Source: Pannonibacter indicus (lineage in GTDB: Bacteria > Pseudomonadota > Alphaproteobacteria > Rhizobiales > Stappiaceae). From it: a stretch of DNA of 64,000 bases. The translations under genes and the position numbers were made by a program. Position 1 is the first letter of the stretch. Each line of letters begins with the position of its first letter. Under the pieces are notes generated by a model that saw only the letters and a program-made list of their open reading frames with translations, did not search any database and had not been told where the DNA came from. Location of the stretch: the NCBI RefSeq assembly GCF_001418225.1, contig NZ_LIPT01000002.1:186001-250000 (forward strand). The letters run 5' to 3'. Positions 1-64,000 of this stretch are shown piece by piece.

Positions 1-414
1 CAGGGCATCAAGACGGGACAGGCAGGCCTTCAGCCGGCTGGAGGTATCGAGTTCGTCGAACAGGTCCGTGTAGAGCGTCTCGTCTCCATCCTCGCGCAGC
101 TGGTCAAGGCTTTCGGCGGATGCCAGTTCCTCCCGGCCCGCATCGCGCAGGGCATTGAGCGCCCGGCTGCGGACGATCGTGTAAAGCCAGCCCCGCGCGC
201 TGCCACGGGCAGGATCATATTGCCCGGCCTTGCGCCAGATCTGCAGGAATGCCTCCTGAACAATTTCTTCGGCAAGGTCATGGCGGCGCAGGATGCGCAA
301 GGCAATGGTGACCATGCGCGCAGCTTCGCTTTCGTAGATCGCGGCAAGGCCATCCCTGCTGCCTTCCGCACAGGCCTTCAAGGCCTGTTCCAGCCGCTGC
401 TGCGGGTCCTGCAT
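1..414 (-). CDS. ECF-family RNA polymerase sigma factor (3' end outside window)
   Basis: Extracytoplasmic-function sigma factor that would redirect RNA polymerase to a small regulon. Translation from the ATG at 414 gives a typical sigma-70 region 2: residues 21-86 include ILRRHDLAEEIVQEAFLQIW and the DNA-melting stretch ARGWLYTIVRSRALN. Region 4 is probably only partly present, because the frame is open to base 1 and the C-terminus lies outside the window. The gene is divergent from the DUF4394 gene. Sigma factors of this type are normally followed by an anti-sigma gene of the RskA/ChrR kind, which here would lie beyond the left edge (inference). The frame is unbroken over 138 codons. Confidence 0.88.
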   Translation of the reverse strand, partial: MQDPQQRLEQALKACAEGSRDGLAAIYESEAARMVTIALRILRRHDLAEEIVQEAFLQIWRKAGQYDPARGSARGWLYTIVRSRALNALRDAGREELASAESLDQLREDGDETLYTDLFDELDTSSRLKACLSRLDAL

Positions 415-570
415 GCAATTTTCCCTCTGTTGCCGATGCGAGAGTATCCCGGCCCCCCCCGTGGCAAGCCTTTCCTTGCGGGCGATCCTGCCTCATCAAC
501 ACGTGAGCGGCGCAAATGGATGCGAAAAAATTCCGGCTCCCTGCATCCAATGCCCGGCTCTCCCGTGTCT

Positions 571-600
571 GGAAACTGTACGGCACTGAAAGGCCGTGCA
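571..600 (+). promoter_or_regulatory. candidate ECF-type promoter before the DUF4394 gene
   Basis: GGAAAC at 571-576 and CGTGCA at 595-600 are separated about as -35 and -10 elements of GGAAC/CGT-type ECF promoters. They end 23 bases before the chosen ATG. Together with the divergent ECF sigma gene this suggests that the sigma factor drives the secreted protein. This is a pattern match by eye only. Confidence 0.3.
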
Positions 601-623
601 TCCCGAAGATTGAGGAGATGCAG

Positions 624-1409
624 ATGACCATGATCCGACTTGTGACCCTTGCTGCGGTTTCCACCCTGGCAATCAGCGGCGCGCAGGCCGCGCAGGTGGC
701 CGGACTTGCCGGTGACAACACGCTGGTGCTGTTCGACACGGCCAATCCGGGCCAGACCCGCACGCTGGACATCACAGGCGCCGGACGCCTTGCAGGCATC
801 GACTTCCGCCCGGCCAATCAGGCGCTGACCGGCGTGACGGCAGAAAATGTAATCGTCACCATCGATCTGGAGACCGGCAAAGCCACGGAAGTGGCGAAGA
901 TGGACATTCCGCTGACGATGGGCGAGATGCCGGTTATCGTGAACTTCAACCCTGCTGCCGACCGGCTGCGCTACATGACAGGCACGGTGAACCACCGCGT
1001 TCATCCCGATACGGGCGCTGTTACCGTTGATGGCAGCCTCGCTTATGAGGAGGGCAGCATGCACAAGGGCGAAACGCCGGATATCGCTGCTGCTGCCTAC
1101 ACCAACTCACGCGGCAAGCCGGAAAAGACGGCCATGTACAACATCGACGCCACCCTTGGCGCGCTGGTGCAGCAGACCAAGCCCAATGACGGAACGTTGA
1201 AGGAAGTCGGCAAGCTGGGCCTCGAAGGCAAGCCCGCGACCTATGCCTTCGACATTGAAGCAACGGCCGATGGCCAGAACACGGCCTGGCTTGTGGCGGA
1301 CAATGTGCTCTACACGGTTGACCTGATGACCGGCGCCGCAACAAAGGCCGGCGAGATCACCGGCCTCAGCCAGCCCCTGCGGGCCATCTCCATCCAGCCT
1401 GCGATGTAA
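624..1409 (+). CDS. secreted DUF4394 domain protein
   Basis: About 261 residues with a clean Sec signal peptide (hydrophobic VTLAAVSTLAISG followed by AQAA), then one DUF4394 domain rich in beta-strand repeats of the form 'value, time/mean, derived value'. DUF4394 proteins are secreted and have no assigned biochemical role. An in-frame ATG at 618 touches the GAGGAG at 612-617; the ATG at 624 has that site at a normal 6-nt spacing and is preferred. The gene is divergent from an ECF sigma gene and has an ECF-like promoter in front. A strong hairpin follows, so it is probably monocistronic. An envelope-stress or oxidative-stress role is guilt by association only. Confidence 0.8.
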   Translation: MTMIRLVTLAAVSTLAISGAQAAQVAGLAGDNTLVLFDTANPGQTRTLDITGAGRLAGIDFRPANQALTGVTAENVIVTIDLETGKATEVAKMDIPLTMGEMPVIVNFNPAADRLRYMTGTVNHRVHPDTGAVTVDGSLAYEEGSMHKGETPDIAAAAYTNSRGKPEKTAMYNIDATLGALVQQTKPNDGTLKEVGKLGLEGKPATYAFDIEATADGQNTAWLVADNVLYTVDLMTGAATKAGEITGLSQPLRAISIQPAM

Positions 1410-1418
1410 TCCACTCCC

Positions 1419-1454
1419 GCTTGCGGCTGGCGGCAGGTGCCGCTGGCCGCAAGC
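1419..1454 (+). terminator. hairpin after the DUF4394 gene
   Basis: Arms at 1419-1434 and 1439-1454 pair over 16 positions (GCTTGCGGC...GCCGCAAGC, with two G-U pairs in RNA) around the loop AGGT. No T-run follows, so it may be a weak or Rho-assisted terminator. It separates the secreted protein from the oxidase unit. Confidence 0.55.
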
Positions 1455-1470
1455 TCGGCTTGCCTCCCCC

Positions 1471-1487
1471 TTGGACAATCCGTCCAA
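1471..1487. promoter_or_regulatory. 17-bp palindromic operator, copy 1 (TTGGACA-N3-CGTCCAA)
   Basis: TTGGACA ATC CGTCCAA, with 6 of 7 arm positions symmetric. It lies just before the first oxidase unit. A near-perfect second copy sits before cydA at 5921-5937. The regulator is unknown. It is not an Fnr/FixK box (TTGAT-N4-ATCAA). The TTG that could formally start the next gene is inside this site, which argues against that start. Confidence 0.6.
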
Positions 1488-1506
1488 TCCCTTTCAGCTT
1501 CAGGAT

Positions 1507-1950
1507 GTGGTCAAGCGCTGTATCTGGACTTTTACGGACGCGCTCATGTTCACACCCTTGCTTGACTGGCTCGACGCCAGTCCCCGCCGGTGGCATTTGT
1601 TCAATGTCATTCAGGCGGCTCTTCTTCTGGCCCTTGCCGGGCAGGTCTTCACCATCATTGCCATGGCTGTTCTGGCAGGACTTGCCTTTCTGTCCTGGAG
1701 AGCAGGTCTCGCCAGGCTCCGCAGCCTTCGGACGGTGCATGCCTATGATGTGGTTCTGGCCATCATGCCCCAGACCGCAGCGCTCACTGTCGCTGCAATC
1801 GGCTTATGGCTGACAACGCTGCCTGGCATGAAGCTGCCGGGCCTCGCCATCTTCGCGTTCCACGCCGTCATCGCTGCATGGTGGGCCTGCGACCTCGAAA
1901 ACCCGGAACACATGGAGGTTGCAGCCCCGCGCCGGGTGGAGGTGCTGTAA
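1507..1950 (+). CDS. small polytopic membrane protein of the bd-like oxidase unit
   Basis: About 147 residues with three to four hydrophobic segments (around LFNVIQAALLLALAGQVFTI, AMAVLAGLAFLSW, VAAIGLWLTTLPG and LAIFAFHAVIAAWWAC), so an inner-membrane protein. I do not recognise a named family. Its stop overlaps the ATG of the CydA-like/cytochrome c gene by one base (TAATG), so the two are translationally coupled. It is the first gene of the unit and could be an accessory subunit or assembly factor. The start is uncertain: no good ribosome site precedes GTG 1507 or ATG 1546, and TTG 1471 lies inside the palindromic operator. Confidence 0.6.
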   Translation: MVKRCIWTFTDALMFTPLLDWLDASPRRWHLFNVIQAALLLALAGQVFTIIAMAVLAGLAFLSWRAGLARLRSLRTVHAYDVVLAIMPQTAALTVAAIGLWLTTLPGMKLPGLAIFAFHAVIAAWWACDLENPEHMEVAAPRRVEVL

Positions 1951-3404
1951 TGGATTTTCCAATCTTTCATCTGGACATGATGGGCAACCGGCTGCTGATT
2001 GCGGTCATTGCCATCTTGCATGTGATCATCAACCATGGGCTCGCAGTGGGTATGATGCCGCTGGTTGCCGCCATGGAATGGTATGGCGCCAGGAAAAAGG
2101 ACGAGCGCTGGGACAAGCTGGCCCACCGCATTCTCTTCTTCGCCTTCCTCATCACCACAACGGTAGGGGCGCTGACAGGTGTCGGTATCTGGCTGTCGGT
2201 GTCGCTGGTCAATCCCTATTCGATCGCCAGCCTGATCCGGGTCTTCTTCTGGGGCTGGTTCATCGAGTGGCTGGTGTTCATCACCGAAGTGGTGCTCATC
2301 CTCGCCTATTTCCTGACATGGAAGAAGTGGACCGGGGCCCGCAAGGCCGCGCACATCCGGCTTGGTTTTGCTCTGGCCATTTTCTCCTGGATCACAATGG
2401 CGATCATCGTCTCGATCCTTGGCTTCATGATGGATCCCGGCAACTGGCTGAGCGGCAACAGCCTGTGGAACGGCTTCACCAATCCGGTCTACCTGCCGCA
2501 GCTGGCCTTCCGTACGGCGCTTGCCATGGCCTTTGCCGCCGTGATCGCGCTGGTGCTGATCCTGTTCTTCACCAGCCGTCATGACCCATTCCGTTATCAG
2601 GCGGTTCGGGCGGTGTCGCTTTTCGGCGTCATGGCAGCGCCTTTCGTCGTCATCGGGGGATACTGGTACTATACCGCCGTGCCCGCCGCGATGCTCGACA
2701 ATCTGGCAACATCCCTGCTGACGCTGCAATTCGAGGATTGGCAGAGCACCCTCCTTTGGGGCATGGCGCTGGTTGCCGGGTCCGTTCTGCTGGTGGCTCA
2801 ACTCGGCGTCCTGCGTCCGCACTATATACCGCGCCTGTTGCTGATGGTCCCTCTCCTCGGCATTGTCTGGCTGACCGGTCATTTCGAGCGCGTGCGCGAG
2901 TTCATCCGCAAGCCCTATGTCATCGGTCAGTACATGTATGCCAATGGCCTGAGGGTGGAGGACTATCCGCTCTACAAGGAAAAGGGGCTGCTCGCCTTCG
3001 CCACCTACAGTCATCCACTGACGGAAGAGGAACGATCTGCCATCCCTGCCGGGACAGAGGTTGCGGACATTCAGGCAGGCAAAGACGTCTTCATGATCGC
3101 CTGTTCGCGCTGCCACACCGGCAACGGCGTCAACGGCATCCGCGCCCACATGGAACGCATGTTCCCCGGCCAGGAATGGACCCCGGATCTGACCGGCGGC
3201 TACATGGCCTTCATGCATGAGGCACGGCCCTACATGCCGCCCTTCCCCGGTACGGATACGGAACTCGCCCAGCTCGCAGGATACATTGCCCTGATGCAGC
3301 ACTCGCCCATCACGATTGAAGGCGCCCAGCACAGCGGCGTCGTCACGGTCAACAGAGATGCCATGCAAGCCGTTGCCGCCGCGCCGGAGGACAAGCCGCA
3401 ATGA
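1950..3404 (+). CDS. cytochrome bd-superfamily subunit I with C-terminal cytochrome c domain (OR-C-like)
   Basis: 484 residues. About nine membrane segments in residues 1-310 resemble CydA: His24 and His29 in the first helix (AILHVIINHG) and Glu106/Glu113 in a helix FFWGWFIEWLVFITEVVL, matching the CydA Glu pair that lies on the proton path. At the place of the CydA b558 His (FVHT) it reads FRT (Arg188). The tail (about 365-450) is a mono-haem cytochrome c with CSRCH (385-389) and downstream Met residues as possible sixth ligands. No GRQPW motif is present. CydA homologues with a fused c-haem have been described as OR-C families of the bd superfamily; membership here is by eye. It would take electrons from a c-type carrier or quinol to an unknown acceptor, presumably oxygen. 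It overlaps the next gene by ATGA. Confidence 0.75.
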   Translation: MDFPIFHLDMMGNRLLIAVIAILHVIINHGLAVGMMPLVAAMEWYGARKKDERWDKLAHRILFFAFLITTTVGALTGVGIWLSVSLVNPYSIASLIRVFFWGWFIEWLVFITEVVLILAYFLTWKKWTGARKAAHIRLGFALAIFSWITMAIIVSILGFMMDPGNWLSGNSLWNGFTNPVYLPQLAFRTALAMAFAAVIALVLILFFTSRHDPFRYQAVRAVSLFGVMAAPFVVIGGYWYYTAVPAAMLDNLATSLLTLQFEDWQSTLLWGMALVAGSVLLVAQLGVLRPHYIPRLLLMVPLLGIVWLTGHFERVREFIRKPYVIGQYMYANGLRVEDYPLYKEKGLLAFATYSHPLTEEERSAIPAGTEVADIQAGKDVFMIACSRCHTGNGVNGIRAHMERMFPGQEWTPDLTGGYMAFMHEARPYMPPFPGTDTELAQLAGYIALMQHSPITIEGAQHSGVVTVNRDAMQAVAAAPEDKPQ

Positions 3405-4456
3405 ACTCCCAAACCCCTGTCCCTCACGGCATTCCACTGCCGCTGCCGGCACCGGAATGGGTTCTGGTTGCCGTGCTCGTTGGCTTCTTCCTGATGCACA
3501 TCTTCTTCATCACCATGATGGTGGGCGGAACGTTCATGACGCTGGTGTATCAGGTGAAGGGGCTGAAGGAGAGCAAGTGGGAAGCTCTGGCCCATGATCT
3601 GGCAGCAACCATCACCGTGAACAAGTCCATAGCCGTGGTGCTTGGCGTTGGGCCTTTGCTGGCCATCAACACGCTCTACACGGTGTATTTCTACTCCGCA
3701 AATGCGCTGACCGGTGACTTCTGGATCATGATCATCCCGCTGGTCGCCGGGGCCTTCCTGCTGACCTATGCCCACAAGTATCTCTGGGGAAGGCTGCCGG
3801 TCTGGCTGCATCTGGGACTGATTTCAATTGTGGTGGCGGTCTTCGCCTTCGTGCCGCTGATTTTCCTGACCAATGTCAACCTGATGCTCTATCCGGAGCG
3901 CTGGCCGGAGGTGAAGGGTTTCTTCGACGCCCTCATGCTGCCGAACGTCTGGCCGCGGTACTTTCACTTCATCCTGTCCTGCCCGGCCATGGCTGGCCTG
4001 ATGGTCGTATGGATGTACCGCCGACGCGACCAGGAGGAGCTTGCTTCCCATGGCCTTGACCGGGCAGAGATGGTCCGGCTGGGCTACCGCTGGCTGTTGT
4101 GGCCGACAGCCGCTCAGTTCCTTGTGGGCCCCTGGGCCATGCTGACCCTGCCGGAAGTTCCGGGCCCTACGGGCATGGCAACGGCCATCTTCCTCGCCTC
4201 GATGGTGGTCGCGCTTTTTCTCTGCGTTACGGTCTATGCGGAAATCCGCCGGCCGGATACCACGACGGGAAATGGATTTGGTTCGGTGGCAATCTCAATG
4301 CTGGCCATCATGATCATGATGGGCGCGGGACGGCACATGTACCGCGAGGCAGCGATTGATGATCATCAGGCGCTCGTGCAGCAGAAGACGGAGACATTCC
4401 GTGCCCTTTCAGAAGACGCCCGCAAGCGGGCGCTTCAGAATGACACAGGCAACTGA
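3401..4456 (+). CDS. second membrane subunit of the bd-like oxidase, probably a short CydA homologue
   Basis: 351 residues with eight or so membrane helices and no soluble domain. The helix order parallels CydA: His33 in the first helix (FFLMHIFFITMMVGGTF), a conserved-looking KSIAVVLGVGPLL helix, a YAHKYLWG segment, and PRYFHFILSCPAMAGLMVV, where His189 falls where CydA has its b558 ligand (FVHTVSAGYV). The preceding subunit lacks that His, so the two may share haem binding. The start is fixed by the ATGA overlap with the upstream gene. It is probably an obligate partner of that gene. The CydA relationship is my own visual alignment; otherwise it is an unnamed membrane protein. Confidence 0.65.
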   Translation: MNSQTPVPHGIPLPLPAPEWVLVAVLVGFFLMHIFFITMMVGGTFMTLVYQVKGLKESKWEALAHDLAATITVNKSIAVVLGVGPLLAINTLYTVYFYSANALTGDFWIMIIPLVAGAFLLTYAHKYLWGRLPVWLHLGLISIVVAVFAFVPLIFLTNVNLMLYPERWPEVKGFFDALMLPNVWPRYFHFILSCPAMAGLMVVWMYRRRDQEELASHGLDRAEMVRLGYRWLLWPTAAQFLVGPWAMLTLPEVPGPTGMATAIFLASMVVALFLCVTVYAEIRRPDTTTGNGFGSVAISMLAIMIMMGAGRHMYREAAIDDHQALVQQKTETFRALSEDARKRALQNDTGN

Positions 4457-4515
4457 TCTGCTCCAGGGACAGGCTCCTGCGGGAATGCTCCATAAAATAG
4501 TCCGTATCACAGGGG

Positions 4516-4537
4516 CAGCCGGTTTCCAGACCGGCTG
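4516..4537. other. intercistronic hairpin/inverted repeat before regB
   Basis: CAGCCGGT (4516-4523) and ACCGGCTG (4530-4537) form a perfect 8-bp repeat around TTCCAG in the 117-base gap between the oxidase unit and regB. No T-run follows. It could be an attenuating RNA hairpin or a protein-binding site. Confidence 0.4.
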
Positions 4538-4573
4538 TACCTGGCATTCACCAGACAGGAACCGGCAGATCCC

Positions 4574-5887
4574 ATGAACAGTCAGCAGGCCCTTCATATC
4601 GAGCGGCGGGCAGAGCAGAGAAACCTGAAGCTGCTTGTCTGGCTGCGCTGGCTGGCGATCAGCGGGCAGATGCTTGCTGTCATCTTCACGCATTACGTCC
4701 TGAAGGTGCCGCTGCCGATGCAGCAAATTCTGCTGCTGCTAGGCTTTCTCGTGGTGGTGAACCTTGTCGCGGCCTGGCGCGCCTGGCGGCCCGGAAAGCT
4801 TCTGCCCAACGCCATTCTGGGCGATCTGCTGTTGGATGTGTCGGCGCTGACCGCGCTGCTGTTCCTGACCGGAGGTGCCACAAATCCCTTTACCGGACTT
4901 TTCATGCTGCAGGCTATCGTCGCGGCCATCCTGCTCAGGCCCTGGGAGGCGATCACCATCTTCGTGGCAACGGTGGCCGCACAATTCTGGCTCTTGGGCA
5001 ACGGCCTGCCGCTGAACATGCCCGGCACGCATCACATGGGGCACGGCGCTGCAGGCCCCAGCCATTTTGACCTGCATCTGCAGGGCATGTTCCTGAGCTT
5101 CTTCCTCAGCGGCTCGCTGGCCGTGATGTTCATCCTCGGCATCCGATCCAATCTGGCCCGGCGCGACCGGCAGATGACGCGCATGACGCGGCAGATGGAA
5201 GAAGAGACTGTGGTTCTGCGCCTTGGACTTATGGCAGGGACGGCCGCCCACGACCTCGGCACACCATTGACAAACCTTGCCGTCATTCTGGATGACTGGG
5301 TGGATCTTGGGCCTCCGCCGCAGGAGGAATTGCGCAAGCAGGCCCTGCTGATGCAGGAAGCCGTGACCACCTGCCGGGAGAGCATATCGCACATGCTGCG
5401 CAGCGCCGGGCAGAGCCGTCTGGAAAACTCCCGGCCAGTGGATGCCGCCGCCTTTGCCGGGCCAATCGTCGAGACCTGGTGCGCAACACATCCCGGTGTG
5501 ACGCTGATGCTCAAGGACCAGCGGAAGTCGGGCGGAGCCGTGCTGGCAGACATTCTGCTGGAGCGCGCATTGGAGAACCTTTTCGACAATGCGCGGGAAG
5601 CGGGCGCAACAACCCTGACCCTCATACTGGCCGATACCGGCGCTGCCCTGACCCTTTGCGTCGAGGACAACAGACCCGGCTTTCCTGCCCCTATTCTGGA
5701 AGGCCGAACAAATCGAGACTCCGGAGGACAGGCAGCGCGCCTGAAACAGGGCCATGGCCTTGGTCTACTGCTGGTTCAGTCCGTGGTGCGGCGGCTGAAT
5801 GGAGAGCTCGTCCTCTCCAATCTGCCCGGCGGCGGTGCCCGCGCCTGCATCACCCTTCCCACTTTGACCCACACAGGCGCAATCTGA
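4574..5887 (+). CDS. regB: RegB/PrrB-family redox-sensing histidine kinase
   Basis: 437 residues. Membrane domain of about six helices (20-195) containing GGATNPF (100-106), the ubiquinone-sensing signature of RegB. H-box HDLGTPL has the phosphorylated His at 226, and CRES holds Cys267, at the place of the redox-active Cys described in Rhodobacter RegB. The C-terminal HATPase has an N-box (ALENLFDNAREAG) and a G2-type GHGLGLLL. In photosynthetic and other alphaproteobacteria RegB phosphorylates RegA and controls respiration genes with the quinone/oxygen state. The probable partner regA lies beyond cydABX on the other strand. Having the kinase between two quinol-oxidase-type units suggests it controls both. 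Confidence 0.9.
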   Translation: MNSQQALHIERRAEQRNLKLLVWLRWLAISGQMLAVIFTHYVLKVPLPMQQILLLLGFLVVVNLVAAWRAWRPGKLLPNAILGDLLLDVSALTALLFLTGGATNPFTGLFMLQAIVAAILLRPWEAITIFVATVAAQFWLLGNGLPLNMPGTHHMGHGAAGPSHFDLHLQGMFLSFFLSGSLAVMFILGIRSNLARRDRQMTRMTRQMEEETVVLRLGLMAGTAAHDLGTPLTNLAVILDDWVDLGPPPQEELRKQALLMQEAVTTCRESISHMLRSAGQSRLENSRPVDAAAFAGPIVETWCATHPGVTLMLKDQRKSGGAVLADILLERALENLFDNAREAGATTLTLILADTGAALTLCVEDNRPGFPAPILEGRTNRDSGGQAARLKQGHGLGLLLVQSVVRRLNGELVLSNLPGGGARACITLPTLTHTGAI

Positions 5888-5920
5888 AGATGTGGGGCCG
5901 GAGCGTCTAGCCAAACCGGA

Positions 5921-5937
5921 TTGGACAGAGTGTCCAA
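5921..5937. promoter_or_regulatory. 17-bp palindromic operator, copy 2 (TTGGACA-N3-TGTCCAA)
   Basis: A perfect inverted repeat with 7-bp arms and a GAG spacer, in the 173-base regB-cydA gap and 123 bases before cydA. It matches the site at 1471-1487 at 13 of 14 arm positions. It is the strongest shared cis element in the respiratory island. Confidence 0.65.
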
Positions 5938-6060
5938 GGCATGCAGAAACCGGGGCGGCGCCTCTTCCTGCTTGCGGGATGTCAATTCACCACACGTCAA
6001 AAGGCATGAACTGGCTCCACGCCCGGCAATCACCGGGTCAAACGCAAGAGGAGCCAGTCA

Positions 6061-7662
6061 ATGGAGCTCGATATCGTCAGCCTGTCACGGCTGCAGTTCG
6101 CAGCGACGGCCATGTATCATTTTCTCTTCGTGCCGCTCACTCTCGGCCTGTCGGTCGTCGTGGCGATCATGGAGACCGTCTACGTCATGACGGGCCGCCC
6201 GGTGTGGCGGCAGATGACGAAATTCTGGGGAACCCTGTTCGGCATCAACTTCGTGCTGGGCGTGTCCACCGGCATCACAATGGAATTTCAGTTAGGTATG
6301 AACTGGAGTTACTACAGCCACTATGTCGGCGATATCTTCGGCGCACCGCTGGCGATTGAAGGCCTGATGGCTTTCTTCCTTGAGGCGACTTTCGTCGGCC
6401 TCTGGTTCTTCGGCTGGGACAAGATGTCGGCCCGTGCCCATGCCATCGTCGGCTGGTGCGTAGCGCTGGGGTCCAATTTCTCGGCCTTGTGGATCCTGAT
6501 CGCCAATGGCTGGATGCAGAACCCGGTCGGTGCCGTGTTCAACCCGGACACCATGCGCATGGAGCTTTCGAGCTTCTTCGACGTATTGTTCAACCCGGTA
6601 GCCCAGGCCAAGTTCGTGCATACGGTCTCGGCCGGCTATGTCACGGCAGCCATGTTCGTCATGGGCGTTTCCGCCTGGTACATGCTGCATGGCCGTCACA
6701 TGGAAATGGCCCGCCGCTCCATCGCCGTTGCGGCCTCATTCGGCCTCGCCTCAGCTCTCTCCGTCATCGTGCTTGGCGACGAAAGCGGCTACGAAAGCAC
6801 GCTTAACCAGCGCATGAAGCTCGCCACCATGGAAGGCATGTGGGAGACGGAACCTGCACCTGCCGCCTTCACCCTTATCGGCCTGCCCTATCAGGAGGCC
6901 CGTGAAACCCATTATGCCATCAAAATCCCCTACGTGATGGGCCTGATCGGCACCCGCTCGCTGACGGAAGAAATCACCGGCATCAAGGAACTGGTGGCAG
7001 AAGCGGAAGGCCGCATCCGGTCGGGGCTTCTGGCCTATGACTCGCTGGAGACGATCCGCGCCGAACGCAATACCAGTCCGGCGGACGTGCGCGAAACCTT
7101 CGAGGCCAATGGCCGTAATCTCGGCTATGCCATGCTGCTGATGCGATATGTGGAAGATCCACGGCAGGCAACGGAAGAGCAGATCGCCAAAGCAGCCTGG
7201 GATACTGTTCCGGCGGTGCTGCCGATGTTCTGGACCTTCAGGTTCATGGTTGGCGCGGGCTTCCTGATGCTGGCCTTCATCACGGTGATGTTCTGGTACG
7301 GCAATTTCCGCCAGGCACGTTATCCGGCCTGGGCCCTGCGCGCGGCTGTCATCCTGCTGCCGCTGCCATGGCTTGCTGCTGAGGCAGGCTGGTTCGTTGC
7401 CGAATTCGGCAGGCAGCCTTGGACTGTCGACGGCATTTTGCCCACGGCCCTTTCTGTCAGCCGCCTTTCCATGCTCGACCTTGCCCTGACGCTTGCCGGT
7501 TTCGTCGCGCTCTACACCGTCCTGCTGGTGATCGAGATGAAGCTGATGCTGGCTGCGATCCGCAAGGGACCGGTGCAGGACGTGGATGTGACCATGCAAT
7601 GGCAGGCCAGCCACGAGGCACGGCTGACCGCCAGCAACCCGGCTCTTTTCCCTGCGGAGTAA
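6061..7662 (+). CDS. cydA: cytochrome bd quinol oxidase subunit I
   Basis: 533 residues, close to the roughly 520 of E. coli CydA. It binds the haems and oxidises quinol at the periplasmic Q-loop while reducing oxygen to water. Visible marks are His20 in AMYHFLFVPLTLGLS (haem d/b595 region), the Glu-containing helix LMAFFLEATFVGLWFFGWD, His in KFVHTVSAGYV (b558 ligand) and GRQPW at 450-454. A long Q-loop with additional sequence between about 255 and 390 indicates the E. coli-like long form. GAGGAG lies 7 bases before the ATG. The cydB gene follows after 5 bases and cydX after that. Expression is probably controlled through the upstream palindrome and RegBA (inference). Confidence 0.96.
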   Translation: MELDIVSLSRLQFAATAMYHFLFVPLTLGLSVVVAIMETVYVMTGRPVWRQMTKFWGTLFGINFVLGVSTGITMEFQLGMNWSYYSHYVGDIFGAPLAIEGLMAFFLEATFVGLWFFGWDKMSARAHAIVGWCVALGSNFSALWILIANGWMQNPVGAVFNPDTMRMELSSFFDVLFNPVAQAKFVHTVSAGYVTAAMFVMGVSAWYMLHGRHMEMARRSIAVAASFGLASALSVIVLGDESGYESTLNQRMKLATMEGMWETEPAPAAFTLIGLPYQEARETHYAIKIPYVMGLIGTRSLTEEITGIKELVAEAEGRIRSGLLAYDSLETIRAERNTSPADVRETFEANGRNLGYAMLLMRYVEDPRQATEEQIAKAAWDTVPAVLPMFWTFRFMVGAGFLMLAFITVMFWYGNFRQARYPAWALRAAVILLPLPWLAAEAGWFVAEFGRQPWTVDGILPTALSVSRLSMLDLALTLAGFVALYTVLLVIEMKLMLAAIRKGPVQDVDVTMQWQASHEARLTASNPALFPAE

Positions 7663-7667
7663 CTCCC

Positions 7668-8828
7668 ATGATCCTTCATGAACTGCTCTCCTATGATGTT
7701 CTGCGTCTCATCTGGTGGGCTCTGCCCGGCGTTCTGCTGATCGGATTTGCCCTGACGGATGGGTTTGATCTGGGCGTGGGCGCGCTCCTGCCTTTTGTTG
7801 GCCGCACTGATGAGGAGCGGCGCATTGCCATCAACACGGTTGGCCCGGTGTGGGAAGGCAATCAGGTGTGGCTCATTCTCGGCGGCGGGGCCATCTTTGC
7901 GGCCTGGCCGCCGCTTTATGCGGTCAGCTTCTCCGGCTTCTACCTTGCCATGTTTCTGGTGCTCTCGGCCCTGATCCTGCGGCCTGTCGGCTTCAAATAC
8001 CGGAACAAGCGGCCGGATGCCGCGTGGCGCAGCCGTTGGGACTGGGCCCTGTTCACAGGCGGCGCCGTTCCGGCACTTGTGTTTGGTGTCGCAGTTGGCA
8101 ATGCCCTGCAGGGCGTGCCCTTTGAACTGACCGGCCATCTCGTGCCGCTCTACGAAGGCCATGCCATCCTGAAGCTGCTTGGCCTGCTCAACCCCTTTGC
8201 CCTGCTTGCAGGCGTTGTTTCCGCTGCCATGCTGGTCACTCATGGCGCTGCGTGGCTGGCCTTCAAGGCCGAGGGCATCGTGGCCCGGCGGGCCATGGCC
8301 ATCGGTTCGGTCAGCGGTCCGGTGGCAATGCTCGCCTTCGCGCTGGCCGGTGTGTGGCTTGCCTTTGGCATTCCCGCCTACAGCTACGCCGGGAGCATTG
8401 ATCCGTCGGGTCCGTCCAACCCGCTTCTGGCGGAAATTGCGCGCGGCGGTTCATGGCTGGATGCCTACGCCATCCGCCCGTGGATTGCCGTAGCACCGCT
8501 GATGGGCTTTGCCGGTATCGGCCTTGCAACACTTGGCCTGCGCAAAGGGCTGGGAGGATTCTCGCTGCTTGCCTCAAAGCTCGGCATCTTCGGGGTCATC
8601 TCCACCGTGGGCCTGACCATGTTCCCCTTCATCCTGCCCTCATCAAAGCAGCCGGGAGCCTCGCTCACCGTCTGGAATGCCTCCTCCTCGCACCAGACAC
8701 TGTTCATCATGCTGATCTGCACGCTGATCTTCCTGCCCATCGTCCTTGCCTATACCGCATGGGTCTACAAGGTGCTGTGGGGCAAGGTCGGCAGTGACGA
8801 GATCTCCAGTAACCCCAACGCCTACTGA
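7668..8828 (+). CDS. cydB: cytochrome bd quinol oxidase subunit II
   Basis: 386 residues (E. coli 379). The N-terminus IWWALPGVLLIGFALTDGFD carries the CydB signature (ALTDGFDLGVG), and WEGNQVWLI is also typical. About eight or nine membrane helices. It scaffolds subunit I and forms the pseudo-symmetrical heterodimer. The ATG chosen gives the expected CydB N-terminus; longer in-frame starts run into cydA. It is transcribed with cydA and cydX. Confidence 0.96.
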   Translation: MILHELLSYDVLRLIWWALPGVLLIGFALTDGFDLGVGALLPFVGRTDEERRIAINTVGPVWEGNQVWLILGGGAIFAAWPPLYAVSFSGFYLAMFLVLSALILRPVGFKYRNKRPDAAWRSRWDWALFTGGAVPALVFGVAVGNALQGVPFELTGHLVPLYEGHAILKLLGLLNPFALLAGVVSAAMLVTHGAAWLAFKAEGIVARRAMAIGSVSGPVAMLAFALAGVWLAFGIPAYSYAGSIDPSGPSNPLLAEIARGGSWLDAYAIRPWIAVAPLMGFAGIGLATLGLRKGLGGFSLLASKLGIFGVISTVGLTMFPFILPSSKQPGASLTVWNASSSHQTLFIMLICTLIFLPIVLAYTAWVYKVLWGKVGSDEISSNPNAY

Positions 8829-8840
8829 AAGGAACGGAAG

Positions 8841-8954
8841 ATGTGGTACTTCGCCTGGCTTCTCGGACTGCCCGCCGCCTTGTTTGCCGTTGTCAATGCC
8901 ATGTGGCTTGAGATGGCCGCAGACCGCGCCCTGACGGCCCGCGCCAAACGTTGA
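8841..8954 (+). CDS. cydX: small cytochrome bd subunit CydX
   Basis: 37 residues, 12 bases after cydB, with GGAACGGAAG just ahead of the ATG. It starts MWYFAWLLGLPAALFAVVNA, the hallmark of CydX/YbgT, with one membrane helix and then a short basic tail ending ARAKR. CydX stabilises the haems of cytochrome bd in E. coli and Brucella. The gene is shorter than most gene-finding cut-offs and could be missed. Confidence 0.93.
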   Translation: MWYFAWLLGLPAALFAVVNAMWLEMAADRALTARAKR

Positions 8955-8996
8955 TCTGTGAACCGGGGGCCGTTCCCAGTCCGGCCTTCGCAACAG

Positions 8997-9030
8997 GGTG
9001 CCCGATGGATTGCCCAGACCATCGGGCACC
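8997..9030. terminator. bidirectional terminator between cydX and regA
   Basis: A perfect 12-bp stem GGTGCCCGATGG/CCATCGGGCACC with a 10-base loop. It stands in the 91-base convergent gap. On the plus strand GCTGCTTTTC follows. It probably ends both the cydABX and regA messages. Confidence 0.75.
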
Positions 9031-9045
9031 GCTGCTTTTCAGGGG

Positions 9046-9597
9046 TCAGCGAACCGGCTGTTTGGCAAGCTTTCTGGCCAGCGTGCGCCGGTGCATGCCA
9101 AGACGCCGGGCAGCCTCCGAAATGTTGAAATCCGTTTCTGCAAGCATGCGCTGGATGGTTTCCCACTCCTGCGTACGCAAGGAAGATACGCGCGGCGGGC
9201 TGATTTCCACCGGCTCACGCCCCGCCACATGCTCGAAGGCTGCCTCGATCTCCCGCGCAGTCGCAGGTTTTGCCAGATAATGAGTCGCCCCCAGCTTGAT
9301 CGCCTCCACCGTTGTGGCGATCGAAGCAAAGCCGGTCAGAACGACAATCCGGGGCGCAGGATCGAGCCAGGCCAACGCGGTAATCACATCCAGCCCGCTG
9401 CCTTCTGCCAGCTTCAAATCAACGATCGCCCGGTCAGGTGTCTGATGCTGCATCTGCAGCAATGCATCTTCCACCGACCTGGCCACCTGCACCTGGTAAC
9501 CACGCTGCGTGAAGCTTGCTGACAGCGTTGCACCGAGCTTCGGATCATCCTCGACGATCAACAGGCGCCGAGATACATCCCTTGACTGCGTCCGCAT
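9046..9597 (-). CDS. regA: RegA/PrrA/ActR-family response regulator
   Basis: 183 residues, the usual RegA length. Receiver domain with the acidic pocket VEDD, phospho-acceptor Asp60 (AIVDLKL), Thr88 and Lys110, then a proline-containing linker (EISPPR) and a Fis-type helix-turn-helix NISEAARRLGMHRRTLARKL, close to the very conserved RegA recognition helix. AAGGGGA precedes the ATG by 8 bases. The predicted partner is the RegB kinase 3 kb away; the two flank cydABX. It probably activates or represses the oxidase units according to redox state (established for RegA in relatives, inferred here). Confidence 0.92.
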   Translation of the reverse strand: MRTQSRDVSRRLLIVEDDPKLGATLSASFTQRGYQVQVARSVEDALLQMQHQTPDRAIVDLKLAEGSGLDVITALAWLDPAPRIVVLTGFASIATTVEAIKLGATHYLAKPATAREIEAAFEHVAGREPVEISPPRVSSLRTQEWETIQRMLAETDFNISEAARRLGMHRRTLARKLAKQPVR

Positions 9598-9758
9598 CCT
9601 GAGTTCCCCTTGAGCCCAGCACAACTGATCTGCCACAGGACGCGGGACGGCGCGACAGATTGCAGGGTGCCCGCGACGCCATGCCGCGCCGGGCACCAGC
9701 CTCACGGCAAGCCGTCTGCCGCGTCTTGGTGGACATCAACTCCTAGTGGAGATGAAGC

Positions 9759-10384
9759 ATGAGCAGTTCGGTCAATGGCATCGGCGTTTCGCATTATCCG
9801 GGCACGGTCAACTGGGCACAGGTGGCGGCGGGCGGTGTCAGCTTCACATTCATCAAGGCAACCAAGGAACAACCCATGCCGGCCCCATGTTCCAGACCAA
9901 CTGGCAGGGCGCCAAGGCGGCCGGGCTGAAATGCAGGCCCTATCTCTTCTTTGAACCCAGCGAGAGCTTTCTCGATCAGGCCGAGCTGTTCATCCGGCAG
10001 CTGAAGGCAGCAGGCTATGACAGCAAGACGGACCTGCCACCCGCCATTGACTGCGAAGAGACCAATGGGGTGACAAATACCGAGTTCAGCTATGCCCTGC
10101 CGCAGCTCCTGCATGTCCTGCAGATATATCTGCGCGTGAAGCCGCTGATCCATGCCTCGCCCGGCTTCTGGAACAGTCTCGGCAATCCGGATTTTTCGGA
10201 ATATCCGCTGTGGGTTGCTGACTACACAACGGCCCCGGCGCCCACCCTGCCGCCGGAATGGGCCAGCTACGCCTTCTGGCAGTACAGCCAGAGCGGCACG
10301 GTCAACGGCATCAGCGGTGCGGTGGATCTCGATGTCATGGGCACGGCTCCCGCCGCACCGCAGACAAGGCCGCACTGGTTCTGA
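9759..10384 (+). pseudogene. GH25 (Chalaropsis-type) lysozyme, frameshifted
   Basis: The start ATG 9759 has GGAG 7 bases upstream and reads GIGVSHYPGTVNWAQVAAGG...FIKATK, a GH25 N-terminus. At about 9866 the frame breaks: the GH25 sequence (TTHAGPMFQTNWQGAKAAGL) goes on one frame earlier, as if one G were missing from AAGG(G)AACA. The rest is a good domain with AIDCEE (catalytic Asp-x-Glu region), WVADY, FWQYSQSG and DLDVM. The first active-site Asp of the usual GIDVSH is Gly here. About 208 residues if the frame is restored. No signal peptide, so it could be a phage relic or a protein released by other means. It is either a real inactivation or a single-base sequencing error. Confidence 0.75.
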
Positions 10385-10397
10385 GTCCGGACATGCA

Positions 10398-10422
10398 AAG
10401 GCCCGGCGCGGGGCCGGGCCTT
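10398..10422. terminator. bidirectional hairpin between lysozyme and ugpC
   Basis: AAGGCCCGGC and GCCGGGCCTT, a perfect 10-bp stem around GCGGG, between two convergent stop codons 60 bases apart. Confidence 0.7.
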
Positions 10423-10444
10423 CAGATCAGCGGGCGTGCCGCGT

Positions 10445-11530
10445 TCAGTCTTCGATGCGCTTGCCGGTTGCCTTGTCGAAGGCATGGAGTTTGGCGGCGC
10501 TGGCGGTGAAGCTGACGCGCTGGCCAAGCTCGTAGCGGGCATGGGCGGGCACGCGGATGACCACCTGCGGCCCGCTTTCGCTGCCCACGGTGCCATAAAG
10601 GAAGCTTTCGGCCCCCACCGGCTCCAGCACACCGGCCACCACGTCCAGCGTCAGGCCGCCCGCTTCCGCAGGCTGCTCGCTGGCGAGGGCCAGATGCTCC
10701 GGCCGCACGCCGAGGATGACCTCTGCGCCCTTGCCCATGTCCGGCGCATCAAGACCGGCACCGCCCGGCAGCGACAGGCGGCCGTTGGCTGAAGCCGTCG
10801 TGATCAGGTTCATGGCCGGAGAGCCGATGAACGAGGCCACGAAAGTGGACGCGGGGCGTTCATAGACGGAGATCGGATCGCCGATCTGCTCGATCTGGCC
10901 GCCGCTGAGCACCACCAGCCGGTCCGCCAGGGTCATGGCTTCGAGCTGGTCATGCGTCACATAGACGGAGGTGGTGGCCAGCGACTTCTGCAGGCGCTTG
11001 ATTTCCACGCGCATCTGCACGCGAAGCTTGGCATCGAGGTTCGACAGCGGCTCGTCGAAGAGGAAGGCCGCCGGCTCGCGCACGATGGCACGGCCCATGG
11101 CGACGCGCTGGCGCTGGCCGCCGGACAGCGCCTTGGGCTTGCGGTCGAGATAGGCGCCGATCTCAAGGATACGCGCGGCTTCCCTGACGCGGCGGTCGAT
11201 CTCGTCCTTCGGCACACCGCGGTTGCGCAGGCCATAGGCTAGGTTGTTGTAGACCGTCATATGCGGATAGAGCGCATAGTTCTGGAACACCATGGCGATG
11301 TCGCGCTCGGACGGGTCCACCCGGTTTACCACCCGGTCGCCGATGCGGATGTCGCCGGAGGAGATTTCCTCAAGCCCCGCGATCATGCGCAGCAGGGTGG
11401 ACTTGCCGCAGCCGGAAGGGCCGACCAGCACGATGAACTCGCCGTCGGCAATATCCATGGACACGCCTTTGACCGCTTCGACGCCGCCGGCATAGACCTT
11501 GCGGACGTTATCAAGAGTGATGGTAGCCAT
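10445..11530 (-). CDS. ugpC: sn-glycerol-3-phosphate ABC transporter ATP-binding protein
   Basis: 361 residues. Walker [10 protein letters not shown] (37-45), signature [16 protein letters not shown], Walker [15 protein letters not shown]-loop ([11 protein letters not shown]), then a TOBE-type C-terminal domain (residues about 235-361) as in MalK/UgpC. It powers the UgpAE permease. The start overlaps the ugpE stop by one base (TAATG). Last gene of ugpBAEC. Glycerol-3-phosphate is supported by the matched UgpB and gene order; UgpC-type ATPases are often shared with other sugar importers. Confidence 0.9.
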
Positions 11531-12378
11531 TACTTTTCCGTCTCCACGAGACCTTTGACGAAGAGTTTCTGCATGACGATGACGACGATGACCGGCGGCA
11601 GCATGGCCAGCACGGCGGTGGTCATCACCAGATGCCATTGCGGATGCGCATCAGCCACGTCGGCCATGCGCTTGATGCCCATGACGATCGTGTAATAGGA
11701 CGTATCGGTGGTCACCAGCAGCGGCCAGAGATACTGGTTCCAGCCGTAGATGAAGAGAATGACGAAGAGCGCCGCGATATTCGTCCGGCTGAGAGGCAGC
11801 AGGATGTCGCGGAAGAACTTCATCGGGCCTGCCCCGTCCACACGCGCGGCTTCCATCAGTTCCTCGGGCACCGTCAGGAAGAACTGGCGGAAGAGAAACG
11901 TCGCGGTTGCCGAAGCAATCAGCGGGATGGCAAGGCCGGAGTAGCTGTTCAGCATGCCCAGATCCGCCACCACCTTGTAGGTGGGCAGGATGCGCACTTC
12001 CACCGGCAGCATCAGGGTGATGAAGATCAGCCAGAAGGCCAGCTGGCGGAAGGGAAAGCGGAAATAGACGATGGCGAAGGCCGAGATGATCGAGATGGTG
12101 ATCTTCCCGATGGCGATCGCCAGAGCCATGATCAGCGAGTTGAACATCATCGGCCCGAGCGGCGGCGCGCCGGCCGAGCTGTTGCCCCTCGTGATCATGG
12201 TGCTGAAGTTGGCAATCGCCTCGCTGCCCGGCAGCATCGGAATTACGCCGGACATGAAGTCACTCGGGCCATGGGTGGAGGCTATCACCGCAACATAGAC
12301 CGGGAAGGCCACGATGAAGAGGCCAGCCAGCAGCACGAGATGCGTGAGGGCGGTCAGCCAGGGTTTGTTCTCAACCAT
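11530..12378 (-). CDS. ugpE: sn-glycerol-3-phosphate ABC transporter permease UgpE
   Basis: 282 residues, E. coli UgpE length. Six membrane helices and the ATPase-docking EAA loop [18 protein letters not shown]. It is the second half of the inner-membrane channel. It starts 11 bases after the ugpA stop, with AGAGAGG upstream, and is coupled to ugpC. Confidence 0.92.
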
Positions 12379-12389
12379 TTGCGCCTCTC

Positions 12390-13274
12390 TCAGTAAGCCA
12401 CGCGCCGCTCGATGAAGCGGAACTGGATGATGGTGAGCACGATGACGATCGCCATCAGAATGACGGACTGAGCCGCCGAGGAGCCAAGGTTGAGGCCGAC
12501 GAAGCCGTCGGAATAGACCTTGTAGACGAGAATGTTGGTGGCCTGCGCCGGGCCGCCCTTGGTGGTCGCATCAATCACCGGGAAGGTGTCGAACATCGCA
12601 TAGACGAAGTTGACGACCATCAGGAAGAAGGTGGTGGGCGAGAGCAGCGGCAGCACGATGGTGAAGAAGCGCTTCACCGGACGGGCGCCGTCAATGGCTC
12701 CTGCTTCCAGCAGCGACTGGGGAATGGACTGAAGCCCCGCCAGGAAGAAAATGAAGTTGTAGGAGATCTGCTTCCAGCTTGCGGCGAGGATCACGAGGAT
12801 CATCCCGTCCACCTTGCTGGTGCTGTGGTTCCAGTTGTAGCCGAGCCCATGCAGCAGATAGGGGAAGATGCCGATGGACGGGTTGAACATGAACCACCAC
12901 AGGATGCCCGCCACCGCAGGGGCCACCGCATAGGGCCAGACCAGCAGGGTGGAATAGACATTGCGCGAGCGGATCAGGCTGTTGACCGCCACGGCCAGAA
13001 CGAGCGCCAGCCCCAGCGACAGCAGCGCCGTCGAAACGGCAAAGATCGCCGAGACATAGAGCGAATTCAGATAGGTGGGATCTGCCAGCAGGCGGATGTA
13101 ATTGTCCACCCCGACGAAGGTGGTCTTGAAGCCGAAGGCATCCTCTCTGAGGAACGACTGCCAGATCGCCTGGCTGGCCGGCCAGAGGAAAAAGACGCCC
13201 GTGATCGCAAGCTGCGGCGCCAGCAAGAGATAAGGCAGCAGCCTGTTGGGAAAGATGGCGCGTTTTGTCTGCAT
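12390..13274 (-). CDS. ugpA: sn-glycerol-3-phosphate ABC transporter permease UgpA
   Basis: 294 residues (E. coli 295) from the ATG giving [20 protein letters not shown], the UgpA N-terminus. Six helices, with an EAA-loop-like [17 protein letters not shown]. An in-frame start ten codons earlier is possible but lies inside the ugpB-ugpA hairpin region. It pairs with UgpE. Confidence 0.92.
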
Positions 13275-13300
13275 GGGTCCCACCCTGAACGCAAAAAGAA

Positions 13301-13329
13301 GCAAGCCCGCGCGGTATGCGCGGGCTTGC
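13301..13329 (-). terminator. intra-operon attenuator after ugpB
   Basis: GCAAGCCCGCGC/GCGCGGGCTTGC, a 12-bp stem with loop ATACC on the minus strand, followed by TTCTTTTTG. It has the form of an intrinsic terminator, but the permease genes start only 27 bases on, so it probably lets part of the transcription through and gives more UgpB than permease. Confidence 0.7.
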
Positions 13330-13343
13330 CTGCCGTTTGAGGC

Positions 13344-14675
13344 TTACTTGTTGGCCGCTTCGAACTCGCGGATCAGCGCATTACCGCGCTTGACGAGGTC
13401 ATCGAGAGCCTGCTGCGAGGTCTTGGAACCGCTGAGCATCTGCTCGAACTCTTCGTCGATGATCGCACGGATCTGGACGTAGTTGCCGAAGCGCAGGCCC
13501 TTGGAGTTGGCAGTCGGGGCATTCAGCGTCATCTGCTTGATGGAGACGTCAGCGCCCGGGTTCTTCTCGTAGTAGCCCTGTTCCGTGGACAGGTCATAGG
13601 CGGCCTGGGTGATCGGCAGGTAACCGGTGGCCTGGTGCCATTCAGCCTGAACTTCAGCGGAGGACAGGTAGCTGAAGAAGGAGGCTACGCCCTTGTACTC
13701 CTCAGCCTGCTTGCCCTGCAGCACCCACAGGGTGGCGCCACCGATGATGGTGTTCTGCGGAGCGCCCGGAACGTCGCTGTAATAGGGCAGCATGCCAACG
13801 CCGACCTTGAAGTCCTTGGCGTTTGCGTTCACGGCAGCGCGGGCAGCCGAGGAGTTCATGTAGATGGCGCATTCCTGCGAGTAGAACTTCGGGGGGGCGT
13901 CGTTGCCGCCGGCCGGACCGCCGTACTGGAAGATGCCCTCGTCCTGCCACTTCTTCAGGTTGCCCCAGTGACGGGCCTGGATCTCGCCGTTCAACGTCAG
14001 CTCGGCGCCGAGGCCACCGAAGCCGTTTTCCAGAGTGCCTATCGGCAGGTTGTGCCAGGCAGAGAAGTTTTCGGTCTGCGCCCAGGAAACCCAGGCAGTG
14101 GTGAAGCCGCACTTGGCAGCGCCGGATTCCATGATCTTCTTGGAGAAGCTCTCGACCTCTTCCCAGGTCTTCGGCGGGGTTTCCGGATCAAGGCCAGCCT
14201 TCTCGAAGACGTCCTTGTTGTAATAGAGCACCGGGGTGGAGGAGTTGAACGGCATGGACAGCATGTTGCCGTCCGTGTCGGTGTAGTAGCCGACGACGGC
14301 CGGCAGGAAGGCCTTCGGATCAAAGGCTTCGCCAGCGTCAGCCATCAGCTGGTAGACCGGATAAACGGCGCCCTTGGCTGCCATCATGGTGCCGGTGCCG
14401 ACTTCGAACACCTGAACGATATGCGGCTGCTGGCCGGCGCGGAAGGCGGCGATAGCGGCCGTCATGGTCTCGGCGTAGCTGCCCTTGTAGGTCGGGACAA
14501 CCTTGTACTCGCTCTGCGAGGCATTGTACTTGGTGGCGATCTCTTCGAGCTTCTGGCCCAGCTCACCGCCCATGGCATGCCACCAGGCAATTTCCGTGAC
14601 AGCGAACGATGCAGAGGTGGTGCCCATGAGGGCGGCAGCGGCAAAGAGGCCGGCTGCGATATGACGCTTAGCCAT
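13344..14675 (-). CDS. ugpB: sn-glycerol-3-phosphate-binding periplasmic protein
   Basis: 443 residues (E. coli 438). Sec signal peptide (RHIAAGLFAAAALMGTTSASFA), then the family-1 binding-protein fold with ITEIAWWHAM-like start (TEIAWWHAMGGELG), the UgpB-typical FNSSTPVLYYNKD and an internal WVSWAQTENFSAWHN. First gene of ugpBAEC. The ATG with GGGAG 9 bases upstream begins the signal peptide; longer in-frame starts would add a non-secretory leader. It delivers glycerol-3-phosphate and glycerophosphodiesters to UgpAE. The neighbouring phosphate transporter supports a phosphorus theme, but I found no clear Pho box; a different operator (see 14811-14844) stands upstream. Confidence 0.93.
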   Translation of the reverse strand: MAKRHIAAGLFAAAALMGTTSASFAVTEIAWWHAMGGELGQKLEEIATKYNASQSEYKVVPTYKGSYAETMTAAIAAFRAGQQPHIVQVFEVGTGTMMAAKGAVYPVYQLMADAGEAFDPKAFLPAVVGYYTDTDGNMLSMPFNSSTPVLYYNKDVFEKAGLDPETPPKTWEEVESFSKKIMESGAAKCGFTTAWVSWAQTENFSAWHNLPIGTLENGFGGLGAELTLNGEIQARHWGNLKKWQDEGIFQYGGPAGGNDAPPKFYSQECAIYMNSSAARAAVNANAKDFKVGVGMLPYYSDVPGAPQNTIIGGATLWVLQGKQAEEYKGVASFFSYLSSAEVQAEWHQATGYLPITQAAYDLSTEQGYYEKNPGADVSIKQMTLNAPTANSKGLRFGNYVQIRAIIDEEFEQMLSGSKTSQQALDDLVKRGNALIREFEAANK

Positions 14676-14810
14676 TGGTTTTCTGCTCCCTAACGTAGGG
14701 CCGCCCCGTTTTCCGGGTCCGGCTCCTGACAGCGCTTGGAACACATCAGCTGCACCTGAAAGACGTGCTTTCCTGCAGCGGTCCGTGTTTGTCCCTGCGC
14801 TTCTTATTGT

Positions 14811-14844
14811 GTTCATATGAACGGCATATGTCGTTCATATGAAC
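14811..14844. promoter_or_regulatory. phased triple operator (GTTCATATGAAC x2 with central CATATG)
   Basis: The perfect 12-bp palindrome GTTCATATGAAC occurs at 14811-14822 and 14833-14844. A third CATATG (14825-14830) sits exactly midway, so the CATATG cores repeat every 11 bp, one helical turn. This looks like cooperative binding of an unknown repressor on one DNA face, at the predicted ugpB transcription start. Confidence 0.65.
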
Positions 14845-14873
14845 GTTGTACGACAGTTCCTTGAACAGGACAA
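14845..14873 (-). promoter_or_regulatory. candidate sigma-70 promoter of ugpBAEC
   Basis: On the minus strand TTGTCC and TACAAC are 17 bp apart, directly upstream of the operator array. That places the start site inside the array. Weak matches; the context is the main support. Confidence 0.35.
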
Positions 14874-15147
14874 CGGCCATATCCGTGCCGCCGCCTCCGG
14901 AAGGGGCATAACGACATGCAAGCCTGCGCGCCAAATCACCACGGCAGCGCCGCACCACACCCCCCCTTGCCAGGCTTCATTAATTTTGCCAGCTTATTTT
15001 CTCTTTACTGCCAAAATGGCGCGTTTCAGCGGCATTTTTCCTTCTCCGCCTTATCATTTGCATCATTCAGGCGTATGAAGGAACAACAGGTTGTACAGAG
15101 CGTATACAATCAGCCTTCCCGTTTGACGGGCTATTCCTGGAGCCGCC

Positions 15148-16833
15148 ATGCATCCCTTTCTCGTCATCCTGCATCTGGCTGCGGCCGTCATGCTTCTGCT
15201 CTGGGCCGTCCGGATGGTGCGCACCGGCATGGAGCGGGCGCATGGCCCGGCGCTGAGGGACGCGCTGAGGCAGGCAAAGGGCGGACGCTTCGGCATGGCA
15301 TTTGCCGGCATGGTTCTGGCCATTCTGCTGCAAAGCTCCACGGCCGTGGGCGTTCTGGCCGCCGGTTTTGCCGCCAGTGGGTTGCTGGGTGCCTCCATGG
15401 GGCTCGCTGCGCTTCTGGGGGCGGATCTTGGGTCTGCGCTGGTGGTGCGCATTCTGGCCTTCGATCTCTCCGAACTGATACCCCTCCTGCTGCTGACAGG
15501 CTGCGTGCTGTTCCTCAAATTTGAAGCCCGGCAGGTGCGCCAGCTGGGCCGCATCATTCTGGGCATCGGCTTCGTGCTGCTGTCGCTGAAGATGATCGGT
15601 GAGGCGACCGCGCCCCTGCGCCACAGCGAGGCATTGCCGGCGGTGATCACCTATCTGCAGGGCGACCCGCTCACCGCCTTCGCCCTTGCCGCATTGCTGA
15701 CCTGGGCCATGCATTCCTCTGTTGCCATGGTGCTGCTGCTCGCCAGTCTTGCCGGCGCAGGCCTGCTGCCGTTCAATGCGGCCCTGCCGATGGTTCTGGG
15801 TGCCAATCTGGGCGCAGGGCTCATCGCCGTGTGGCTGACGCGCGGGCTCAGCATCGAGGCGCGCCGCATCCCCATGGGCAATCTTGTCTTCAGGGCCATC
15901 GGCGCCGGTGCCGCTCTGCTGGCGCTGTGGGTTGCCAGTCCTCCGCTGGACTGGCTCGGCGCGGCTCCGGAAAGCCGCATCGTCAACGCCCATGTGCTGT
16001 TCAATGCCGGTCTGCTGGTGCTGGCGCTGCCCTTTACCGGGCCGATGCAGGCTCTGACGGCGCTGATTCTGCCCCGTCCGCCGGTGGTGGCGGCCCCGGT
16101 GCAGACGCGCCCGCGCTCCGCGCTGGACCGCTCGACCGTCAGGATCCCCAGCCTTGCCCTGGCTTCGGCCAAGCGCGAGCTGCTGCTGATGGGCGAAACG
16201 GTGGAACAGATGTACCGGCCAGTCATCGACCTTCTGGCCGGGGCGCAGGACGGCCAGATTGCCGCGCTGCGCGCTCTTGATGAGGAGGTCAACCGGCGGC
16301 ACACCGAGATCAAGCTGTTCATTGCCGAGGTGAACCGGGGCGAGCTGAAGCAGGAAGATGCCCGGCGCAGCATCGAGCTGACCGACTTTGCCATCAACCT
16401 GGAGCATATCGGCGACATCATCGCCAAGATGCTGCTGCCGCTGGCCGAGGAGCGCAACCGGCTGGGCCTGCGCTTCTCAGACGAAGGCTGGGCCGAGATC
16501 ACCCGCCTGCATGAACGGGTTCTGGCCAACATGCAGATGGCGATGAATGTGCTGATATCCGCCGACATCGATTCAGCCGAGCAGCTGATGCGCGAGAAGG
16601 AAGTCCTGCGCAAGCTGGAGCGGGACAGCCAGAACCGCCACCTGAAGCGGCTGCAGACCGGCAATCCGGCCAGCATGGCGACCTCGAACATGCATCTGGA
16701 GCTGGTGCGGGCCTTCAAGGAGATCAACTCCCTGCTGGTCACCGTCGCCCATCCCATTCTCGCCGAACAGGGCCTGATCCTCGAAAGCCGCCTTGCCGGG
16801 CGCAGCAGCCAGATGCAGGAGCAGACGGCCTAA
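15148..16833 (+). CDS. Na/Pi cotransporter family protein with PhoU-like domain
   Basis: 561 residues. An N-terminal half of eight to nine helices contains two inverted QSS-type repeats, QSSTAVGVL (62-70) and HSSVAMVLLL, the substrate motifs of type II Na/phosphate cotransporters (NptA/YjbB). From about 335 to 540 lies a helical PhoU-like domain (two repeats with LEHIGDIIAKMLLPLAEERN). Proteins of this layout move phosphate across the inner membrane, in E. coli YjbB outward. It is divergent from ugpBAEC; both concern phosphorus supply. Direction of transport is not visible from sequence. Confidence 0.88.
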   Translation: MHPFLVILHLAAAVMLLLWAVRMVRTGMERAHGPALRDALRQAKGGRFGMAFAGMVLAILLQSSTAVGVLAAGFAASGLLGASMGLAALLGADLGSALVVRILAFDLSELIPLLLLTGCVLFLKFEARQVRQLGRIILGIGFVLLSLKMIGEATAPLRHSEALPAVITYLQGDPLTAFALAALLTWAMHSSVAMVLLLASLAGAGLLPFNAALPMVLGANLGAGLIAVWLTRGLSIEARRIPMGNLVFRAIGAGAALLALWVASPPLDWLGAAPESRIVNAHVLFNAGLLVLALPFTGPMQALTALILPRPPVVAAPVQTRPRSALDRSTVRIPSLALASAKRELLLMGETVEQMYRPVIDLLAGAQDGQIAALRALDEEVNRRHTEIKLFIAEVNRGELKQEDARRSIELTDFAINLEHIGDIIAKMLLPLAEERNRLGLRFSDEGWAEITRLHERVLANMQMAMNVLISADIDSAEQLMREKEVLRKLERDSQNRHLKRLQTGNPASMATSNMHLELVRAFKEINSLLVTVAHPILAEQGLILESRLAGRSSQMQEQTA

Positions 16834-16965
16834 GACAATACAGACACCGCAGATTTCTCATACATTTCAAATCTTTATTCGCACCATCCGGACACCCGGC
16901 GTTGCGCGCTTTCGCACATGCACAACGCAATGTTGCACCAGAACTCAAGCGCCATCTTTACAATA

Positions 16966-16977
16966 ATAATATAGTAT
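16966..16977. promoter_or_regulatory. AT-rich near-palindrome before ytfQ
   Basis: ATAATATAGTAT (10 of 12 symmetric) in an otherwise GC-rich leader, 46 bases before the ytfQ ATG. It may be the -10 region and/or the site for the GntR regulator at the end of the operon. Tentative. Confidence 0.3.
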
Positions 16978-17023
16978 GATTTTTTACTTCTGGCCACGGC
17001 CATTCGTGTTCTGGGAGGAACCA

Positions 17024-17986
17024 ATGAAATTGAAGACAGCTCTGGCGGGCATGACGATGCTCGCAACGGTCGCGCTTGCCTCAACCTCGGCGATGGCGCT
17101 GACGGTTGGCTTTTCGCAGATCGGATCTGAATCCGGCTGGCGCGCCGCCGAGACCACCCTGACCCGCCAGCAGGCGGAACAGCGCGGCATCGACCTGAAA
17201 TTCGCCGACGCCCAGCAGAAGCAGGAAAACCAGATCAAGGCGCTGCGCTCCTTCATCGCACAGGGCGTGGACGCCATTCTGCTGGCACCCGTCGTCGCCA
17301 CCGGCTGGGACGCGGTGCTGAAGGAAGCCAAGGAAGCGGAAATTCCGGTGATCCTGCTCGACCGCATGGTCGACAGCGACAAGGACCTGTACCTGACGGC
17401 CGTGGGGTCCGATCTGGTGCATGAAGGCTCCGTCGCTGGCGAATGGCTGGTCAAGGAAGTGAACGGCAAGGCCTGCAACGTGGTGGAGCTGCAGGGCACG
17501 ACCGGTTCGTCCCCCGCCATCGACCGCAAGAAGGGCTTCGAGCAGGCGCTGGCCGGGCATGACAACCTGAAGATCATCCGCAGCCAGACCGGCGACTTCA
17601 CCCGCACCAAGGGCAAGGAAGTCATGGAAAGCTTCCTCAAGGCGGAAAACGGCGGCAAGAACATCTGTGCGCTTTATGCCCACAATGATGACATGGCGGT
17701 CGGCGCCATTCAGGCCATCAAGGAAGCGGGCCTGAAGCCGGGCACCGACATTCTCGTCGTCTCCATCGACGCCGTGCCGGACATTTTCCTCGCCATGGCC
17801 GCCGGTGAAGCCAATGCCACGGTGGAACTGACGCCGAACATGGCAGGCCCCGCCTTCGACGCGCTGGAAGCCTTCCGCAAGGACGGCACTTTGCCTGCAA
17901 AGTTCATCCAGACGGAATCGAAGCTCTACACCAAGGCTGACGACCCGCAGAAGGTCTACGAAGAGAAGAAGGATCTCGGCTACTGA
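17024..17986 (+). CDS. ytfQ: galactofuranose/galactose-type ABC transporter substrate-binding protein
   Basis: 320 residues with a signal peptide (KTALAGMTMLATVALASTSAMA). The mature part resembles E. coli YtfQ almost throughout: VGFSQIGSESGWRAAETT, QQKQENQIKALRSFIAQGVD, ELQGTTGSS..AIDRKKGF, YAHNDDMAVGAIQAIKEAG and ELTPNMAGPAFDALE. YtfQ binds galactofuranose and galactopyranose in E. coli. GGGAGGAACC gives a strong ribosome site at ATG 17024. First gene of ytfQRT-yjfF, followed by a strong hairpin. Confidence 0.93.
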   Translation: MKLKTALAGMTMLATVALASTSAMALTVGFSQIGSESGWRAAETTLTRQQAEQRGIDLKFADAQQKQENQIKALRSFIAQGVDAILLAPVVATGWDAVLKEAKEAEIPVILLDRMVDSDKDLYLTAVGSDLVHEGSVAGEWLVKEVNGKACNVVELQGTTGSSPAIDRKKGFEQALAGHDNLKIIRSQTGDFTRTKGKEVMESFLKAENGGKNICALYAHNDDMAVGAIQAIKEAGLKPGTDILVVSIDAVPDIFLAMAAGEANATVELTPNMAGPAFDALEAFRKDGTLPAKFIQTESKLYTKADDPQKVYEEKKDLGY

Positions 17987-17999
17987 GCCGGTCCTGATT

Positions 18000-18033
18000 G
18001 GGGGACCGGCAGACACCCTCCTGCCGGTCCCCC
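18000..18033 (+). terminator. intercistronic hairpin ytfQ-ytfR
   Basis: GGGGGACCGGCAG and CTGCCGGTCCCCC, a perfect 13-bp stem with an 8-base loop and no T-run. It lies between the binding-protein gene and the rest of the operon, as in the ugp operon. It probably stabilises or separates the ytfQ message. Confidence 0.7.
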
Positions 18034-18079
18034 AGCTTCTGACCGCCCTTGCGGCGGCCAATGCCTGCGGAGCAGCGCC

Positions 18080-19645
18080 GTGACAGACAGATCTACCCAC
18101 GCCGGGCCGCAGCATCTGCTGCAGGCCACCGGCATCACCAAATCCTTTCCCGGCGCGCTCGCCCTCGACAACGTGGATTTCACCCTGCAGGCGGGCGAGG
18201 TGCATGCCCTGCTCGGCGAGAATGGCGCGGGCAAATCCACGCTGGTGAAATGCCTGACCGGCGCCTACCGGCGCGACCGGGGCGACATCCTGCTGGAAGG
18301 CCGCAGGATCGACCCGCGCGACACGCTGGACGCCCAGACCATGGGCATCGGCACCGTCTATCAGGAGGTCAATCTCCTCGGTAACCTGACGGTGGCCGAA
18401 AACCTCTTTCTCGGCCGCCAGCCCATGCGCTTCGGCATGGTCCACTCCCGTGCGATGGAAGCACGCGCCAAGGTGCTGCTGGCCGGCTACGGCCTTGACA
18501 TCGACGTGCGGCGCAGCCTGTCGGCCTATCCGGTCGCCGTGCAGCAGATCATCGCCATCGCCCGTGCAGCGGATCTCTCCGGCAAGGTGCTGATCCTGGA
18601 CGAGCCCACCGCCAGCCTTGATACCCAGGAAGTGGCGATGCTGTTCAACGTGGTGCGCGGCCTCAAGGCGCGTGGCCTCGGCATCGTCTTCATTTCCCAC
18701 TTCCTCGATCAGGTCTACGAAATCTGTGACACGGTGACGATCCTGCGCAATGGCCGTAAGGTTGCCACCCGCGCCGCCCAGGGGCTGCCGCGCCTTGATC
18801 TAGTGGCCCTGATGCTCGGCCGCGATCTGGAGGCCGAAACGCGGGAACGGGCTGTGCACACGGCACCGGAAGGTGAAGCTGCGCTGCAGTTCCGCCAGTT
18901 CGGCCGCAAGGGCCATGTCGCCCCCTTTGACCTGGCGGTCCATGCGGGCGAGGCCGTGGGCATGGCCGGCCTGCTCGGCTCCGGCCGCACGGAAACCGCT
19001 GAAGTTCTGTTCGGCGCCGCCCCCGCCGATACCGGCGAGGCACGAATGGATGGGCGGGTGCTGAAACTCGGCTCGCCGCGTCAGGCCATTGCCGAAGGCT
19101 TTGCCTTCTGCCCGGAAGACCGCAAGCATGACGGCATCATCGCCGAGCTTTCGATCCGCGAGAACATCGCCCTTGCGCTGCAGGCGCGGCGCGGCTGGAT
19201 GCGGCCCGTGCCGCGCAAGGAGCAGGTGGCACTCGCCGACAATTACATCAAGGCCCTCGATATCCGCACCACAAGCCGGGAAAAGCCCATCGGCCAGCTT
19301 TCCGGCGGCAACCAGCAGAAGGTGCTTCTCGCCCGCTGGCTGGCACTCAATCCGAAGTTTCTCATCCTCGACGAGCCGACACGCGGCATCGACGTGGGCG
19401 CCCATGCGGAAATCATCCGCCTGATCGGGGATCTTTGCGCCAAGGGCATGTCGCTGCTGGTGATCTCCTCCGAGCTGGAGGAGCTGGTGGTCTACAGCCA
19501 CCGGGTGATCGTGGTGCGCGACCGGGCGCATGTGGCCGAACTGACAGGAGAGGACGTGACCCCGCACAAGGTGATGCAGGCCATCGCAGAGGCCGGACAT
19601 GGACATGTGCCCGCTCAGGCCGAGGCCAGAGGAGCAGCCGAATGA
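18080..19645 (+). CDS. ytfR: galactofuranose-type ABC transporter ATP-binding protein (two ABC domains)
   Basis: 521 residues. The first ABC domain has Walker A GENGAGKST (46-54) and Walker B VLILDEPTASLDT but a degenerate signature (VAVQQIIAIARA). The second has a degenerate P-loop (GLLGSGRTETAEV), a good signature LSGGNQQKVLLARWL and FLILDEPTRGID. This split of functions is normal for the RbsA/MglA/YtfR sugar ATPases. GTG start with CGGAG 7 bases upstream. It overlaps ytfT by ATGA. Confidence 0.92.
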   Translation: MTDRSTHAGPQHLLQATGITKSFPGALALDNVDFTLQAGEVHALLGENGAGKSTLVKCLTGAYRRDRGDILLEGRRIDPRDTLDAQTMGIGTVYQEVNLLGNLTVAENLFLGRQPMRFGMVHSRAMEARAKVLLAGYGLDIDVRRSLSAYPVAVQQIIAIARAADLSGKVLILDEPTASLDTQEVAMLFNVVRGLKARGLGIVFISHFLDQVYEICDTVTILRNGRKVATRAAQGLPRLDLVALMLGRDLEAETRERAVHTAPEGEAALQFRQFGRKGHVAPFDLAVHAGEAVGMAGLLGSGRTETAEVLFGAAPADTGEARMDGRVLKLGSPRQAIAEGFAFCPEDRKHDGIIAELSIRENIALALQARRGWMRPVPRKEQVALADNYIKALDIRTTSREKPIGQLSGGNQQKVLLARWLALNPKFLILDEPTRGIDVGAHAEIIRLIGDLCAKGMSLLVISSELEELVVYSHRVIVVRDRAHVAELTGEDVTPHKVMQAIAEAGHGHVPAQAEARGAAE

Positions 19646-20676
19646 AGCCCTTCCTCGAGGCCGCAGGCGGCTTTTTCCGGCGCTTTGCCCCGCAGCTGAT
19701 CACCCTCGCCGTGGTGCTGACGCTGAACACCCTGCTGTTTCCCGGCTTTCTCGACATCGGCATTGCCAATGGACGGCTCTACGGCAGCCTGATCGACATT
19801 CTCAACCGCGGCGCTCCGGTGGCCCTGCTCGCTATCGGCATGACGCTGGTCATCGCCACGCGCGGCATCGACCTGTCGGTGGGTGCTGTCATGGCGATTT
19901 GCGGCGCGGCGGCGGCAGCAACGGTGGCCAGCAGCGGCAGCGCCGTGGCGGCCATCACCGTTGCCCTTGGGATTGGTCTGGCCTGCGGGCTGTGGAACGG
20001 CATTCTCGTTGCACTGCTGAACATCCAGCCGATCATTGCCACCCTCATCCTTATGGTCGCCGGGCGCGGCATTGCCCAGCTCATCACCGAAGGCACCATC
20101 CTGACCTTCACCCATGAGGGGCTGATCTTCGCCGGCAGCGGCTCGCTCTTCGGCCTGCCCATGCCGGTGGTGCTGTGGCTGGCCGCCGCCCTCATTGCAG
20201 CTCTTCTGGTGCGCCGCACCGCTCTTGGCCTGCTCATCGAGGCCGTCGGCATCAACCGCCGTGCCAGCAGCCTCGCCGGTGTCAATGCCGGGGTGCTGAT
20301 CGTTGCCGTCTACATGATCTCCGGCTTTGCCGCAGCCGTGGCCGGCATCATTGCCGCCGCCGACATCCGCGGCGCCGATGCCAACAATGCCGGGCTGTGG
20401 CTGGAACTGGACGCCATTCTGGCCGTCGTCATCGGCGGCACCTCGCTGCTCGGCGGGCGCTTCACCCTGTTCGGCACCGCCCTTGGCGCACTCATCATCC
20501 AGTCGATCAACACCGGCATTCTGATCTCCGGCTTTCCGCCGGAATTCAATCTGGTGATCAAGGCCAGCATCATCATCGTGATCCTGCTGATCCAGTCGCC
20601 TGCCATCCAGAGCCTTTTCACCGTGCTGCGGCGCCTGCCGGAAAGACCAGCCAAGAGGGAGCTGTCCAAGCCATGA
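19642..20676 (+). CDS. ytfT: galactofuranose-type ABC transporter permease YtfT
   Basis: 344 residues of the RbsC/AraH permease family. About nine or ten helices, with ATRGIDLSVGAVMAI (the family's GxxDLSVG motif) and VVIGGTSLLGGRFTLFGT near the C-terminus. The start is fixed by the ATGA overlap with ytfR, and it overlaps yjfF the same way. It forms the channel with YjfF. Confidence 0.92.
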   Translation: MKPFLEAAGGFFRRFAPQLITLAVVLTLNTLLFPGFLDIGIANGRLYGSLIDILNRGAPVALLAIGMTLVIATRGIDLSVGAVMAICGAAAAATVASSGSAVAAITVALGIGLACGLWNGILVALLNIQPIIATLILMVAGRGIAQLITEGTILTFTHEGLIFAGSGSLFGLPMPVVLWLAAALIAALLVRRTALGLLIEAVGINRRASSLAGVNAGVLIVAVYMISGFAAAVAGIIAAADIRGADANNAGLWLELDAILAVVIGGTSLLGGRFTLFGTALGALIIQSINTGILISGFPPEFNLVIKASIIIVILLIQSPAIQSLFTVLRRLPERPAKRELSKP

Positions 20677-21653
20677 CATCCCGCCAGCTTCCACTTCTCA
20701 TCACGCTCGCCGTCTTCGTGCTGGCCTATGCCATCTGCTACACCCAGTATCCGGCCATGCTGTCCACCCGCGTTGCGGGCAACCTTCTGACGGACAACGC
20801 CTTTCTCGGCATCGCCGCCGTCGGCATGACCTTTGTCATCCTCTCGGGCGGCATTGACCTGTCGGCAGGTTCGGTCATCGCCTTCACCGGCGTGCTGCTC
20901 GCGGTACTGCTGCGTGATACATCCATTCACCCGCTGGCGGCTTTTGCATTGGTGCTGGTGCTGACCTCTGCCTTCGGTGCGGCGATGGGCGGCATCATCC
21001 ACGCCCTCGCCATGCCGGCCTTCATCGTCACGCTGGCCGGCATGTTTCTGGCGCGGGGGCTTGCCTTCGTGCTGTCGACGGAGTCCATCCCTGTCATGCA
21101 TGAGTTCTACGGCACGCTGCAGAACATGTTCATCCGCCTGCCCGGCAAGGGCCGCCTGACGCTGATTGGCGGCGTCATGCTGCTGACCGTTGCGGCCGGC
21201 ATCTTCCTGGCCCACCGCACGCGCTTCGGCACCAATGTCTATGCCCTTGGCGGCGGAGTGCAGACGGCCCGGCTGATGGGCGTGCCGGTGGGCCGCACCA
21301 CGGTGCAGGTCTATGCCCTTTCCGGCTTCCTGTCGGGCCTCGCGGGCATCGTCTTTTCACTCTACACGTCTGCCGGCTACTCGCTGGCGGCGGTGGGGGT
21401 GGAGCTGGACGCGATTGCTGCCGTCGTCATCGGCGGAACCCTGCTCACAGGCGGCAGCGGCTATGTGGCGGGAACTTTTGCCGGGGTCCTGATCATGGGC
21501 CTGATCCAGACCTATATCATCTTCGATGGCTCACTTTCGAGCTGGTGGACCAAGATCGTGATCGGATTGCTGCTCTTTGCCTTCATTTTGTTGCAGAAGG
21601 GCCTGGTTTGGTTTACCGGCGGGGTGGACAGGCGCATGCATCAAGCCAGCTAG
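20673..21653 (+). CDS. yjfF: galactofuranose-type ABC transporter permease YjfF
   Basis: 326 residues (E. coli 331). RbsC-type permease with GGIDLSAGSVIAFTGV and VVIGGTLLTGGSGYVAGT. Together with YtfT it makes the heterodimeric channel, as expected for a ytfQRT-yjfF system. ATGA overlap upstream; the GntR gene follows after 32 bases. Confidence 0.92.
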   Translation: MTSRQLPLLITLAVFVLAYAICYTQYPAMLSTRVAGNLLTDNAFLGIAAVGMTFVILSGGIDLSAGSVIAFTGVLLAVLLRDTSIHPLAAFALVLVLTSAFGAAMGGIIHALAMPAFIVTLAGMFLARGLAFVLSTESIPVMHEFYGTLQNMFIRLPGKGRLTLIGGVMLLTVAAGIFLAHRTRFGTNVYALGGGVQTARLMGVPVGRTTVQVYALSGFLSGLAGIVFSLYTSAGYSLAAVGVELDAIAAVVIGGTLLTGGSGYVAGTFAGVLIMGLIQTYIIFDGSLSSWWTKIVIGLLLFAFILLQKGLVWFTGGVDRRMHQAS

Positions 21654-21685
21654 AGGAGGCCCCCGGGGGGCCTTGGGAACCGGAC

Positions 21686-22435
21686 ATGAACGTGATGGAG
21701 CCCAGTATCGCAAATTTCTCCCCGCGCAACAGCCATGGGCGCGTGGTGGATGTGCTGGGCCGGGAAATCGTGGACGGGAAATACCCTTCCGGCGCCGTTC
21801 TTCCGGGTGACAATGAGCTGGCCGAGCGCTTTCAGGTGTCGCGCACCGTGCTGCGCGAGGCCATGAAAACACTGGCCGCCAAGGGCATGGTGCAGGCCCG
21901 CGCGCGCATCGGCACCAAGGTCACCGACCGCAAGTTCTGGAACCTGTTCGACGGCGATGTGCTGAGCTGGCACTTCAGCGGCGGCGTCGATGCCGCCCTC
22001 TTCAATCATCTGTCCGATGTGCGGCTGGCGCTGGAGCCAGCGGCCGCGTCCATGGCCGCCCTCAATGCCAGTGACGATGACATCCGCACCCTGCACCGGC
22101 TGACCGATGCCATGCGCGACGCGGAAGACGCCCGCGCCTTCGCCGAAGCCGACATGAAGTTCCATCTGGCCGTGCTGGAAGCCTCGCGCAATCCGTTCAT
22201 GAGTTCGGTCGGCAGCCTCATTGGCGCGGCCCTTGTCAGCATTTTCCGCCTCAGCTCTCCCACGGGCAGCCGCGAAGGCTTTGCCGAAACCGCCGGCACG
22301 CACCGCGCCATTGCTGATGCCATCGGCCAGCGCGACCCTCAGGCTGCTGCAAAGGCCATGGAGCGCGTCATCATCATCGGCCGCGACCGCGTGCTGCCCA
22401 GCGCCAGACAGGAAGCCGCAGACGCCTCTGCGTGA
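21686..22435 (+). CDS. GntR/FadR-type transcriptional regulator of the ytf operon (likely)
   Basis: 249 residues. Winged helix 20-90 with the GntR pattern IVDGKYPSGAVLPGDNELAE and RFQVSRTVLREAMKTLAAKG, then an FCD ligand domain (about 95-235) with metal-type residues (DVRLALEPAAAS, DMKFHLAVLEAS, GTHRAIADAI). It sits at the end of the sugar-transport operon, so it probably senses the sugar or a breakdown acid and represses the operon. Similar to DgoR-like regulators; the effector is unknown. The ATG at 21695 is an alternative start. A GC-rich inverted repeat (21657-21673) lies in the gap before it. Confidence 0.85.
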   Translation: MNVMEPSIANFSPRNSHGRVVDVLGREIVDGKYPSGAVLPGDNELAERFQVSRTVLREAMKTLAAKGMVQARARIGTKVTDRKFWNLFDGDVLSWHFSGGVDAALFNHLSDVRLALEPAAASMAALNASDDDIRTLHRLTDAMRDAEDARAFAEADMKFHLAVLEASRNPFMSSVGSLIGAALVSIFRLSSPTGSREGFAETAGTHRAIADAIGQRDPQAAAKAMERVIIIGRDRVLPSARQEAADASA

Positions 22436-22515
22436 AGTCAGATACTCTTATGCCAAGGCTTTCGATGATGACGCATCTCGCCTCGGGATTGCTCAGGCGC
22501 TGCACGGGCTTGATC

Positions 22516-22546
22516 AGCTCCCGGTGCGCCAAGCTCACCGGGAGCT
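22516..22546. terminator. bidirectional hairpin between the GntR and cupin genes
   Basis: AGCTCCCGGTG/CACCGGGAGCT, a perfect 11-bp stem with a 9-base loop, in a 115-base convergent gap. Confidence 0.65.
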
Positions 22547-22550
22547 GGTA

Positions 22551-22898
22551 TCACAAACGGATGACGAACAGCTTGCGGGTGGTTTCAATCACCTCCCAGA
22601 TGCCGGAAAAGCCGGGCTGGATGATGAAGCTGTCGCCGGTCTTCAGATCGCGCACAGAACCTTCCGCATCGGTCAGGCGGGAATGGCCGGACAGGATCGT
22701 GCAGAACTCCCATTCATCATAGGAGACACGCCAGGCGCCCGGCGTTGATTCCCAGGCGCCGGTGAACTGCCGCTCACCATCGCGGGTCTCGAGCAGCCAG
22801 GTGGTGAAGCGCGGCTCCCCCGAGATTACCTTTTCGGGGGCCGGCGCATCGTGCTCCGGCGTCAGCTGATCCAGATCGAGCGGAAGAAAGTGCTTCAT
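22551..22898 (-). CDS. cupin domain protein (Cupin_3/DUF861, ureidoglycine aminohydrolase-like)
   Basis: 115 residues forming one small beta-barrel. Motifs YDEWEFCTILSGHSRLTDA and DLKTGDSFIIQPGFSG match the two cupin motifs of the DUF861 group, and FTGAWESTPG is typical. Metal-binding residues are only partly kept: a Glu takes the place of the first His pair. Function unknown; members are often annotated as (S)-ureidoglycine aminohydrolase cupin domains without proof. Start at the second Met (MKHFLPL). Convergent with the GntR gene. Confidence 0.75.
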   Translation of the reverse strand: MKHFLPLDLDQLTPEHDAPAPEKVISGEPRFTTWLLETRDGERQFTGAWESTPGAWRVSYDEWEFCTILSGHSRLTDAEGSVRDLKTGDSFIIQPGFSGIWEVIETTRKLFVIRL

Positions 22899-22960
22899 GC
22901 GGCCTCGCTGCATTTCCGAAGACGGTTCCGGACCATGGCACAGGACGGGAAAACGAAAAA

Positions 22961-22986
22961 GGCAGGTTCAGTTTCCTGAACCTGCC
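22961..22986 (-). terminator. intrinsic terminator downstream of tRNA-Ala
   Basis: GGCAGGTTCAG/CTGAACCTGCC, 11-bp stem, loop of four. On the minus strand it is followed by TTTTTCGTTTT, a good U-tract, 22 bases after the tRNA 3' end. Confidence 0.85.
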
Positions 22987-23007
22987 TCGCCGAGGTCACC
23001 CTCGAAG

Positions 23008-23083
<76 letters not shown>

Positions 23084-23382
23084 GAAACTTTTGAACCGGC
23101 TTGGGTCACCGGCGTCTGTGGAGGCGGGTTATAGAGGGGGTCTTCGAATTGATCAAGAGGCTTTCGCCAGAAAAATCAAAAACCGCCTGTGGACAACTCA
23201 ACCCCTTGAAAAGCCGCGCAGAAATCTGCGCATCCGTGAGCCGGCGAAGGCCCGGAACAGCAAGGGCGAGGCTCTGGCGCACCGGTTGCCCCGATGGCCT
23301 GCAGCCCCGCCCCCTTGAAGACTGGAGAATAAGGGTCCGGCAGCAGCAGCTCACCGGATGCCCATTTCAACAGTCGCCGGTC
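23084..23382. other. non-coding gap upstream of tRNA-Ala
   Basis: About 300 bases between tRNA-Ala and the end of the TIGR02300 gene. It presumably holds the tRNA promoter and the 3' end of the TIGR02300 message. I see no conserved frame or strong hairpin. Confidence 0.4.
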
Positions 23383-23766
23383 TCAGCGGTCGGTATCGTC
23401 GTCCATCTCGACAACGATGCCCGGGACGGCTTCGTCTTCGTCTTCCTCGTCCTCGATGAAAACATCGTCATCGGCGTCATCGTCGATGGCCGCGTCGTCG
23501 TCATCGTCCAGATCCGGAACGATATCGCCCTCGACCTCGGCATCAGCCTCTTCCAGGGAGACCAGCTCGGGAGCCACCAGATCCTCTTCATCCTCGTCCT
23601 CGTCCTCCTGCTGGACGACGCGGGAAGCCTTGGCAGCGCGGCTGCTCGACACGATGTCGAACAGGGTGCCGCACTTGGGGCAGGTGATGGGGTTGTGGTT
23701 CAGGTCGTAATATTTGGCGCCGCAGCTAGGGCACAGCCGCTTTGTGCCGAGTTCAGGTTTTGCCAC
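23383..23766 (-). CDS. TIGR02300 family protein (FYDLN zinc ribbon with acidic tail)
   Basis: 127 residues. An N-terminal zinc ribbon has CPSCGAKYYDLN and CPKCGTLFD (two Cys pairs), followed from residue 50 by a very acidic, probably disordered tail of Asp/Glu runs broken by VAPELVSLEEAD. This family is almost confined to alphaproteobacteria and usually lies beside aroA-cmk-rpsA, as it does here. No experimental function is known to me. It is divergent from aroA. Confidence 0.88.
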   Translation of the reverse strand: MAKPELGTKRLCPSCGAKYYDLNHNPITCPKCGTLFDIVSSSRAAKASRVVQQEDEDEDEEDLVAPELVSLEEADAEVEGDIVPDLDDDDDAAIDDDADDDVFIEDEEDEDEAVPGIVVEMDDDTDR

Positions 23767-23995
23767 CGTGCTTACCCTTTGTTCGTGCTCGAGGGTTTGT
23801 CCAAAATACTGTCTCCGGCACTTCCGGGCTGGAACGCCTCTGTCCAGTCCGCAAACGCCGGGGCCGTCTTGCTCAAGGCGCGGCCCTTAAATGCGGCGCG
23901 CCCTCATGTCAAAGCCAAATGACCGGCCTCGTTGACTGAAGCATTCTCAGGCGCTGCGCAAGCAAAAATTCGTGCCATCCCGCACTCGCGGATGA

Positions 23996-26037
<2,042 letters not shown>

Positions 26038-26370
26038 TCAGGAGCCTCGGAAAGACCCGCCCGGCCGTGCCGGAGAGCGGGATTTCGGTTTGATCAAACA
26101 GGCAGCCTTGTGACGGGCAGGCGGGTCAGCCCCCCTCTCCGCCGGCATGGGCCGCATGAAGGAATTCCGGTTCGGGCAGCCGCTGATGCAGTGCCTGGAC
26201 CAAGGACGTTACGGATTTCCGCCTTCCGTCCGCCGGCCCGCGCCGGGTCTGCTTTTGGGGCAGGTTCTGCGTGGAAGGATGCCGCCTCGCGGTGGTGTCC
26301 CGGAAGGAATGGGGGTCCATGATCAACACCAGCCCAGCCGGCGACGCCAGCAATGGCACCAGGAGTTTTT
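26038..26370. other. rpsA leader region
   Basis: 333 bases between cmk and rpsA with no convincing gene. It ends in the strong AGGAGTTTTT ribosome site. Several GC-rich inverted repeats are possible (for example around 26233-26252). S1 production is autoregulated through its leader in other bacteria, so an RNA control element may be present, but none was recognised. Confidence 0.45.
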
Positions 26371-28068
26371 ATGTCTGCAATGAACCCCTCCACCGAGGAT
26401 TTCGCCGCCCTTCTGAACGAGTCCTTCACCACGAACGACCTCTATGAAGGGTCCGTCGTCAAGGGCATCATCGTTGCCATCGAGAAGGACCTCGCCGTCA
26501 TCGACGTCGGTCTGAAGGTCGAAGGCCGCGTTCCTATGAAGGAATTCGGCGTCAAGGGCCGTGATGGCGACCTGAAGGTTGGCGACGAGGTCGAGGTCTA
26601 TCTCGAGCGCGTCGAAAACGCTCTCGGCGAAGCCGTGCTGTCGCGCGAAAAGGCGCGCCGCGAAGAAAGCTGGGTCCGTCTCGAAGTGTCGTTCGAGAAG
26701 GGCGAGAAGGTCACCGGCCAGATCTTCAACCAGGTCAAGGGCGGCTTCACCGTCGATCTGGATGGCGCCGTTGCCTTCCTGCCGCGTTCGCAGGTCGATA
26801 TCCGCCCGGTGCGCGATGTCACCCCGCTGATGCACACCCCGCAGCCGTTCCAGATCCTGAAGATGGACAAGCGCCGCGGCAACATCGTGGTGTCCCGCCG
26901 CGTCGTGCTGGAAGAGACCCGCGCCGAGCAGCGTTCGGAGCTGGTGCAGAGCCTGGAAGAAGGCCAGACCGTGGAAGGCGTGGTCAAGAACATCACCGAT
27001 TACGGTGCGTTCGTCGACCTCGGCGGCATCGACGGCCTGCTGCATGTCACCGACATTGCATGGCGCCGCATCAACCACCCGTCGGAAGTTCTCACCATCG
27101 GCCAGTCCGTCCGCGTGCAGATCATCCGCGTCAACCAGGACACGCACCGCATCAGCCTCGGCATGAAGCAGCTTGAAACTGATCCGTGGGATGGCATCGA
27201 AGCCAAGTACCCGATCGGCGCCAAGTTCTCGGGCCGCGTGACCAACATCACCGACTACGGTGCGTTCGTCGAGCTGGAGCCGGGCATCGAAGGCCTGATC
27301 CACGTGTCCGAAATGTCCTGGACCAAGAAGAACGTCCATCCGGGCAAGATCGTTTCGACCTCTCAGGAAGTTGACGTCATGGTCCTGGAGGTCGATCCGG
27401 TCAAGCGCCGCATCTCGCTCGGTCTCAAGCAGACCCTGCAGAACCCGTGGGATGCTTTCGCAGAACGCTTCCCGGTCGGCACGGAAGTCGAAGGCGAAGT
27501 CAAGAACAAGACCGAATTCGGTCTGTTCATCGGCCTCGAAGGCGACGTGGACGGCATGGTGCACCTCTCCGACCTCGACTGGAACCGTCCGGGCGAGCAG
27601 GTCATCGAGGAATACAAGAAGGGCGACATGGTCAAGGCCGTGGTGCTCGACGTGGACGTGGAGAAGGAGCGTATCTCGCTCGGCATCAAGCAGCTCGGCG
27701 GTGATCCGTTCGAAGCTGGCGCCGCTGGCGAACTGCGCAAGAACGCCATCGTCTCCTGTGAAGTCATCGAAGTGAAGGATGGCGGTCTGGAAGTGAAGGT
27801 TGCGGACAGCGATCTGACCACCTTCGTCCGCCGCGCCGATCTGGCCCGCGACCGCGACGGCCAGCGCCCCGAGCGTTTCTCGGTTGGCGACAAGTTCGAC
27901 GCCCGCATCACCCAGTTCGACAAGAAGAGCCGCCGCATCTCCGTCTCCATCAAGGCGCTTGAAATCGCCGAGGAGAAGGAAGCCGTGGCACAGTACGGTT
28001 CTTCCGACACGGGCGCCTCGCTCGGCGACATCCTGAGCGCCGCTCTGAAGGCCCGCGACGAGGATTGA
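26371..28068 (+). CDS. rpsA: 30S ribosomal protein S1
   Basis: 565 residues with six S1 (OB-fold) repeats of roughly 70-85 residues. The last four contain the DYGAFVDL/FGLFIGLEG-type strand and VHLSDLDW or IHVSEMSW motifs. It binds mRNA and helps initiation on structured leaders. The spacing AGGAG-TTTTT-ATG is ideal. Standard third gene of the alphaproteobacterial aroA-cmk-rpsA cluster; a terminator follows. Confidence 0.97.
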   Translation: MSAMNPSTEDFAALLNESFTTNDLYEGSVVKGIIVAIEKDLAVIDVGLKVEGRVPMKEFGVKGRDGDLKVGDEVEVYLERVENALGEAVLSREKARREESWVRLEVSFEKGEKVTGQIFNQVKGGFTVDLDGAVAFLPRSQVDIRPVRDVTPLMHTPQPFQILKMDKRRGNIVVSRRVVLEETRAEQRSELVQSLEEGQTVEGVVKNITDYGAFVDLGGIDGLLHVTDIAWRRINHPSEVLTIGQSVRVQIIRVNQDTHRISLGMKQLETDPWDGIEAKYPIGAKFSGRVTNITDYGAFVELEPGIEGLIHVSEMSWTKKNVHPGKIVSTSQEVDVMVLEVDPVKRRISLGLKQTLQNPWDAFAERFPVGTEVEGEVKNKTEFGLFIGLEGDVDGMVHLSDLDWNRPGEQVIEEYKKGDMVKAVVLDVDVEKERISLGIKQLGGDPFEAGAAGELRKNAIVSCEVIEVKDGGLEVKVADSDLTTFVRRADLARDRDGQRPERFSVGDKFDARITQFDKKSRRISVSIKALEIAEEKEAVAQYGSSDTGASLGDILSAALKARDED

Positions 28069-28100
28069 TCCCCGTCCGGTCACCTGACCTGAAACTGGAG

Positions 28101-28130
28101 CGCCCCGGTCAAAAGCCGGGGCGTTTTGTT
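28101..28130 (+). terminator. intrinsic terminator after rpsA
   Basis: CGCCCCGG/CCGGGGCG stem (28101-28108, 28116-28123), loop TCAAAAG, then TTTTGTTTG. Confidence 0.92.
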
Positions 28131-28224
28131 TGTGCGGGGGCATCTCTCGCCAAGACGGAACGGCGCGTGTAGTCTGCCGCCTCTGCCCCGGATGCCGGGG
28201 CGCTGGAAGGACGCCGGGACGCTC

Positions 28225-28635
28225 ATGATCCGCTTTGACCTCAATCCCCGCCTTGAAGGCGACAGCCTGCACGTGACCGATCTGCCGCTGTGCGCAGTGC
28301 GGCTGATGAAGGATGCCAATTATCCCTGGGTACTGCTGGTGCCGCGCCACAGCGACCTGATTGAGATCATCGATCTTTCCGAAGAGGACCGGCTGCAGCT
28401 GATGCGTGAGATTGCCCGTGTCAGCGAGGCGCTGCGCGCCATCACGGTCTGCGAAAAGCTGAATGTCGGCGCCCTTGGCAACATGGTCTCCCAGCTCCAC
28501 CTGCATATCATTGCCAGATTCCACGAGGACCCGGCCTGGCCCGGCCCGGTGTGGGGCGCCGTTCCGGCAAAGCCGTATGAACCGGGCGTCGCGGAAGATC
28601 TGATCAACCGTCTGCGCTCCGCGCTGGAAGTCTGA
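28225..28635 (+). CDS. HIT family protein (nucleotide hydrolase/transferase-like)
   Basis: 136 residues. HIT-superfamily fold with FDLNPRLEGDS near the start and the motif QLHLHIIARFHEDPAWPGPV. The usual motif is H-x-H-x-H; the first His is Gln here, while the two catalytic-region His remain. Members hydrolyse nucleoside phosphoramidates or related dinucleotides. The chosen ATG follows GGGACGCTC, since longer frames run into a terminator and lack conservation. nudC lies 30 bases downstream; both act on nucleotides. Confidence 0.85.
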   Translation: MIRFDLNPRLEGDSLHVTDLPLCAVRLMKDANYPWVLLVPRHSDLIEIIDLSEEDRLQLMREIARVSEALRAITVCEKLNVGALGNMVSQLHLHIIARFHEDPAWPGPVWGAVPAKPYEPGVAEDLINRLRSALEV

Positions 28636-28665
28636 GCCGAAGCATTTCCGAGGGAGACTGAACCG

Positions 28666-29622
28666 ATGGCATCTGACGCTGTGGCCCTGGCAAACACACC
28701 GGCCGGCATGAGCTTTACCGTGAACCCGCTGGACCGCTGTTCGGAGCTGCGCGGCAAGACGGAGTGGCTCATCGAACAGATGACCCGGCCCGATGCCCGG
28801 TTCGTAGCCTCCACTGCAGGAAAGCTGGTGCTGACCCGTGAGGGTGGCGCGCCCTCGATCCGCCATGGCCGGGCCGGTGCCGGCCGGCTGGGTTTTGATC
28901 CGGCGGAGGCCATTCTGCTGGATCTGGAAGGGGATGAGCGCCGTCCGCTGTTCGCCTTCGCCTGCACCGGCACGGACGAGGAACTGGAACTGCGGCCGGA
29001 TCTCGAGGTCATCGATCTGCGCAGCCTGGCCGTCCGCGCCGATCTGCCGGAGGCCGATCTGAGCGCGCTGGCGCAGACGCGTGCACTTGTGCACTGGCAC
29101 ATGAGCCACCGTTTCTGCTCGCGCTGCGGCCAGAAAAGCGTCATGGCAGAGGCAGGCTACAGGCGCGATTGCCCGGCCTGCGGAGCCATGCATTTCCCGC
29201 GCACGGATCCGGTGGTGATCATGCTCATCACCCATGGAGACAAGGTGCTGCTGGGCCGCCCGCCGCGCCTTGCGGAAGGCATCTTCACCGTCCTGGCCGG
29301 TTTCATGGAGCCGGGCGAGACCATCGAAGACGCGGTGCGGCGCGAGACTTACGAGGAAACGCGCATCCGTGTGGGTGATGTCTCCATTGTGCTCAATCAG
29401 CCATGGCCCTTCCCCGCCAACCTGATGCTGGGCTGCACGGGCAAGGCGCTGACGGATGAAATTGCCTTCGAGCAGGACGAGCTGGAAGCCTGCCGCTGGT
29501 GTGACCGGGCAGAAGTCCGCCAGATGATGGCCGGCACCCATCCACTCGGCCACCGCACCCCGCCGCCCATCTCCATTGCCCATCAGCTGATCGCAGGCTG
29601 GCTGGCGGAGGAAGGCGCATGA
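28666..29622 (+). CDS. nudC: NAD(+)/NADH pyrophosphatase (Nudix)
   Basis: 318 residues. Cleaves NAD(H) to NMN(H) + AMP and in E. coli decaps NAD-RNA. The order is normal: N-terminal NUDIX-like domain, zinc ribbon with CSRCG and CPACG, then a Nudix domain. The Nudix box GFMEPGETIEDAVRRETYEE is good, but the following residues are TRI, with Arg where the family has Gly. The NudC specificity motif SQPWPFPxS appears as NQPWPFPAN. Function is therefore likely but not certain to be unchanged. Coupled by ATGA to the transglycosylase gene. Confidence 0.88.
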   Translation: MASDAVALANTPAGMSFTVNPLDRCSELRGKTEWLIEQMTRPDARFVASTAGKLVLTREGGAPSIRHGRAGAGRLGFDPAEAILLDLEGDERRPLFAFACTGTDEELELRPDLEVIDLRSLAVRADLPEADLSALAQTRALVHWHMSHRFCSRCGQKSVMAEAGYRRDCPACGAMHFPRTDPVVIMLITHGDKVLLGRPPRLAEGIFTVLAGFMEPGETIEDAVRRETYEETRIRVGDVSIVLNQPWPFPANLMLGCTGKALTDEIAFEQDELEACRWCDRAEVRQMMAGTHPLGHRTPPPISIAHQLIAGWLAEEGA

Positions 29623-30836
29623 GACTGGTTCACCGCAGGCTCCTTTCTGCACTTCTGCCGCTTTCTGCGCTTCTTGCCGCCCTCTGCCCGGTACAGGCCG
29701 CCTATGAGGCCGAGTTCCGTGCCTTCCTGTCCGGCAAGGTGGCGCCTGCCGCCCGCGCCGCCGGCGTTCCGCAATCCGTGATCGACCGGGAACTCGCCGG
29801 CCTGACGCCGGATGAAAAGTTGCCTGGCCTCAGCCGCCCGGACCGGCCGGAAGCCCCGCCTGCCGTCAATTTCCAGGCCGAGTTCAAGGCCCCCGGCGGC
29901 TATTTTCAGGATAAGCAGTTCCGCGCACTGGCAGGTCCGGGCCGCAGCCTGATGCAGAAACATGGCGCCACCCTGAAGGCGGTGGAAGCGCGCTATGGCG
30001 TTCCAGCGCGGATCATCGTCGCCATCTGGGGCCGGGAGACCGGCTATGGCGCGGCGAAGATCCCGCATGACGGCCTGCGCGTGGTGGCGACCCGCGCCTT
30101 CATGGGCGAACGGCGGGAATTCTTTCTGGGTGAGACGGTGGCCGCGCTGCAGATCCTTGCCGATGGTCATATCACCCGCGCTGAACTGAAAAGCTCCTGG
30201 GGCGGAGCCATGGGCCAGCCGCAGTTCCTGCCCTCATCCTTCCTGAAATATGCCGTCGATTTCGATGGCGACGGCCGCCGCGACATCTGGCGCTCCGTGC
30301 CCGACACGCTGGCCTCCATCGCCAATTATCTCAGCCAGCACGGCTGGGAGCGCGGCCGCGACTGGGGCTATGAGGTGGTCCTGCCGCCGTCCGTCTCCTG
30401 TTCCCGAGAGGGGCCGGACCAGCAGCAGGCGATCTCCCGCTTTGTCCGCGAGGGCGTCACCCGGGTGCGCGGGCGCGAATTTCCCAAGGCCGAACTCGGC
30501 AAGTCCGCCAATATCCTGATGCCCGCCGGGCGCCATGGCCCGGCCTTTCTGGCGACGGCAAACTTCTATGTGCTGAAGGCCTATAACGAGAGCGATGTCT
30601 ACGCCCTCTTTGTCGGACACCTCGCCGACCGCTATGGCCGCGACGAGGGCTTTGCCGCGAACTGGGACCCCACGCCGCATCTGTCCCGCGGCGCCGTGCG
30701 CGACCTTCAGCTGAAGATGCAGAAGGCAGGCTATGACGTCGGCAAGCCCGACGGCCTCATCGGCTTCAAGACCCGCCGGTCGCTTGGCATGATGCAGGAA
30801 AGAGCTGGCCGCACTGCAACATGCTGGCTGGAGTGA
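29619..30836 (+). CDS. MltB-family lytic murein transglycosylase with PG-binding domain
   Basis: 405 residues with a signal peptide (LLSALLPLSALLAALCPVQA). The SLT_2/MltB catalytic domain (about 80-320) has the catalytic Glu in AIWGRETGYG and SSWGGAMGQPQFLPSSFLKY. A PG_binding_1 domain is at the C-terminus (AVRDLQLKMQKAGYDVGKPD). It cuts the glycan chain to 1,6-anhydroMurNAc ends in the periplasm. No lipobox cysteine at the cleavage site, so probably soluble. The last residues (TCWLE) end early compared with relatives that run on past TCWP. Confidence 0.9.
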   Translation: MRLVHRRLLSALLPLSALLAALCPVQAAYEAEFRAFLSGKVAPAARAAGVPQSVIDRELAGLTPDEKLPGLSRPDRPEAPPAVNFQAEFKAPGGYFQDKQFRALAGPGRSLMQKHGATLKAVEARYGVPARIIVAIWGRETGYGAAKIPHDGLRVVATRAFMGERREFFLGETVAALQILADGHITRAELKSSWGGAMGQPQFLPSSFLKYAVDFDGDGRRDIWRSVPDTLASIANYLSQHGWERGRDWGYEVVLPPSVSCSREGPDQQQAISRFVREGVTRVRGREFPKAELGKSANILMPAGRHGPAFLATANFYVLKAYNESDVYALFVGHLADRYGRDEGFAANWDPTPHLSRGAVRDLQLKMQKAGYDVGKPDGLIGFKTRRSLGMMQERAGRTATCWLE

Positions 30837-30931
30837 GAGAGATAGCCTCCCTCACCCCGCCGTATTGTACCAGGGCCGTGAGATACTTACACATCACGCC
30901 TTGAGCATGCTCATACACCGCACGGGCTGGA

Positions 30932-30967
30932 CCAAATCCCGATGACTCAAGCGTCACCTGGATTTGG
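30932..30967. repeat. 36-bp palindromic intergenic element, copy 1
   Basis: CCAAATCCCGATGA, loop CTCAAGCG, then TCACCTGGATTTGG (12 of 14 pair). A related element is at 58884-58918. Here it runs over the 3' end of the chemoreceptor gene and supplies that gene's stop codon. It looks like a REP-type dispersed repeat. Confidence 0.6.
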
Positions 30968-33011
30968 CATTTCGCCCCTCGCTGGTCTCGTCGAGACGCT
31001 TGAGGAATGCGATGCGGTCCATGACCTGTGCAGAGCCCTGCTGGTGCATCTGGCTGATTTCGGTCAAGTCATGCAGTGAGCGTTCGATGTTGCCGGCCTG
31101 AGCGAACACCTCATCCACCCGTAAAACAATTTGCTTGTACCGTTCGCCCTCGCGTGCGAACTGGTCACGGGTGGCATCGATGATCCCGCCCAGCTCGCCG
31201 AGTGACACCTCGATATCGCCAATGGCCTTCTGGGTGTGGCCAAGCGAAGCCTTGGTGTCATTGGCGAGCTTCTTCACTTCCCCGGCCACCACGCTGAAGC
31301 CTTTGCCTGCTTCTCCCGCACGGGCCGCCTCGATGGTGGCGTTGAGGGCGAGAAGGTTGGTCTGAGCGGTGATGTTGTCGATGATCCCGAGCACCTGGCG
31401 CAGGGAGTTGAGCGATTCAGCCACACTGCCGAACTTACTGGCGAGCTGAGCGGATTTGTCTTCCCCCGCGCCCTCCGCAGTCTCGCTATCAACCGCCATG
31501 GCACCGCGGATGTTGTTGATCACGTTGCCAACTTCCGACACCTCCGCCAAGACATTTTCGATCCGGCTGGAGGCCCCCAGGTAATGGGCAATGTCATCCA
31601 CCACCTGCGAACGCAGCATATTCAACACCTGCACCTGATTGAGGCGGCGGCGGGTGAAGTACTCGACGAAGCTGGCGTAGTGGATGGGGAAGTTGTCGAT
31701 GAACTCGTCCTTCCAGCTGCGGCCGTCGTTCTCGAAGAAGACGAGAGCAACAAGCGTCTGGTTGATGTTAACGCCCAGAAGCTCGCCGAATGTCGAGAAC
31801 CCGGCGACCGGCGCAGGCCAAAGCCCCGTGGCATTGCGCAGCTCCGGGCCATTGGACAGGCGCCGCAGGATGCAGTCGTTCATCATCACCGCAACCGGCT
31901 TCGGCTTGCCGGACAGGAACTGGCCGATGTCCCGGCGGGTCTGCTCGATGAAGCCTGTTGCTTCCAGGAGGTAGAGCGCATCACCCGGCGCAATGTCGCA
32001 GTAGAAGGTGATGACTTCGTTCTGAAGATCGATACCGGAAATCGAGCGGACGAAAACCTCACCGCCGATCTCCACGCCGCAGGTGCGGTTCTGCAGCGCC
32101 TTTTCCAGCCCGTCCGGATTGACACCAAGGGCATGCGACAGGGCTCTGACAAGGGAAATGGTCTGGCCTGAGGCCGGGTCCATCACCGCGCTCACCGTGC
32201 GCCGGTCCATGTCGGCATCCACAACGACAAAACGGGTCTGTGTCTTGCGGAAGTTGTGGCTGCGCATCACACCATAACGGTAGGCGTCGGCAACCTTGAT
32301 GAAGACGACGACAGCATGGTTCTCCAGCACACGCTTTCCGTCAAAAAGCCGCGTGGTCTTGAAGTCCAGCGTGCCGCCGGCCGAACCGCCGATGAAGCAG
32401 CAAGGGTACCGCCGGGTGCGGTAGACCGCTTCCATGAAGTAGTTTTCGGAGAGCGACAGGCCGTCGATGAAGGTCAGCGCAAAGGCAGATCTGGCCTCCA
32501 GCGGGAAAGAGGGGCGCACGTTTTCCAGGCCGGACATGATGCGATGAATGCGGCTTTCCCGGTCCAGCGGCTTTTGTCCGCCGCGCAGGTCCTCGCTGTG
32601 CAGCGGCACGGCAAAGACTTCGGCCTTCTCCACGAGAGCACCTCCGAACACCTGCAGCACGACAGAGCGCCAATTGCCCGAGGCACTGCAGTAAACACCT
32701 TCGCCCGCTTCGGCGCACAATTCCCCTGCGGTGGTGGTGCCGATGACCATGGCCCCTTCCGCAAGGCACTGCAGCCGGCTCATCACGGTCTGGAAGTCTA
32801 CATTCGGCGAGACATAGGCCAGAACCAGACGGGGCGCAGAGCCATTGATTTGAAGGTCTGCCGCAGCGAGGCCGGACAGGCTGTCATCCGTCCGAATCGT
32901 GCGCACGGGCGGCCCGGCGTGCTCTCCCTGCTCTGCCGCGGCTTCCATCTTGGGCACCGGCAGGTTCTGCGTCTCTATTGCTGCCTCCGGCCTGCGCTTC
33001 ATCCCGAACAT
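30954..33011 (-). CDS. soluble chemoreceptor: FIST_N-FIST_C sensor domains with MCP signalling domain
   Basis: 685 residues with no membrane segment. FIST_N covers about 50-245 ([52 protein letters not shown]) and FIST_C about 255-410 ([11 protein letters not shown] and [10 protein letters not shown] at the end). From about 455 a coiled coil leads to the MCP hairpin [24 protein letters not shown] domains are thought to bind small ligands such as amino acids. It would signal through CheW/CheA from the cytoplasm. No CheR-binding pentapeptide is seen at the C-terminus, and the last codons come from a palindromic repeat. Confidence 0.92.
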
Positions 33012-33306
33012 GCCAGTTCTCTCCCGAACTCAGACTCATTCCCAAAAGGAAACAGAGCCCAACTCTCAGGGATAGCGCATAACAAAGTGTAAACCCGATC
33101 GAATAACAACGGCCCAAAAGAGGTACTTCAGACGAAATAAACCTGTATGGCACAAAAAACCGGCCAACTACCTCTGAGTAAATACAAATACCTAGGCTAA
33201 AATACCAACTCTACAAAGGACTTGAGACACTGCGCTCAGCGCCTTAAGCAAACCCGGACGCAGCATGGATTTGCACCCGGCGGGACGAGCTCGCAGGGGA
33301 CCGGTA
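33012..33306. other. AT-richer promoter region of the chemoreceptor gene
   Basis: 295 bases, clearly less GC-rich than the surroundings, between the chemoreceptor start and the yejF stop. It contains AT stretches such as GGTATTTTAGCC on the minus strand (around 33190-33210), loosely like the motif before the flagellar genes. No gene and no certain promoter. Confidence 0.4.
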
Positions 33307-34938
33307 TCACTCACTCACCACTCCGGCATCGGCCGTTTCCAGATTGAAGGCGGCGGACATGAGGGCGCGGGTGTAGTCGGACGCGGGATTGGTAAAGACC
33401 TGTGTCGCCGGACCTGCCTCCACCACCTTGCCATGGCGCATGACGATGACGTCATTCGCCAGCGCCCGCACCACCTTGAGGTCGTGCGAGATGAACAGAT
33501 AGGCAAGGCCGCGCCGCATCTGCAGATCGCGCAGGAGATCCACCACCTGCGCCTGCACGCTCATGTCGAGGGCAGACGTCGGCTCGTCCAGCATGACGAA
33601 TTTCGGCTCAAGCACGAGGGCACGGGCGATGGAAATACGCTGGCGCTGGCCGCCGGAAAACTCATGCGGATAACGGAAGCGGGAGGCAGCATCGAGCCCC
33701 ACTTCCTCCAGTGCCTTGGCAACGATCCGGTCCCGCTCTGCCTCGTTCAGGCGCGGCTGATGCACCTGCAGTCCCTCGCCAACGATATCAGCGACCGACA
33801 TGCGCGGGCTGAGTGCGCCGAAAGGGTCCTGAAACACGATCTGCATGTCGCGCCGCAGCGGGCGCATGTCATCCCAGGAGAGGCCCGAGATGGTCTTGTC
33901 CTTGAAACGGATGGCGCCCTGAGAGGAAATCATGCGCAGGATGGCAAGGCCCAGCGTCGTCTTGCCGGAGCCGCTTTCGCCGACGATGCCCAGCGTCTGC
34001 CCCTCTCGCAGGGTGAGGTCAATGCCGTCCACCGCCTTCACGTGCCCCACGGTGCGGCGCAGCAGGCCACGGCGGATGGGAAACCACACCTTCAGGTCCT
34101 TTGTCTCCACCACCACCGGGCGGCTCAGGTCCTCGGCAGGCGGCTCACCCTTGGGCTCGGCAGCCAGCAGATGGCGGGTGTATGCGTGCTGGGGATTACG
34201 GAACACCTCTTCCACCGGCCCCTGCTCGACAATCTCGCCCTTCGTCATCACACAGACCCGGTCGGCGATCTTGCGCACGATGCCAAGGTCATGGGTGATG
34301 AACAGCATGGCCATGCCGCGCGCCGTTTGAAGGTCCTTCAGGAGCTTCAGGATCTGCGCCTGCACGGTCACGTCGAGGGCCGTGGTTGGCTCGTCGGCAA
34401 TCAAGAGCTCAGGCTCATTGGCCAGTGTCATGGCAATCATGACACGCTGGCGCTGGCCGCCGGACAGCTGATGAGGATAGGAGCCAAGGCGGCTCTCCGG
34501 CTCGGGAATGCCTACCTGCGTCAGCAGTTCCAGCACCCGCGCCCGTGCGGCCTTGCCGCCCATGCCGCGATGGACCTTGAGGATTTCCTCGATCTGCCGC
34601 TCCACCGTATGCAGCGGGTTGAGCGAGGTCATCGGCTCCTGGAAGATCATGGAAATGTCGTTACCTCGAAGCTTGCGCATCTCCTCTTCGCTGGCTGACA
34701 CAAGCTCCTTGCCCTTGAAATGGACCGTCCCGCCCGGATGGGACGCGGCCGGATAGTTCAGGAGCTTGAGGATCGACATGGCCGTTACCGACTTGCCCGA
34801 TCCGCTTTCCCCCACCAGTGCCAGCGTTTCGCCGGGCCGCAGATCGAAGCTCACCTTGTTGACCGCAAGGCTGGTCGCGCCACCTTGCGTAAAGGCGGTG
34901 CAGAGATCCTTGACGGAAAGAAGCGGCGTGTCGGTCAT
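33307..34938 (-). CDS. yejF: peptide ABC transporter ATP-binding protein (two ABC domains, YejF-like)
   Basis: 543 residues. Two complete Opp/Dpp-type ABC domains: Walker [10 protein letters not shown] and GESGSGKTT, signatures [13 protein letters not shown] and [15 protein letters not shown], Walker [13 protein letters not shown] and [12 protein letters not shown]. It energises the YejBE permease for oligopeptide (in E. coli microcin C) uptake. ATG 34938 is preferred to GTG 34950, which would overlap the PIN gene. It is the last operon gene and is separated from yejE by a toxin-antitoxin pair. Confidence 0.92.
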
Positions 34939-34942
34939 TGGG

Positions 34943-35407
34943 TCAGGCACCTTGGGTTCTCAACATCGTCAGAGCGGCCTCATCAAGGCCAAGCTTCTGC
35001 AATGGGGCAGGCGGCGTCAGGCGCCGGTCCAGAGACATGAAATACGTTGCATTGGCTGAAAGAGCCGCCGCCAGATGAAGCCTGTCCGGCAAACGAACCT
35101 TGGCCGAGAGACTTGTGGCGAGATCAGCTGCGACAAACATGTGATCTCGCAGCACAGGCAAGAGAGCAACGTAACCACTGTCAATCAGAAGCGTTTCGTA
35201 GGTGGAGCGGATCAATTTCCGGTCTTCAGCACCAAACTCTGCTGAACGGAAGGACAAGACCTCTGCAAGCGTCAGCTCGCTCGTCACGGCACTCAGTTTC
35301 CTATGAGCGACCAGACGCAGGACTTGCCGGACGCATTCTGCGGCCGGATCGTTAGCCAATCCCTCGATCGCGCTGATGAACACCATGGTATCGAGGTAAA
35401 GCAGCAT
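34943..35407 (-). CDS. PIN-domain protein, VapC-like toxin
   Basis: 154 residues. PIN fold with the acidic pattern YLDTMVFISAIEG (first Asp), ELTLAEVLSF (Glu), DRLHLAAALSANATYFMSLD (Asp...Asp), so the metal site for RNA cleavage seems intact. The start overlaps the antitoxin stop (TGATG), the usual coupling of toxin-antitoxin pairs. Inserted between yejE and yejF, in the same direction. Target RNA unknown. Confidence 0.85.
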   Translation of the reverse strand: MLLYLDTMVFISAIEGLANDPAAECVRQVLRLVAHRKLSAVTSELTLAEVLSFRSAEFGAEDRKLIRSTYETLLIDSGYVALLPVLRDHMFVAADLATSLSAKVRLPDRLHLAAALSANATYFMSLDRRLTPPAPLQKLGLDEAALTMLRTQGA

Positions 35408-35646
35408 CAGCTCTGCTGCCCCCACCCGTCGCGCTCGGCATCAAGGACCTCTGCGAGAGCCTGAGAGGACAAGCGAAGCCCCGCAGGAACCTGCGCAAAA
35501 AGCGCCTCCAGACTATGGCCGGCCTGCTGATGCTCAAGACCTGGTCCTTCTACAGTCACCTGCACACGCGTACCGGCAGGAAGGCCTGCGCGCAGGTCTT
35601 CTGGCAGGTTCTCGACCGGGTACCCTGTCTTGACGATCCTGTTCAT
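35407..35646 (-). CDS. probable antitoxin of the PIN toxin
   Basis: 79 residues with a strong AAAGGAG 7 bases before the ATG. It starts RIVKTGYPVENLPEDLRAGL, a short segment followed by a strand (RVQVTVEG) and a helical C-terminus (LSSQALAEVLDAERDGW), as expected of a small DNA-binding antitoxin with a toxin-wrapping tail. I do not recognise a named antitoxin family. Its position directly before and overlapping a PIN gene is the main evidence. Confidence 0.72.
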   Translation of the reverse strand: MNRIVKTGYPVENLPEDLRAGLPAGTRVQVTVEGPGLEHQQAGHSLEALFAQVPAGLRLSSQALAEVLDAERDGWGQQS

Positions 35647-35672
35647 GGCCAAGCTCCTTTGGCGCAAGTCTA

Positions 35673-36827
35673 TCACACAAAACTCTTGCGCGGATCGAAG
35701 GCGTCGCGCACCGCCTCGCCGATGAAGATCAGCAGGCTCAGCATGAGCGAGATGACGAAGAAGCCGGTGATGGCGATCCACGGGGCCTGAAGGTTGTTCT
35801 TGCCCTGCGCCAGCATTTCGCCCAGCGAGGCGGAGCCGGGCGGCAGGCCGAAACCGAGGAAATCCAGCGCCGTCAGCGTCGAGATCGAGCCGTTGAGGAT
35901 GAAGGGCATGAAGGTCAGCGTCGCCACCATGGCGTTGGGCAGAAGGTGCCGCCACATGATCGTGCGGTTGGACACGCCGAGCGCACGGGCTGCGGCGATA
36001 TATTCGAAGTTCCGCCCGCGCAGGAATTCCGCCCGCACGACGCCCACGAGCGACACCCATGAGAAGGCAAGCAGGATGAAGAACAAGGTCCAGAAGCCGG
36101 GTATCAGCACGGAAGAGATGATGAGGATGAGATAGAGCGTTGGGATGGCGCTCCAGATCTCGATGAAACGCTGGAACAGCAGGTCCACCCAGCCGCCATA
36201 AAAGCCCTGCACCGCACCGGCGGCAATGCCGATACCGGAGGAGGCAATGGTGAGAACGAAGCCGAAGATGACCGAGATGCGGAACCCGTAGACAAGGCGG
36301 GCGAGGATATCGCGGCCCTGATCATCGGTGCCGAGCCAGTTCCAGTTGCCCATGGTGCAGCCGGGATCTTCCGCACCCAGCGGATAGCGGGCACAGCGCT
36401 GCTCCTTGTCCATCATCCAGGAGGGCGGCGCCGGGGCCGGCACCGGAATGTCGCGGTTGACCGTCCGGTAGGAATAGCGTACCGGCGGCCAGATCATCCA
36501 GCCATTGGCGCTGATCTCGTCCTGAATGAAGGGATCGCGGTAATCGGTGACGGCGAGAAATCCGCCGAACTTCTCTTCCGGATAGTCAATCAGAACCGGT
36601 GCCAGCAACTCGCCCTTGTAGGAGACGAGCACCGGCTTGTCGTTGACCAGAACCTCCGCAATGAGCGACAGGCCGAAAAGCACGAGGAAGATCCAGAGTG
36701 ACCAGTAACCGCGCCGGTTGGCCCGGAAATTGGCAAGGCGGCGCTGGTTGATCGGCGACAGGGAGAAGCGGCCGCGCGGGGCAGGCGCTGCCACGGGAGA
36801 GGCGGATTCCGTGCTGGTGCTGTCCAT
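35673..36827 (-). CDS. yejE: peptide ABC transporter permease YejE
   Basis: 384 residues, long for DppC relatives because of a periplasmic insert after the first helix (residues about 70-160), typical of YejE. It starts with NQRRLANFRANRRGYWSLWI. Five further helices, with an EAA-like loop EYIAAARALGVSNRTIMWRH. Three bases separate it from yejB. It forms the channel with YejB. Confidence 0.92.
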   Translation of the reverse strand: MDSTSTESASPVAAPAPRGRFSLSPINQRRLANFRANRRGYWSLWIFLVLFGLSLIAEVLVNDKPVLVSYKGELLAPVLIDYPEEKFGGFLAVTDYRDPFIQDEISANGWMIWPPVRYSYRTVNRDIPVPAPAPPSWMMDKEQRCARYPLGAEDPGCTMGNWNWLGTDDQGRDILARLVYGFRISVIFGFVLTIASSGIGIAAGAVQGFYGGWVDLLFQRFIEIWSAIPTLYLILIISSVLIPGFWTLFFILLAFSWVSLVGVVRAEFLRGRNFEYIAAARALGVSNRTIMWRHLLPNAMVATLTFMPFILNGSISTLTALDFLGFGLPPGSASLGEMLAQGKNNLQAPWIAITGFFVISLMLSLLIFIGEAVRDAFDPRKSFV

Positions 36828-36830
36828 GGC

Positions 36831-37946
36831 TCAGACCTCCCGGCTTTCAAAGTCGATCCGGGGATCGATCCAGGTGTAGGTGAGATCGGAGAGGAGGTTC
36901 ACCAGAAGCCCCATGAGCGAGAAGATGTAAAGCGTCGCAAAGACCACCGCATAGTCCCGGTTGATGACCGATTCAAAGCCGAGCAGCCCCAGACCATCGA
37001 GGGAGAAGATAGTCTCGATCAGCAGTGATCCGGCGAAGAAGGACGAGATGAAGGCGCCGGGGAAGCCCGCCACCACGATCAGCATGGCATTGCGGAACAC
37101 GTGGCCATAGAGCACCTGGCGCTCTGTCAAGCCCTTGGAACGGGCGGTGATCACGTACTGCTTGCGGATTTCGTCGAGGAACGAGTTCTTGGTGAGCAGG
37201 GTCGTGGTGGCAAAGGCGGAGAGCACCATGGCGGCCAGCGGCAGGGTCATGTGCCAGAAGTAATCCGCGATCTTGCCAAAGAGCGACAGTTGTTCCCAGT
37301 TGTCGGAGGTGAGGCCGCGCAAGGGGAACCAGTCGTAGAAGGAGCCGCCGGCAAACAGCACGATCAGCAGCACGGCAAAGAGGAAGCTGGGGATCGCATA
37401 GGCAACGATGATCACCCCTGACGTCCAGATATCGAAGCGCGAGCCATCCTTCACCGCCTTGCGGATGCCGAGCGGGATGGAAATCGTGTAGGAAATCAGC
37501 GTCATCCAGATGCCGAGTGACATGGAAACCGGCAGCTTTTCCTTGATCAGGTCAATGATGCGGATGTCGCGGAAATAGCTCTCGCCGAAATCGAAGCGGG
37601 CATAATTCCACAGCATGGTGAGGAACCGCTCCAGCGGCGGCTTGTCGAAGCCGAACTGAGCCTCGAGCTGCTTGATGAAATCGGGATCCAGCCCCTGTGC
37701 ACCGCGGTATTTCGAGCTGACGCTGTCGCCGGCGGTGGCCTGCGCCTGTCCGCCCGCACCGCCGAAGTCGCCGCCGCCACCGCCGCTGATGCGCGATGTG
37801 GCCGAAACATCGGTGCCCGAAAGCTGGGCAATGACCCGCTCCACCGGACCTCCGGGGGCAAACTGGATGATGACGAAATTGATCGCCATGATCCCCACAA
37901 GCGTCGGGATCATGAGGAGCAAGCGGCGGAGAATATAGGCGCCCAT
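36831..37946 (-). CDS. yejB: peptide ABC transporter permease YejB
   Basis: 371 residues. DppB-type permease (YILRRLLLMIPTLVGIMAIN, FAPGGPVERVIAQL) with a Gly-rich periplasmic loop (about 55-65), a YejB trait, and the docking loop YVITARSKGLTERQVLYGH. Preceded by the two binding-protein genes and followed by yejE. Confidence 0.92.
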   Translation of the reverse strand: MGAYILRRLLLMIPTLVGIMAINFVIIQFAPGGPVERVIAQLSGTDVSATSRISGGGGGDFGGAGGQAQATAGDSVSSKYRGAQGLDPDFIKQLEAQFGFDKPPLERFLTMLWNYARFDFGESYFRDIRIIDLIKEKLPVSMSLGIWMTLISYTISIPLGIRKAVKDGSRFDIWTSGVIIVAYAIPSFLFAVLLIVLFAGGSFYDWFPLRGLTSDNWEQLSLFGKIADYFWHMTLPLAAMVLSAFATTTLLTKNSFLDEIRKQYVITARSKGLTERQVLYGHVFRNAMLIVVAGFPGAFISSFFAGSLLIETIFSLDGLGLLGFESVINRDYAVVFATLYIFSLMGLLVNLLSDLTYTWIDPRIDFESREV

Positions 37947-37998
37947 GTGTCTGGTCTTGTGCCCTTGTGCCGGAATGGATGCGAGGCGTCAGTGCCTC

Positions 37999-39933
37999 TC
38001 AGCCCCCCATGCCAATCTTCTTTGCCTTTTCGGTGTCAAACCACCAGGTCGATTCCACCGGAAAATCATAATACGGCGGCTCATCGGGATAGCCGAACAC
38101 ATCCCAGATTGCCACCGTGTGAACAGGCTTGAACCAGTGCGGCACCCAGTAATGCCCGGCCCGCAGAACCCGGTCGAGCGCCCGCGCGGCGATGTTCATC
38201 TCCTCGCGGGTGGCTGCGCCGATGGCCTTTTCAAGCAGCGCATCGATGACCGGGCTGCTGATGCCGGCCAGATTGTAGCTGCCATTGGTCGTGGCGGCCC
38301 GGCTGCCCCAGAAACTGCGGACCGATTCGCCCAGCGTCGGCGACAGCGAAAACCGGCGGCTCGTCATCTCGAAGTCGAAGCTGTTCAACCGCGACTCATA
38401 CTGCGCCGGATCGACAACGCGGGACGTTGCCGCGATGCCGAGGCGGCGCAAGTTGGTGATGAAGGGCTGGACCACACGGTCAAAACTGGAGGAATTGTCG
38501 AGGAATTCGATGGTGAAGGGCCTGCCATCCACATCCAGCAGCGTGCCGCCATCCCGCTTCAGCCCGGCTTCGGCCAGAAGGCCGGCGGCACGGCGCAGCA
38601 GGTTACGGTCATTGCCTGACGCATCGGAGACCGGCGCCACGACGGCTTCCTCAAAAACGGTTTCCGGCAGATCAGCACGGAAAGGCTCCAGCAGCGCCAG
38701 TTCCTCCGCCGAAGGCGTGCCTTCGGCCATCATCTCCGTCTTCTGGAAGAAGGACTGGGTGCGGGTATAGGCGCCGTGGAAGAGGTTCTGGTTCGACCAT
38801 TCGAAGTCGAAGGCAAATCCAATCGCCTCACGCACGCGCGGATCGGCAAATTTCGGCAGGCGGGTGTTGAAGAACCAGCCCTGTGCCCCGCTCGGCCGGT
38901 TGTCGGGAAATTCCTTCTTCACCACCCGGCCGTCCTGCACAGCGGGGAAGTTGTATTCGGTCGCCCAGGTTCTGGCGGTGAATTCCTCCTGGAAGGTCAT
39001 CACGCCCTTCTTGAAGGCCTCGAAGGCGACCTGACGCTCCCGGAAGAACTCCAGCCGGATCACGTCGAAATTGCCCTGTCCCACGCTGACGGGCAGGTCC
39101 TTGGCCCACCAGTCCTTCACCCGCTCATATTCGATGAAACGGCCGACTTCGTAGCGGCCCACCTTGTAGGGGCCGGAGGCAAGCGGAGGCGTCAGCGTCG
39201 ACTGGGTGAAGTCGTAGGCCGTGTAGTAGCGCTTGGAAAAGACCGGCAGGCCGGCCACGGTCAGGGGCAGCTGGCGGCTGTGATTGCCGGAGAGGATCAC
39301 CTCCACCCGCGACACATCCAGCGCATTGGCGGAGGTGAACTCCTGCAGCATCTGGACGAGCAGCGGATGGCCCTTCTCCTTCAGTAGATTGAAGGAAAAG
39401 GCCACATCTTCCGCCGTCAGGCGCGAGCCGTCGTGGAACACGGCTTCGGGCCGCAGATGGAAAACATAGCGGTTGCCGTCATCCAGAATTTCCACGCCCG
39501 AAGCGAGCAAGCCATAGACCGCATCCGGCTCGTCCAGCGCCCGGGTCATCAGCGTGTCGAAGCACATTTCCATGCGCGGCGGCGCATCACCCTTGAGGAT
39601 GAAGGTGTTGAAGGTGTTGAAGGTCTGCGGGTTCTGGTTGAAGGCCCAGCTCGGCGGCGTGAAAACGATCCGCCCGCCCTTCGGCGCATCCCGGTTCACA
39701 TAATCAAATGCAGTGAAATCAGGCGCATATTTCAGATCACCAAAGACCGACAGGCCGTGGCGCAAATCCGGCCTTGCCGCCGCTTCCGCTGCTGCAGTGG
39801 CCGCAGCATCGGCTGCCGCAGGACTTGTCCCCTGCGCAAGGGCCGAAGCGCCCCAGGGCAGGACACCGAGCGCGGATGCCGAAGCGCCCAGCTTGAGAAC
39901 GGAACGGCGGGAAAGGGTGTCATGCCGGTTCAT
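37999..39933 (-). CDS. YejA-like extracellular solute-binding protein, second of a tandem pair
   Basis: 644 residues, SBP family 5 (peptide/nickel type). A twin-arginine signal is visible: SRRSVLKLGASASALGVLPW. The mature protein has GLSVFGDLKYAPDFTAFDYV, DAPKGGRIVF and the C-terminal YWVPHWFKPVHTVAIWDVFG typical of YejA. Its start overlaps the first binding-protein gene by ATGA. Export by Tat suggests that it folds in the cytoplasm, unlike its Sec-exported neighbour. Ligand: probably oligopeptides. Confidence 0.9.
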   Translation of the reverse strand: MNRHDTLSRRSVLKLGASASALGVLPWGASALAQGTSPAAADAAATAAAEAAARPDLRHGLSVFGDLKYAPDFTAFDYVNRDAPKGGRIVFTPPSWAFNQNPQTFNTFNTFILKGDAPPRMEMCFDTLMTRALDEPDAVYGLLASGVEILDDGNRYVFHLRPEAVFHDGSRLTAEDVAFSFNLLKEKGHPLLVQMLQEFTSANALDVSRVEVILSGNHSRQLPLTVAGLPVFSKRYYTAYDFTQSTLTPPLASGPYKVGRYEVGRFIEYERVKDWWAKDLPVSVGQGNFDVIRLEFFRERQVAFEAFKKGVMTFQEEFTARTWATEYNFPAVQDGRVVKKEFPDNRPSGAQGWFFNTRLPKFADPRVREAIGFAFDFEWSNQNLFHGAYTRTQSFFQKTEMMAEGTPSAEELALLEPFRADLPETVFEEAVVAPVSDASGNDRNLLRRAAGLLAEAGLKRDGGTLLDVDGRPFTIEFLDNSSSFDRVVQPFITNLRRLGIAATSRVVDPAQYESRLNSFDFEMTSRRFSLSPTLGESVRSFWGSRAATTNGSYNLAGISSPVIDALLEKAIGAATREEMNIAARALDRVLRAGHYWVPHWFKPVHTVAIWDVFGYPDEPPYYDFPVESTWWFDTEKAKKIGMGG

Positions 39934-41810
39934 CGCGCACCTCCCGTCTTGGCTGCCAGGCTGGCGTCATACCACCAGATCGTTGGGAACCCGTAGGTAA
40001 ACTCTGGCATGTTGTCCGGATGGCCGAAGCGGTTCCAGCGGGCCGTGCGGTCCACGTCAGCGTAGAATTGCGGGATCACGTAGTGGTTCCAGAGCAGCAC
40101 CCGGTCCAGCGCCCGTGTGGCGGCCACCAGCTCTTCGCGGTCCTTGGCGAAAATGACCCTGTCGATGAGCTTGTCGACGGCCGGGTTCCGGATGCCGGCG
40201 TAATTCTGCGAATTCTCGCGGTCAGCCGCTTCCGATCCCCACATGTTGCGCTGCTCGTTGCCCGGTGACAGGGACTGCCCCCAAACCAGCGTCGTCATCT
40301 CGAAATCGCGGCTGTTCACGCGGTTGATGTACTGGGGCATGTCAACGACCCGCAAGGTCATCGTGATGCCGATGTCCCGCAGATTCTGCTGATAGGGCAG
40401 CAGCGTGCGCTCCGCGCCCTGGTCGAAATAGAGCATCTCAAAGGAGAGCGGAGTGCCCTGTGCATCCACCATCCTGCCGTTCTGAAGGCTGTAGCCTGCC
40501 TCGCGCAGCAGTTTCACCGCCTCGCGCAGGTTGGCACGCGCCTTTTCAGAAGAGCCCCCGACCGGGTTGACATAGGGCGTGGTGAAGACCTCCGGCGGCA
40601 CCTCGTCGCGCACGGTTTCGAGAATCTCCAGCTCCTTGCCCTCGGGCAGGCCCTTGGCTTCCAGTTCATCGGTGCCGGCGAAATAGGAGTTGATCCGCTT
40701 GTTCAACCCGCCGGAGATGATGGTGTTGCTGGTTTCGAAGTCATAGGCGTAGTTCAGCGCCAGGCGGACGCGCGGATCCTGGAACTTCTTCAGCCGCAGG
40801 TTCGGCACGAAGGCCTGCATCCGGCCCGAACCGTGGTCAATGAACTCCTCTTTCACCACGCGGCCATCGCGCACAGCCGGAAAGTCATAGTTCTTCAGCC
40901 AGGCGCTGGCGCTGTTCTCTACGTGGAAGTCGTACTGGCCGCCCTTGAAAGCCTCGAAGGCAACCGTGCGGTCGAGGAAGGAAATGTAGCGGACTTCATC
41001 GAAATTGTTGGTGCCTGCCCGGATCGGCAGGTCTTCCCCCCAGTAATCCTGGACACGCTCATAGACAACTTCGCGGTTGGCGACGAAGCTCTTCATCCGG
41101 TAAGGACCTGAGCCAAGCGGCGGCTCAAGCGTGGTGCGGGAAATGTCGCGCTTGTTGCCTCGCGCGTCCGTGCCTTCCCACCAGTGCTTCGGCAAGACGA
41201 GGATCTGGCCGACCGTATGCGGCAGTTCGCGGTTGCCGGCAGAGGCAAAGCTGAAGCGGATGACGCCGCCCGGCAGTTCCTCCGCCTTGCTCACGTCCTT
41301 GTAGTAGAACTTCTGCTGCGGGCTGAGTTCGATCGCCTTTTCAAAGGACCAGATCACATCCTGCGCCGTGATGGGCGTGCCGTCCTGCCAGCGGGCCTTG
41401 GGGTTGAGCCGGTACTCGACCCAGGAATAATCGTCAGGATAGCGCATGGCTTCGGCAATGACGCCATACATCGAGCTGATGTCATACTCGTCGAGCGAGG
41501 ATTCCATCAGGCTTTCGTAGATGAGGCCAAGGCCCGGCGCGAGATTGCCGCGCGGGGCGAGCACGTTGAAATTGTCGAAGCCGCCGATGGAAGACAGTTT
41601 GACCGTACCGCCCTTTGGGGCGTCCGGATTGACATAGTTGAAGTGGGTGGCATCCGCCCCGTAGCGCGGTTCACCGGTGAGTGCCGTGGCGTGGCGCCAT
41701 TGCGGCTCCTCTGCAGCCCTTGCCTGCCCCCCGCTCATTTGCCAGCAAGCCATGGTCATGACCGCCGCTGTCATCAATGCAGGGAAGGAAGCCTTGCGGG
41801 CTAGCGTCAT
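39930..41810 (-). CDS. yejA: YejA-like extracellular solute-binding protein, first of a tandem pair
   Basis: 626 residues with a Sec signal (ASFPALMTAAVMTMACWQMS...ARA). Same family-5 architecture as the next gene: GEPRYGADATHFNYVNPDA, APKGGTVKLSSIGGFDNFN, RTARWNRFGHPDN. Start at 41810, with AGGAG 9 bases upstream; longer frames give no signal peptide. Head gene of the transport operon. The two paralogues are clearly divergent, consistent with an old duplication and different peptide preferences. Confidence 0.9.
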   Translation of the reverse strand: MTLARKASFPALMTAAVMTMACWQMSGGQARAAEEPQWRHATALTGEPRYGADATHFNYVNPDAPKGGTVKLSSIGGFDNFNVLAPRGNLAPGLGLIYESLMESSLDEYDISSMYGVIAEAMRYPDDYSWVEYRLNPKARWQDGTPITAQDVIWSFEKAIELSPQQKFYYKDVSKAEELPGGVIRFSFASAGNRELPHTVGQILVLPKHWWEGTDARGNKRDISRTTLEPPLGSGPYRMKSFVANREVVYERVQDYWGEDLPIRAGTNNFDEVRYISFLDRTVAFEAFKGGQYDFHVENSASAWLKNYDFPAVRDGRVVKEEFIDHGSGRMQAFVPNLRLKKFQDPRVRLALNYAYDFETSNTIISGGLNKRINSYFAGTDELEAKGLPEGKELEILETVRDEVPPEVFTTPYVNPVGGSSEKARANLREAVKLLREAGYSLQNGRMVDAQGTPLSFEMLYFDQGAERTLLPYQQNLRDIGITMTLRVVDMPQYINRVNSRDFEMTTLVWGQSLSPGNEQRNMWGSEAADRENSQNYAGIRNPAVDKLIDRVIFAKDREELVAATRALDRVLLWNHYVIPQFYADVDRTARWNRFGHPDNMPEFTYGFPTIWWYDASLAAKTGGAR

Positions 41811-42012
41811 CAACTGTTCTCCTGTCCAGCGGTCCGCCGGCCAGCCGTCCATGATGGATACAGCCTGCCGCGGGCTCAAATCAGCCGCCACCACCGCTAT
41901 AGTAAAAGGCGATGTGCCGTGCCGTCACCGGGTAAAACGGGAGATGACAGAAATTTAACCGGCAGTGCCCGCCGGACACGGAAGCGCAAGTCCGGGGAAC
42001 CGGAAATCTGCG

Positions 42013-42042
42013 CAAACAAAAACCGCACAAACAAAAACCGCG
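42013..42042. repeat. tandem 15-bp duplication at the cycM terminator
   Basis: CAAACAAAAACCGCA followed directly by CAAACAAAAACCGCG (14 of 15 identical). The unit covers the U-tract side of the cycM terminator, so the terminator tail exists twice. Confidence 0.7.
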
Positions 42043-42059
42043 CCCTGGGGGGCGCGGTT
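42036..42059 (-). terminator. intrinsic terminator after cycM
   Basis: AACCGCGCCC/GGGCGCGGTT with a 4-base loop, then TTTGTTTG on the minus strand, 25 bases after the cycM stop. Confidence 0.9.
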
Positions 42060-42084
42060 CCTGCGTTTTCTGTGCCGTGCAGCT

Positions 42085-42630
42085 TTACTGCGGCAGCGGA
42101 GCCGGATTGTCCGACAGGCTGTTCAGGTAAACCAGCATGGAAGCGCGCTCCTCTGCACGCTTGAGACCGGCAAAACCCATAGCCGTGCCAGGCATGTGGC
42201 CGCGCGGGTTCTCGATGAAAGCATCCAGCTCTTCGATGGTCCAGACCGGATGGGTCTCGCCATAAGCCTTCATCGCTGCGGAATAGGCGAAGCCCTCATG
42301 CGCACCCGGAGCACGGCCGACGATGCCCCACAGATCCGGGCCAACCTTGTTCGGGCCGCCCTTTTCAAAGCTGTGGCAGGCAGCGCACTTCTTCGAGGCC
42401 TTTTCACCATCAGCCACGGAGGCTGCAGCCAGCAGCTGCGGCAGCGGAACGGCCTCGACGGCAGCAGGCGCAGCCTCGCCCGAAGCGGCCTCAGCCACTT
42501 CGATTTCATACCCGGGCTTCTCCGGCACCTTGGTCTCAAAAATCACATCAGAGACGATGCCCACGCCCATCGTCAGAAGAAGCACCATCAAAACCGCTCC
42601 CGCGGCCTTGTTCAGCTCGAAGGAATCCAT
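42085..42630 (-). CDS. cycM: membrane-anchored cytochrome c (CycM/c552-type)
   Basis: 181 residues. An uncleaved N-terminal helix (AAGAVLMVLLLTMGVGIVSDV), an Ala/Glu-rich linker (about 45-70), and a class I cytochrome c domain with CAACH and the Met ligand in GTAMGFAGLK. CycM carries electrons from the bc1 complex to an aa3 or other terminal oxidase in rhizobia. It could also feed the c-haem oxidase subunit at 1950-3404, but nothing in the sequence shows this. Divergent from kdsB. Confidence 0.92.
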   Translation of the reverse strand: MDSFELNKAAGAVLMVLLLTMGVGIVSDVIFETKVPEKPGYEIEVAEAASGEAAPAAVEAVPLPQLLAAASVADGEKASKKCAACHSFEKGGPNKVGPDLWGIVGRAPGAHEGFAYSAAMKAYGETHPVWTIEELDAFIENPRGHMPGTAMGFAGLKRAEERASMLVYLNSLSDNPAPLPQ

Positions 42631-42828
42631 CAGGTCTGGCTCCAGATTAACGCGTCCATGGCCCGCACCCCCAGAGGCGGAACCATAATCTGCTCCATGA
42701 ATTTGGGCTGGAAACTACAAATTTTTTGACGCCGCTGTCCATAGGTATAAAAGTCCCGGCACAAGGAAATTGGGCCTTCTACGCATTAAGACGCAGAAGT
42801 GGAGGCCCGGCAGCACCCGGAGCAAGGC

Positions 42829-43563
42829 GTGACATCGGCACTTGTTATTATACCTTCGCGTCTGGCAGCGACTCGTTTGCCGGAAAAACCCCTTGCAGAC
42901 ATAGCTGGCAAACCCATGATCGTGCGGGTTCTGGAGCAGGCTCTGGCCGTCGATATCGGCCCGGTGGCGGTTGCCTGCGATGACAGGCGCATCTTCGAGG
43001 CCGTCCGCGATCACGGCGGTCATGCCGTGATGACCAGCCCCGATCACCAGTCCGGCTCGGACCGCATCCAGGAAGCGGCGAACATTCTCGATCCGGAGCG
43101 CAAGTTCGATGTGGTGCTGAACCTGCAGGGGGATGTGCCGCTGATTGCCCCGGAAGCGGCCCGCGCCGCCTTCCTGCCGCTGGCCGATCCGTCCGTGGAC
43201 ATCGGCACCATCATGACGGAAATCCGCACCGAAGAGGGCCGCAACAACCCGGCCTTCGTGAAGGCCGTGGTGACGCCTTTGGAGGGCGATCGCTTCCGCG
43301 CCCTCTATTTCACCCGTGCCACTGCCCCCACCGGCCCTGGCCCGCTCTACCAGCACATCGGCGTCTATGCCTACCGGCGCAGCGCGCTGGACCGGTTTGT
43401 CTCCCTGCCGCCCTCCGGCCTTGAGCTGCGGGAAAAGCTGGAGCAGCTGCGGGCGCTGGAAGACGGCATGCGAATCGATGTGTGCCTGACGCCGACCGTG
43501 CCCATCGACGTGAACACGCCGGAGGATCTCGATCACGTGCGCAAGCTGTTCGAGGGGCGCTAA
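42829..43563 (+). CDS. kdsB: 3-deoxy-manno-octulosonate cytidylyltransferase
   Basis: 244 residues. It activates KDO with CTP for lipopolysaccharide inner core: IIPSRLAATRLPEKPLADIAGKP is the CTP-binding signature, with QGDVPLIAP and HIGVYAYRRSALDRF typical. GTG 42829 with CGGAG 6 bases upstream is preferred to GTG 42799. Followed by prephenate dehydratase. Confidence 0.95.
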   Translation: MTSALVIIPSRLAATRLPEKPLADIAGKPMIVRVLEQALAVDIGPVAVACDDRRIFEAVRDHGGHAVMTSPDHQSGSDRIQEAANILDPERKFDVVLNLQGDVPLIAPEAARAAFLPLADPSVDIGTIMTEIRTEEGRNNPAFVKAVVTPLEGDRFRALYFTRATAPTGPGPLYQHIGVYAYRRSALDRFVSLPPSGLELREKLEQLRALEDGMRIDVCLTPTVPIDVNTPEDLDHVRKLFEGR

Positions 43564-43640
43564 GCCCCTCTTGCGGCCTTGCCCTCCGGGCACTTCCTCT
43601 TTAATCGCAGAGAGCCTCAAACAGCAGAAAGCGGACGTCC

Positions 43641-44531
43641 ATGTCTGACCGCAAGAAAATCGTGTTCCAGGGCGAGACCGGTGCCAATTCGCACATGGCC
43701 TGCCACAGCGTTTATCCGGATTACCAGGCCATCCCTTGCGCGACGTTCGAGGACTGCTTTACGGCCATGGAATCGGGTGAGGCCGATTTCGGCATGATCC
43801 CGGTGGAGAATTCCATCGCGGGCCGCGTGGCCGACATCCATTACCTGCTGCCGCGCTCCAGCCTGCACATCATCGGCGAATATTTCATGCCGATCCGCTT
43901 CCAGCTGATGGCGCTGAAGGGCGCGACGCTGGACGGGCTGAAGAGCGTGCAGAGCCATGTGATGGCCCTTGGCCAGTGCCGCAAGATCATCCGCGAACTG
44001 GGCCTGAAAGCCATTGTCGGCGCCGACACCGCAGGCTCTGCCCGCCAGATCGCGGAGAGCGGCGACCTGACGGCCTCTGCGCTTGCCCCGGAAATGGCCG
44101 CGGATGTCTATGGTCTTGATATCCTGAAGCGCAATGTGGAGGATGCGGAGCACAACACGACGCGCTTCCTCATTCTCTCGCGCAGCCCGGCACGTGCGGC
44201 CAACAACGGCCAGCCGGTGATCACCACCTTCATCTTCCGCGTCCGCAACGTGCCGGCCGCGCTTTACAAGGCCCTCGGCGGCTTTGCCACGAACGGCGTC
44301 AACATGACCAAGCTGGAGTCCTACCAGCTGGAAGGCCAGTTCTTCGCTTCCATGTTCTATGCCGATATCGAGGGCCATCCGGATGATCCGTCCGTGGCGC
44401 TGGCGCTGGAAGAGCTTGCCTTCTACTGCGCCGAACTGAAGATCCTCGGCGTCTACCGGGCCAGCCCCTTCCGCGAGAAGATCCGCGAGCCCGAGGCCAA
44501 CCGCGCCCTGCGCCCGACCCCTTCCGTCTGA
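43641..44531 (+). CDS. pheA: prephenate dehydratase
   Basis: 296 residues. Converts prephenate to phenylpyruvate. It starts VFQGETGANSHMAC; catalytic and effector motifs include GMIPVENSIAGRV and the invariant NTTRF (Thr-Arg). C-terminal ACT domain (TTFIFRVRNVPAALYKALGG, then KLESYQ) for phenylalanine feedback. No chorismate mutase domain is attached, as usual in alphaproteobacteria. Confidence 0.94.
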   Translation: MSDRKKIVFQGETGANSHMACHSVYPDYQAIPCATFEDCFTAMESGEADFGMIPVENSIAGRVADIHYLLPRSSLHIIGEYFMPIRFQLMALKGATLDGLKSVQSHVMALGQCRKIIRELGLKAIVGADTAGSARQIAESGDLTASALAPEMAADVYGLDILKRNVEDAEHNTTRFLILSRSPARAANNGQPVITTFIFRVRNVPAALYKALGGFATNGVNMTKLESYQLEGQFFASMFYADIEGHPDDPSVALALEELAFYCAELKILGVYRASPFREKIREPEANRALRPTPSV

Positions 44532-44587
44532 TCTCAATCCTTCCGGCCGCGCACTGTCTGCGCGGCCCGGCAACTGTGGACTGCTCT

Positions 44588-45589
44588 ATGACCAAACCGG
44601 CCTTTGATGCCCTGTGCATCGGCAATGCGATCTGCGACGTCTTCGCCCATGTGGAGGAAGATTTCCTCGTGCGGGAGAACCTTGTGAAGGGCTCCATGCG
44701 CCTCATCGACACGGCGGAAGCCTTGCGCCTTTACGAGCGCATGGGCCAGACCGTGCTGATCTCGGGCGGCAGCGCGGGTAACACGGCGGCAGGCATTGCC
44801 TCGCTCGGCGGCAAGCCGGCTTATCTCGGCAAGGTGGCCAATGACGTTCTGGGCGCCAGCTACGCCCATGACATGAAGGGCACGGGCGTGTATTTCGAGA
44901 CGGCTCCGCTGGTGGACGGCGTGCCGACGGCCCGCTCCATGATCCTGATCACGCCGGATGGCGAGCGCACCATGAACACCTATCTGGGGGCCTGTGTCGA
45001 GCTGTCGCCGGCAGACGTGGACCCGGCGGTCGTCGGCGCCTCGGCAGTCACCTACATGGAAGGCTATCTGTGGGACCCCCCCGCTGCCAAGGAGGCTTTC
45101 CTGCAGGCTGCCCGGATCGCCCATGAAAATGGCCGGCTGGTCGCCATCTCCCTGTCCGATTCCTTCTGCGTTGACCGCTTCCGCAGCGAGTTCCAGGGAC
45201 TGCTCCGCGACGGTGTGGTGGACCTGATGTTTGCCAACGAGCACGAGCTGAAGGCACTCTACCAGACCGCCGACATCGATACGGCCATCCGCGCCGCAGC
45301 CGGGAGCTGCAAGCTGACCGCCCTGACCCGCGGCGAGGATGGCGCCATGGCCATTACCCGCGACGAAACCGTGCATGTGCACGCCAACGAGGTGAGCGAG
45401 GTCACCGACCTGACCGGCGCGGGCGATCTCTTCGCCTCCGGCTTCCTCTATGGCCTGGCTCATGATTTCGATCTGGCCACCTCCGCCAGCCTCGGCTGCC
45501 TGTGTGCCTCTGAAGTCATTGCCCACGTAGGCGCCCGCCCGCAGAAAAGCCTCAAGTCCCTCGCCACGGACAGCGGCTTCATGCTCTGA
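44588..45589 (+). CDS. PfkB-family carbohydrate kinase, adenosine kinase type
   Basis: 333 residues. Ribokinase fold with the N-terminal GG pattern SGGSAGNTAAGIASLGGKPA and the C-terminal signature DLTGAGDLFASGFLYG, in which Asp is the base. The motif set is that of bacterial adenosine kinase-like PfkB enzymes common in alphaproteobacteria. It would phosphorylate adenosine or a related nucleoside. ATG 44588 is chosen over GTG 44576. A strong terminator follows. Confidence 0.87.
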   Translation: MTKPAFDALCIGNAICDVFAHVEEDFLVRENLVKGSMRLIDTAEALRLYERMGQTVLISGGSAGNTAAGIASLGGKPAYLGKVANDVLGASYAHDMKGTGVYFETAPLVDGVPTARSMILITPDGERTMNTYLGACVELSPADVDPAVVGASAVTYMEGYLWDPPAAKEAFLQAARIAHENGRLVAISLSDSFCVDRFRSEFQGLLRDGVVDLMFANEHELKALYQTADIDTAIRAAAGSCKLTALTRGEDGAMAITRDETVHVHANEVSEVTDLTGAGDLFASGFLYGLAHDFDLATSASLGCLCASEVIAHVGARPQKSLKSLATDSGFML

Positions 45590-45610
45590 AGTCAAGCGCG
45601 TTTACATGAC

Positions 45611-45650
45611 AAAACACCCGGCGAAGCTTCGCCGGGTGTTTTCTTTTTGT
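45611..45650. terminator. bidirectional intrinsic terminator
   Basis: A perfect 32-base palindrome with arms AAAACACCCGGCGAAG and its complement, flanked by T-runs on the plus strand (TTTTCTTTTT) and A/T on the other. It ends both the kinase gene and the convergent amidohydrolase operon. Confidence 0.93.
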
Positions 45651-45666
45651 GGGATATTGCGCAGCT

Positions 45667-46539
45667 TCAGAGCTTCAGAAGGCGCCTTGCGTTTTCCTTG
45701 AGGATCAGCGGGCGCACGTCGTCGCGGATGTCGATCTGCTCGAAATCGGCGAGCCACCGGTCCGGCGTGATGGCCGGCCAGTCGGAGCCGAACAGCATCT
45801 TGTGCTTCAGGAGGCTGTTTGCATATTTCACCAGGATCGGCGGGAAGTATTTCGGCGACCAGCCGGACATGTCGATGTAGACATTCGGCTTGTGGGTCGC
45901 CACCGACAGCGCCTCTTCCTGCCAGGGGAAGGACGGGTGCGCCAGCACGATGGGCATGCCGGGGAAATCCACCGCCACGTCATCAAGATACATCGGGTTG
46001 GAGTATTTAAGCCGCATGCCCATGCCGCCGCGCATGCCGGCACCCACACCCGTCTGGCCGGTGTGGAACAGGGTGATCGCCCCTTCCTCGGCAATCGCCT
46101 CATAGAGCACATAGGCCGAGCGGTCGTTGGGATAAAAGCCCTGCATGGTGGGGTGGAACTTGAACCCCCGCACGCCGAAGTCGCGCACCAGACGGCGTGC
46201 TTCGCGCGCACCGGCCTTGCCCTTGGCCGGATCGATGGAGGCGAAGGGGATGAGGATGTCGCTGTTTTCGGCGGCGATCCGGGCTACTTCCTCGTTGTCA
46301 TAGCGGCGGAAGCCGGTTTCGCGCTCCGCATCGACGGGGAAGATCACCGCGCCGATCTTGCGCTCGCGGAAATAGTCCGCCGTCTCCTGAACCGTGGGCA
46401 GGTGATTGTGCGACGCCGGATTGCGGAAATACTTGGCCATGCCGGCCTGAAACTCGTCATAGCCGTCATCGCGCGGGCCGCAGCAGGGCTCTTCCGCGTG
46501 GGTGTGAAAGTCGATGGCAATCAGATCGTCGATGTTCAT
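45667..46539 (-). CDS. amidohydrolase-family metal-dependent hydrolase/decarboxylase
   Basis: 290 residues. Amidohydrolase_2 TIM barrel: metal motif IDFHTHAEEP at the N-terminus, GFKFHPTMQGFYPND, VLAHPSFPWQEEAL and the C-terminal Asp in LFGSDWP. Enzymes of this group include aromatic-acid decarboxylases (gamma-resorcylate, 5-carboxyvanillate) and hydrolases. Last gene of a crotonase-marR-amidohydrolase operon opposite feruloyl-CoA synthetase, so a step on the aromatic product is likely. The exact substrate cannot be read. Confidence 0.85.
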   Translation of the reverse strand: MNIDDLIAIDFHTHAEEPCCGPRDDGYDEFQAGMAKYFRNPASHNHLPTVQETADYFRERKIGAVIFPVDAERETGFRRYDNEEVARIAAENSDILIPFASIDPAKGKAGAREARRLVRDFGVRGFKFHPTMQGFYPNDRSAYVLYEAIAEEGAITLFHTGQTGVGAGMRGGMGMRLKYSNPMYLDDVAVDFPGMPIVLAHPSFPWQEEALSVATHKPNVYIDMSGWSPKYFPPILVKYANSLLKHKMLFGSDWPAITPDRWLADFEQIDIRDDVRPLILKENARRLLKL

Positions 46540-47015
46540 GTGGGCCTCCCTTCAATCCCGATGAACTTGCGCAACAGATGCACCAGTTGATCGCGCTCCT
46601 CCGCGGCCAGATTGGCGCCAATTCTTTCCTCGTGGTGGAAGAACCAGCGGCTCGTCCGCTCCACCAGATCCTCACCCTCCGCCGTCAGTGTCAGCTCCAC
46701 TGCACGGCGGTCCTCGTCCGGCACCCGGCGGGAGACAAGCCCTTGATCCTCGAAGGCTCGGATGAGTTTGGTCATATGCGCCCGTTTGATCATCAGCCGG
46801 TTGCCCAGCGCGCTCTGGCGGATGCCCGGATTGCAGAAGATGACCCACAGCACGGAAAATTCGCCCGGCTTCATCATCAATTCGGCGCCATCGGCAAAGA
46901 ACTGCTCGTAGACCTTGAGCTGAGCCATGCGCAGCAGGAAGCCGACGGCGCCATCCAGCTTGCCGATTTCCACCTCACCCTGCTTCGGGCAGATCACGTC
47001 CGCATCCATGGCCAT
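46536..47015 (-). CDS. MarR-family regulator of the aryl-CoA locus
   Basis: 159 residues. Winged-helix MarR protein: helices with KPGEFSVLWVIFCNPGIRQS, recognition part LGNRLMIKRAHMTKLIRAFE, wing VSRRVPDEDRRAVELTLT. Relatives (FerR/CouR) repress hydroxycinnamate catabolism and release on binding the aryl-CoA thioester. It overlaps the amidohydrolase start by ATGA. The palindrome at 47878-47899 is the likely operator. ATG 47009 is an alternative start. Confidence 0.88.
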   Translation of the reverse strand: MAMDADVICPKQGEVEIGKLDGAVGFLLRMAQLKVYEQFFADGAELMMKPGEFSVLWVIFCNPGIRQSALGNRLMIKRAHMTKLIRAFEDQGLVSRRVPDEDRRAVELTLTAEGEDLVERTSRWFFHHEERIGANLAAEERDQLVHLLRKFIGIEGRPT

Positions 47016-47028
47016 GATGGCATCTCCT

Positions 47029-47823
47029 TCAGGTGGCGCCCGGAGCCTTCAGCCGCGCGGCGCGCTTCTCGAGGAAGGCTCGCAGGCGCTCTTCGGCTTC
47101 CGGGCTCGTGGCCGTGAAGGATGCAATAAAGGATTCGACGAAAAGTCCATCCTCCTTTGACATGTCCTGAATGCGCGGCAGCGCATTGATGACGGCATAG
47201 TTGGACAGTTCCGCATTGCCGGCAGCGGCCTCTGCCAGTTCGGTGGCCTTGGCCAGAGCCTCGCCCTCCCCCACCACATATTGCGCAAGGTTCCAGGCTT
47301 CGGCGCTGGCGGCCGGCACCACACGGCCCGTGAGCATCATGTCGGTCATGCGGGCAACACCCGTCAGCCGTGCCACGCGCACCGAGCCGCCGCCGCCGAC
47401 GAAAATGCCGCGCTGGCCTTCCGGCAGGGCGAAGAAAGTGGTCGCATCGGCAACACGGATATGGGTGGAGGCCGCAAGCTCAAGCCCGCCGCCGACAACG
47501 GCGCCATGCAGGGCCGAAATCCAGGGAATGGTGCCATGCTCGATGCCGCCAAACACCGCATGCCAGCGGCGGGAGTTACGCACGCCCTCGATCGGCGAAC
47601 GCTCCACATGCTCGGCCAGATCCAGCCCGGCGCAAAAATGATTGCCGTATCCGAACAGCACGGCGGCCTTGGCCTCGCGCCCGGCCCGGGCAATGGCAAC
47701 AGCCAGCGCCTCGACCACCCGGTCACTGATGGCATTGCGCTTTTCGGCCCGGTTGAGGCCGACATGGGCGACATTGCCCTTCAGTTCATAGGTGACGATG
47801 TCCCCGGTGACGGTGCTGTCCAT
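47029..47823 (-). CDS. enoyl-CoA hydratase/isomerase (crotonase) family protein
   Basis: 264 residues. Crotonase fold with oxyanion-hole segments HFCAGLDLAEHVE and ISALHGAVVGGGLELAAS, and a glycine-rich stretch EGQRGIFVGGGGSVRVARLT. GGGAG 7 bases before ATG 47823. First gene of the minus-strand operon, divergent from feruloyl-CoA synthetase, so it probably hydrates the aryl-enoyl-CoA (and perhaps splits it to aldehyde + acetyl-CoA). It does not look close to the Pseudomonas Ech feruloyl-CoA hydratase-lyase, so the lyase step is uncertain. Confidence 0.85.
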   Translation of the reverse strand: MDSTVTGDIVTYELKGNVAHVGLNRAEKRNAISDRVVEALAVAIARAGREAKAAVLFGYGNHFCAGLDLAEHVERSPIEGVRNSRRWHAVFGGIEHGTIPWISALHGAVVGGGLELAASTHIRVADATTFFALPEGQRGIFVGGGGSVRVARLTGVARMTDMMLTGRVVPAASAEAWNLAQYVVGEGEALAKATELAEAAAGNAELSNYAVINALPRIQDMSKEDGLFVESFIASFTATSPEAEERLRAFLEKRAARLKAPGAT

Positions 47824-47863
47824 GGCGTTACTCCCGCTGCCCATCTTCGTGTGCATGATTTTG

Positions 47864-47899
47864 ATTGTTTACATATGAATTGTTTCCTTGTAAACAATT
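47864..47899. promoter_or_regulatory. divergent operator for the aryl-CoA catabolic operons
   Basis: AATTGTTT-CCTTGT-AAACAATT at 47878-47899 is a perfect palindrome with 8-bp arms. A further direct half site ATTGTTTAC is 15 bp to the left (47864-47872). It lies midway between two divergent ATGs (about 55-65 bases from each), so one MarR dimer or two could shut both operons. Confidence 0.7.
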
Positions 47900-47959
47900 T
47901 TCAGGAGGGGCCATCCGGCCTGAAAAGTTTATTCACGTGATTGACGTCTGGGAGGAGTC

Positions 47960-49813
47960 ATGACCGCAGGAGCTATGGTCCGGAAGGGATTCTGGACGCC
48001 GGAACTTGCATGGGAAACCCGGGCCGACGGCTCAATCCTGATCTGGCGGAAGGACGAACTGGGCGCTTATGCCAGCAAGATCAACGAACGGCTTGTTCAC
48101 TGGGCGCAAGCAGCCCCGGACCGCACCTGGATGGCGGCCCGCGAAGGCGATGGCTGGAAGCGCATTTCCTATGCGCAAGCCCTCACCCATGTGCGCAGCC
48201 TTGCGCAGGCCTTTCTGGATCATGGCCTTTCCGTTGACCGGCCCGTTGCCATTCTGGCCGAAAACTCGCTCGAACATGGCTTGATGGCCCTCGGTGCCCA
48301 GCATGCGGGTATTCCGTCGGCAGCCATCTCCCCCAATTACGTGACACTGGCCACCGGCTTCGGCAAGCTGACCGAAATCGCGCAACAGATCACGCCGGGC
48401 CTTGCCTTCGTGGAAGACGGCATGCGCTTCCGCGCTGCCGTCGATGCAGCTTTCGGCATGGATTGCATTCTCGTTGCGGCGCGCAATCTCCCCGTAGACC
48501 GGCCCAACAGCTTCCTTTTTGAAGATCTTGTGAAGACAGAAGCCACGGCGGCGGTTGATGCTGCCTTTGAGGCGGTAGGGCCGGATACGGTGGCGAAGTT
48601 CCTCTTCACCTCCGGCACCACAGGTTCACCCAAGGCGGTGATCCAGACCCAGCGGATGCTTTGCTCCAATCAGGAGATGATCCGCGACTGCTACCAGTTC
48701 CTGAAGGACGAGCCGCCGGTCATCGTTGACTGGGCGCCGTGGAACCATGTGGCTGCAGGCAGCAAGATCTTCAACATGGTCATCTACAACGGCGGCACCT
48801 TCTACATCGACAACGGCCGCCCCTCACCCCAGCACATTGGTGAGACGATCCGCAATCTCAAGGACGTCTCCCCGACCTGGTATTTCAACGTGCCGGCCGG
48901 TTACGAGATGCTGGTGCATGCCTTCGAGGCCGATCCGGAGCTGGCGCGGAACTTCTTCAAGAACCTGAAGCTGATGATGTATGCGGGCGCAGGAATGGCG
49001 CAGCACACATGGGATTCCTTGCGCGAAATCTCGCAAGCCATCCTTGGCCGCAGCGTATTGCTCAGCACCGGCCTTGGCGCCACGGAAACAAGCCCCTTCT
49101 CGCTCTTCTGCACCACTCAGGAAGACAAGGCCGGCAATGTCGGCATTCCCTCACAGGGCATCACCATGAAGCTGATCCCGGTGGAGGACAAATACGAGTT
49201 GCGGCTGAAGGGCCCGAATGTGACCCCCGGCTACTGGCGCAACCCCGAGCTGACGGCAGCGGCCTTTGACGAGGAAGGTTTCTACCGCATCGGTGACGCG
49301 CTGAAGTTCGCCGAGGAAGGCAATCCCACCCGTGGCTTCTTCTTCGACGGGCGCATTGCCGAGAACTTCAAGCTTCAGACCGGCACCTGGGTGGCTGTCG
49401 GCCCCTTGCGCGCACAACTGGTCGATCAGTTCGCCGGATTGATCCGCGATGCGGTGATCACCGGTGAGAACGAGGCTGAGCTCGGCGCCCTGGTGCTGCT
49501 CTCCCTGCCTGCGGCACGCAAGCTGATCGACGGCGGCGACGCCCTTGATGAAGCCGCCGTTCAGAGGCACCCGGCGGTGCAGGCAGCGCTCGCTGCCCGG
49601 CTCTACCGGCACCAGAAGCAGGCGACGGGTTCGGCCAGCCGCGTCATGCGCCTTGCGGTGCTGATGGACCCGCCGCGCCTCGACAAGGGCGAGATCACCG
49701 AAAAGGGTTCGCTGAACCAGCGCGCCCTGCGCAGCCACCGGCACGAGCAGATTGCCGCGCTTTATGCAGGCGGCGCGGACGTCATTCTGGCAAGGGAAGA
49801 GGCAGCAGCATGA
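47960..49813 (+). CDS. feruloyl-CoA synthetase-type acyl-CoA ligase
   Basis: 617 residues. ANL-superfamily ligase: ATP-binding P-loop FTSGTTGSPKAVIQTQRM, adenylate motif LSTGLGATETSP, then YRIGDALKF. It is longer than CoA ligases of about 540 residues and has the Fcs-specific C-terminus without the usual conserved catalytic Lys motif order. It converts ferulate or another hydroxycinnamate with ATP and CoA to the CoA thioester. GGGAGGAGTC gives a strong start. First gene of the plus-strand operon, overlapping the SDR gene. Confidence 0.87.
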   Translation: MTAGAMVRKGFWTPELAWETRADGSILIWRKDELGAYASKINERLVHWAQAAPDRTWMAAREGDGWKRISYAQALTHVRSLAQAFLDHGLSVDRPVAILAENSLEHGLMALGAQHAGIPSAAISPNYVTLATGFGKLTEIAQQITPGLAFVEDGMRFRAAVDAAFGMDCILVAARNLPVDRPNSFLFEDLVKTEATAAVDAAFEAVGPDTVAKFLFTSGTTGSPKAVIQTQRMLCSNQEMIRDCYQFLKDEPPVIVDWAPWNHVAAGSKIFNMVIYNGGTFYIDNGRPSPQHIGETIRNLKDVSPTWYFNVPAGYEMLVHAFEADPELARNFFKNLKLMMYAGAGMAQHTWDSLREISQAILGRSVLLSTGLGATETSPFSLFCTTQEDKAGNVGIPSQGITMKLIPVEDKYELRLKGPNVTPGYWRNPELTAAAFDEEGFYRIGDALKFAEEGNPTRGFFFDGRIAENFKLQTGTWVAVGPLRAQLVDQFAGLIRDAVITGENEAELGALVLLSLPAARKLIDGGDALDEAAVQRHPAVQAALAARLYRHQKQATGSASRVMRLAVLMDPPRLDKGEITEKGSLNQRALRSHRHEQIAALYAGGADVILAREEAAA

Positions 49814-50571
49814 AGATTTCAGGTTCCAGCGCACTCGTCACCGGCGGCGGCTCGGGGCTGGGCGAGGCAACAGCCCGGCTGCTGGCCGCTGAAGGGGCCA
49901 TCGTGCATGTGTTCGACCGGGACGCAGCAGGTGCTGAGCGTGTTGCATCGGAAATTGGCGGCATTGCCATTGCCGGTGACGTGACCAGCGAAGCGGACGC
50001 CAGCACCGCGCTGGACACGGCAGCGGCTGCCGGAAATGGCCTGCGCATTCTCGTCAATTGCGCCGGGATCGGCACCGCCGCCCGGCTTCTGGGCCGCGAC
50101 GGGCCGATGCCGCTCGATGCCTTCGAGCGGGTGATCCGCGTCAATCTGGTGGGCACCTTCAACATGATGCGCCTTGCCGCCGCCCGCATCGCCGAAACAG
50201 CGGAAATCGAAGGGCTGGGCCGGGGCGTGATCGTCAACACCGCCTCGGTGGCGGCCTTCGAGGGCCAGATCGGCCAGATCGCCTATTCGGCTTCCAAGGG
50301 CGGCATCGTCTCCATGGCCCTGCCGGCGGCGCGGGAGCTGGCCCGTTTCGGCATCCGCGTCAACACCATCGCGCCGGGCCTGTTCCGCACACCGCTGCTC
50401 GCGGGTCTGCCGCAGGAGGCGCAGGATAGCCTAGCAGCCGCCATTCCCGGCCCGGCGCGTCTGGGCACGCCGGAGGAATTTGCCGATACGGTGCGCTATC
50501 TCGTGGCCAATCCTTACGTCAACGGCGAGGTCATCCGGCTGGACGGTGCCCTGCGCATGCAGCCGCGCTGA
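49810..50571 (+). CDS. short-chain dehydrogenase (3-hydroxyacyl-CoA dehydrogenase type 2-like)
   Basis: 253 residues. NAD-binding GGGSGLGEATARLL, NNAG-equivalent NCAGIG, catalytic Ser (NTASVAAFEG) and YSASKGG (Tyr-x3-Lys). Resembles the HSD10 type that oxidises 3-hydroxyacyl-CoA. In this operon it would oxidise the hydroxyl left by the crotonase, allowing a beta-oxidation-type removal of acetyl-CoA. ATGA overlap with the ligase gene. Confidence 0.88.
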   Translation: MKISGSSALVTGGGSGLGEATARLLAAEGAIVHVFDRDAAGAERVASEIGGIAIAGDVTSEADASTALDTAAAAGNGLRILVNCAGIGTAARLLGRDGPMPLDAFERVIRVNLVGTFNMMRLAAARIAETAEIEGLGRGVIVNTASVAAFEGQIGQIAYSASKGGIVSMALPAARELARFGIRVNTIAPGLFRTPLLAGLPQEAQDSLAAAIPGPARLGTPEEFADTVRYLVANPYVNGEVIRLDGALRMQPR

Positions 50572-50576
50572 CCGCC

Positions 50577-52142
50577 ATGGAAGGCTTTCGCGCGCAGGCG
50601 GACCGCACCGCCAGACTGTTGCAGGCAACCCCCGGCTGGCAGGCCGTTCAGGAGCTCCTGCCCGATTATGACAGCGAAACGGTGGAGGCGGTCCTGAGGG
50701 AGGCCGCTGCCTTCGCTGTAACCGAACTTGCCCCGCTGAACGCGGTTTCCGACCGGCAGGGCTGCCGTATTGTGGATGGCCGGGTGAAAACCCCGGCCGG
50801 CTTTGCGCAGGCCTACCGCCGCTATGCGGAAGCCGGATGGCTCGGCATGGATCTGCCGGAAACCCATGGCGGACAGGGCCTGCCGCTGACGCTTCAGGCC
50901 GCCTGCCTGCCCCTGTTTGAGCGCGGCTGCGTTTCCATGATGATGGCGGCCGGTTCCTCCCGGGCCGCCTGTCATCTGCTCGCCGCAGTCGCTGAACCGG
51001 CGTTGGCGGAGGAATGGATCAGCCAGCTGCTTGCCGGTGAATGGACCGCCACGATCTGCATTTCCGAGCCCGATGCCGGGTCCGACGTGGGCCGCATCCG
51101 CACCACGGCGGCTCAAGGCAGCGATGGCCTGTGGCAGATCAATGGCGTCAAGAGCTGGATTTCCTTCGGCGATCACGACCTTGCCTCCCGCATCGGCCAT
51201 TGCCTGCTTGCCCGCACCGGCAAGACGGCGGGTACCGCCGGGCTCAGCCTCTTCCTCGTGCCCGACCGGATGGATGGCAAGGCCAACGGCATCACCGTGC
51301 AACGGATCGAGGAAAAGATGGGCCTGCATGGCTCGCCCACCTGCATCCTCGGCCTTGATGGCGCGCGCGGCTGGCTGCTGGGCGAGGAAGGGCGCGGGCT
51401 GCATGCCCTGTTCCACATGATCGAACTGATGCGCCTGCAGACCGGCTGCCAGGGCCTCGGCCTTGCCTCCGCCTCCGCAGATATTGCGGAAGCCTACGCG
51501 CAGGATCGCAAGCAGGGCGGCCCCCCAGACCGGCCGCCCGTGCCGATCGCGCAGCACCCCGATGTGAGCCGCCAGCTCTCGCTTCTGCGCCGTCAGACAG
51601 AGGTCACCCGCGCTGCCATTCTGGAAAGCGCGGCGCGGATGGACCTTGCCCGCCTGTCGCCAGATGAAAAGCTGCGGACAGACATGCGCGATTTCAGTGC
51701 CTTCATGCTGCCGATGATCAAGACCTTCGGCGCGGAAGCGGGCTTTGATGTGTCCAACAGGGCCATTCAGGTGATGGGGGCTGCGGGCTATACGAAGGAA
51801 TGGCCGGTCGAGCAACACCTGCGCGACAGCCGGGTGATGACCATCTACGAAGGCACCACCGGCATTCAGGCCATCGACTTCCTGACCCGCCGCCTGTGGC
51901 GCGATCAGGGCCGGGGCCTTGCCGTGTTCGAGCGGCTGATACGCGAAGGCATTGCCGCCGCTTCGGCAGACCGGCCGGCGGAGGCCGCAGAGGCTGAAGC
52001 GGCCCTTGACACCTTCCTCGCCATGGCGGCGGAGCTGAGCGCCCTGCAGGGCGAGCCGGAGGCGGCGCTTTACCGGGCCGAGGACTACATGCGCTGCGCC
52101 TGGGCAGCCGTCACCGCGTGGATGGCGCTCCGGCTGGACTGA
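50577..52142 (+). CDS. acyl-CoA dehydrogenase
   Basis: 521 residues, with the long C-terminal region of the FadE-type ACADs. FAD/substrate motifs ICISEPDAGSDVG, QVMGAAGYTKEWPVEQHLRD and catalytic-region IYEGTTGIQAIDFL (Glu). It probably dehydrogenates a saturated arylpropanoyl-CoA to the cinnamoyl form, extending the pathway to hydrocinnamates (inference). Five bases after the SDR gene. No hairpin was seen before the convergent Crp/Fnr gene. Confidence 0.9.
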   Translation: MEGFRAQADRTARLLQATPGWQAVQELLPDYDSETVEAVLREAAAFAVTELAPLNAVSDRQGCRIVDGRVKTPAGFAQAYRRYAEAGWLGMDLPETHGGQGLPLTLQAACLPLFERGCVSMMMAAGSSRAACHLLAAVAEPALAEEWISQLLAGEWTATICISEPDAGSDVGRIRTTAAQGSDGLWQINGVKSWISFGDHDLASRIGHCLLARTGKTAGTAGLSLFLVPDRMDGKANGITVQRIEEKMGLHGSPTCILGLDGARGWLLGEEGRGLHALFHMIELMRLQTGCQGLGLASASADIAEAYAQDRKQGGPPDRPPVPIAQHPDVSRQLSLLRRQTEVTRAAILESAARMDLARLSPDEKLRTDMRDFSAFMLPMIKTFGAEAGFDVSNRAIQVMGAAGYTKEWPVEQHLRDSRVMTIYEGTTGIQAIDFLTRRLWRDQGRGLAVFERLIREGIAAASADRPAEAAEAEAALDTFLAMAAELSALQGEPEAALYRAEDYMRCAWAAVTAWMALRLD

Positions 52143-52178
52143 TACCAGCCGGAAGCACGGCACAGGGTTCCATTTCGC

Positions 52179-52880
52179 TCACTCCGCCGCAACGCTGAAC
52201 GCGGCTTGCGGCGGAACAGTGCCCATGGCCAGCGCCCTCAGCGCGGGCAGATCATGCACGGCCACATCGCCCTGCACATTCAGCGAAATATAGCCCTCGC
52301 GGCGCAGGCGGCTGATGCAGCGGCTGACGGTTTCCAGCGTCAGCCCCAGCCAGTCGGCCAGATCCTGCCGCGTCAGATACATCGGAAAGCGCAGCACGGC
52401 GGTTTCTGCCCCCACCTTGGCGAACTGGCGGCACAGGTCCACCAGCGCAGATGCCACCTTTTCCGTTGCCGTCTTGCGCCCCAGCAGCATGGCATGGGCC
52501 TGCGCCCGGCGCAGCAGCAGACGGACGGCGGCGTTCAACTCGCCCTCCATGCGCCGCTGGCCGGCGGCCACCAGTTCCAGCCGGGCCGGGGCCATGGCTT
52601 CGGCCCCGCACTGCTGCACATCCGAGAGGCCGCGCCCGAACATCTTGCCGGGCCCCAGCACATCGAGGATCTGCCGCCGCCCATCGGGCAGGCGCTGATA
52701 AAGCGCGATGCAGCCCTCAAGGATGCGGAAGGTCTCGCTGCGGTTGACACCGGGCAGGAAGATGCTGGCACGGGCGGCAACCGTGGCGATCTTGCGGCCA
52801 TTCTCGCTCATCAGCGGGTCAATGAGAAAATCAATCGGGACGGCAGTTTGCGTGCCGCGGCGCGGGGAGAGCATTTCCAT
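52179..52880 (-). CDS. Crp/Fnr-family transcriptional regulator without N-terminal cysteine cluster
   Basis: About 233 residues. cNMP-binding-like barrel (FRILEGCIALYQRLPDGRRQ, ILDVLGPGKMFGRGLSD), long dimer helix and a C-terminal HTH LTRQDLADWLGLTLETVSRC, FixK/Fnr-like (E-x2-SR recognition). No Fnr Cys pattern is present at the N-terminus, so it does not seem to carry an Fe-S cluster. The start is uncertain (ATG 52880, 52874 or 52811). Targets unknown; Fnr-type boxes were not found at the oxidase operons. Confidence 0.8.
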   Translation of the reverse strand: MEMLSPRRGTQTAVPIDFLIDPLMSENGRKIATVAARASIFLPGVNRSETFRILEGCIALYQRLPDGRRQILDVLGPGKMFGRGLSDVQQCGAEAMAPARLELVAAGQRRMEGELNAAVRLLLRRAQAHAMLLGRKTATEKVASALVDLCRQFAKVGAETAVLRFPMYLTRQDLADWLGLTLETVSRCISRLRREGYISLNVQGDVAVHDLPALRALAMGTVPPQAAFSVAAE

Positions 52881-52948
52881 CTGAAGACATCCGGTCTGGC
52901 GCCAGCGGGGCTGGCGGAACAGGGACAGGCCGGAATGGCCCGGCCGGT

Positions 52949-53347
52949 TTAGATCAGGATGTTTGCAGGGGGTGCCCTGGAGCCGCTGCTGCCCGGCGGC
53001 ACGCCGGAGGCTGGCACCTGCGGCAGATAGAGACCCCAGCTGCCCTGTTGTGCGAAGGACAGGGCCTCGCCGGTGCCCGGCGCAGGCTCGGGCAGAACCA
53101 CGGAGGCCGAGAGGCGGCAGGCCTCGCATCCTTCGGAGCCGGAATGATGCGGCGTGCCATCCTTTCCGGTGGGGGTGAGACACAGCACTGGCAGGCTGCC
53201 ATCCGGCAGACGGAACGCTTCCAGTTCCTCCAGCTGGCTGGCGGAAAGGGCAAAAGCAGGCGGCTGATGGGCAAAGCCAAGCAACAGGAAACCCATGGCG
53301 CAAAGAATGCGCAGCAGGTTCGCCGTGTGTTGCCGTCCTTGGTGCAT
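52949..53347 (-). CDS. small secreted or membrane-anchored protein, possibly DUF2946-like
   Basis: 132 residues. An N-terminal hydrophobic segment (LLRILCAMGFLLLGFAH) serves as signal or anchor. The mature part has LPVLCLTPTG, a His-containing TPHHSGSEGCEACRLSAS, then Pro/Gly-rich sequence. The C...H...C-x2-C layout is like DUF2946 proteins, which often sit with copper genes, but no such genes are here. GGAG 7 bases before ATG 53347. Function unknown. Confidence 0.6.
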   Translation of the reverse strand: MHQGRQHTANLLRILCAMGFLLLGFAHQPPAFALSASQLEELEAFRLPDGSLPVLCLTPTGKDGTPHHSGSEGCEACRLSASVVLPEPAPGTGEALSFAQQGSWGLYLPQVPASGVPPGSSGSRAPPANILI

Positions 53348-53435
53348 CAGGGATCTCCAGACCCCATATCTAATGCCAAAGCGGCACCCGTTCAATCATG
53401 CCCGGCGCTGACGGCCTGCAATGGCCAGCGGCGCA

Positions 53436-54332
53436 TCAGCGCAGGTAATCCAGCAGCGAGAAGTTCGAAAGCTTGCCAATGATCGAATAGCTCGCCTGCA
53501 ACTGGGTCTCCATAGTGGCAATCTCGGCGGCAAGGGCAACCACATCAACCGATTTCTTGCTGTTGATCGTCTCGCTGATTGCCGTGATGTAGTCCTCTTC
53601 CCGGGTGATGGCCGTCTCCAGCGAAGCCGCCTTGATGGACAGCGTGCTCTGGACAGCGATGACCTTGTCCTGAGCGGAGACAAGGGCCTCGGAAATCTCG
53701 GGCAGACCGGCAACAGTGAGATCTGTCGCATTGGCCAGATAGGACAGCACGCGCAGAGTTTCCTCGAAAGCGGCATTGTCCCCCGTCACACCATAGGAAA
53801 GCTCACGGCCTGCCGAGATGCGAACGCTCTGGATGACGCTGTCACCGCTGTAGTAGCTGGTATCCGCAGTGTCCAGGTCCGTCACCACATAGGAGCCTGT
53901 ATCGACGGGAGCCGGCGATGTCATGCCTCCGCCAAAGAGATAGCGGCCTTCATACCGGGTGTTTAGCAGGCTGGATATATCTTCGAGATAACTTGCGGCG
54001 AGGGCCTGAAGATCGCTGATCTGGTCTTCCGTGATGACGCCGTTCACCGAGCTTCTGATGCTCGTCAGAATGTCGCTGATGCCGCCAACGGCTGAGTACA
54101 TCATTTCCACGCGGGACAGGGCCGTCTGGGCAGAAGACAGATAGCTCTGCGCGCGGGTCAGGGAAACTTCCAGGTCCACGACTGACCCGGCATCGGCTCC
54201 GAGCCCGCCATAGGTGGAGGAAACCAGCCCCGATGCCTCCTGAACCTGCTTCTCGGCCAGCCGGGACTGGGTCTGCATGGCAAGGGAGAGAAGCTTGCTC
54301 GAATGTGCGAATGTCGCAACGCGTCCGACCAT
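53436..54332 (-). CDS. flgL: flagellar hook-filament junction protein FlgL (HAP3)
   Basis: 298 residues. Flagellin-like N-terminus (FAHSSKLLSLAMQTQSRLAE) and C-terminus, with the conserved FGG in RYEGRYLFGGG. It joins the hook-associated FlgK to the filament. ATG 54332 with GGGAG 7 bases upstream. Last gene of the flagellar block on this strand. Confidence 0.92.
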   Translation of the reverse strand: MVGRVATFAHSSKLLSLAMQTQSRLAEKQVQEASGLVSSTYGGLGADAGSVVDLEVSLTRAQSYLSSAQTALSRVEMMYSAVGGISDILTSIRSSVNGVITEDQISDLQALAASYLEDISSLLNTRYEGRYLFGGGMTSPAPVDTGSYVVTDLDTADTSYYSGDSVIQSVRISAGRELSYGVTGDNAAFEETLRVLSYLANATDLTVAGLPEISEALVSAQDKVIAVQSTLSIKAASLETAITREEDYITAISETINSKKSVDVVALAAEIATMETQLQASYSIIGKLSNFSLLDYLR

Positions 54333-54454
54333 TACCAAACTCCCTTTTTACACCAAGACGCGGATAGACTGACGCATCACGCCTCGAAACTACTGCACTT
54401 CGCCCTGACGCGGCCGGCTCTCGATAAGACAAACTTGCCTCGATCTGACCGTGA

Positions 54455-55822
54455 TCACTTCACTGCGGCCAGAAGGTCTTCATACATCTGCTTGAGCACC
54501 GTCAGGATCTGAGCGGCCGCGGAATAAAGCTGCTCCAGTTCCGATGCCCGTGCCGTTTCTTCATCAATATTGACGCCGTAGAGCGAAGACATCGTGTCCG
54601 AAATTTGCGTCAGGGTGGCGGTCGCCGCCGACAGGCGCGTCTGTGCCGTCGTGGCATCTGAAACCACGACAGACAGAATGCGGTTGGCATAGCTGGTGAA
54701 ATCATAGCCGCCGGCACCAATGCGGCTGGTCGCACCAAAACTGCCCCCTCCGGTCAGGGCATCCAGCAGGGCTTGTGCCGTCTCGCTTGACCCGGATTTG
54801 TCCGCCAGTGCCCCCGGATCTGCCAGAAGGCTTGCGTTGACCGAAATGGTGGAACCATCCGTTCCTGACAAAAGGTCCGGATAGGCGCTGTTGAGCGAGG
54901 AAATCAACGCTCCGGCCAGTTCGTCAAGCATGTCCTGGGCATCCGTCAGGGTCTCGTCGCGCAAGGTGATCAGCGCGCCAAGTGCCCCTTCCGAGAGCTG
55001 GCTGGTGATGTCCTTGCCATCGACCGAAATCGCCGACAGACCGGAGCCCGATCCGTCATAGGAAACACTTGCCCCCACGGATGAGGAGGCCGTGAACTCC
55101 AGCAGATGCGCAGAACAATCCACAAGGACCTGGCCCTGCTTGGTATAGACCTTCAGCGTCCCGTCGCTGGACGTGAAACTGGTCACCTCCAGATATTGCG
55201 AGAGCTCGATCAGCGCCTGATTGCGCTGGTCTTCCAGATCGGAAGTCGACGCTCCCTGGGATTTCGCCGTGGCAATCGCTTTGTTGAGCTCATTGATCGT
55301 GGTTATGGCGTCATTTGCGGCGGAGACGGACGCCGCGATCTGCTGGTCCGCGGATGTTCGCAGTTCCTGAACGCTGGAACTGAGGCTGCGGATCTGGCTG
55401 GCCAGTTCGTCCAGCGATGAGACCACAGCCGCAGACAACGTCGAACTCTCGGGAGTATCCGTCAACGAGGACAGAGCGCTCTCAAGGTTTGAGATCTGAT
55501 TGGAGAGCGACGTGCCCGTATCCGAACTGGATGACGTGTTGCCCAGTGCCGATTGCAGCCGGTCCATGTAATCGGCCGTCACGGACGCCCCGCCCGCGGC
55601 TGAGGTTGCTGAGGACAGGTCTGCCAGCAGAAAACGGTCAACCGCCGAACTGGCCGCGGAAACCGTGACCCCGCCACTTGATGTGGTGCTGGTCGAGACG
55701 GTCTTGCGGGTGTAGCCATCCGTGTCAGCATTGGCAATGTTGCTGGAGGTAACGGCTATCTGGACTTGGGCTGCGGCCAGTGCGCTGGATGCAATCTTGC
55801 CTGCTGCGGATAGCGTCGTCAT
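54455..55822 (-). CDS. flgK: flagellar hook-associated protein FlgK (HAP1)
   Basis: 455 residues, short for FlgK. It starts SAAGKIASSALAAAQVQIA, with the rod/hook-family signature SSNIANADTDGYTR, and ends in a helical region with YGVNIDEETARASELEQLYS. Very Ser/Thr-rich in between. Adaptor between hook and filament; FlgL and a FlgN-like chaperone gene are its neighbours. Confidence 0.93.
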   Translation of the reverse strand: MTTLSAAGKIASSALAAAQVQIAVTSSNIANADTDGYTRKTVSTSTTSSGGVTVSAASSAVDRFLLADLSSATSAAGGASVTADYMDRLQSALGNTSSSSDTGTSLSNQISNLESALSSLTDTPESSTLSAAVVSSLDELASQIRSLSSSVQELRTSADQQIAASVSAANDAITTINELNKAIATAKSQGASTSDLEDQRNQALIELSQYLEVTSFTSSDGTLKVYTKQGQVLVDCSAHLLEFTASSSVGASVSYDGSGSGLSAISVDGKDITSQLSEGALGALITLRDETLTDAQDMLDELAGALISSLNSAYPDLLSGTDGSTISVNASLLADPGALADKSGSSETAQALLDALTGGGSFGATSRIGAGGYDFTSYANRILSVVVSDATTAQTRLSAATATLTQISDTMSSLYGVNIDEETARASELEQLYSAAAQILTVLKQMYEDLLAAVK

Positions 55823-55833
55823 TGCGGCCTCCG

Positions 55834-56289
55834 TCAGATTTCCCGCGGCTGGTGGATCGAAAGCGGCATGTTTCCACGGCGCTGCTGATACCGGCCGCGG
55901 CTGCCATAGGCGATGGGCTGCAGCTGCTCTTCGCAGATGGCGCGCATGATCGCATCCACCCGGCGGCGGCTGACCGCAAGAGCCCGCTGCAACAGCCGGG
56001 TGTTTTCCTCCAGGAGAGGCTCAAGATCATTGATGCGCTGCATGAGCCGTGCCGAGAGTCCGGCGGACGCGCCGTGCAGGATGACCTGCTGCGTGCTGAC
56101 GGCACGGAACCAGCGCTCGAACTCGACTGCAAGCTCCTGCTTGCTGATACCGGTGTCTTCCAGAGAAACAGGAAGTCCCCCGGCAAGCCTTGCATTTTCT
56201 GCTGAGGTCCGGCTGATCAGTTCCTCCGTCAGGTCCAGCATCCGCCGGACAGCCGCCTCGGGGGCAATTCCTTCTCTCATAACTGACAC
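55834..56289 (-). CDS. FlgN-like flagellar chaperone (putative)
   Basis: 151 residues, largely helical. The C-terminal part PLLEENTRLLQRALAVSRRR resembles the FlgN family region in which an Asn-rich helix binds FlgK/FlgL. Position directly before flgK supports a chaperone role. The GTG start has an ideal AGGAGG 5 bases upstream; ATG 56280 is less well placed. Confidence 0.6.
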   Translation of the reverse strand: MSVMREGIAPEAAVRRMLDLTEELISRTSAENARLAGGLPVSLEDTGISKQELAVEFERWFRAVSTQQVILHGASAGLSARLMQRINDLEPLLEENTRLLQRALAVSRRRVDAIMRAICEEQLQPIAYGSRGRYQQRRGNMPLSIHQPREI

Positions 56290-56305
56290 CTGAACCTCCT
56301 GAGAA

Positions 56306-56581
56306 TTATCTTGATCTGGCTAGGACCGCGCCGCAGCGCATGTAGGCCGATGCCGATGAACTGGCCTGGGTGAGGCGGGACAACTCGCTGACGGCGGCGT
56401 CCCGCCCGGCTGTGAGCTGCTTGAGCAGACGTTTCAGCTCGTCCTGCAGCACGAGGGCGCTCAGCCTTGCGTGGCTGTCTCCCGCTTTCAGAGCGGCGGC
56501 GGCTGCTTCCGCTTCGGCCTGAAGGCGGCGGAGCTGGCCGAACAGGTGCTGACCGTCATCCTGTCCGGGCGTGTCAGTCAT
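56306..56581 (-). CDS. small helical protein of the flagellar operon, unknown
   Basis: 91 residues, nearly all helix-forming (QLRRLQAEAEAAAAALKAGD, LQDELKRLLKQLTAGRDAAV). No family recognised. Its ATG overlaps the flgE stop (TGATG), so it is translated with flgE. It could be a second secretion chaperone or a regulator; there is no direct evidence. Confidence 0.6.
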   Translation of the reverse strand: MTDTPGQDDGQHLFGQLRRLQAEAEAAAAALKAGDSHARLSALVLQDELKRLLKQLTAGRDAAVSELSRLTQASSSASAYMRCGAVLARSR

Positions 56582-57831
56582 CAGCGGACGGCCTGCAGCA
56601 GCGAGTCGAACATGCTGTTGGAGGTCGAGATGATCTGGGCAGCCGCAGAATAGGCCTGCTGCGCGGTCAGCATGCGACTGAACTCGGTGCTGGTATCCGT
56701 CGTGCTCGCTTCAAGATAGCCGCCGTTGATGGACCCCGCTCCACTCGTCCCCGCAATCTGCAGCGTGCTGTTGCCCGATGTCGGTGACCGGGAGTACATG
56801 CCGTCGCTGTTGAGCGTCAGCCCGTTCGAATTGGTGAAAGTCGCGATCGGGATCTTGTAGATCGTGCGCTCGTCGCCATTGTCATAGGACGCAATCACGG
56901 ATCCGTCCGAGGTGATCGAAACGCCCGTCAGCGAACCATAGGGCAGCCCGTCATTCGTGATCTTGTTGAGCTTGAGGTAGGGATCGCTGGAACCGGAGGC
57001 ATATTGCGTCAGGCCATTGGCGAGTCCCGAGGTCCCGAGATCCAGAGTGACCTCGGTGTCGGCGGCCCCCGTCGTCCAGCCGGTCACGGAAAGCGTGGCC
57101 GGGGATGGGTTCGTCGAGGCGAGCGTGCCATCACTGTTGAAGGTAATCTCGATCGCGTCCGTCGACACGGTGCCACTGGTGCTGCCGTTCAGCGTCGGAT
57201 CGTCGAACGTCATCTCCCAGGTGTTTTCTCCGGTCTTTGTCCAGGTCACGCTCATGTTGTGCGTGGAGCCCAGGCTGTCATAAATTTCAACCGTGGTAGA
57301 GAAGGTGTCTCCCGTAACTGCATCCGCAGGCAGGTTCGCCTGAATGCCGACCGCAGTGGTTGCTCCAACCGAACTCTGAATGGCGTCAATGTCGATCGGA
57401 ACGAGCGATGCCTCACTGGTTCCGCCGATGATGTTGCCGGCGGCATCCGTCTGCCAGCCCATCAGATAATAGCCATTGTTGACCAGATAGCCGTTCTGGT
57501 CGACTTCGAACTCACCGTTACGGGTGTAGTAGGTCTGTCCGCCCGTGACCGACGAGGAGACGACAAAGAAGCCGCTCCCGTCGATGGCGAGGTTCGTGCT
57601 GTTGCCTGTCGCTGTCAGCAGGCCCTGATCGGAGACAGACGCACGTGTCGAGGCTGTTACGCCGCCGCTCGTCGAGGTGCTGGAGCCAGCGATCAGGTTC
57701 GAGAAACTCGTCGAACTCGCCTTGTAGGCCGTGGTCGAGGAGTTCGCCAGGTTCGAGGAGATGTTGGATAGCGCCTGGCTCTGTGCAGCCAGTGCGGAGA
57801 TTGCCGAATTCAGGGAACCCATCAGGCTCAT
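56581..57831 (-). CDS. flgE: flagellar hook protein FlgE
   Basis: 416 residues. N-terminus ALSNISSNLANSSTTAYK (flagellar rod/hook signature), hook-family core GSGFFVVSS...YYTRNGEFEVDQNGYLVN, LMGWQTDAAGN, and the C-terminus (SRMLTAQQAYSAAAQIIS). Forms the universal-joint hook. GAGG 7 bases before the ATG. Directly follows flgD. Confidence 0.95.
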   Translation of the reverse strand: MSLMGSLNSAISALAAQSQALSNISSNLANSSTTAYKASSTSFSNLIAGSSTSTSGGVTASTRASVSDQGLLTATGNSTNLAIDGSGFFVVSSSVTGGQTYYTRNGEFEVDQNGYLVNNGYYLMGWQTDAAGNIIGGTSEASLVPIDIDAIQSSVGATTAVGIQANLPADAVTGDTFSTTVEIYDSLGSTHNMSVTWTKTGENTWEMTFDDPTLNGSTSGTVSTDAIEITFNSDGTLASTNPSPATLSVTGWTTGAADTEVTLDLGTSGLANGLTQYASGSSDPYLKLNKITNDGLPYGSLTGVSITSDGSVIASYDNGDERTIYKIPIATFTNSNGLTLNSDGMYSRSPTSGNSTLQIAGTSGAGSINGGYLEASTTDTSTEFSRMLTAQQAYSAAAQIISTSNSMFDSLLQAVR

Positions 57832-57846
57832 GACGTCACCTCACTC

Positions 57847-58512
57847 TCAACCAATACTGATGACATTGCTGACGAGAACGGATGCTCCGCCGATCTTCAG
57901 GACGGAGCTTGTGCCGCTCGTATCGACACCGGTAACCGTGCCCTTGACCGTCGTCGTGCCGTCGATCTCGTTGCCACTGGAGTCCTTGGCCGTGATGGAG
58001 ATCGTGTAGACACCGCCGTCCTCGAGCTGCGTCCCGCTCGTGGTCGTTCCGTCCCAGGTGAAGCTGTGCGAACCTTTCTCGGTCCCGCCTTCGCCGCTCC
58101 AGACCTTCGTGCCGCTCTCGTCGTAGATCGAGATCGTGACGCTCTCCGCACTCTGGTCGAGTGTGTATCCCCAGGTCGCAGACCCGTCGGTCAGGGTGTT
58201 CGTGTTGCCATAGGCCTCGACCGTCTGGCCCAGGTAGCCGAGACCGGAGCTTGAAATCACTGAGGCGACGTTTGCGGACAACGATGTCAGCTGCTCGCTG
58301 ATTGCCGTCTGCGTGTCGAAGCTGGCGTAGGACACCATCCGGTCCAGGTAGGTGTCCGTATCCGTCGGATCGAGCGGATTCTGGTTCTGAAGCTGCTGAA
58401 GCATCAGACTAAGAAAATCGGCACTCGTAAGTCCGAGAGAATTACTGGAGCTGCTGCTCGACGTTGTGGTCGAACTGGCAGAGCTATAGCTGTTCAGAGT
58501 TGAGATGCTCAT
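57847..58512 (-). CDS. flgD: flagellar hook-assembly scaffold FlgD
   Basis: 221 residues. It starts with a Ser/Thr run, then SADFLSLMLQQLQNQNPLDP, the FlgD hallmark, followed by the tudor/FnIII-like part (TWDGTTTSGTQLEDGGVYTI). It caps the growing hook. First gene of the flgD-flgE-flgK-flgL operon; the 504-base region upstream carries a motif shared with the sigma-factor gene. Confidence 0.94.
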   Translation of the reverse strand: MSISTLNSYSSASSTTTSSSSSSNSLGLTSADFLSLMLQQLQNQNPLDPTDTDTYLDRMVSYASFDTQTAISEQLTSLSANVASVISSSGLGYLGQTVEAYGNTNTLTDGSATWGYTLDQSAESVTISIYDESGTKVWSGEGGTEKGSHSFTWDGTTTSGTQLEDGGVYTISITAKDSSGNEIDGTTTVKGTVTGVDTSGTSSVLKIGGASVLVSNVISIG

Positions 58513-58640
58513 GGCAGCCCCGCGATGTTTTTCCCATCATCGACCGGCGCCTGCATGAAAACATGCACAGAACGACCCCGATCACTTCTCAAACGGAGGT
58601 GAGATCGAAATCAGGCGCTGCATTTGAAAATAAATACTAG

Positions 58641-58655
58641 GAATATTTTGCCTAT
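58641..58655 (-). promoter_or_regulatory. 15-bp motif shared with the ECF sigma upstream region, copy before flgD
   Basis: GAATATTTTGCCTAT on the plus strand (ATAGGCAAAATATTC towards flgD), 129 bases before the flgD ATG. It differs in one base from 63818-63832. AAATACT lies on the left of both copies. Confidence 0.5.
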
Positions 58656-58883
58656 ATTTGACGTAGGCAAGATTTACCGGGCAATACAAACTCTCGAAGA
58701 GTATGTTTCAAGCCGTCCCGGATACGCCGCGGCACTGACAGCGCAGCACAAGATCGCAGCCGGGCGCGCGTCAGGTCATCGCCAGAACCTGCAAGCCGCT
58801 TGGGGGGAAGTCAGCCGCCGGCCCGTTGCGCGCCGGCCGGGTCATCCGCTCCGGTTTCTTCCGGCCACGCGGCATGGGCTTGC

Positions 58884-58918
58884 CCAAATCCCGATGAGAC
58901 AAGCGCATCGGGATCTGG
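58884..58918. repeat. palindromic intergenic element, copy 2
   Basis: CCAAATCCCGATGA, loop GACAAGC, then GCATCGGGATCTGG (12 of 14 pair). The left arm is identical to copy 1 at 30932-30945. Confidence 0.6.
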
Positions 58919-58974
58919 CACAAGGCGCAGCAAACGCATCTGGAAATATCTGGAAAAGAAAGCGGCAAGGTACC

Positions 58975-58994
58975 CCGGACAGTCCCCTGTCCGG
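58975..58994 (-). terminator. hairpin after the RYG-WP gene
   Basis: CCGGACAG/CTGTCCGG with a 4-base loop, 22 bases past the stop of the minus-strand gene. A pyrimidine-rich stretch (CTTTCTTTTCC) follows further on. Plausible weak terminator. Confidence 0.5.
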
Positions 58995-59016
58995 CCGGCA
59001 CGCAAACCGCTTGTGT

Positions 59017-59361
59017 TCAGGCGAAGCGGACCTGGCGGGGAGAGACCCTGTCCGGTCCGGATGTCTTGCCCTTCTCGCTGCCATGCCCGGCCGTCACGGA
59101 GGGATGGTCAGAACAGGTCTGCGCTGCAGCTGCCGCGATCCGGGCCGCGAGTCCGGCAGGGGCCTTGATTCCGCTGGGGGAACCGAGCGCAAACAGCGAC
59201 CGCAGGCGCTTCATTTCCTCAAGCCGTCCGCGAGCCTCCGCGCTTTCCACCAGAAGACCGGCAGCCGCCTCCGGAAATGGCCAGTCGCGGATGTCCTCGC
59301 CATACCGGTCAAGGCAATCGCGGAAAGCATCTTCGGTCATCTTCTGGCTTGGCGAGGTCAT
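59017..59361 (-). CDS. small protein with RYG...WP motif, sigma-factor-associated type
   Basis: 114 residues. The conserved part is DRYGEDIRDWP (18-28), followed by helical AAAGLLVESAEARGRLEEMK and an Ala-rich stretch; the tail (from about 88) is polar and probably disordered. Proteins with this motif commonly sit behind ECF sigma factors in alphaproteobacteria (from memory). Here the nearest sigma gene is 3.7 kb upstream on the same strand, with flagellin, fliD and fliS between. A start at ATG 59361 (AAGG upstream) avoids overlap with fliS. Function unknown. Confidence 0.6.
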   Translation of the reverse strand: MTSPSQKMTEDAFRDCLDRYGEDIRDWPFPEAAAGLLVESAEARGRLEEMKRLRSLFALGSPSGIKAPAGLAARIAAAAAQTCSDHPSVTAGHGSEKGKTSGPDRVSPRQVRFA

Positions 59362-59479
59362 GATCCAGCCTTCTGGGAAAACTGGAGATACGTTAACGCG
59401 GTTTGCGGAAACTGTCCAGCAAAGCTGCCGCAGCAGCATTTTGCCGGATTGCGCAGAACTGTTTCTGTCCAGATAAAAA

Positions 59480-59872
59480 TTACGAGCCTCGAGGCTGCAT
59501 TCCGGGAATTGAAGCAAAGGCATTGCGAAGTTCGACAAGGCCGTTGAACAATTTCTGCAGCCGCTCGACAGCGTCGGGTTTGCCAAGAGTGGCGTTCAAC
59601 GCGAAGATATTGCGCGTATATGTATCGCAGAGCTGCTGCCCCACGGTGCCACCCTGCTCAAGATCAAGGTTCTGGCGCAGGCCACGCAGAATATCGACAG
59701 TGCGCTGTACGCGCGCACGGCCCATTTCATATTCCTTGAGCTCGAGGAAATGCTGCGCCTGAACGATGGCATTGAGGGCTTCATCGTAAAGCATCACGAC
59801 GGCAACGATGGGAGAAACCGCAGTTGCTGCCTGGCGGTAGGCGGAGATGGCGCGCGACATGGCGTAGGACAT
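59480..59872 (-). CDS. fliS: flagellar secretion chaperone FliS
   Basis: 130 residues, four-helix FliS fold. AISAYRQAATAVSPIVAVVM with MLYDEALNAIVQAQHFLE is the typical N-terminal half. It holds flagellin monomers in the cytoplasm before export. Three bases after fliD. Confidence 0.92.
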   Translation of the reverse strand: MSYAMSRAISAYRQAATAVSPIVAVVMLYDEALNAIVQAQHFLELKEYEMGRARVQRTVDILRGLRQNLDLEQGGTVGQQLCDTYTRNIFALNATLGKPDAVERLQKLFNGLVELRNAFASIPGMQPRGS

Positions 59873-59875
59873 TTT

Positions 59876-61558
59876 TTAGTCGTCTCCCGAGTTGAGGAGG
59901 GCCTCAAGATACAAAAGTGTGGAATTCGCCGCTTCGATCGCTGCCTGATAGGAGGCGTAGCGATTGGTCAGATTGGTCCTGTAGGTTTCAGCCCGGCTCC
60001 GGATATCAGCCGCCCGTGTGCTGTAATCCTCGTTCTTCTCTGTCAGGTTATCGATCAGCCCGGACACGAGACCGCTGGATGAATTGGAATAGAGATCGAC
60101 TGAATTATAGAGCTTCTCGACGATGCCGGACGAAGTCTGGATGGTGACGGTCTGGCTGGTGGAGCCGGTAAAAACCAGCGTCATACCTTCATAGATCGTC
60201 CCTTCTGCCCCCTTGATACGCGTGTCAGAAACCGTGAAGAGGCTGGTGTCGCCATTCACGCTGACAGAGGTGATGTTGCCGTCGCTGTCGACCTGGATAT
60301 CCAGTGTCAGTTCGGACGGCATGCTGCTGTTGCGGCTGAGCAGCACGAGATCTTCCGAAGACGACTCGAACTGGAACATCAGAATGTTTTCCAAAGCGTC
60401 CAGATCGTTGAGCAGCACCGAGTTGAGCGTCGTCTCGTTGAGGACGAGATAATTCGAGGTGTCATAGCTGAGCCCGAGCAGCGCCATGGATGAACTGTCG
60501 ATCATCGTGGACAGTGCGGAGGCAACGGCATTGTTGGCACTGCGCAGGGTGCTGTCGCCGAACAGGGTTGCATCGGCTGCGGCGCCGCCTGAGGAGGACA
60601 CAGCCTGCTGGGTCAGCGCCCACTCGCGATAGGCATTGTAGGCGTCCACCAGGGCGACAATCGCGTCCTTGATGGAGGTCAGATCGTTGGCGATCTCCAC
60701 CGAGATGGTGGCATCAGACCCCGTCGTCTGGTAGATCGTGAAGGAAATGCCATCCAGAACATCATCAATCGTGTTTGTCGAACGGGTGATCTCGATCCCG
60801 TCGAGCGAGATAATCGCCTGCTTGGCGGCCTGAATCTCGCTGGCGAAGGCGCCGTCACTGTCCGTAAGCCCGAGAGCCTGGCCGATATCATCTCCCGAAA
60901 TGCTTTCCAGCGAGATTTCCTTGCCCGTCTCCGTTCCGGACAGAACCAGCCGGTATGTGCTTTCCGTCACCTTGACGACAGAGGCCTGAACACCGGTCGT
61001 CGCGCTCTCAGCATTGATTGCACTCGCAATCTCGGAAAGCGACATATCCTCGGTGACGGTGATCTCGGCGCTTTCCATACCTTCAAGGCCAATGGAGAAA
61101 GTGCCTGAAAGCTCCAGATCGCTGCTGCGGCTTGAAAAGCCGCTGCTGGCAACTTTCTGCGTGGCCGCCAGCTGCAGGATCTGCAGATCATAGGTGCCGG
61201 TCTGCGCCCCATTCTCGGCAGTAACGACAACGGCAGAAGAGGCTGTGACACTGCTGCTCGACGACGTCAGATAGGCTTCACGCAGGGAAAAGACATCATC
61301 TTTCGTGACGATCGAATTTGTCGTGCCGCGCATCGCATCTGCTGCTGAGGTGATAGCCTGCAGCAGGCTCTGCATCTCCTCATAGGCCGCAATCTTCACT
61401 TCGTTTGCGGCGATCTTGACGTCAATCGCGTCAGCCGGAGCCGTCTTTGCGGCAACCGCAACCTCGACCAGCGCACTCCAGTCAATATCCGTCGATGACG
61501 AATAGGTATAGGACGACGCGGTTGTTGTGGTCGAAGTGGTGCTGGAGACCGTTGCCAT
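59876..61558 (-). CDS. fliD: flagellar filament cap protein FliD (HAP2)
   Basis: 560 residues. FliD_N (DIDWSALVEVAVAAKTAPAD, then NGAQTGTYDLQILQLAATQK), a Ser/Thr-rich D2-D3 middle, and FliD_C ending with coiled coil YASYQAAIEAANSTLLYLEA. Forms the pentameric or hexameric cap that folds flagellin at the tip. Many alphaproteobacterial polar systems lack FliD, so it marks this locus as a different flagellar type. Confidence 0.93.
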   Translation of the reverse strand: MATVSSTTSTTTTASSYTYSSSTDIDWSALVEVAVAAKTAPADAIDVKIAANEVKIAAYEEMQSLLQAITSAADAMRGTTNSIVTKDDVFSLREAYLTSSSSSVTASSAVVVTAENGAQTGTYDLQILQLAATQKVASSGFSSRSSDLELSGTFSIGLEGMESAEITVTEDMSLSEIASAINAESATTGVQASVVKVTESTYRLVLSGTETGKEISLESISGDDIGQALGLTDSDGAFASEIQAAKQAIISLDGIEITRSTNTIDDVLDGISFTIYQTTGSDATISVEIANDLTSIKDAIVALVDAYNAYREWALTQQAVSSSGGAAADATLFGDSTLRSANNAVASALSTMIDSSSMALLGLSYDTSNYLVLNETTLNSVLLNDLDALENILMFQFESSSEDLVLLSRNSSMPSELTLDIQVDSDGNITSVSVNGDTSLFTVSDTRIKGAEGTIYEGMTLVFTGSTSQTVTIQTSSGIVEKLYNSVDLYSNSSSGLVSGLIDNLTEKNEDYSTRAADIRSRAETYRTNLTNRYASYQAAIEAANSTLLYLEALLNSGDD

Positions 61559-61607
61559 GACTGCCGCCTTCTGCTGCGCTGCCCCTGGCGCGCAAGCCGG
61601 GGTCTGA

Positions 61608-61634
61608 GGCAGCCCGCCTCCAGGGCGGGCTGCC
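61608..61634 (-). terminator. hairpin between flagellin and fliD
   Basis: GGCAGCCCGCC/GGCGGGCTGCC, a perfect 11-bp stem with a 5-base loop, 22 bases after the flagellin stop. No T-run follows. It probably keeps flagellin message in excess over fliD-fliS. Confidence 0.65.
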
Positions 61635-61656
61635 TGTCATCCTGAGGTGAAGCCGG

Positions 61657-62886
61657 TTACTGCAGCAGCTTCAGCAGGTTTTCCGGCATCTGGTTGGCCT
61701 GGGACGCGGCAGCAACGGCGGCCTGCACCATCACGGATGTGGCCGACAGCTTGGACTGCTCGGAAGCGATGTCCACATCGGCGATGGCCGACTGGGCTGC
61801 GTCCAGGTTCTCGATGCTGGTGGCAATCTGCGAACTGCGGAACTCGAAGCGCGACATGATCGCACCCATTTCAGCGCGGGCATTCGACACCGTGTTGATG
61901 GCGGCATCCAGCGCGTCCAGAGCCGCTTCCGCACCGGTCTGCGTCGAGATGTCGAGCGTGTCGACCTCAAGGGCAGAACTGGTCAGGATGCTGAGCTTCA
62001 GCGTGATGGTGTCCGACGAATCCGAGCCGACGATGATCTTGGAACCGCTGGTATCTGCTTCGACTGCAGCGGTGCCGGTTGCCGTAAATGTGCCGGATCC
62101 ATCATCCGTCAGGCCAAGGGTCGTCAGGTCAGCCGCCGTGAGTCCGGTGTTTGTGCCGCCGGCGGTGACGTTCGAGACGGAGATCGTGCTGGTTGCACCC
62201 TTCGTCTTGTCCGTCAGGACCAGAGCGCCTGTGCCGGTATCCGCCGAAGCCGTCACGCCGGTCTTGCTGGTCTGAGCATTGATCGCGGTGATCAAGTCGT
62301 CGATGGTAATTTCGCCGGCGGTGGTGGCGCCAACAGTCAGCTCGATGGACGTGCCTTTGAGATCAAAACTCAGCGTATCGCCATCATCACCGGTAATGCT
62401 GGCCGTCAATGTGGTGGTGGCAGTCGCCGCGGTCGCGGCCGTTGCGATGTCCTTGGTGAAGTCACTGGTGCCGTCGAGCAGGCTCTGGCCGTTGTAACGG
62501 GTGCTTGAGGCGATGCCGTCGATTTCGTCCTGCAGTTCGGCGAACTCGGCCTGAATGTAGGCGCGCTCGGTATCGGTCACGGTACCGGAGGCGGACTGCG
62601 AGGCCAGCACCTTCATACGTTGCAGGATGTCGCTGACGTTTGATGCCGCACCATCAGCCGTCTGCAGGATCGAGATGCCGTGCGAGGCATTGGTCGAGGC
62701 CTGCTCGAGAGCGGCAACGTCCGACTTGATCTTGGTGGAGATCGCCAGGCCCGCTGCGTCATCGGAGGCCTTGGTGATCCGCGAGCCGCTGGCCAGCTTG
62801 GCCAGAGAGTCAGACTGGCTGGCCGAGTTGGAGTTCAGATAGCGAACAGCGGTGTTCGCTGCGGTGTTTGTCGTGATAACGGGCAT
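61657..62886 (-). CDS. flagellin
   Basis: 409 residues. Conserved D0/D1 N-terminus (LNSNSASQSDSLAKLASGSR, ITKASDDAAGLAIS) and C-terminus (SRFEFRSSQIATSIENLDAA, ending ANQMPENLLKLLQ). The variable centre (about 145-300) is Thr/Ala/Gly-rich. GGAGTAGTCC stands before the ATG. Alone in its transcript, or leading fliD-fliS past a hairpin. Larger than the compact alphaproteobacterial flagellins of about 275-300 residues and more like lateral flagellins with fuller outer domains. Confidence 0.94.
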   Translation of the reverse strand: MPVITTNTAANTAVRYLNSNSASQSDSLAKLASGSRITKASDDAAGLAISTKIKSDVAALEQASTNASHGISILQTADGAASNVSDILQRMKVLASQSASGTVTDTERAYIQAEFAELQDEIDGIASSTRYNGQSLLDGTSDFTKDIATAATAATATTTLTASITGDDGDTLSFDLKGTSIELTVGATTAGEITIDDLITAINAQTSKTGVTASADTGTGALVLTDKTKGATSTISVSNVTAGGTNTGLTAADLTTLGLTDDGSGTFTATGTAAVEADTSGSKIIVGSDSSDTITLKLSILTSSALEVDTLDISTQTGAEAALDALDAAINTVSNARAEMGAIMSRFEFRSSQIATSIENLDAAQSAIADVDIASEQSKLSATSVMVQAAVAAASQANQMPENLLKLLQ

Positions 62887-62956
62887 GGACTACTCCTGAT
62901 ATCCTTGAATCCACGCCAAGTATTCGGGCGCGGTACGGACGCATGTCCTTGCGTCT

Positions 62957-62988
62957 GCCCATTTCAACGAATGAAGCCGCCCATTTCA
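62957..62988 (-). promoter_or_regulatory. 22-bp-spaced direct repeats upstream of flagellin
   Basis: TGAAATGGGC on the minus strand occurs twice, exactly 22 bp (two helical turns) apart, at 62979-62988 and 62957-62966. This is about 71-102 bases before the flagellin ATG and suits an activator site or a -35-like double element. Confidence 0.5.
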
Positions 62989-63022
62989 GGCGCAGGAAAG
63001 AGCCTGCCGTCAGAGTTTTTTG

Positions 63023-63691
63023 TTAATCATTTGTAAACGAGGCAAGGATTTCACTTGCCCGGTTACGCAAAAGATGGCGCAATTTCTGGCGTCCCCGCTT
63101 CAGAAGAGACTCCACGGCAAAGACGGACGTTTCCATGATTTCCGCAATCTCGGCGTTGGACAGGTTCTCGTGATAGGAGAAGACAAGGGCAATCCGCTGA
63201 GGATCGGGCAGTTGCCCCATCGCCGCGCTCAACAGGAAAGCGGCCTCCTCCTGCATCATTGCCTGAACCTGATCCGCGGCACGGTCGGCAATCTCGGGTG
63301 CAGCTTCCATGGTCTCTGTGCGCGGGCGGCGAAGCTGGTCGATGCAGCGGTTGGTGACGACGCGGAACAGCCAGGTGGAGAAACGCGCCTTGCCGGGCTG
63401 CCATTCTCCCCGCCTTGTCCAGACCTGCATGAAAGCGTCCTGAACCACATCTTCGGCATCCGTGGGATTGCGCAGAATGCGAATGGCGACTGCGTAAGCC
63501 TTGTCGACATGACGTTCCACAAGAATGCGGAAAGCTACATCGTTCCCAAGGCCGATGGCATGGAGCAGTGCATCATCCGACGCATCCTGCAGGCGCGTCA
63601 AAGGATCCCTGCCATGCGCGCCTGTTGCCACTGCCGTCTGTCCAGCGTCTCCGGGCCCTACCCCAGCCCGGGAAAGTGTTGCGAAGCCCAT
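63023..63691 (-). CDS. ECF-family sigma factor heading the flagellar block
   Basis: 222 residues. Sigma region 2 (YAVAIRILRNPTDAEDVVQD, FSTWLFRVVTNRCIDQLRR) and region 4 (LPDPQRIALVFSYHENLSNA, EIAEIMETSVFAVESLLKRG). ATG 63691 with GAGG 8 bases upstream is preferred; ATG 63697 and GTG 63718 are possible. Same strand as flagellin, whose ATG is 136 bases after its stop. It could control the flagellar genes, or be an unrelated stress sigma whose operon was split. No anti-sigma gene is adjacent within the window. Confidence 0.85.
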   Translation of the reverse strand: MGFATLSRAGVGPGDAGQTAVATGAHGRDPLTRLQDASDDALLHAIGLGNDVAFRILVERHVDKAYAVAIRILRNPTDAEDVVQDAFMQVWTRRGEWQPGKARFSTWLFRVVTNRCIDQLRRPRTETMEAAPEIADRAADQVQAMMQEEAAFLLSAAMGQLPDPQRIALVFSYHENLSNAEIAEIMETSVFAVESLLKRGRQKLRHLLRNRASEILASFTND

Positions 63692-64000
63692 GCCCATACC
63701 CTCGGCTGCACCAGTCACGCGCGAACAAGGAATGCTGCGCTCCAGCCTATAACGGGGCAGGCTTCCCGATCAGGCGCGAGAAAATGCAAAAACTCAATTT
63801 TTTCAAATACTTAATGAGAATTTTTTGCCTATCTGCCCGGCAGTTTTTGCCGGGTATGCCGGCGAGAACAAAAAATGGCTCAGCAGCCAAGGACTTGCAG
63901 GGCCGTGCCGGGCGGCAGGAATTGCCCTTCATGCCTTTTCCCTCCGGGCGATACCTTGCAAAAAAATCCGGATGCAGAGCGCCAGATGCTGTTTTCGCAG
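63692..64000. other. AT-rich region upstream of the ECF sigma gene
   Basis: 309 bases with no convincing gene. It contains an AT-rich block (63780-63835), the motif shared with flgD, and directly beside it a CCCGGCA/TGCCGGG hairpin (63836-63854). It probably holds the sigma-gene promoter. Confidence 0.5.
63818..63832 (-). promoter_or_regulatory. 15-bp motif shared with flgD upstream region, copy before the ECF sigma gene
   Basis: GAATTTTTTGCCTAT on the plus strand, 127 bases before the sigma start chosen here. It is 14 of 15 identical with 58641-58655 and at almost the same distance from its gene. Confidence 0.5.

Follow-up and report, generated by a model that had tools for sequence, protein, structure and literature searches.

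What does a relative of CydA with a fused cytochrome c domain do beside an ordinary set of cydABX genes, and what controls it? The question is raised by one end of the window, the whole stretch of Pannonibacter indicus DNA that was analysed (64,000 nucleotides). We read the two CydA-like chains, here called A and A', as an OR-C or cytochrome cbd-type, copper-free, two-chain cytochrome c:oxygen oxidoreductase that would be switched together with cydABX, most likely by copper starvation, and we put the probability of this reading at about 0.7. The features of the locus are listed below.

1471..1487, no strand: palindrome TTGGAC-N5-GTCCAA, first perfect copy (pattern search), putative operator of the operon of small gene, A, A' and kinase
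1546..1950, plus strand: small hydrophobic membrane protein, 134 aa (homologues upstream of A; no Pfam match)
1950..3404, plus strand: A subunit, 484 aa, CydA homologue, proposed catalytic subunit
3063..3287, plus strand: cytochrome c domain at the C-terminus of A (residues 372-446, CSRCH), PF13442 (Pfam)
3401..4456, plus strand: A' subunit, 351 aa, CydA-fold partner without c-haem
4574..5887, plus strand: RegB/PrrB/ActS-like sensor histidine kinase, GGATNPF at residue 100
5921..5937, no strand: palindrome TTGGACAGAGTGTCCAA, second perfect copy, 123 bases upstream of the start of cydA
6061..7662, plus strand: canonical cydA (profile matches)
7665..8828, plus strand: canonical cydB (profile matches)
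8841..8954, plus strand: cydX-like ORF, 37 aa (named from position and length)
9046..9705, minus strand: RegA/PrrA/ActR-like response regulator, partner of the kinase; its probable start codon is an ATG 36 codons into the ORF

The A and A' ORFs overlap by 4 bases. That either might be a chance or wrong reading frame was rejected from the ORF check and from residue conservation in the alignments. The base composition of the 1-9 kb region is unremarkable (GC 0.594-0.633).

Two chains with the CydA fold

The first-pass annotation had pointed out CydA-like residues in A, and all of them (H24, H29, E106, E113 and F187-R188-T189) were found; the CSRCH motif (C385, C388, H389) falls within a Pfam Cytochrome_CBB3 match at residues 372-446 (33.3 bits, cut-off 27). 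A phmmer search of PDB sequences matched residues 13-174 of A to the CydA chain 5doq_A (6e-10). By hhalign, the match of the membrane part of A to the CydA profile was weak (probability 17.6, E 0.0014), with no clear advantage over the CydB profile (11.4, E 0.0027); because of this, A is placed here by phmmer, Foldseek and the motif alignment. In that alignment, H24, E106, E113, E317 and R320 are the equivalents of H19, E99, E107, E445 and R448 of E. coli CydA. Seven residues (H24, H29, E106, E113, R188, E317 and R320) are invariant in the 80 rows of alignment A3, made of A proteins with L044 excluded, and CxxCH is present in 80/80 related A proteins. The GRQPW motif is absent, as had been noted, but its equivalent is not: A carries REFIRKPY, in which E317 and R320 align with E445 and R448. 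In our own tree A stands apart from the CydA of quinol oxidases (qOR), and the OR-N-like rows L121 and L122 fall outside both the A and the A' clade.

The residues that A lacks are those of the b558/quinol site, namely H186 and M393 together with R391, and its model has no counterpart of the long helix 6-7 loop (helices H213-251, H259-288). Subunit I of a canonical bd enzyme (qOR) has the H186/M393 ligands and the Q-loop, whereas A shows the combination of OR-C and cytochrome cbd: di-haem ligands kept, a C-terminal c-haem domain, and H186 and M393 lost. A could still be a quinol oxidase, as canonical bd enzymes are, with the c domain as an accessory, and the CydA fold and the retained di-haem residues would agree with this; given the missing residues and loop, we consider it very improbable. 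Compared with the canonical CydABX of the window (6061-8954), the fold and the CydA di-haem residues are shared with A; the A/A' pair differs in having no b558 ligands, no Q-loop and no CydB, and in the c-haem that replaces the last helix.

The proposal that A' also follows the CydA fold was borne out by its AF2 model (mean pLDDT 95.0), for which CydA chains fill ranks 1-10 of the Foldseek list (E 6.3e-6 to 1.1e-3) and CydB chains begin at E 8.6e-3. The hhalign scores were 70.2 against CydA and 0.3 against CydB; A' matched no PDB sequence, and nothing in Pfam above cut-off. On the Foldseek ranking and hhalign we rejected A' as a CydB. The pair has no CydB of its own, as had been stated, and A' is not the CydB-type second subunit of canonical bd enzymes (qOR). 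The A' residues H33, H189, H312 and R315 are the equivalents of H19, H186, E445 and R448. Alignment A4 comprises 73 A' rows, 8 of the 80 loci being excluded for a missing or truncated A' or an unclear start; H33, R186, R311 and R315 are invariant in 73/73 rows and H189 (YFHF) is identical in 67/73, the remainder having Glu.

Two alignments agree with the earlier suggestion that A has lost the b558-type His (it has F187/R188 there) and that A' has it (H189). Across 83 rows, H189 and M307 of A' never vary singly (74 H/M, 7 E/Y, 1 A/V and 1 F/L), and this joint variation amounts to only 3 changes on the tree. M307 does not correspond to the M393 ligand of CydA, because M393 aligns with I263 and M307 sits in the last helix. 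Such covariation suggests separate sites, with the di-haem active site on A and a putative His/Met b haem inside A' (H189/M307), rather than one haem ligated by both chains. Since haem ligands lost from one CydA-fold chain are matched by ligands gained in the other, the location of the third haem is directly testable.

Pairing, distribution and known relatives

A' adjoins A in 78 of the 80 loci, the two adjacent CydA paralogues of a CydAA'-type heterodimer, and the A and A' subfamilies each form a single clade with matching sub-branches; a heterodimer is likely for both reasons. The family is widespread, with 569 stretches confirmed in one scan. Among 151 genomes (the host's plus those of 150 relatives, 4 of them congeneric), full-length A was found in the host alone, two further matches covering only the c domain (~85 residues); across the phylum it was found in 3 of 398 genomes (the host, G231 and G333), with two others partial. 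Local inheritance was rejected since full-length A is absent from the genomes of the 150 relatives, and from this distribution the pair was probably acquired.

The small membrane protein, previously left unassigned, still has no Pfam match but is now recognisable as the conserved third gene of an alphaproteobacterial clade: a homologue lies directly upstream of A in 15/15 loci of that clade and in 0/69 others. Its start is more likely ATG 1546 than 1507, because the homologues begin about there; the upstream TTG at 1471 lies within the palindrome. A tblastn search for the gene on plasmids gave no match at E 1e-3, and a copy on an Agrobacterium plasmid was found despite this through its neighbourhood and a profile. 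The protein is probably a third subunit; a role as an assembly factor is also proposed.

Taken together, the sequence features of the A/A' pair fit the OR-C or "cytochrome cbd" family. Archaeal CydAA' is a quinol oxidase, unlike the proposed A/A' enzyme, and OR-N enzymes are not known to have a fused c-haem, unlike A; the OR-C family reportedly shares the c-haem fusion with A. Two CydA paralogues are likewise taken as one complex in what is described of archaeal and OR-N CydAA' (PMC10839748, PMC12342949), and OR-C, as outlined for the cytochrome bd superfamily (Murali et al. 2021), is a CydA relative without the quinol site, like A. By its published description, MCA1187 of Methylococcus capsulatus is also a CydA-like chain of eight helices with a C-terminal CxxCH, in which the H19/E99 region is kept and H186, M393 and the Q-loop are not, as in A; its neighbour MCA1186, comparable to A', is proposed as the partner (PMC4831470). 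The cluster described there holds a dihaem cytochrome, MCA1185, whereas the window has none. In related Methylococcaceae loci A' carries a c-haem too, unlike the A' of the window, which differs further from the cytochrome cbd loci in its small membrane gene, kinase/regulator pair and palindrome. An alphaproteobacterial variant defined by these four features, with the pair being dedicated and RegB/RegA-like, is apparently new, and the palindrome common to the A/A' operon and an ordinary bd enzyme looks like part of the new arrangement. The open-access literature searched yielded no paper describing the variant, its small gene or its palindrome; an earlier description is possible.

The first-pass annotation had called the electron donor and chemistry of OR-C poorly established. 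This holds for biochemistry, of which we found none for any family member in the literature searched, but the M. capsulatus homologue has been studied by transcription and mass spectrometry: MCA1187 was 28.3-fold up and was detected by mass spectrometry in copper limitation, was named cytochrome cbd, and was proposed as a copper-independent cytochrome c oxidase, according to the account consulted (PMC4831470). All biochemically characterised bd-type cytochromes were quinol oxidases and a member with another donor was still to be demonstrated, as stated in a 2021 review (PMC8509429).

A shared palindrome and a RegB/RegA-like pair

The 4.17-Mb host genome has two perfect copies of the palindrome, one before the A/A' operon and one before canonical cydABX, against about 0.17 copies expected from base composition. 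With at most one mismatch it lies upstream of A in 14 of the 15 clade loci and in Methylosinus, and in 0/68 others; L012, the nearest relative, has it only with 3 mismatches. In two relatives further perfect copies precede a MauG gene adjoining the copper chaperones SCO1 and PCuAC (L018) and a TonB receptor with copper-handling genes near (L020). One-mismatch copies were not enriched in the host genome (4, vs 10 for the reversed control); those elsewhere, by eye at flhA-like and lexA-like genes, were judged chance on this control. Before the genome's second cydAB (L092) there is no palindrome with fewer than 3 mismatches, and the upstream search for the classical RegA dyad gave nothing (4, vs a mean of 2.4 in shuffles).

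A kinase homologue lies downstream of A' in the 14 other clade loci and in Methylosinus, and all 15 kinase sequences checked contain GGxxNPF, which we take to be the quinone site of RegB. The best NCBIfam models are ActS/PrrB/RegB for the kinase (162.2 bits, cut-off 350) and ActR/PrrA/RegA for the regulator (161.8 bits, cut-off 250); since these cut-offs were missed, we call the pair RegB/RegA-like and not RegB/RegA. It resembles RegB/RegA (PrrBA, ActSR, RoxSR) in the architecture of both proteins, in GGxxNPF and in a Fis-type HTH, and differs in being a dedicated paralogue tied to the A/A' operon and the palindrome. We infer that the regulator acts at the palindrome, and the two perfect copies in the genome make this testable.

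The same enzyme might instead be switched by oxygen or the quinone redox state, as a RegB/RegA-type low-oxygen module that raises the cytochrome c branch (A/A') and the quinol branch (CydABX) together. The kinase motif, the NCBIfam models, though below cut-off, and the palindrome shared with cydABX all point that way; the host genome, however, already has a second RegA-like regulator elsewhere (42% identity), copper-handling genes carry the palindrome in L018 and lie near it in L020, and the M. capsulatus homologue is described as responding to copper (PMC4831470). We regard this switch as rather unlikely, though the most serious of the rival readings. Cys156 of RegA, reported to react with copper (PMC9147068), has no counterpart in the window regulator, because the latter has no Cys at all from its likely start onward.

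Proposed function and copper control

Under the copper-starvation reading, electrons from the bc1 complex would pass through soluble cytochrome c to the c-haem domain on A and then to the b/d di-haem site of the same chain (H24, E317), where O2 would be reduced, with E106/E113 as the putative proton route. A' would replace CydB, its probable His/Met b haem (H189/M307) relaying or storing electrons, and the small protein would probably join them as third subunit. The A/A' operon and the neighbouring cydABX would be switched as one block: the dedicated RegB/RegA-like pair would act on TTGGAC-N5-GTCCAA and raise both copper-free oxidases when the haem-copper oxidases fail, most likely through copper starvation. 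The host genome encodes a bc1 cytochrome c1 and aa3, bo3 and cbb3 oxidases. For Pannonibacter indicus itself, we infer catalysis, O2 reduction, cytochrome c as donor and the copper signal, and the locus would be a copper-starvation respiratory module.

A role outside respiration, in detoxification of NO, peroxide or oxygen or in resistance to cyanide or sulfide, would find precedent in canonical bd enzymes, which have some of these roles (see also PMC10839748), and 8 of the 83 loci clustered have MauG/peroxidase-like genes as neighbours. The full set of proton-route residues (E106/E113), invariant in 80/80, speaks against it, and no NO-reductase or nitrite-reductase family was seen among the neighbour families present in at least 4 loci (7 representatives Pfam-tested); we hold such a role improbable.

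A broader form of the copper-starvation reading is tentative, and we would put it at somewhat below even odds: a dedicated copper-starvation two-component system would switch the respiration of Alphaproteobacteria away from copper enzymes and onto two copper-free oxidases at once. One would be a cytochrome c-fed, three-protein cbd enzyme in which the b haem has passed from the catalytic CydA chain to its CydA-fold partner, the other the quinol-fed CydABX. The switch would act through the palindrome, which in relatives would drive copper-handling genes as well. With its small gene set, obvious promoter site and canonical bd control alongside, the locus is a compact test system for a copper-free cytochrome c oxidase.

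No copper gene was seen around A within the window. In Methylobacter psychrophilus, genes for soluble methane monooxygenase lie 3.7 kb and more beyond A, a linkage found in 1 of the 7 Methylococcaceae loci, and the Methylosinus pair has methanobactin genes alongside.

Two CydA-fold chains

The 484-aa CydA homologue with a c-haem domain (A) and its 351-aa partner (A') are encoded downstream of a gene for a 134-aa hydrophobic membrane protein (the small gene), near a RegB/RegA-like kinase and regulator and canonical cydAB.

Layout of the locus in the window (position, strand, feature)
1471-1487: palindrome TTGGAC-N5-GTCCAA, copy 1
1546-1950, +: small membrane gene
1950-3404, +: A
3401-4456, +: A'
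4574-5887, +: histidine kinase
5921-5937: palindrome copy 2, 123 bases before cydA
6061-8954, +: cydA, cydB and a cydX-like ORF
9046-9705, -: response regulator

A DUF4394 protein is encoded upstream at 609-1409 (PF14339, 222.9 bits); by tblastn its gene is not conserved beside A in other loci.

We concluded that A is a CydA. Residues 13-174 match the Geobacillus CydA 5doq_A (phmmer, 6e-10), and the AF2 model (80 sequences; mean pLDDT 85.1, pTM 0.84) matched ten CydA chains at E < 0.001, the top one being 6rx4_A at 3.6e-6. In the joint alignment H19, E99, E107, E445 and R448 of E. coli CydA correspond to H24, E106, E113, E317 and R320 of A, and the positions of H186 and M393 are occupied by F187 and L269. 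The residues named in the first-pass annotation are all present, and the b558-type His is missing from A as it had proposed. All 80 aligned rows share H24, H29, E106, E113, R188, E317, R320, K321, P322 and the residues of CxxCH; the second invariant His, H29, lies five residues past H24 in helix 1 and has no counterpart in canonical CydA. At E values up to 1 the Pfam search of A did not return PF01654, and a weak point of the assignment is that hhalign scores of the A profile, 17.6 with CydA versus 11.4 with CydB, do not separate the two. In one relative (L044, 3997-6078) A has 694 aa and two CxxCH motifs (375 and 574), that is, a second c-haem domain.

A' had no Pfam match above the cut-off and no PDB sequence match. 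Its AF2 model (73 sequences; pLDDT 95.0, pTM 0.91) gave CydA chains as the ten best PDB matches (6.3e-6 to 1.1e-3), ahead of CydB chains, which appeared only from 8.6e-3, and hhalign scored 70.2 with CydA, 90.5 with A and 0.3 with CydB. A' is therefore a second CydA-fold chain, as the first-pass annotation had read it. By joint alignment H33, H189, H312 and R315 of A' correspond to H19, H186, E445 and R448, so the b558-type His was rightly placed in this chain. A catalytic role of A' is improbable, since I111 and A118 stand at the positions of E99 and E107.

Of the 73 A' rows, 67 have His at position 189 and Met at 307, and the remaining six have Glu and Tyr there; M307 does not correspond to M393 of CydA. 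A wider set of 83 rows held 74 H/M, 7 E/Y, 1 A/V and 1 F/L pairs and no row with a change at only one of the two positions. On a tree built with those columns removed each residue changed three times. Because they change jointly, we infer from these three events that H189 and M307 may ligate a His/Met haem in A'. The Glu/Tyr pair occurs in L040, L047, L052, L077, L082 and L086. Deep-branching members (L009, L010 and L011) lie on Methylosinus and Thermus plasmids; in L009 and L010, A' has Glu at the E445 position and is without the H189/M307 pair.

Family, proposed working and copper

When an alignment of six A proteins was used to scan GTDB genomes, at least 569 stretches were confirmed, and the best 80 of these were kept, including 36 from Bacteroidota, 20 from Pseudomonadota, 8 from Planctomycetota and 5 from Zixibacteria. 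A is followed by A' in 78 of these loci; the two exceptions are L046, where the contig ends, and L074, where none was found. CxxCH is present in every A and in 60 of 74 complete A' proteins; the 14 that lack it belong to L037 and to the 13 such members of the window's clade. A and A' each formed one clade in a 55-row tree, as did canonical CydA and a pair of OR-N-like rows, and the sub-branches of A and A' matched; the deep joins are unsure, because long branches meet there. Two divergent relatives of CydA from Pseudomonadota, L121 and L122 (600-800 aa), look OR-N-like.

The family is of a previously proposed kind. It fits the OR-C group, as far as excerpts of later papers name it, and cytochrome cbd, so called by Larsen and Karlsen in Methylococcus capsulatus. 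According to excerpts of their paper (PMC4831470), MCA1187 has eight helices and a C-terminal CxxCH, keeps H19 and the helix-4 glutamates, and has lost H186, M393 and the Q-loop; under copper limitation it was 28.3-fold up and was detected in the inner membrane.

In the proposed scheme bc1 would reduce cytochrome c, which would pass electrons on to the c domain and from there to the di-haem site of A; A' would act as a CydB-like partner and perhaps as an electron relay. Cytochrome c1 of bc1 is encoded in the host genome. Since this genome also has aa3, bo3 and cbb3 oxidases and two canonical cydAB, A/A' would be one of several respiratory routes, an alternative and not the sole one. The first-pass observation of a c-haem-fused, two-subunit bd relative beside cydABX was right as a whole, and its structural reading largely so, including the CydA fold of both chains.

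Some neighbours of A may relate to copper. MmoX- and MmoB-type soluble methane monooxygenase genes lie downstream in Methylobacter psychrophilus (L073), one of seven Methylococcaceae loci, and methanobactin genes lie downstream on the Methylosinus plasmid. Recurrent neighbour families in Bacteroidota are SCO1 (19 loci), YHS (8), MauG (8 in all) and MbnP (4); the Sco1 and AraC neighbours could have other meanings. No copper gene was seen near A in the window itself. In L021 an ORF near the A/A' operon (13544-14008) looks PCuAC-like by eye when compared with L018. Because Bordetella needs canonical CydAB under copper scarcity (PMC12914433, in excerpt), a copper signal for both oxidases is plausible by analogy. 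The regulatory signal may be copper, oxygen or the quinone state.

Clade variant and shared palindrome

The window's clade comprises 15 loci: the window, an Agrobacterium plasmid and L012-L024. A small-protein homologue lies directly upstream of A in all 15; a profile search found none in 69 further loci, three of which have less than 500 bases upstream. Kinase homologues lie behind A' in the other 14 clade loci (in part in L023, at a contig end) and in Methylosinus, with more distant matches in L029, L044 and L046. The regulator is present in 13 of these 14 loci (L023 is cut off by the contig end) and in Methylosinus, and is separated from the kinase in the window and L012. Three loci (the window, L012 and L016) also contain canonical cydAB. 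We did not find a description of this clade-specific small gene, two-component pair and common palindrome.

TTGGAC-N5-GTCCAA is common to the 250 bases 5' of the small gene. It lies 468-507 bases before the start of A and is perfect in nine of the 15 loci, with one mismatch in five and three in L012; about 9 matches at up to two mismatches are expected by shuffling over the 301 kb of clade loci. A perfect copy also precedes A in Methylosinus. The other 68 loci have none at up to one mismatch within 700 bases, and L043 and L060 have one with two mismatches. In the window's genome (4.17 Mb) the perfect palindrome occurs only twice, at 1471 and 5921, before the A/A' operon and canonical cydA, against about 0.17 sites expected from the window's base composition. 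Allowing one mismatch gave four places versus ten for the reversed control, so only perfect sites are informative. The regulator and the palindrome co-occur, which suggests that the former may bind the latter.

Further copies are found about 140 bases before cydA in L012 (two mismatches) and about 200 bases before a cydD-like ORF in L016 (one mismatch), with a cydC-like sequence and cydAB beyond. In L018 (about 14994-15016) a perfect palindrome precedes a CCP_MauG gene adjoined by SCO1 and PCuAC copper chaperone genes; in L020 (about 13508 and 14537) a perfect copy precedes a TonB receptor gene and a two-mismatch copy a MauG-type gene.
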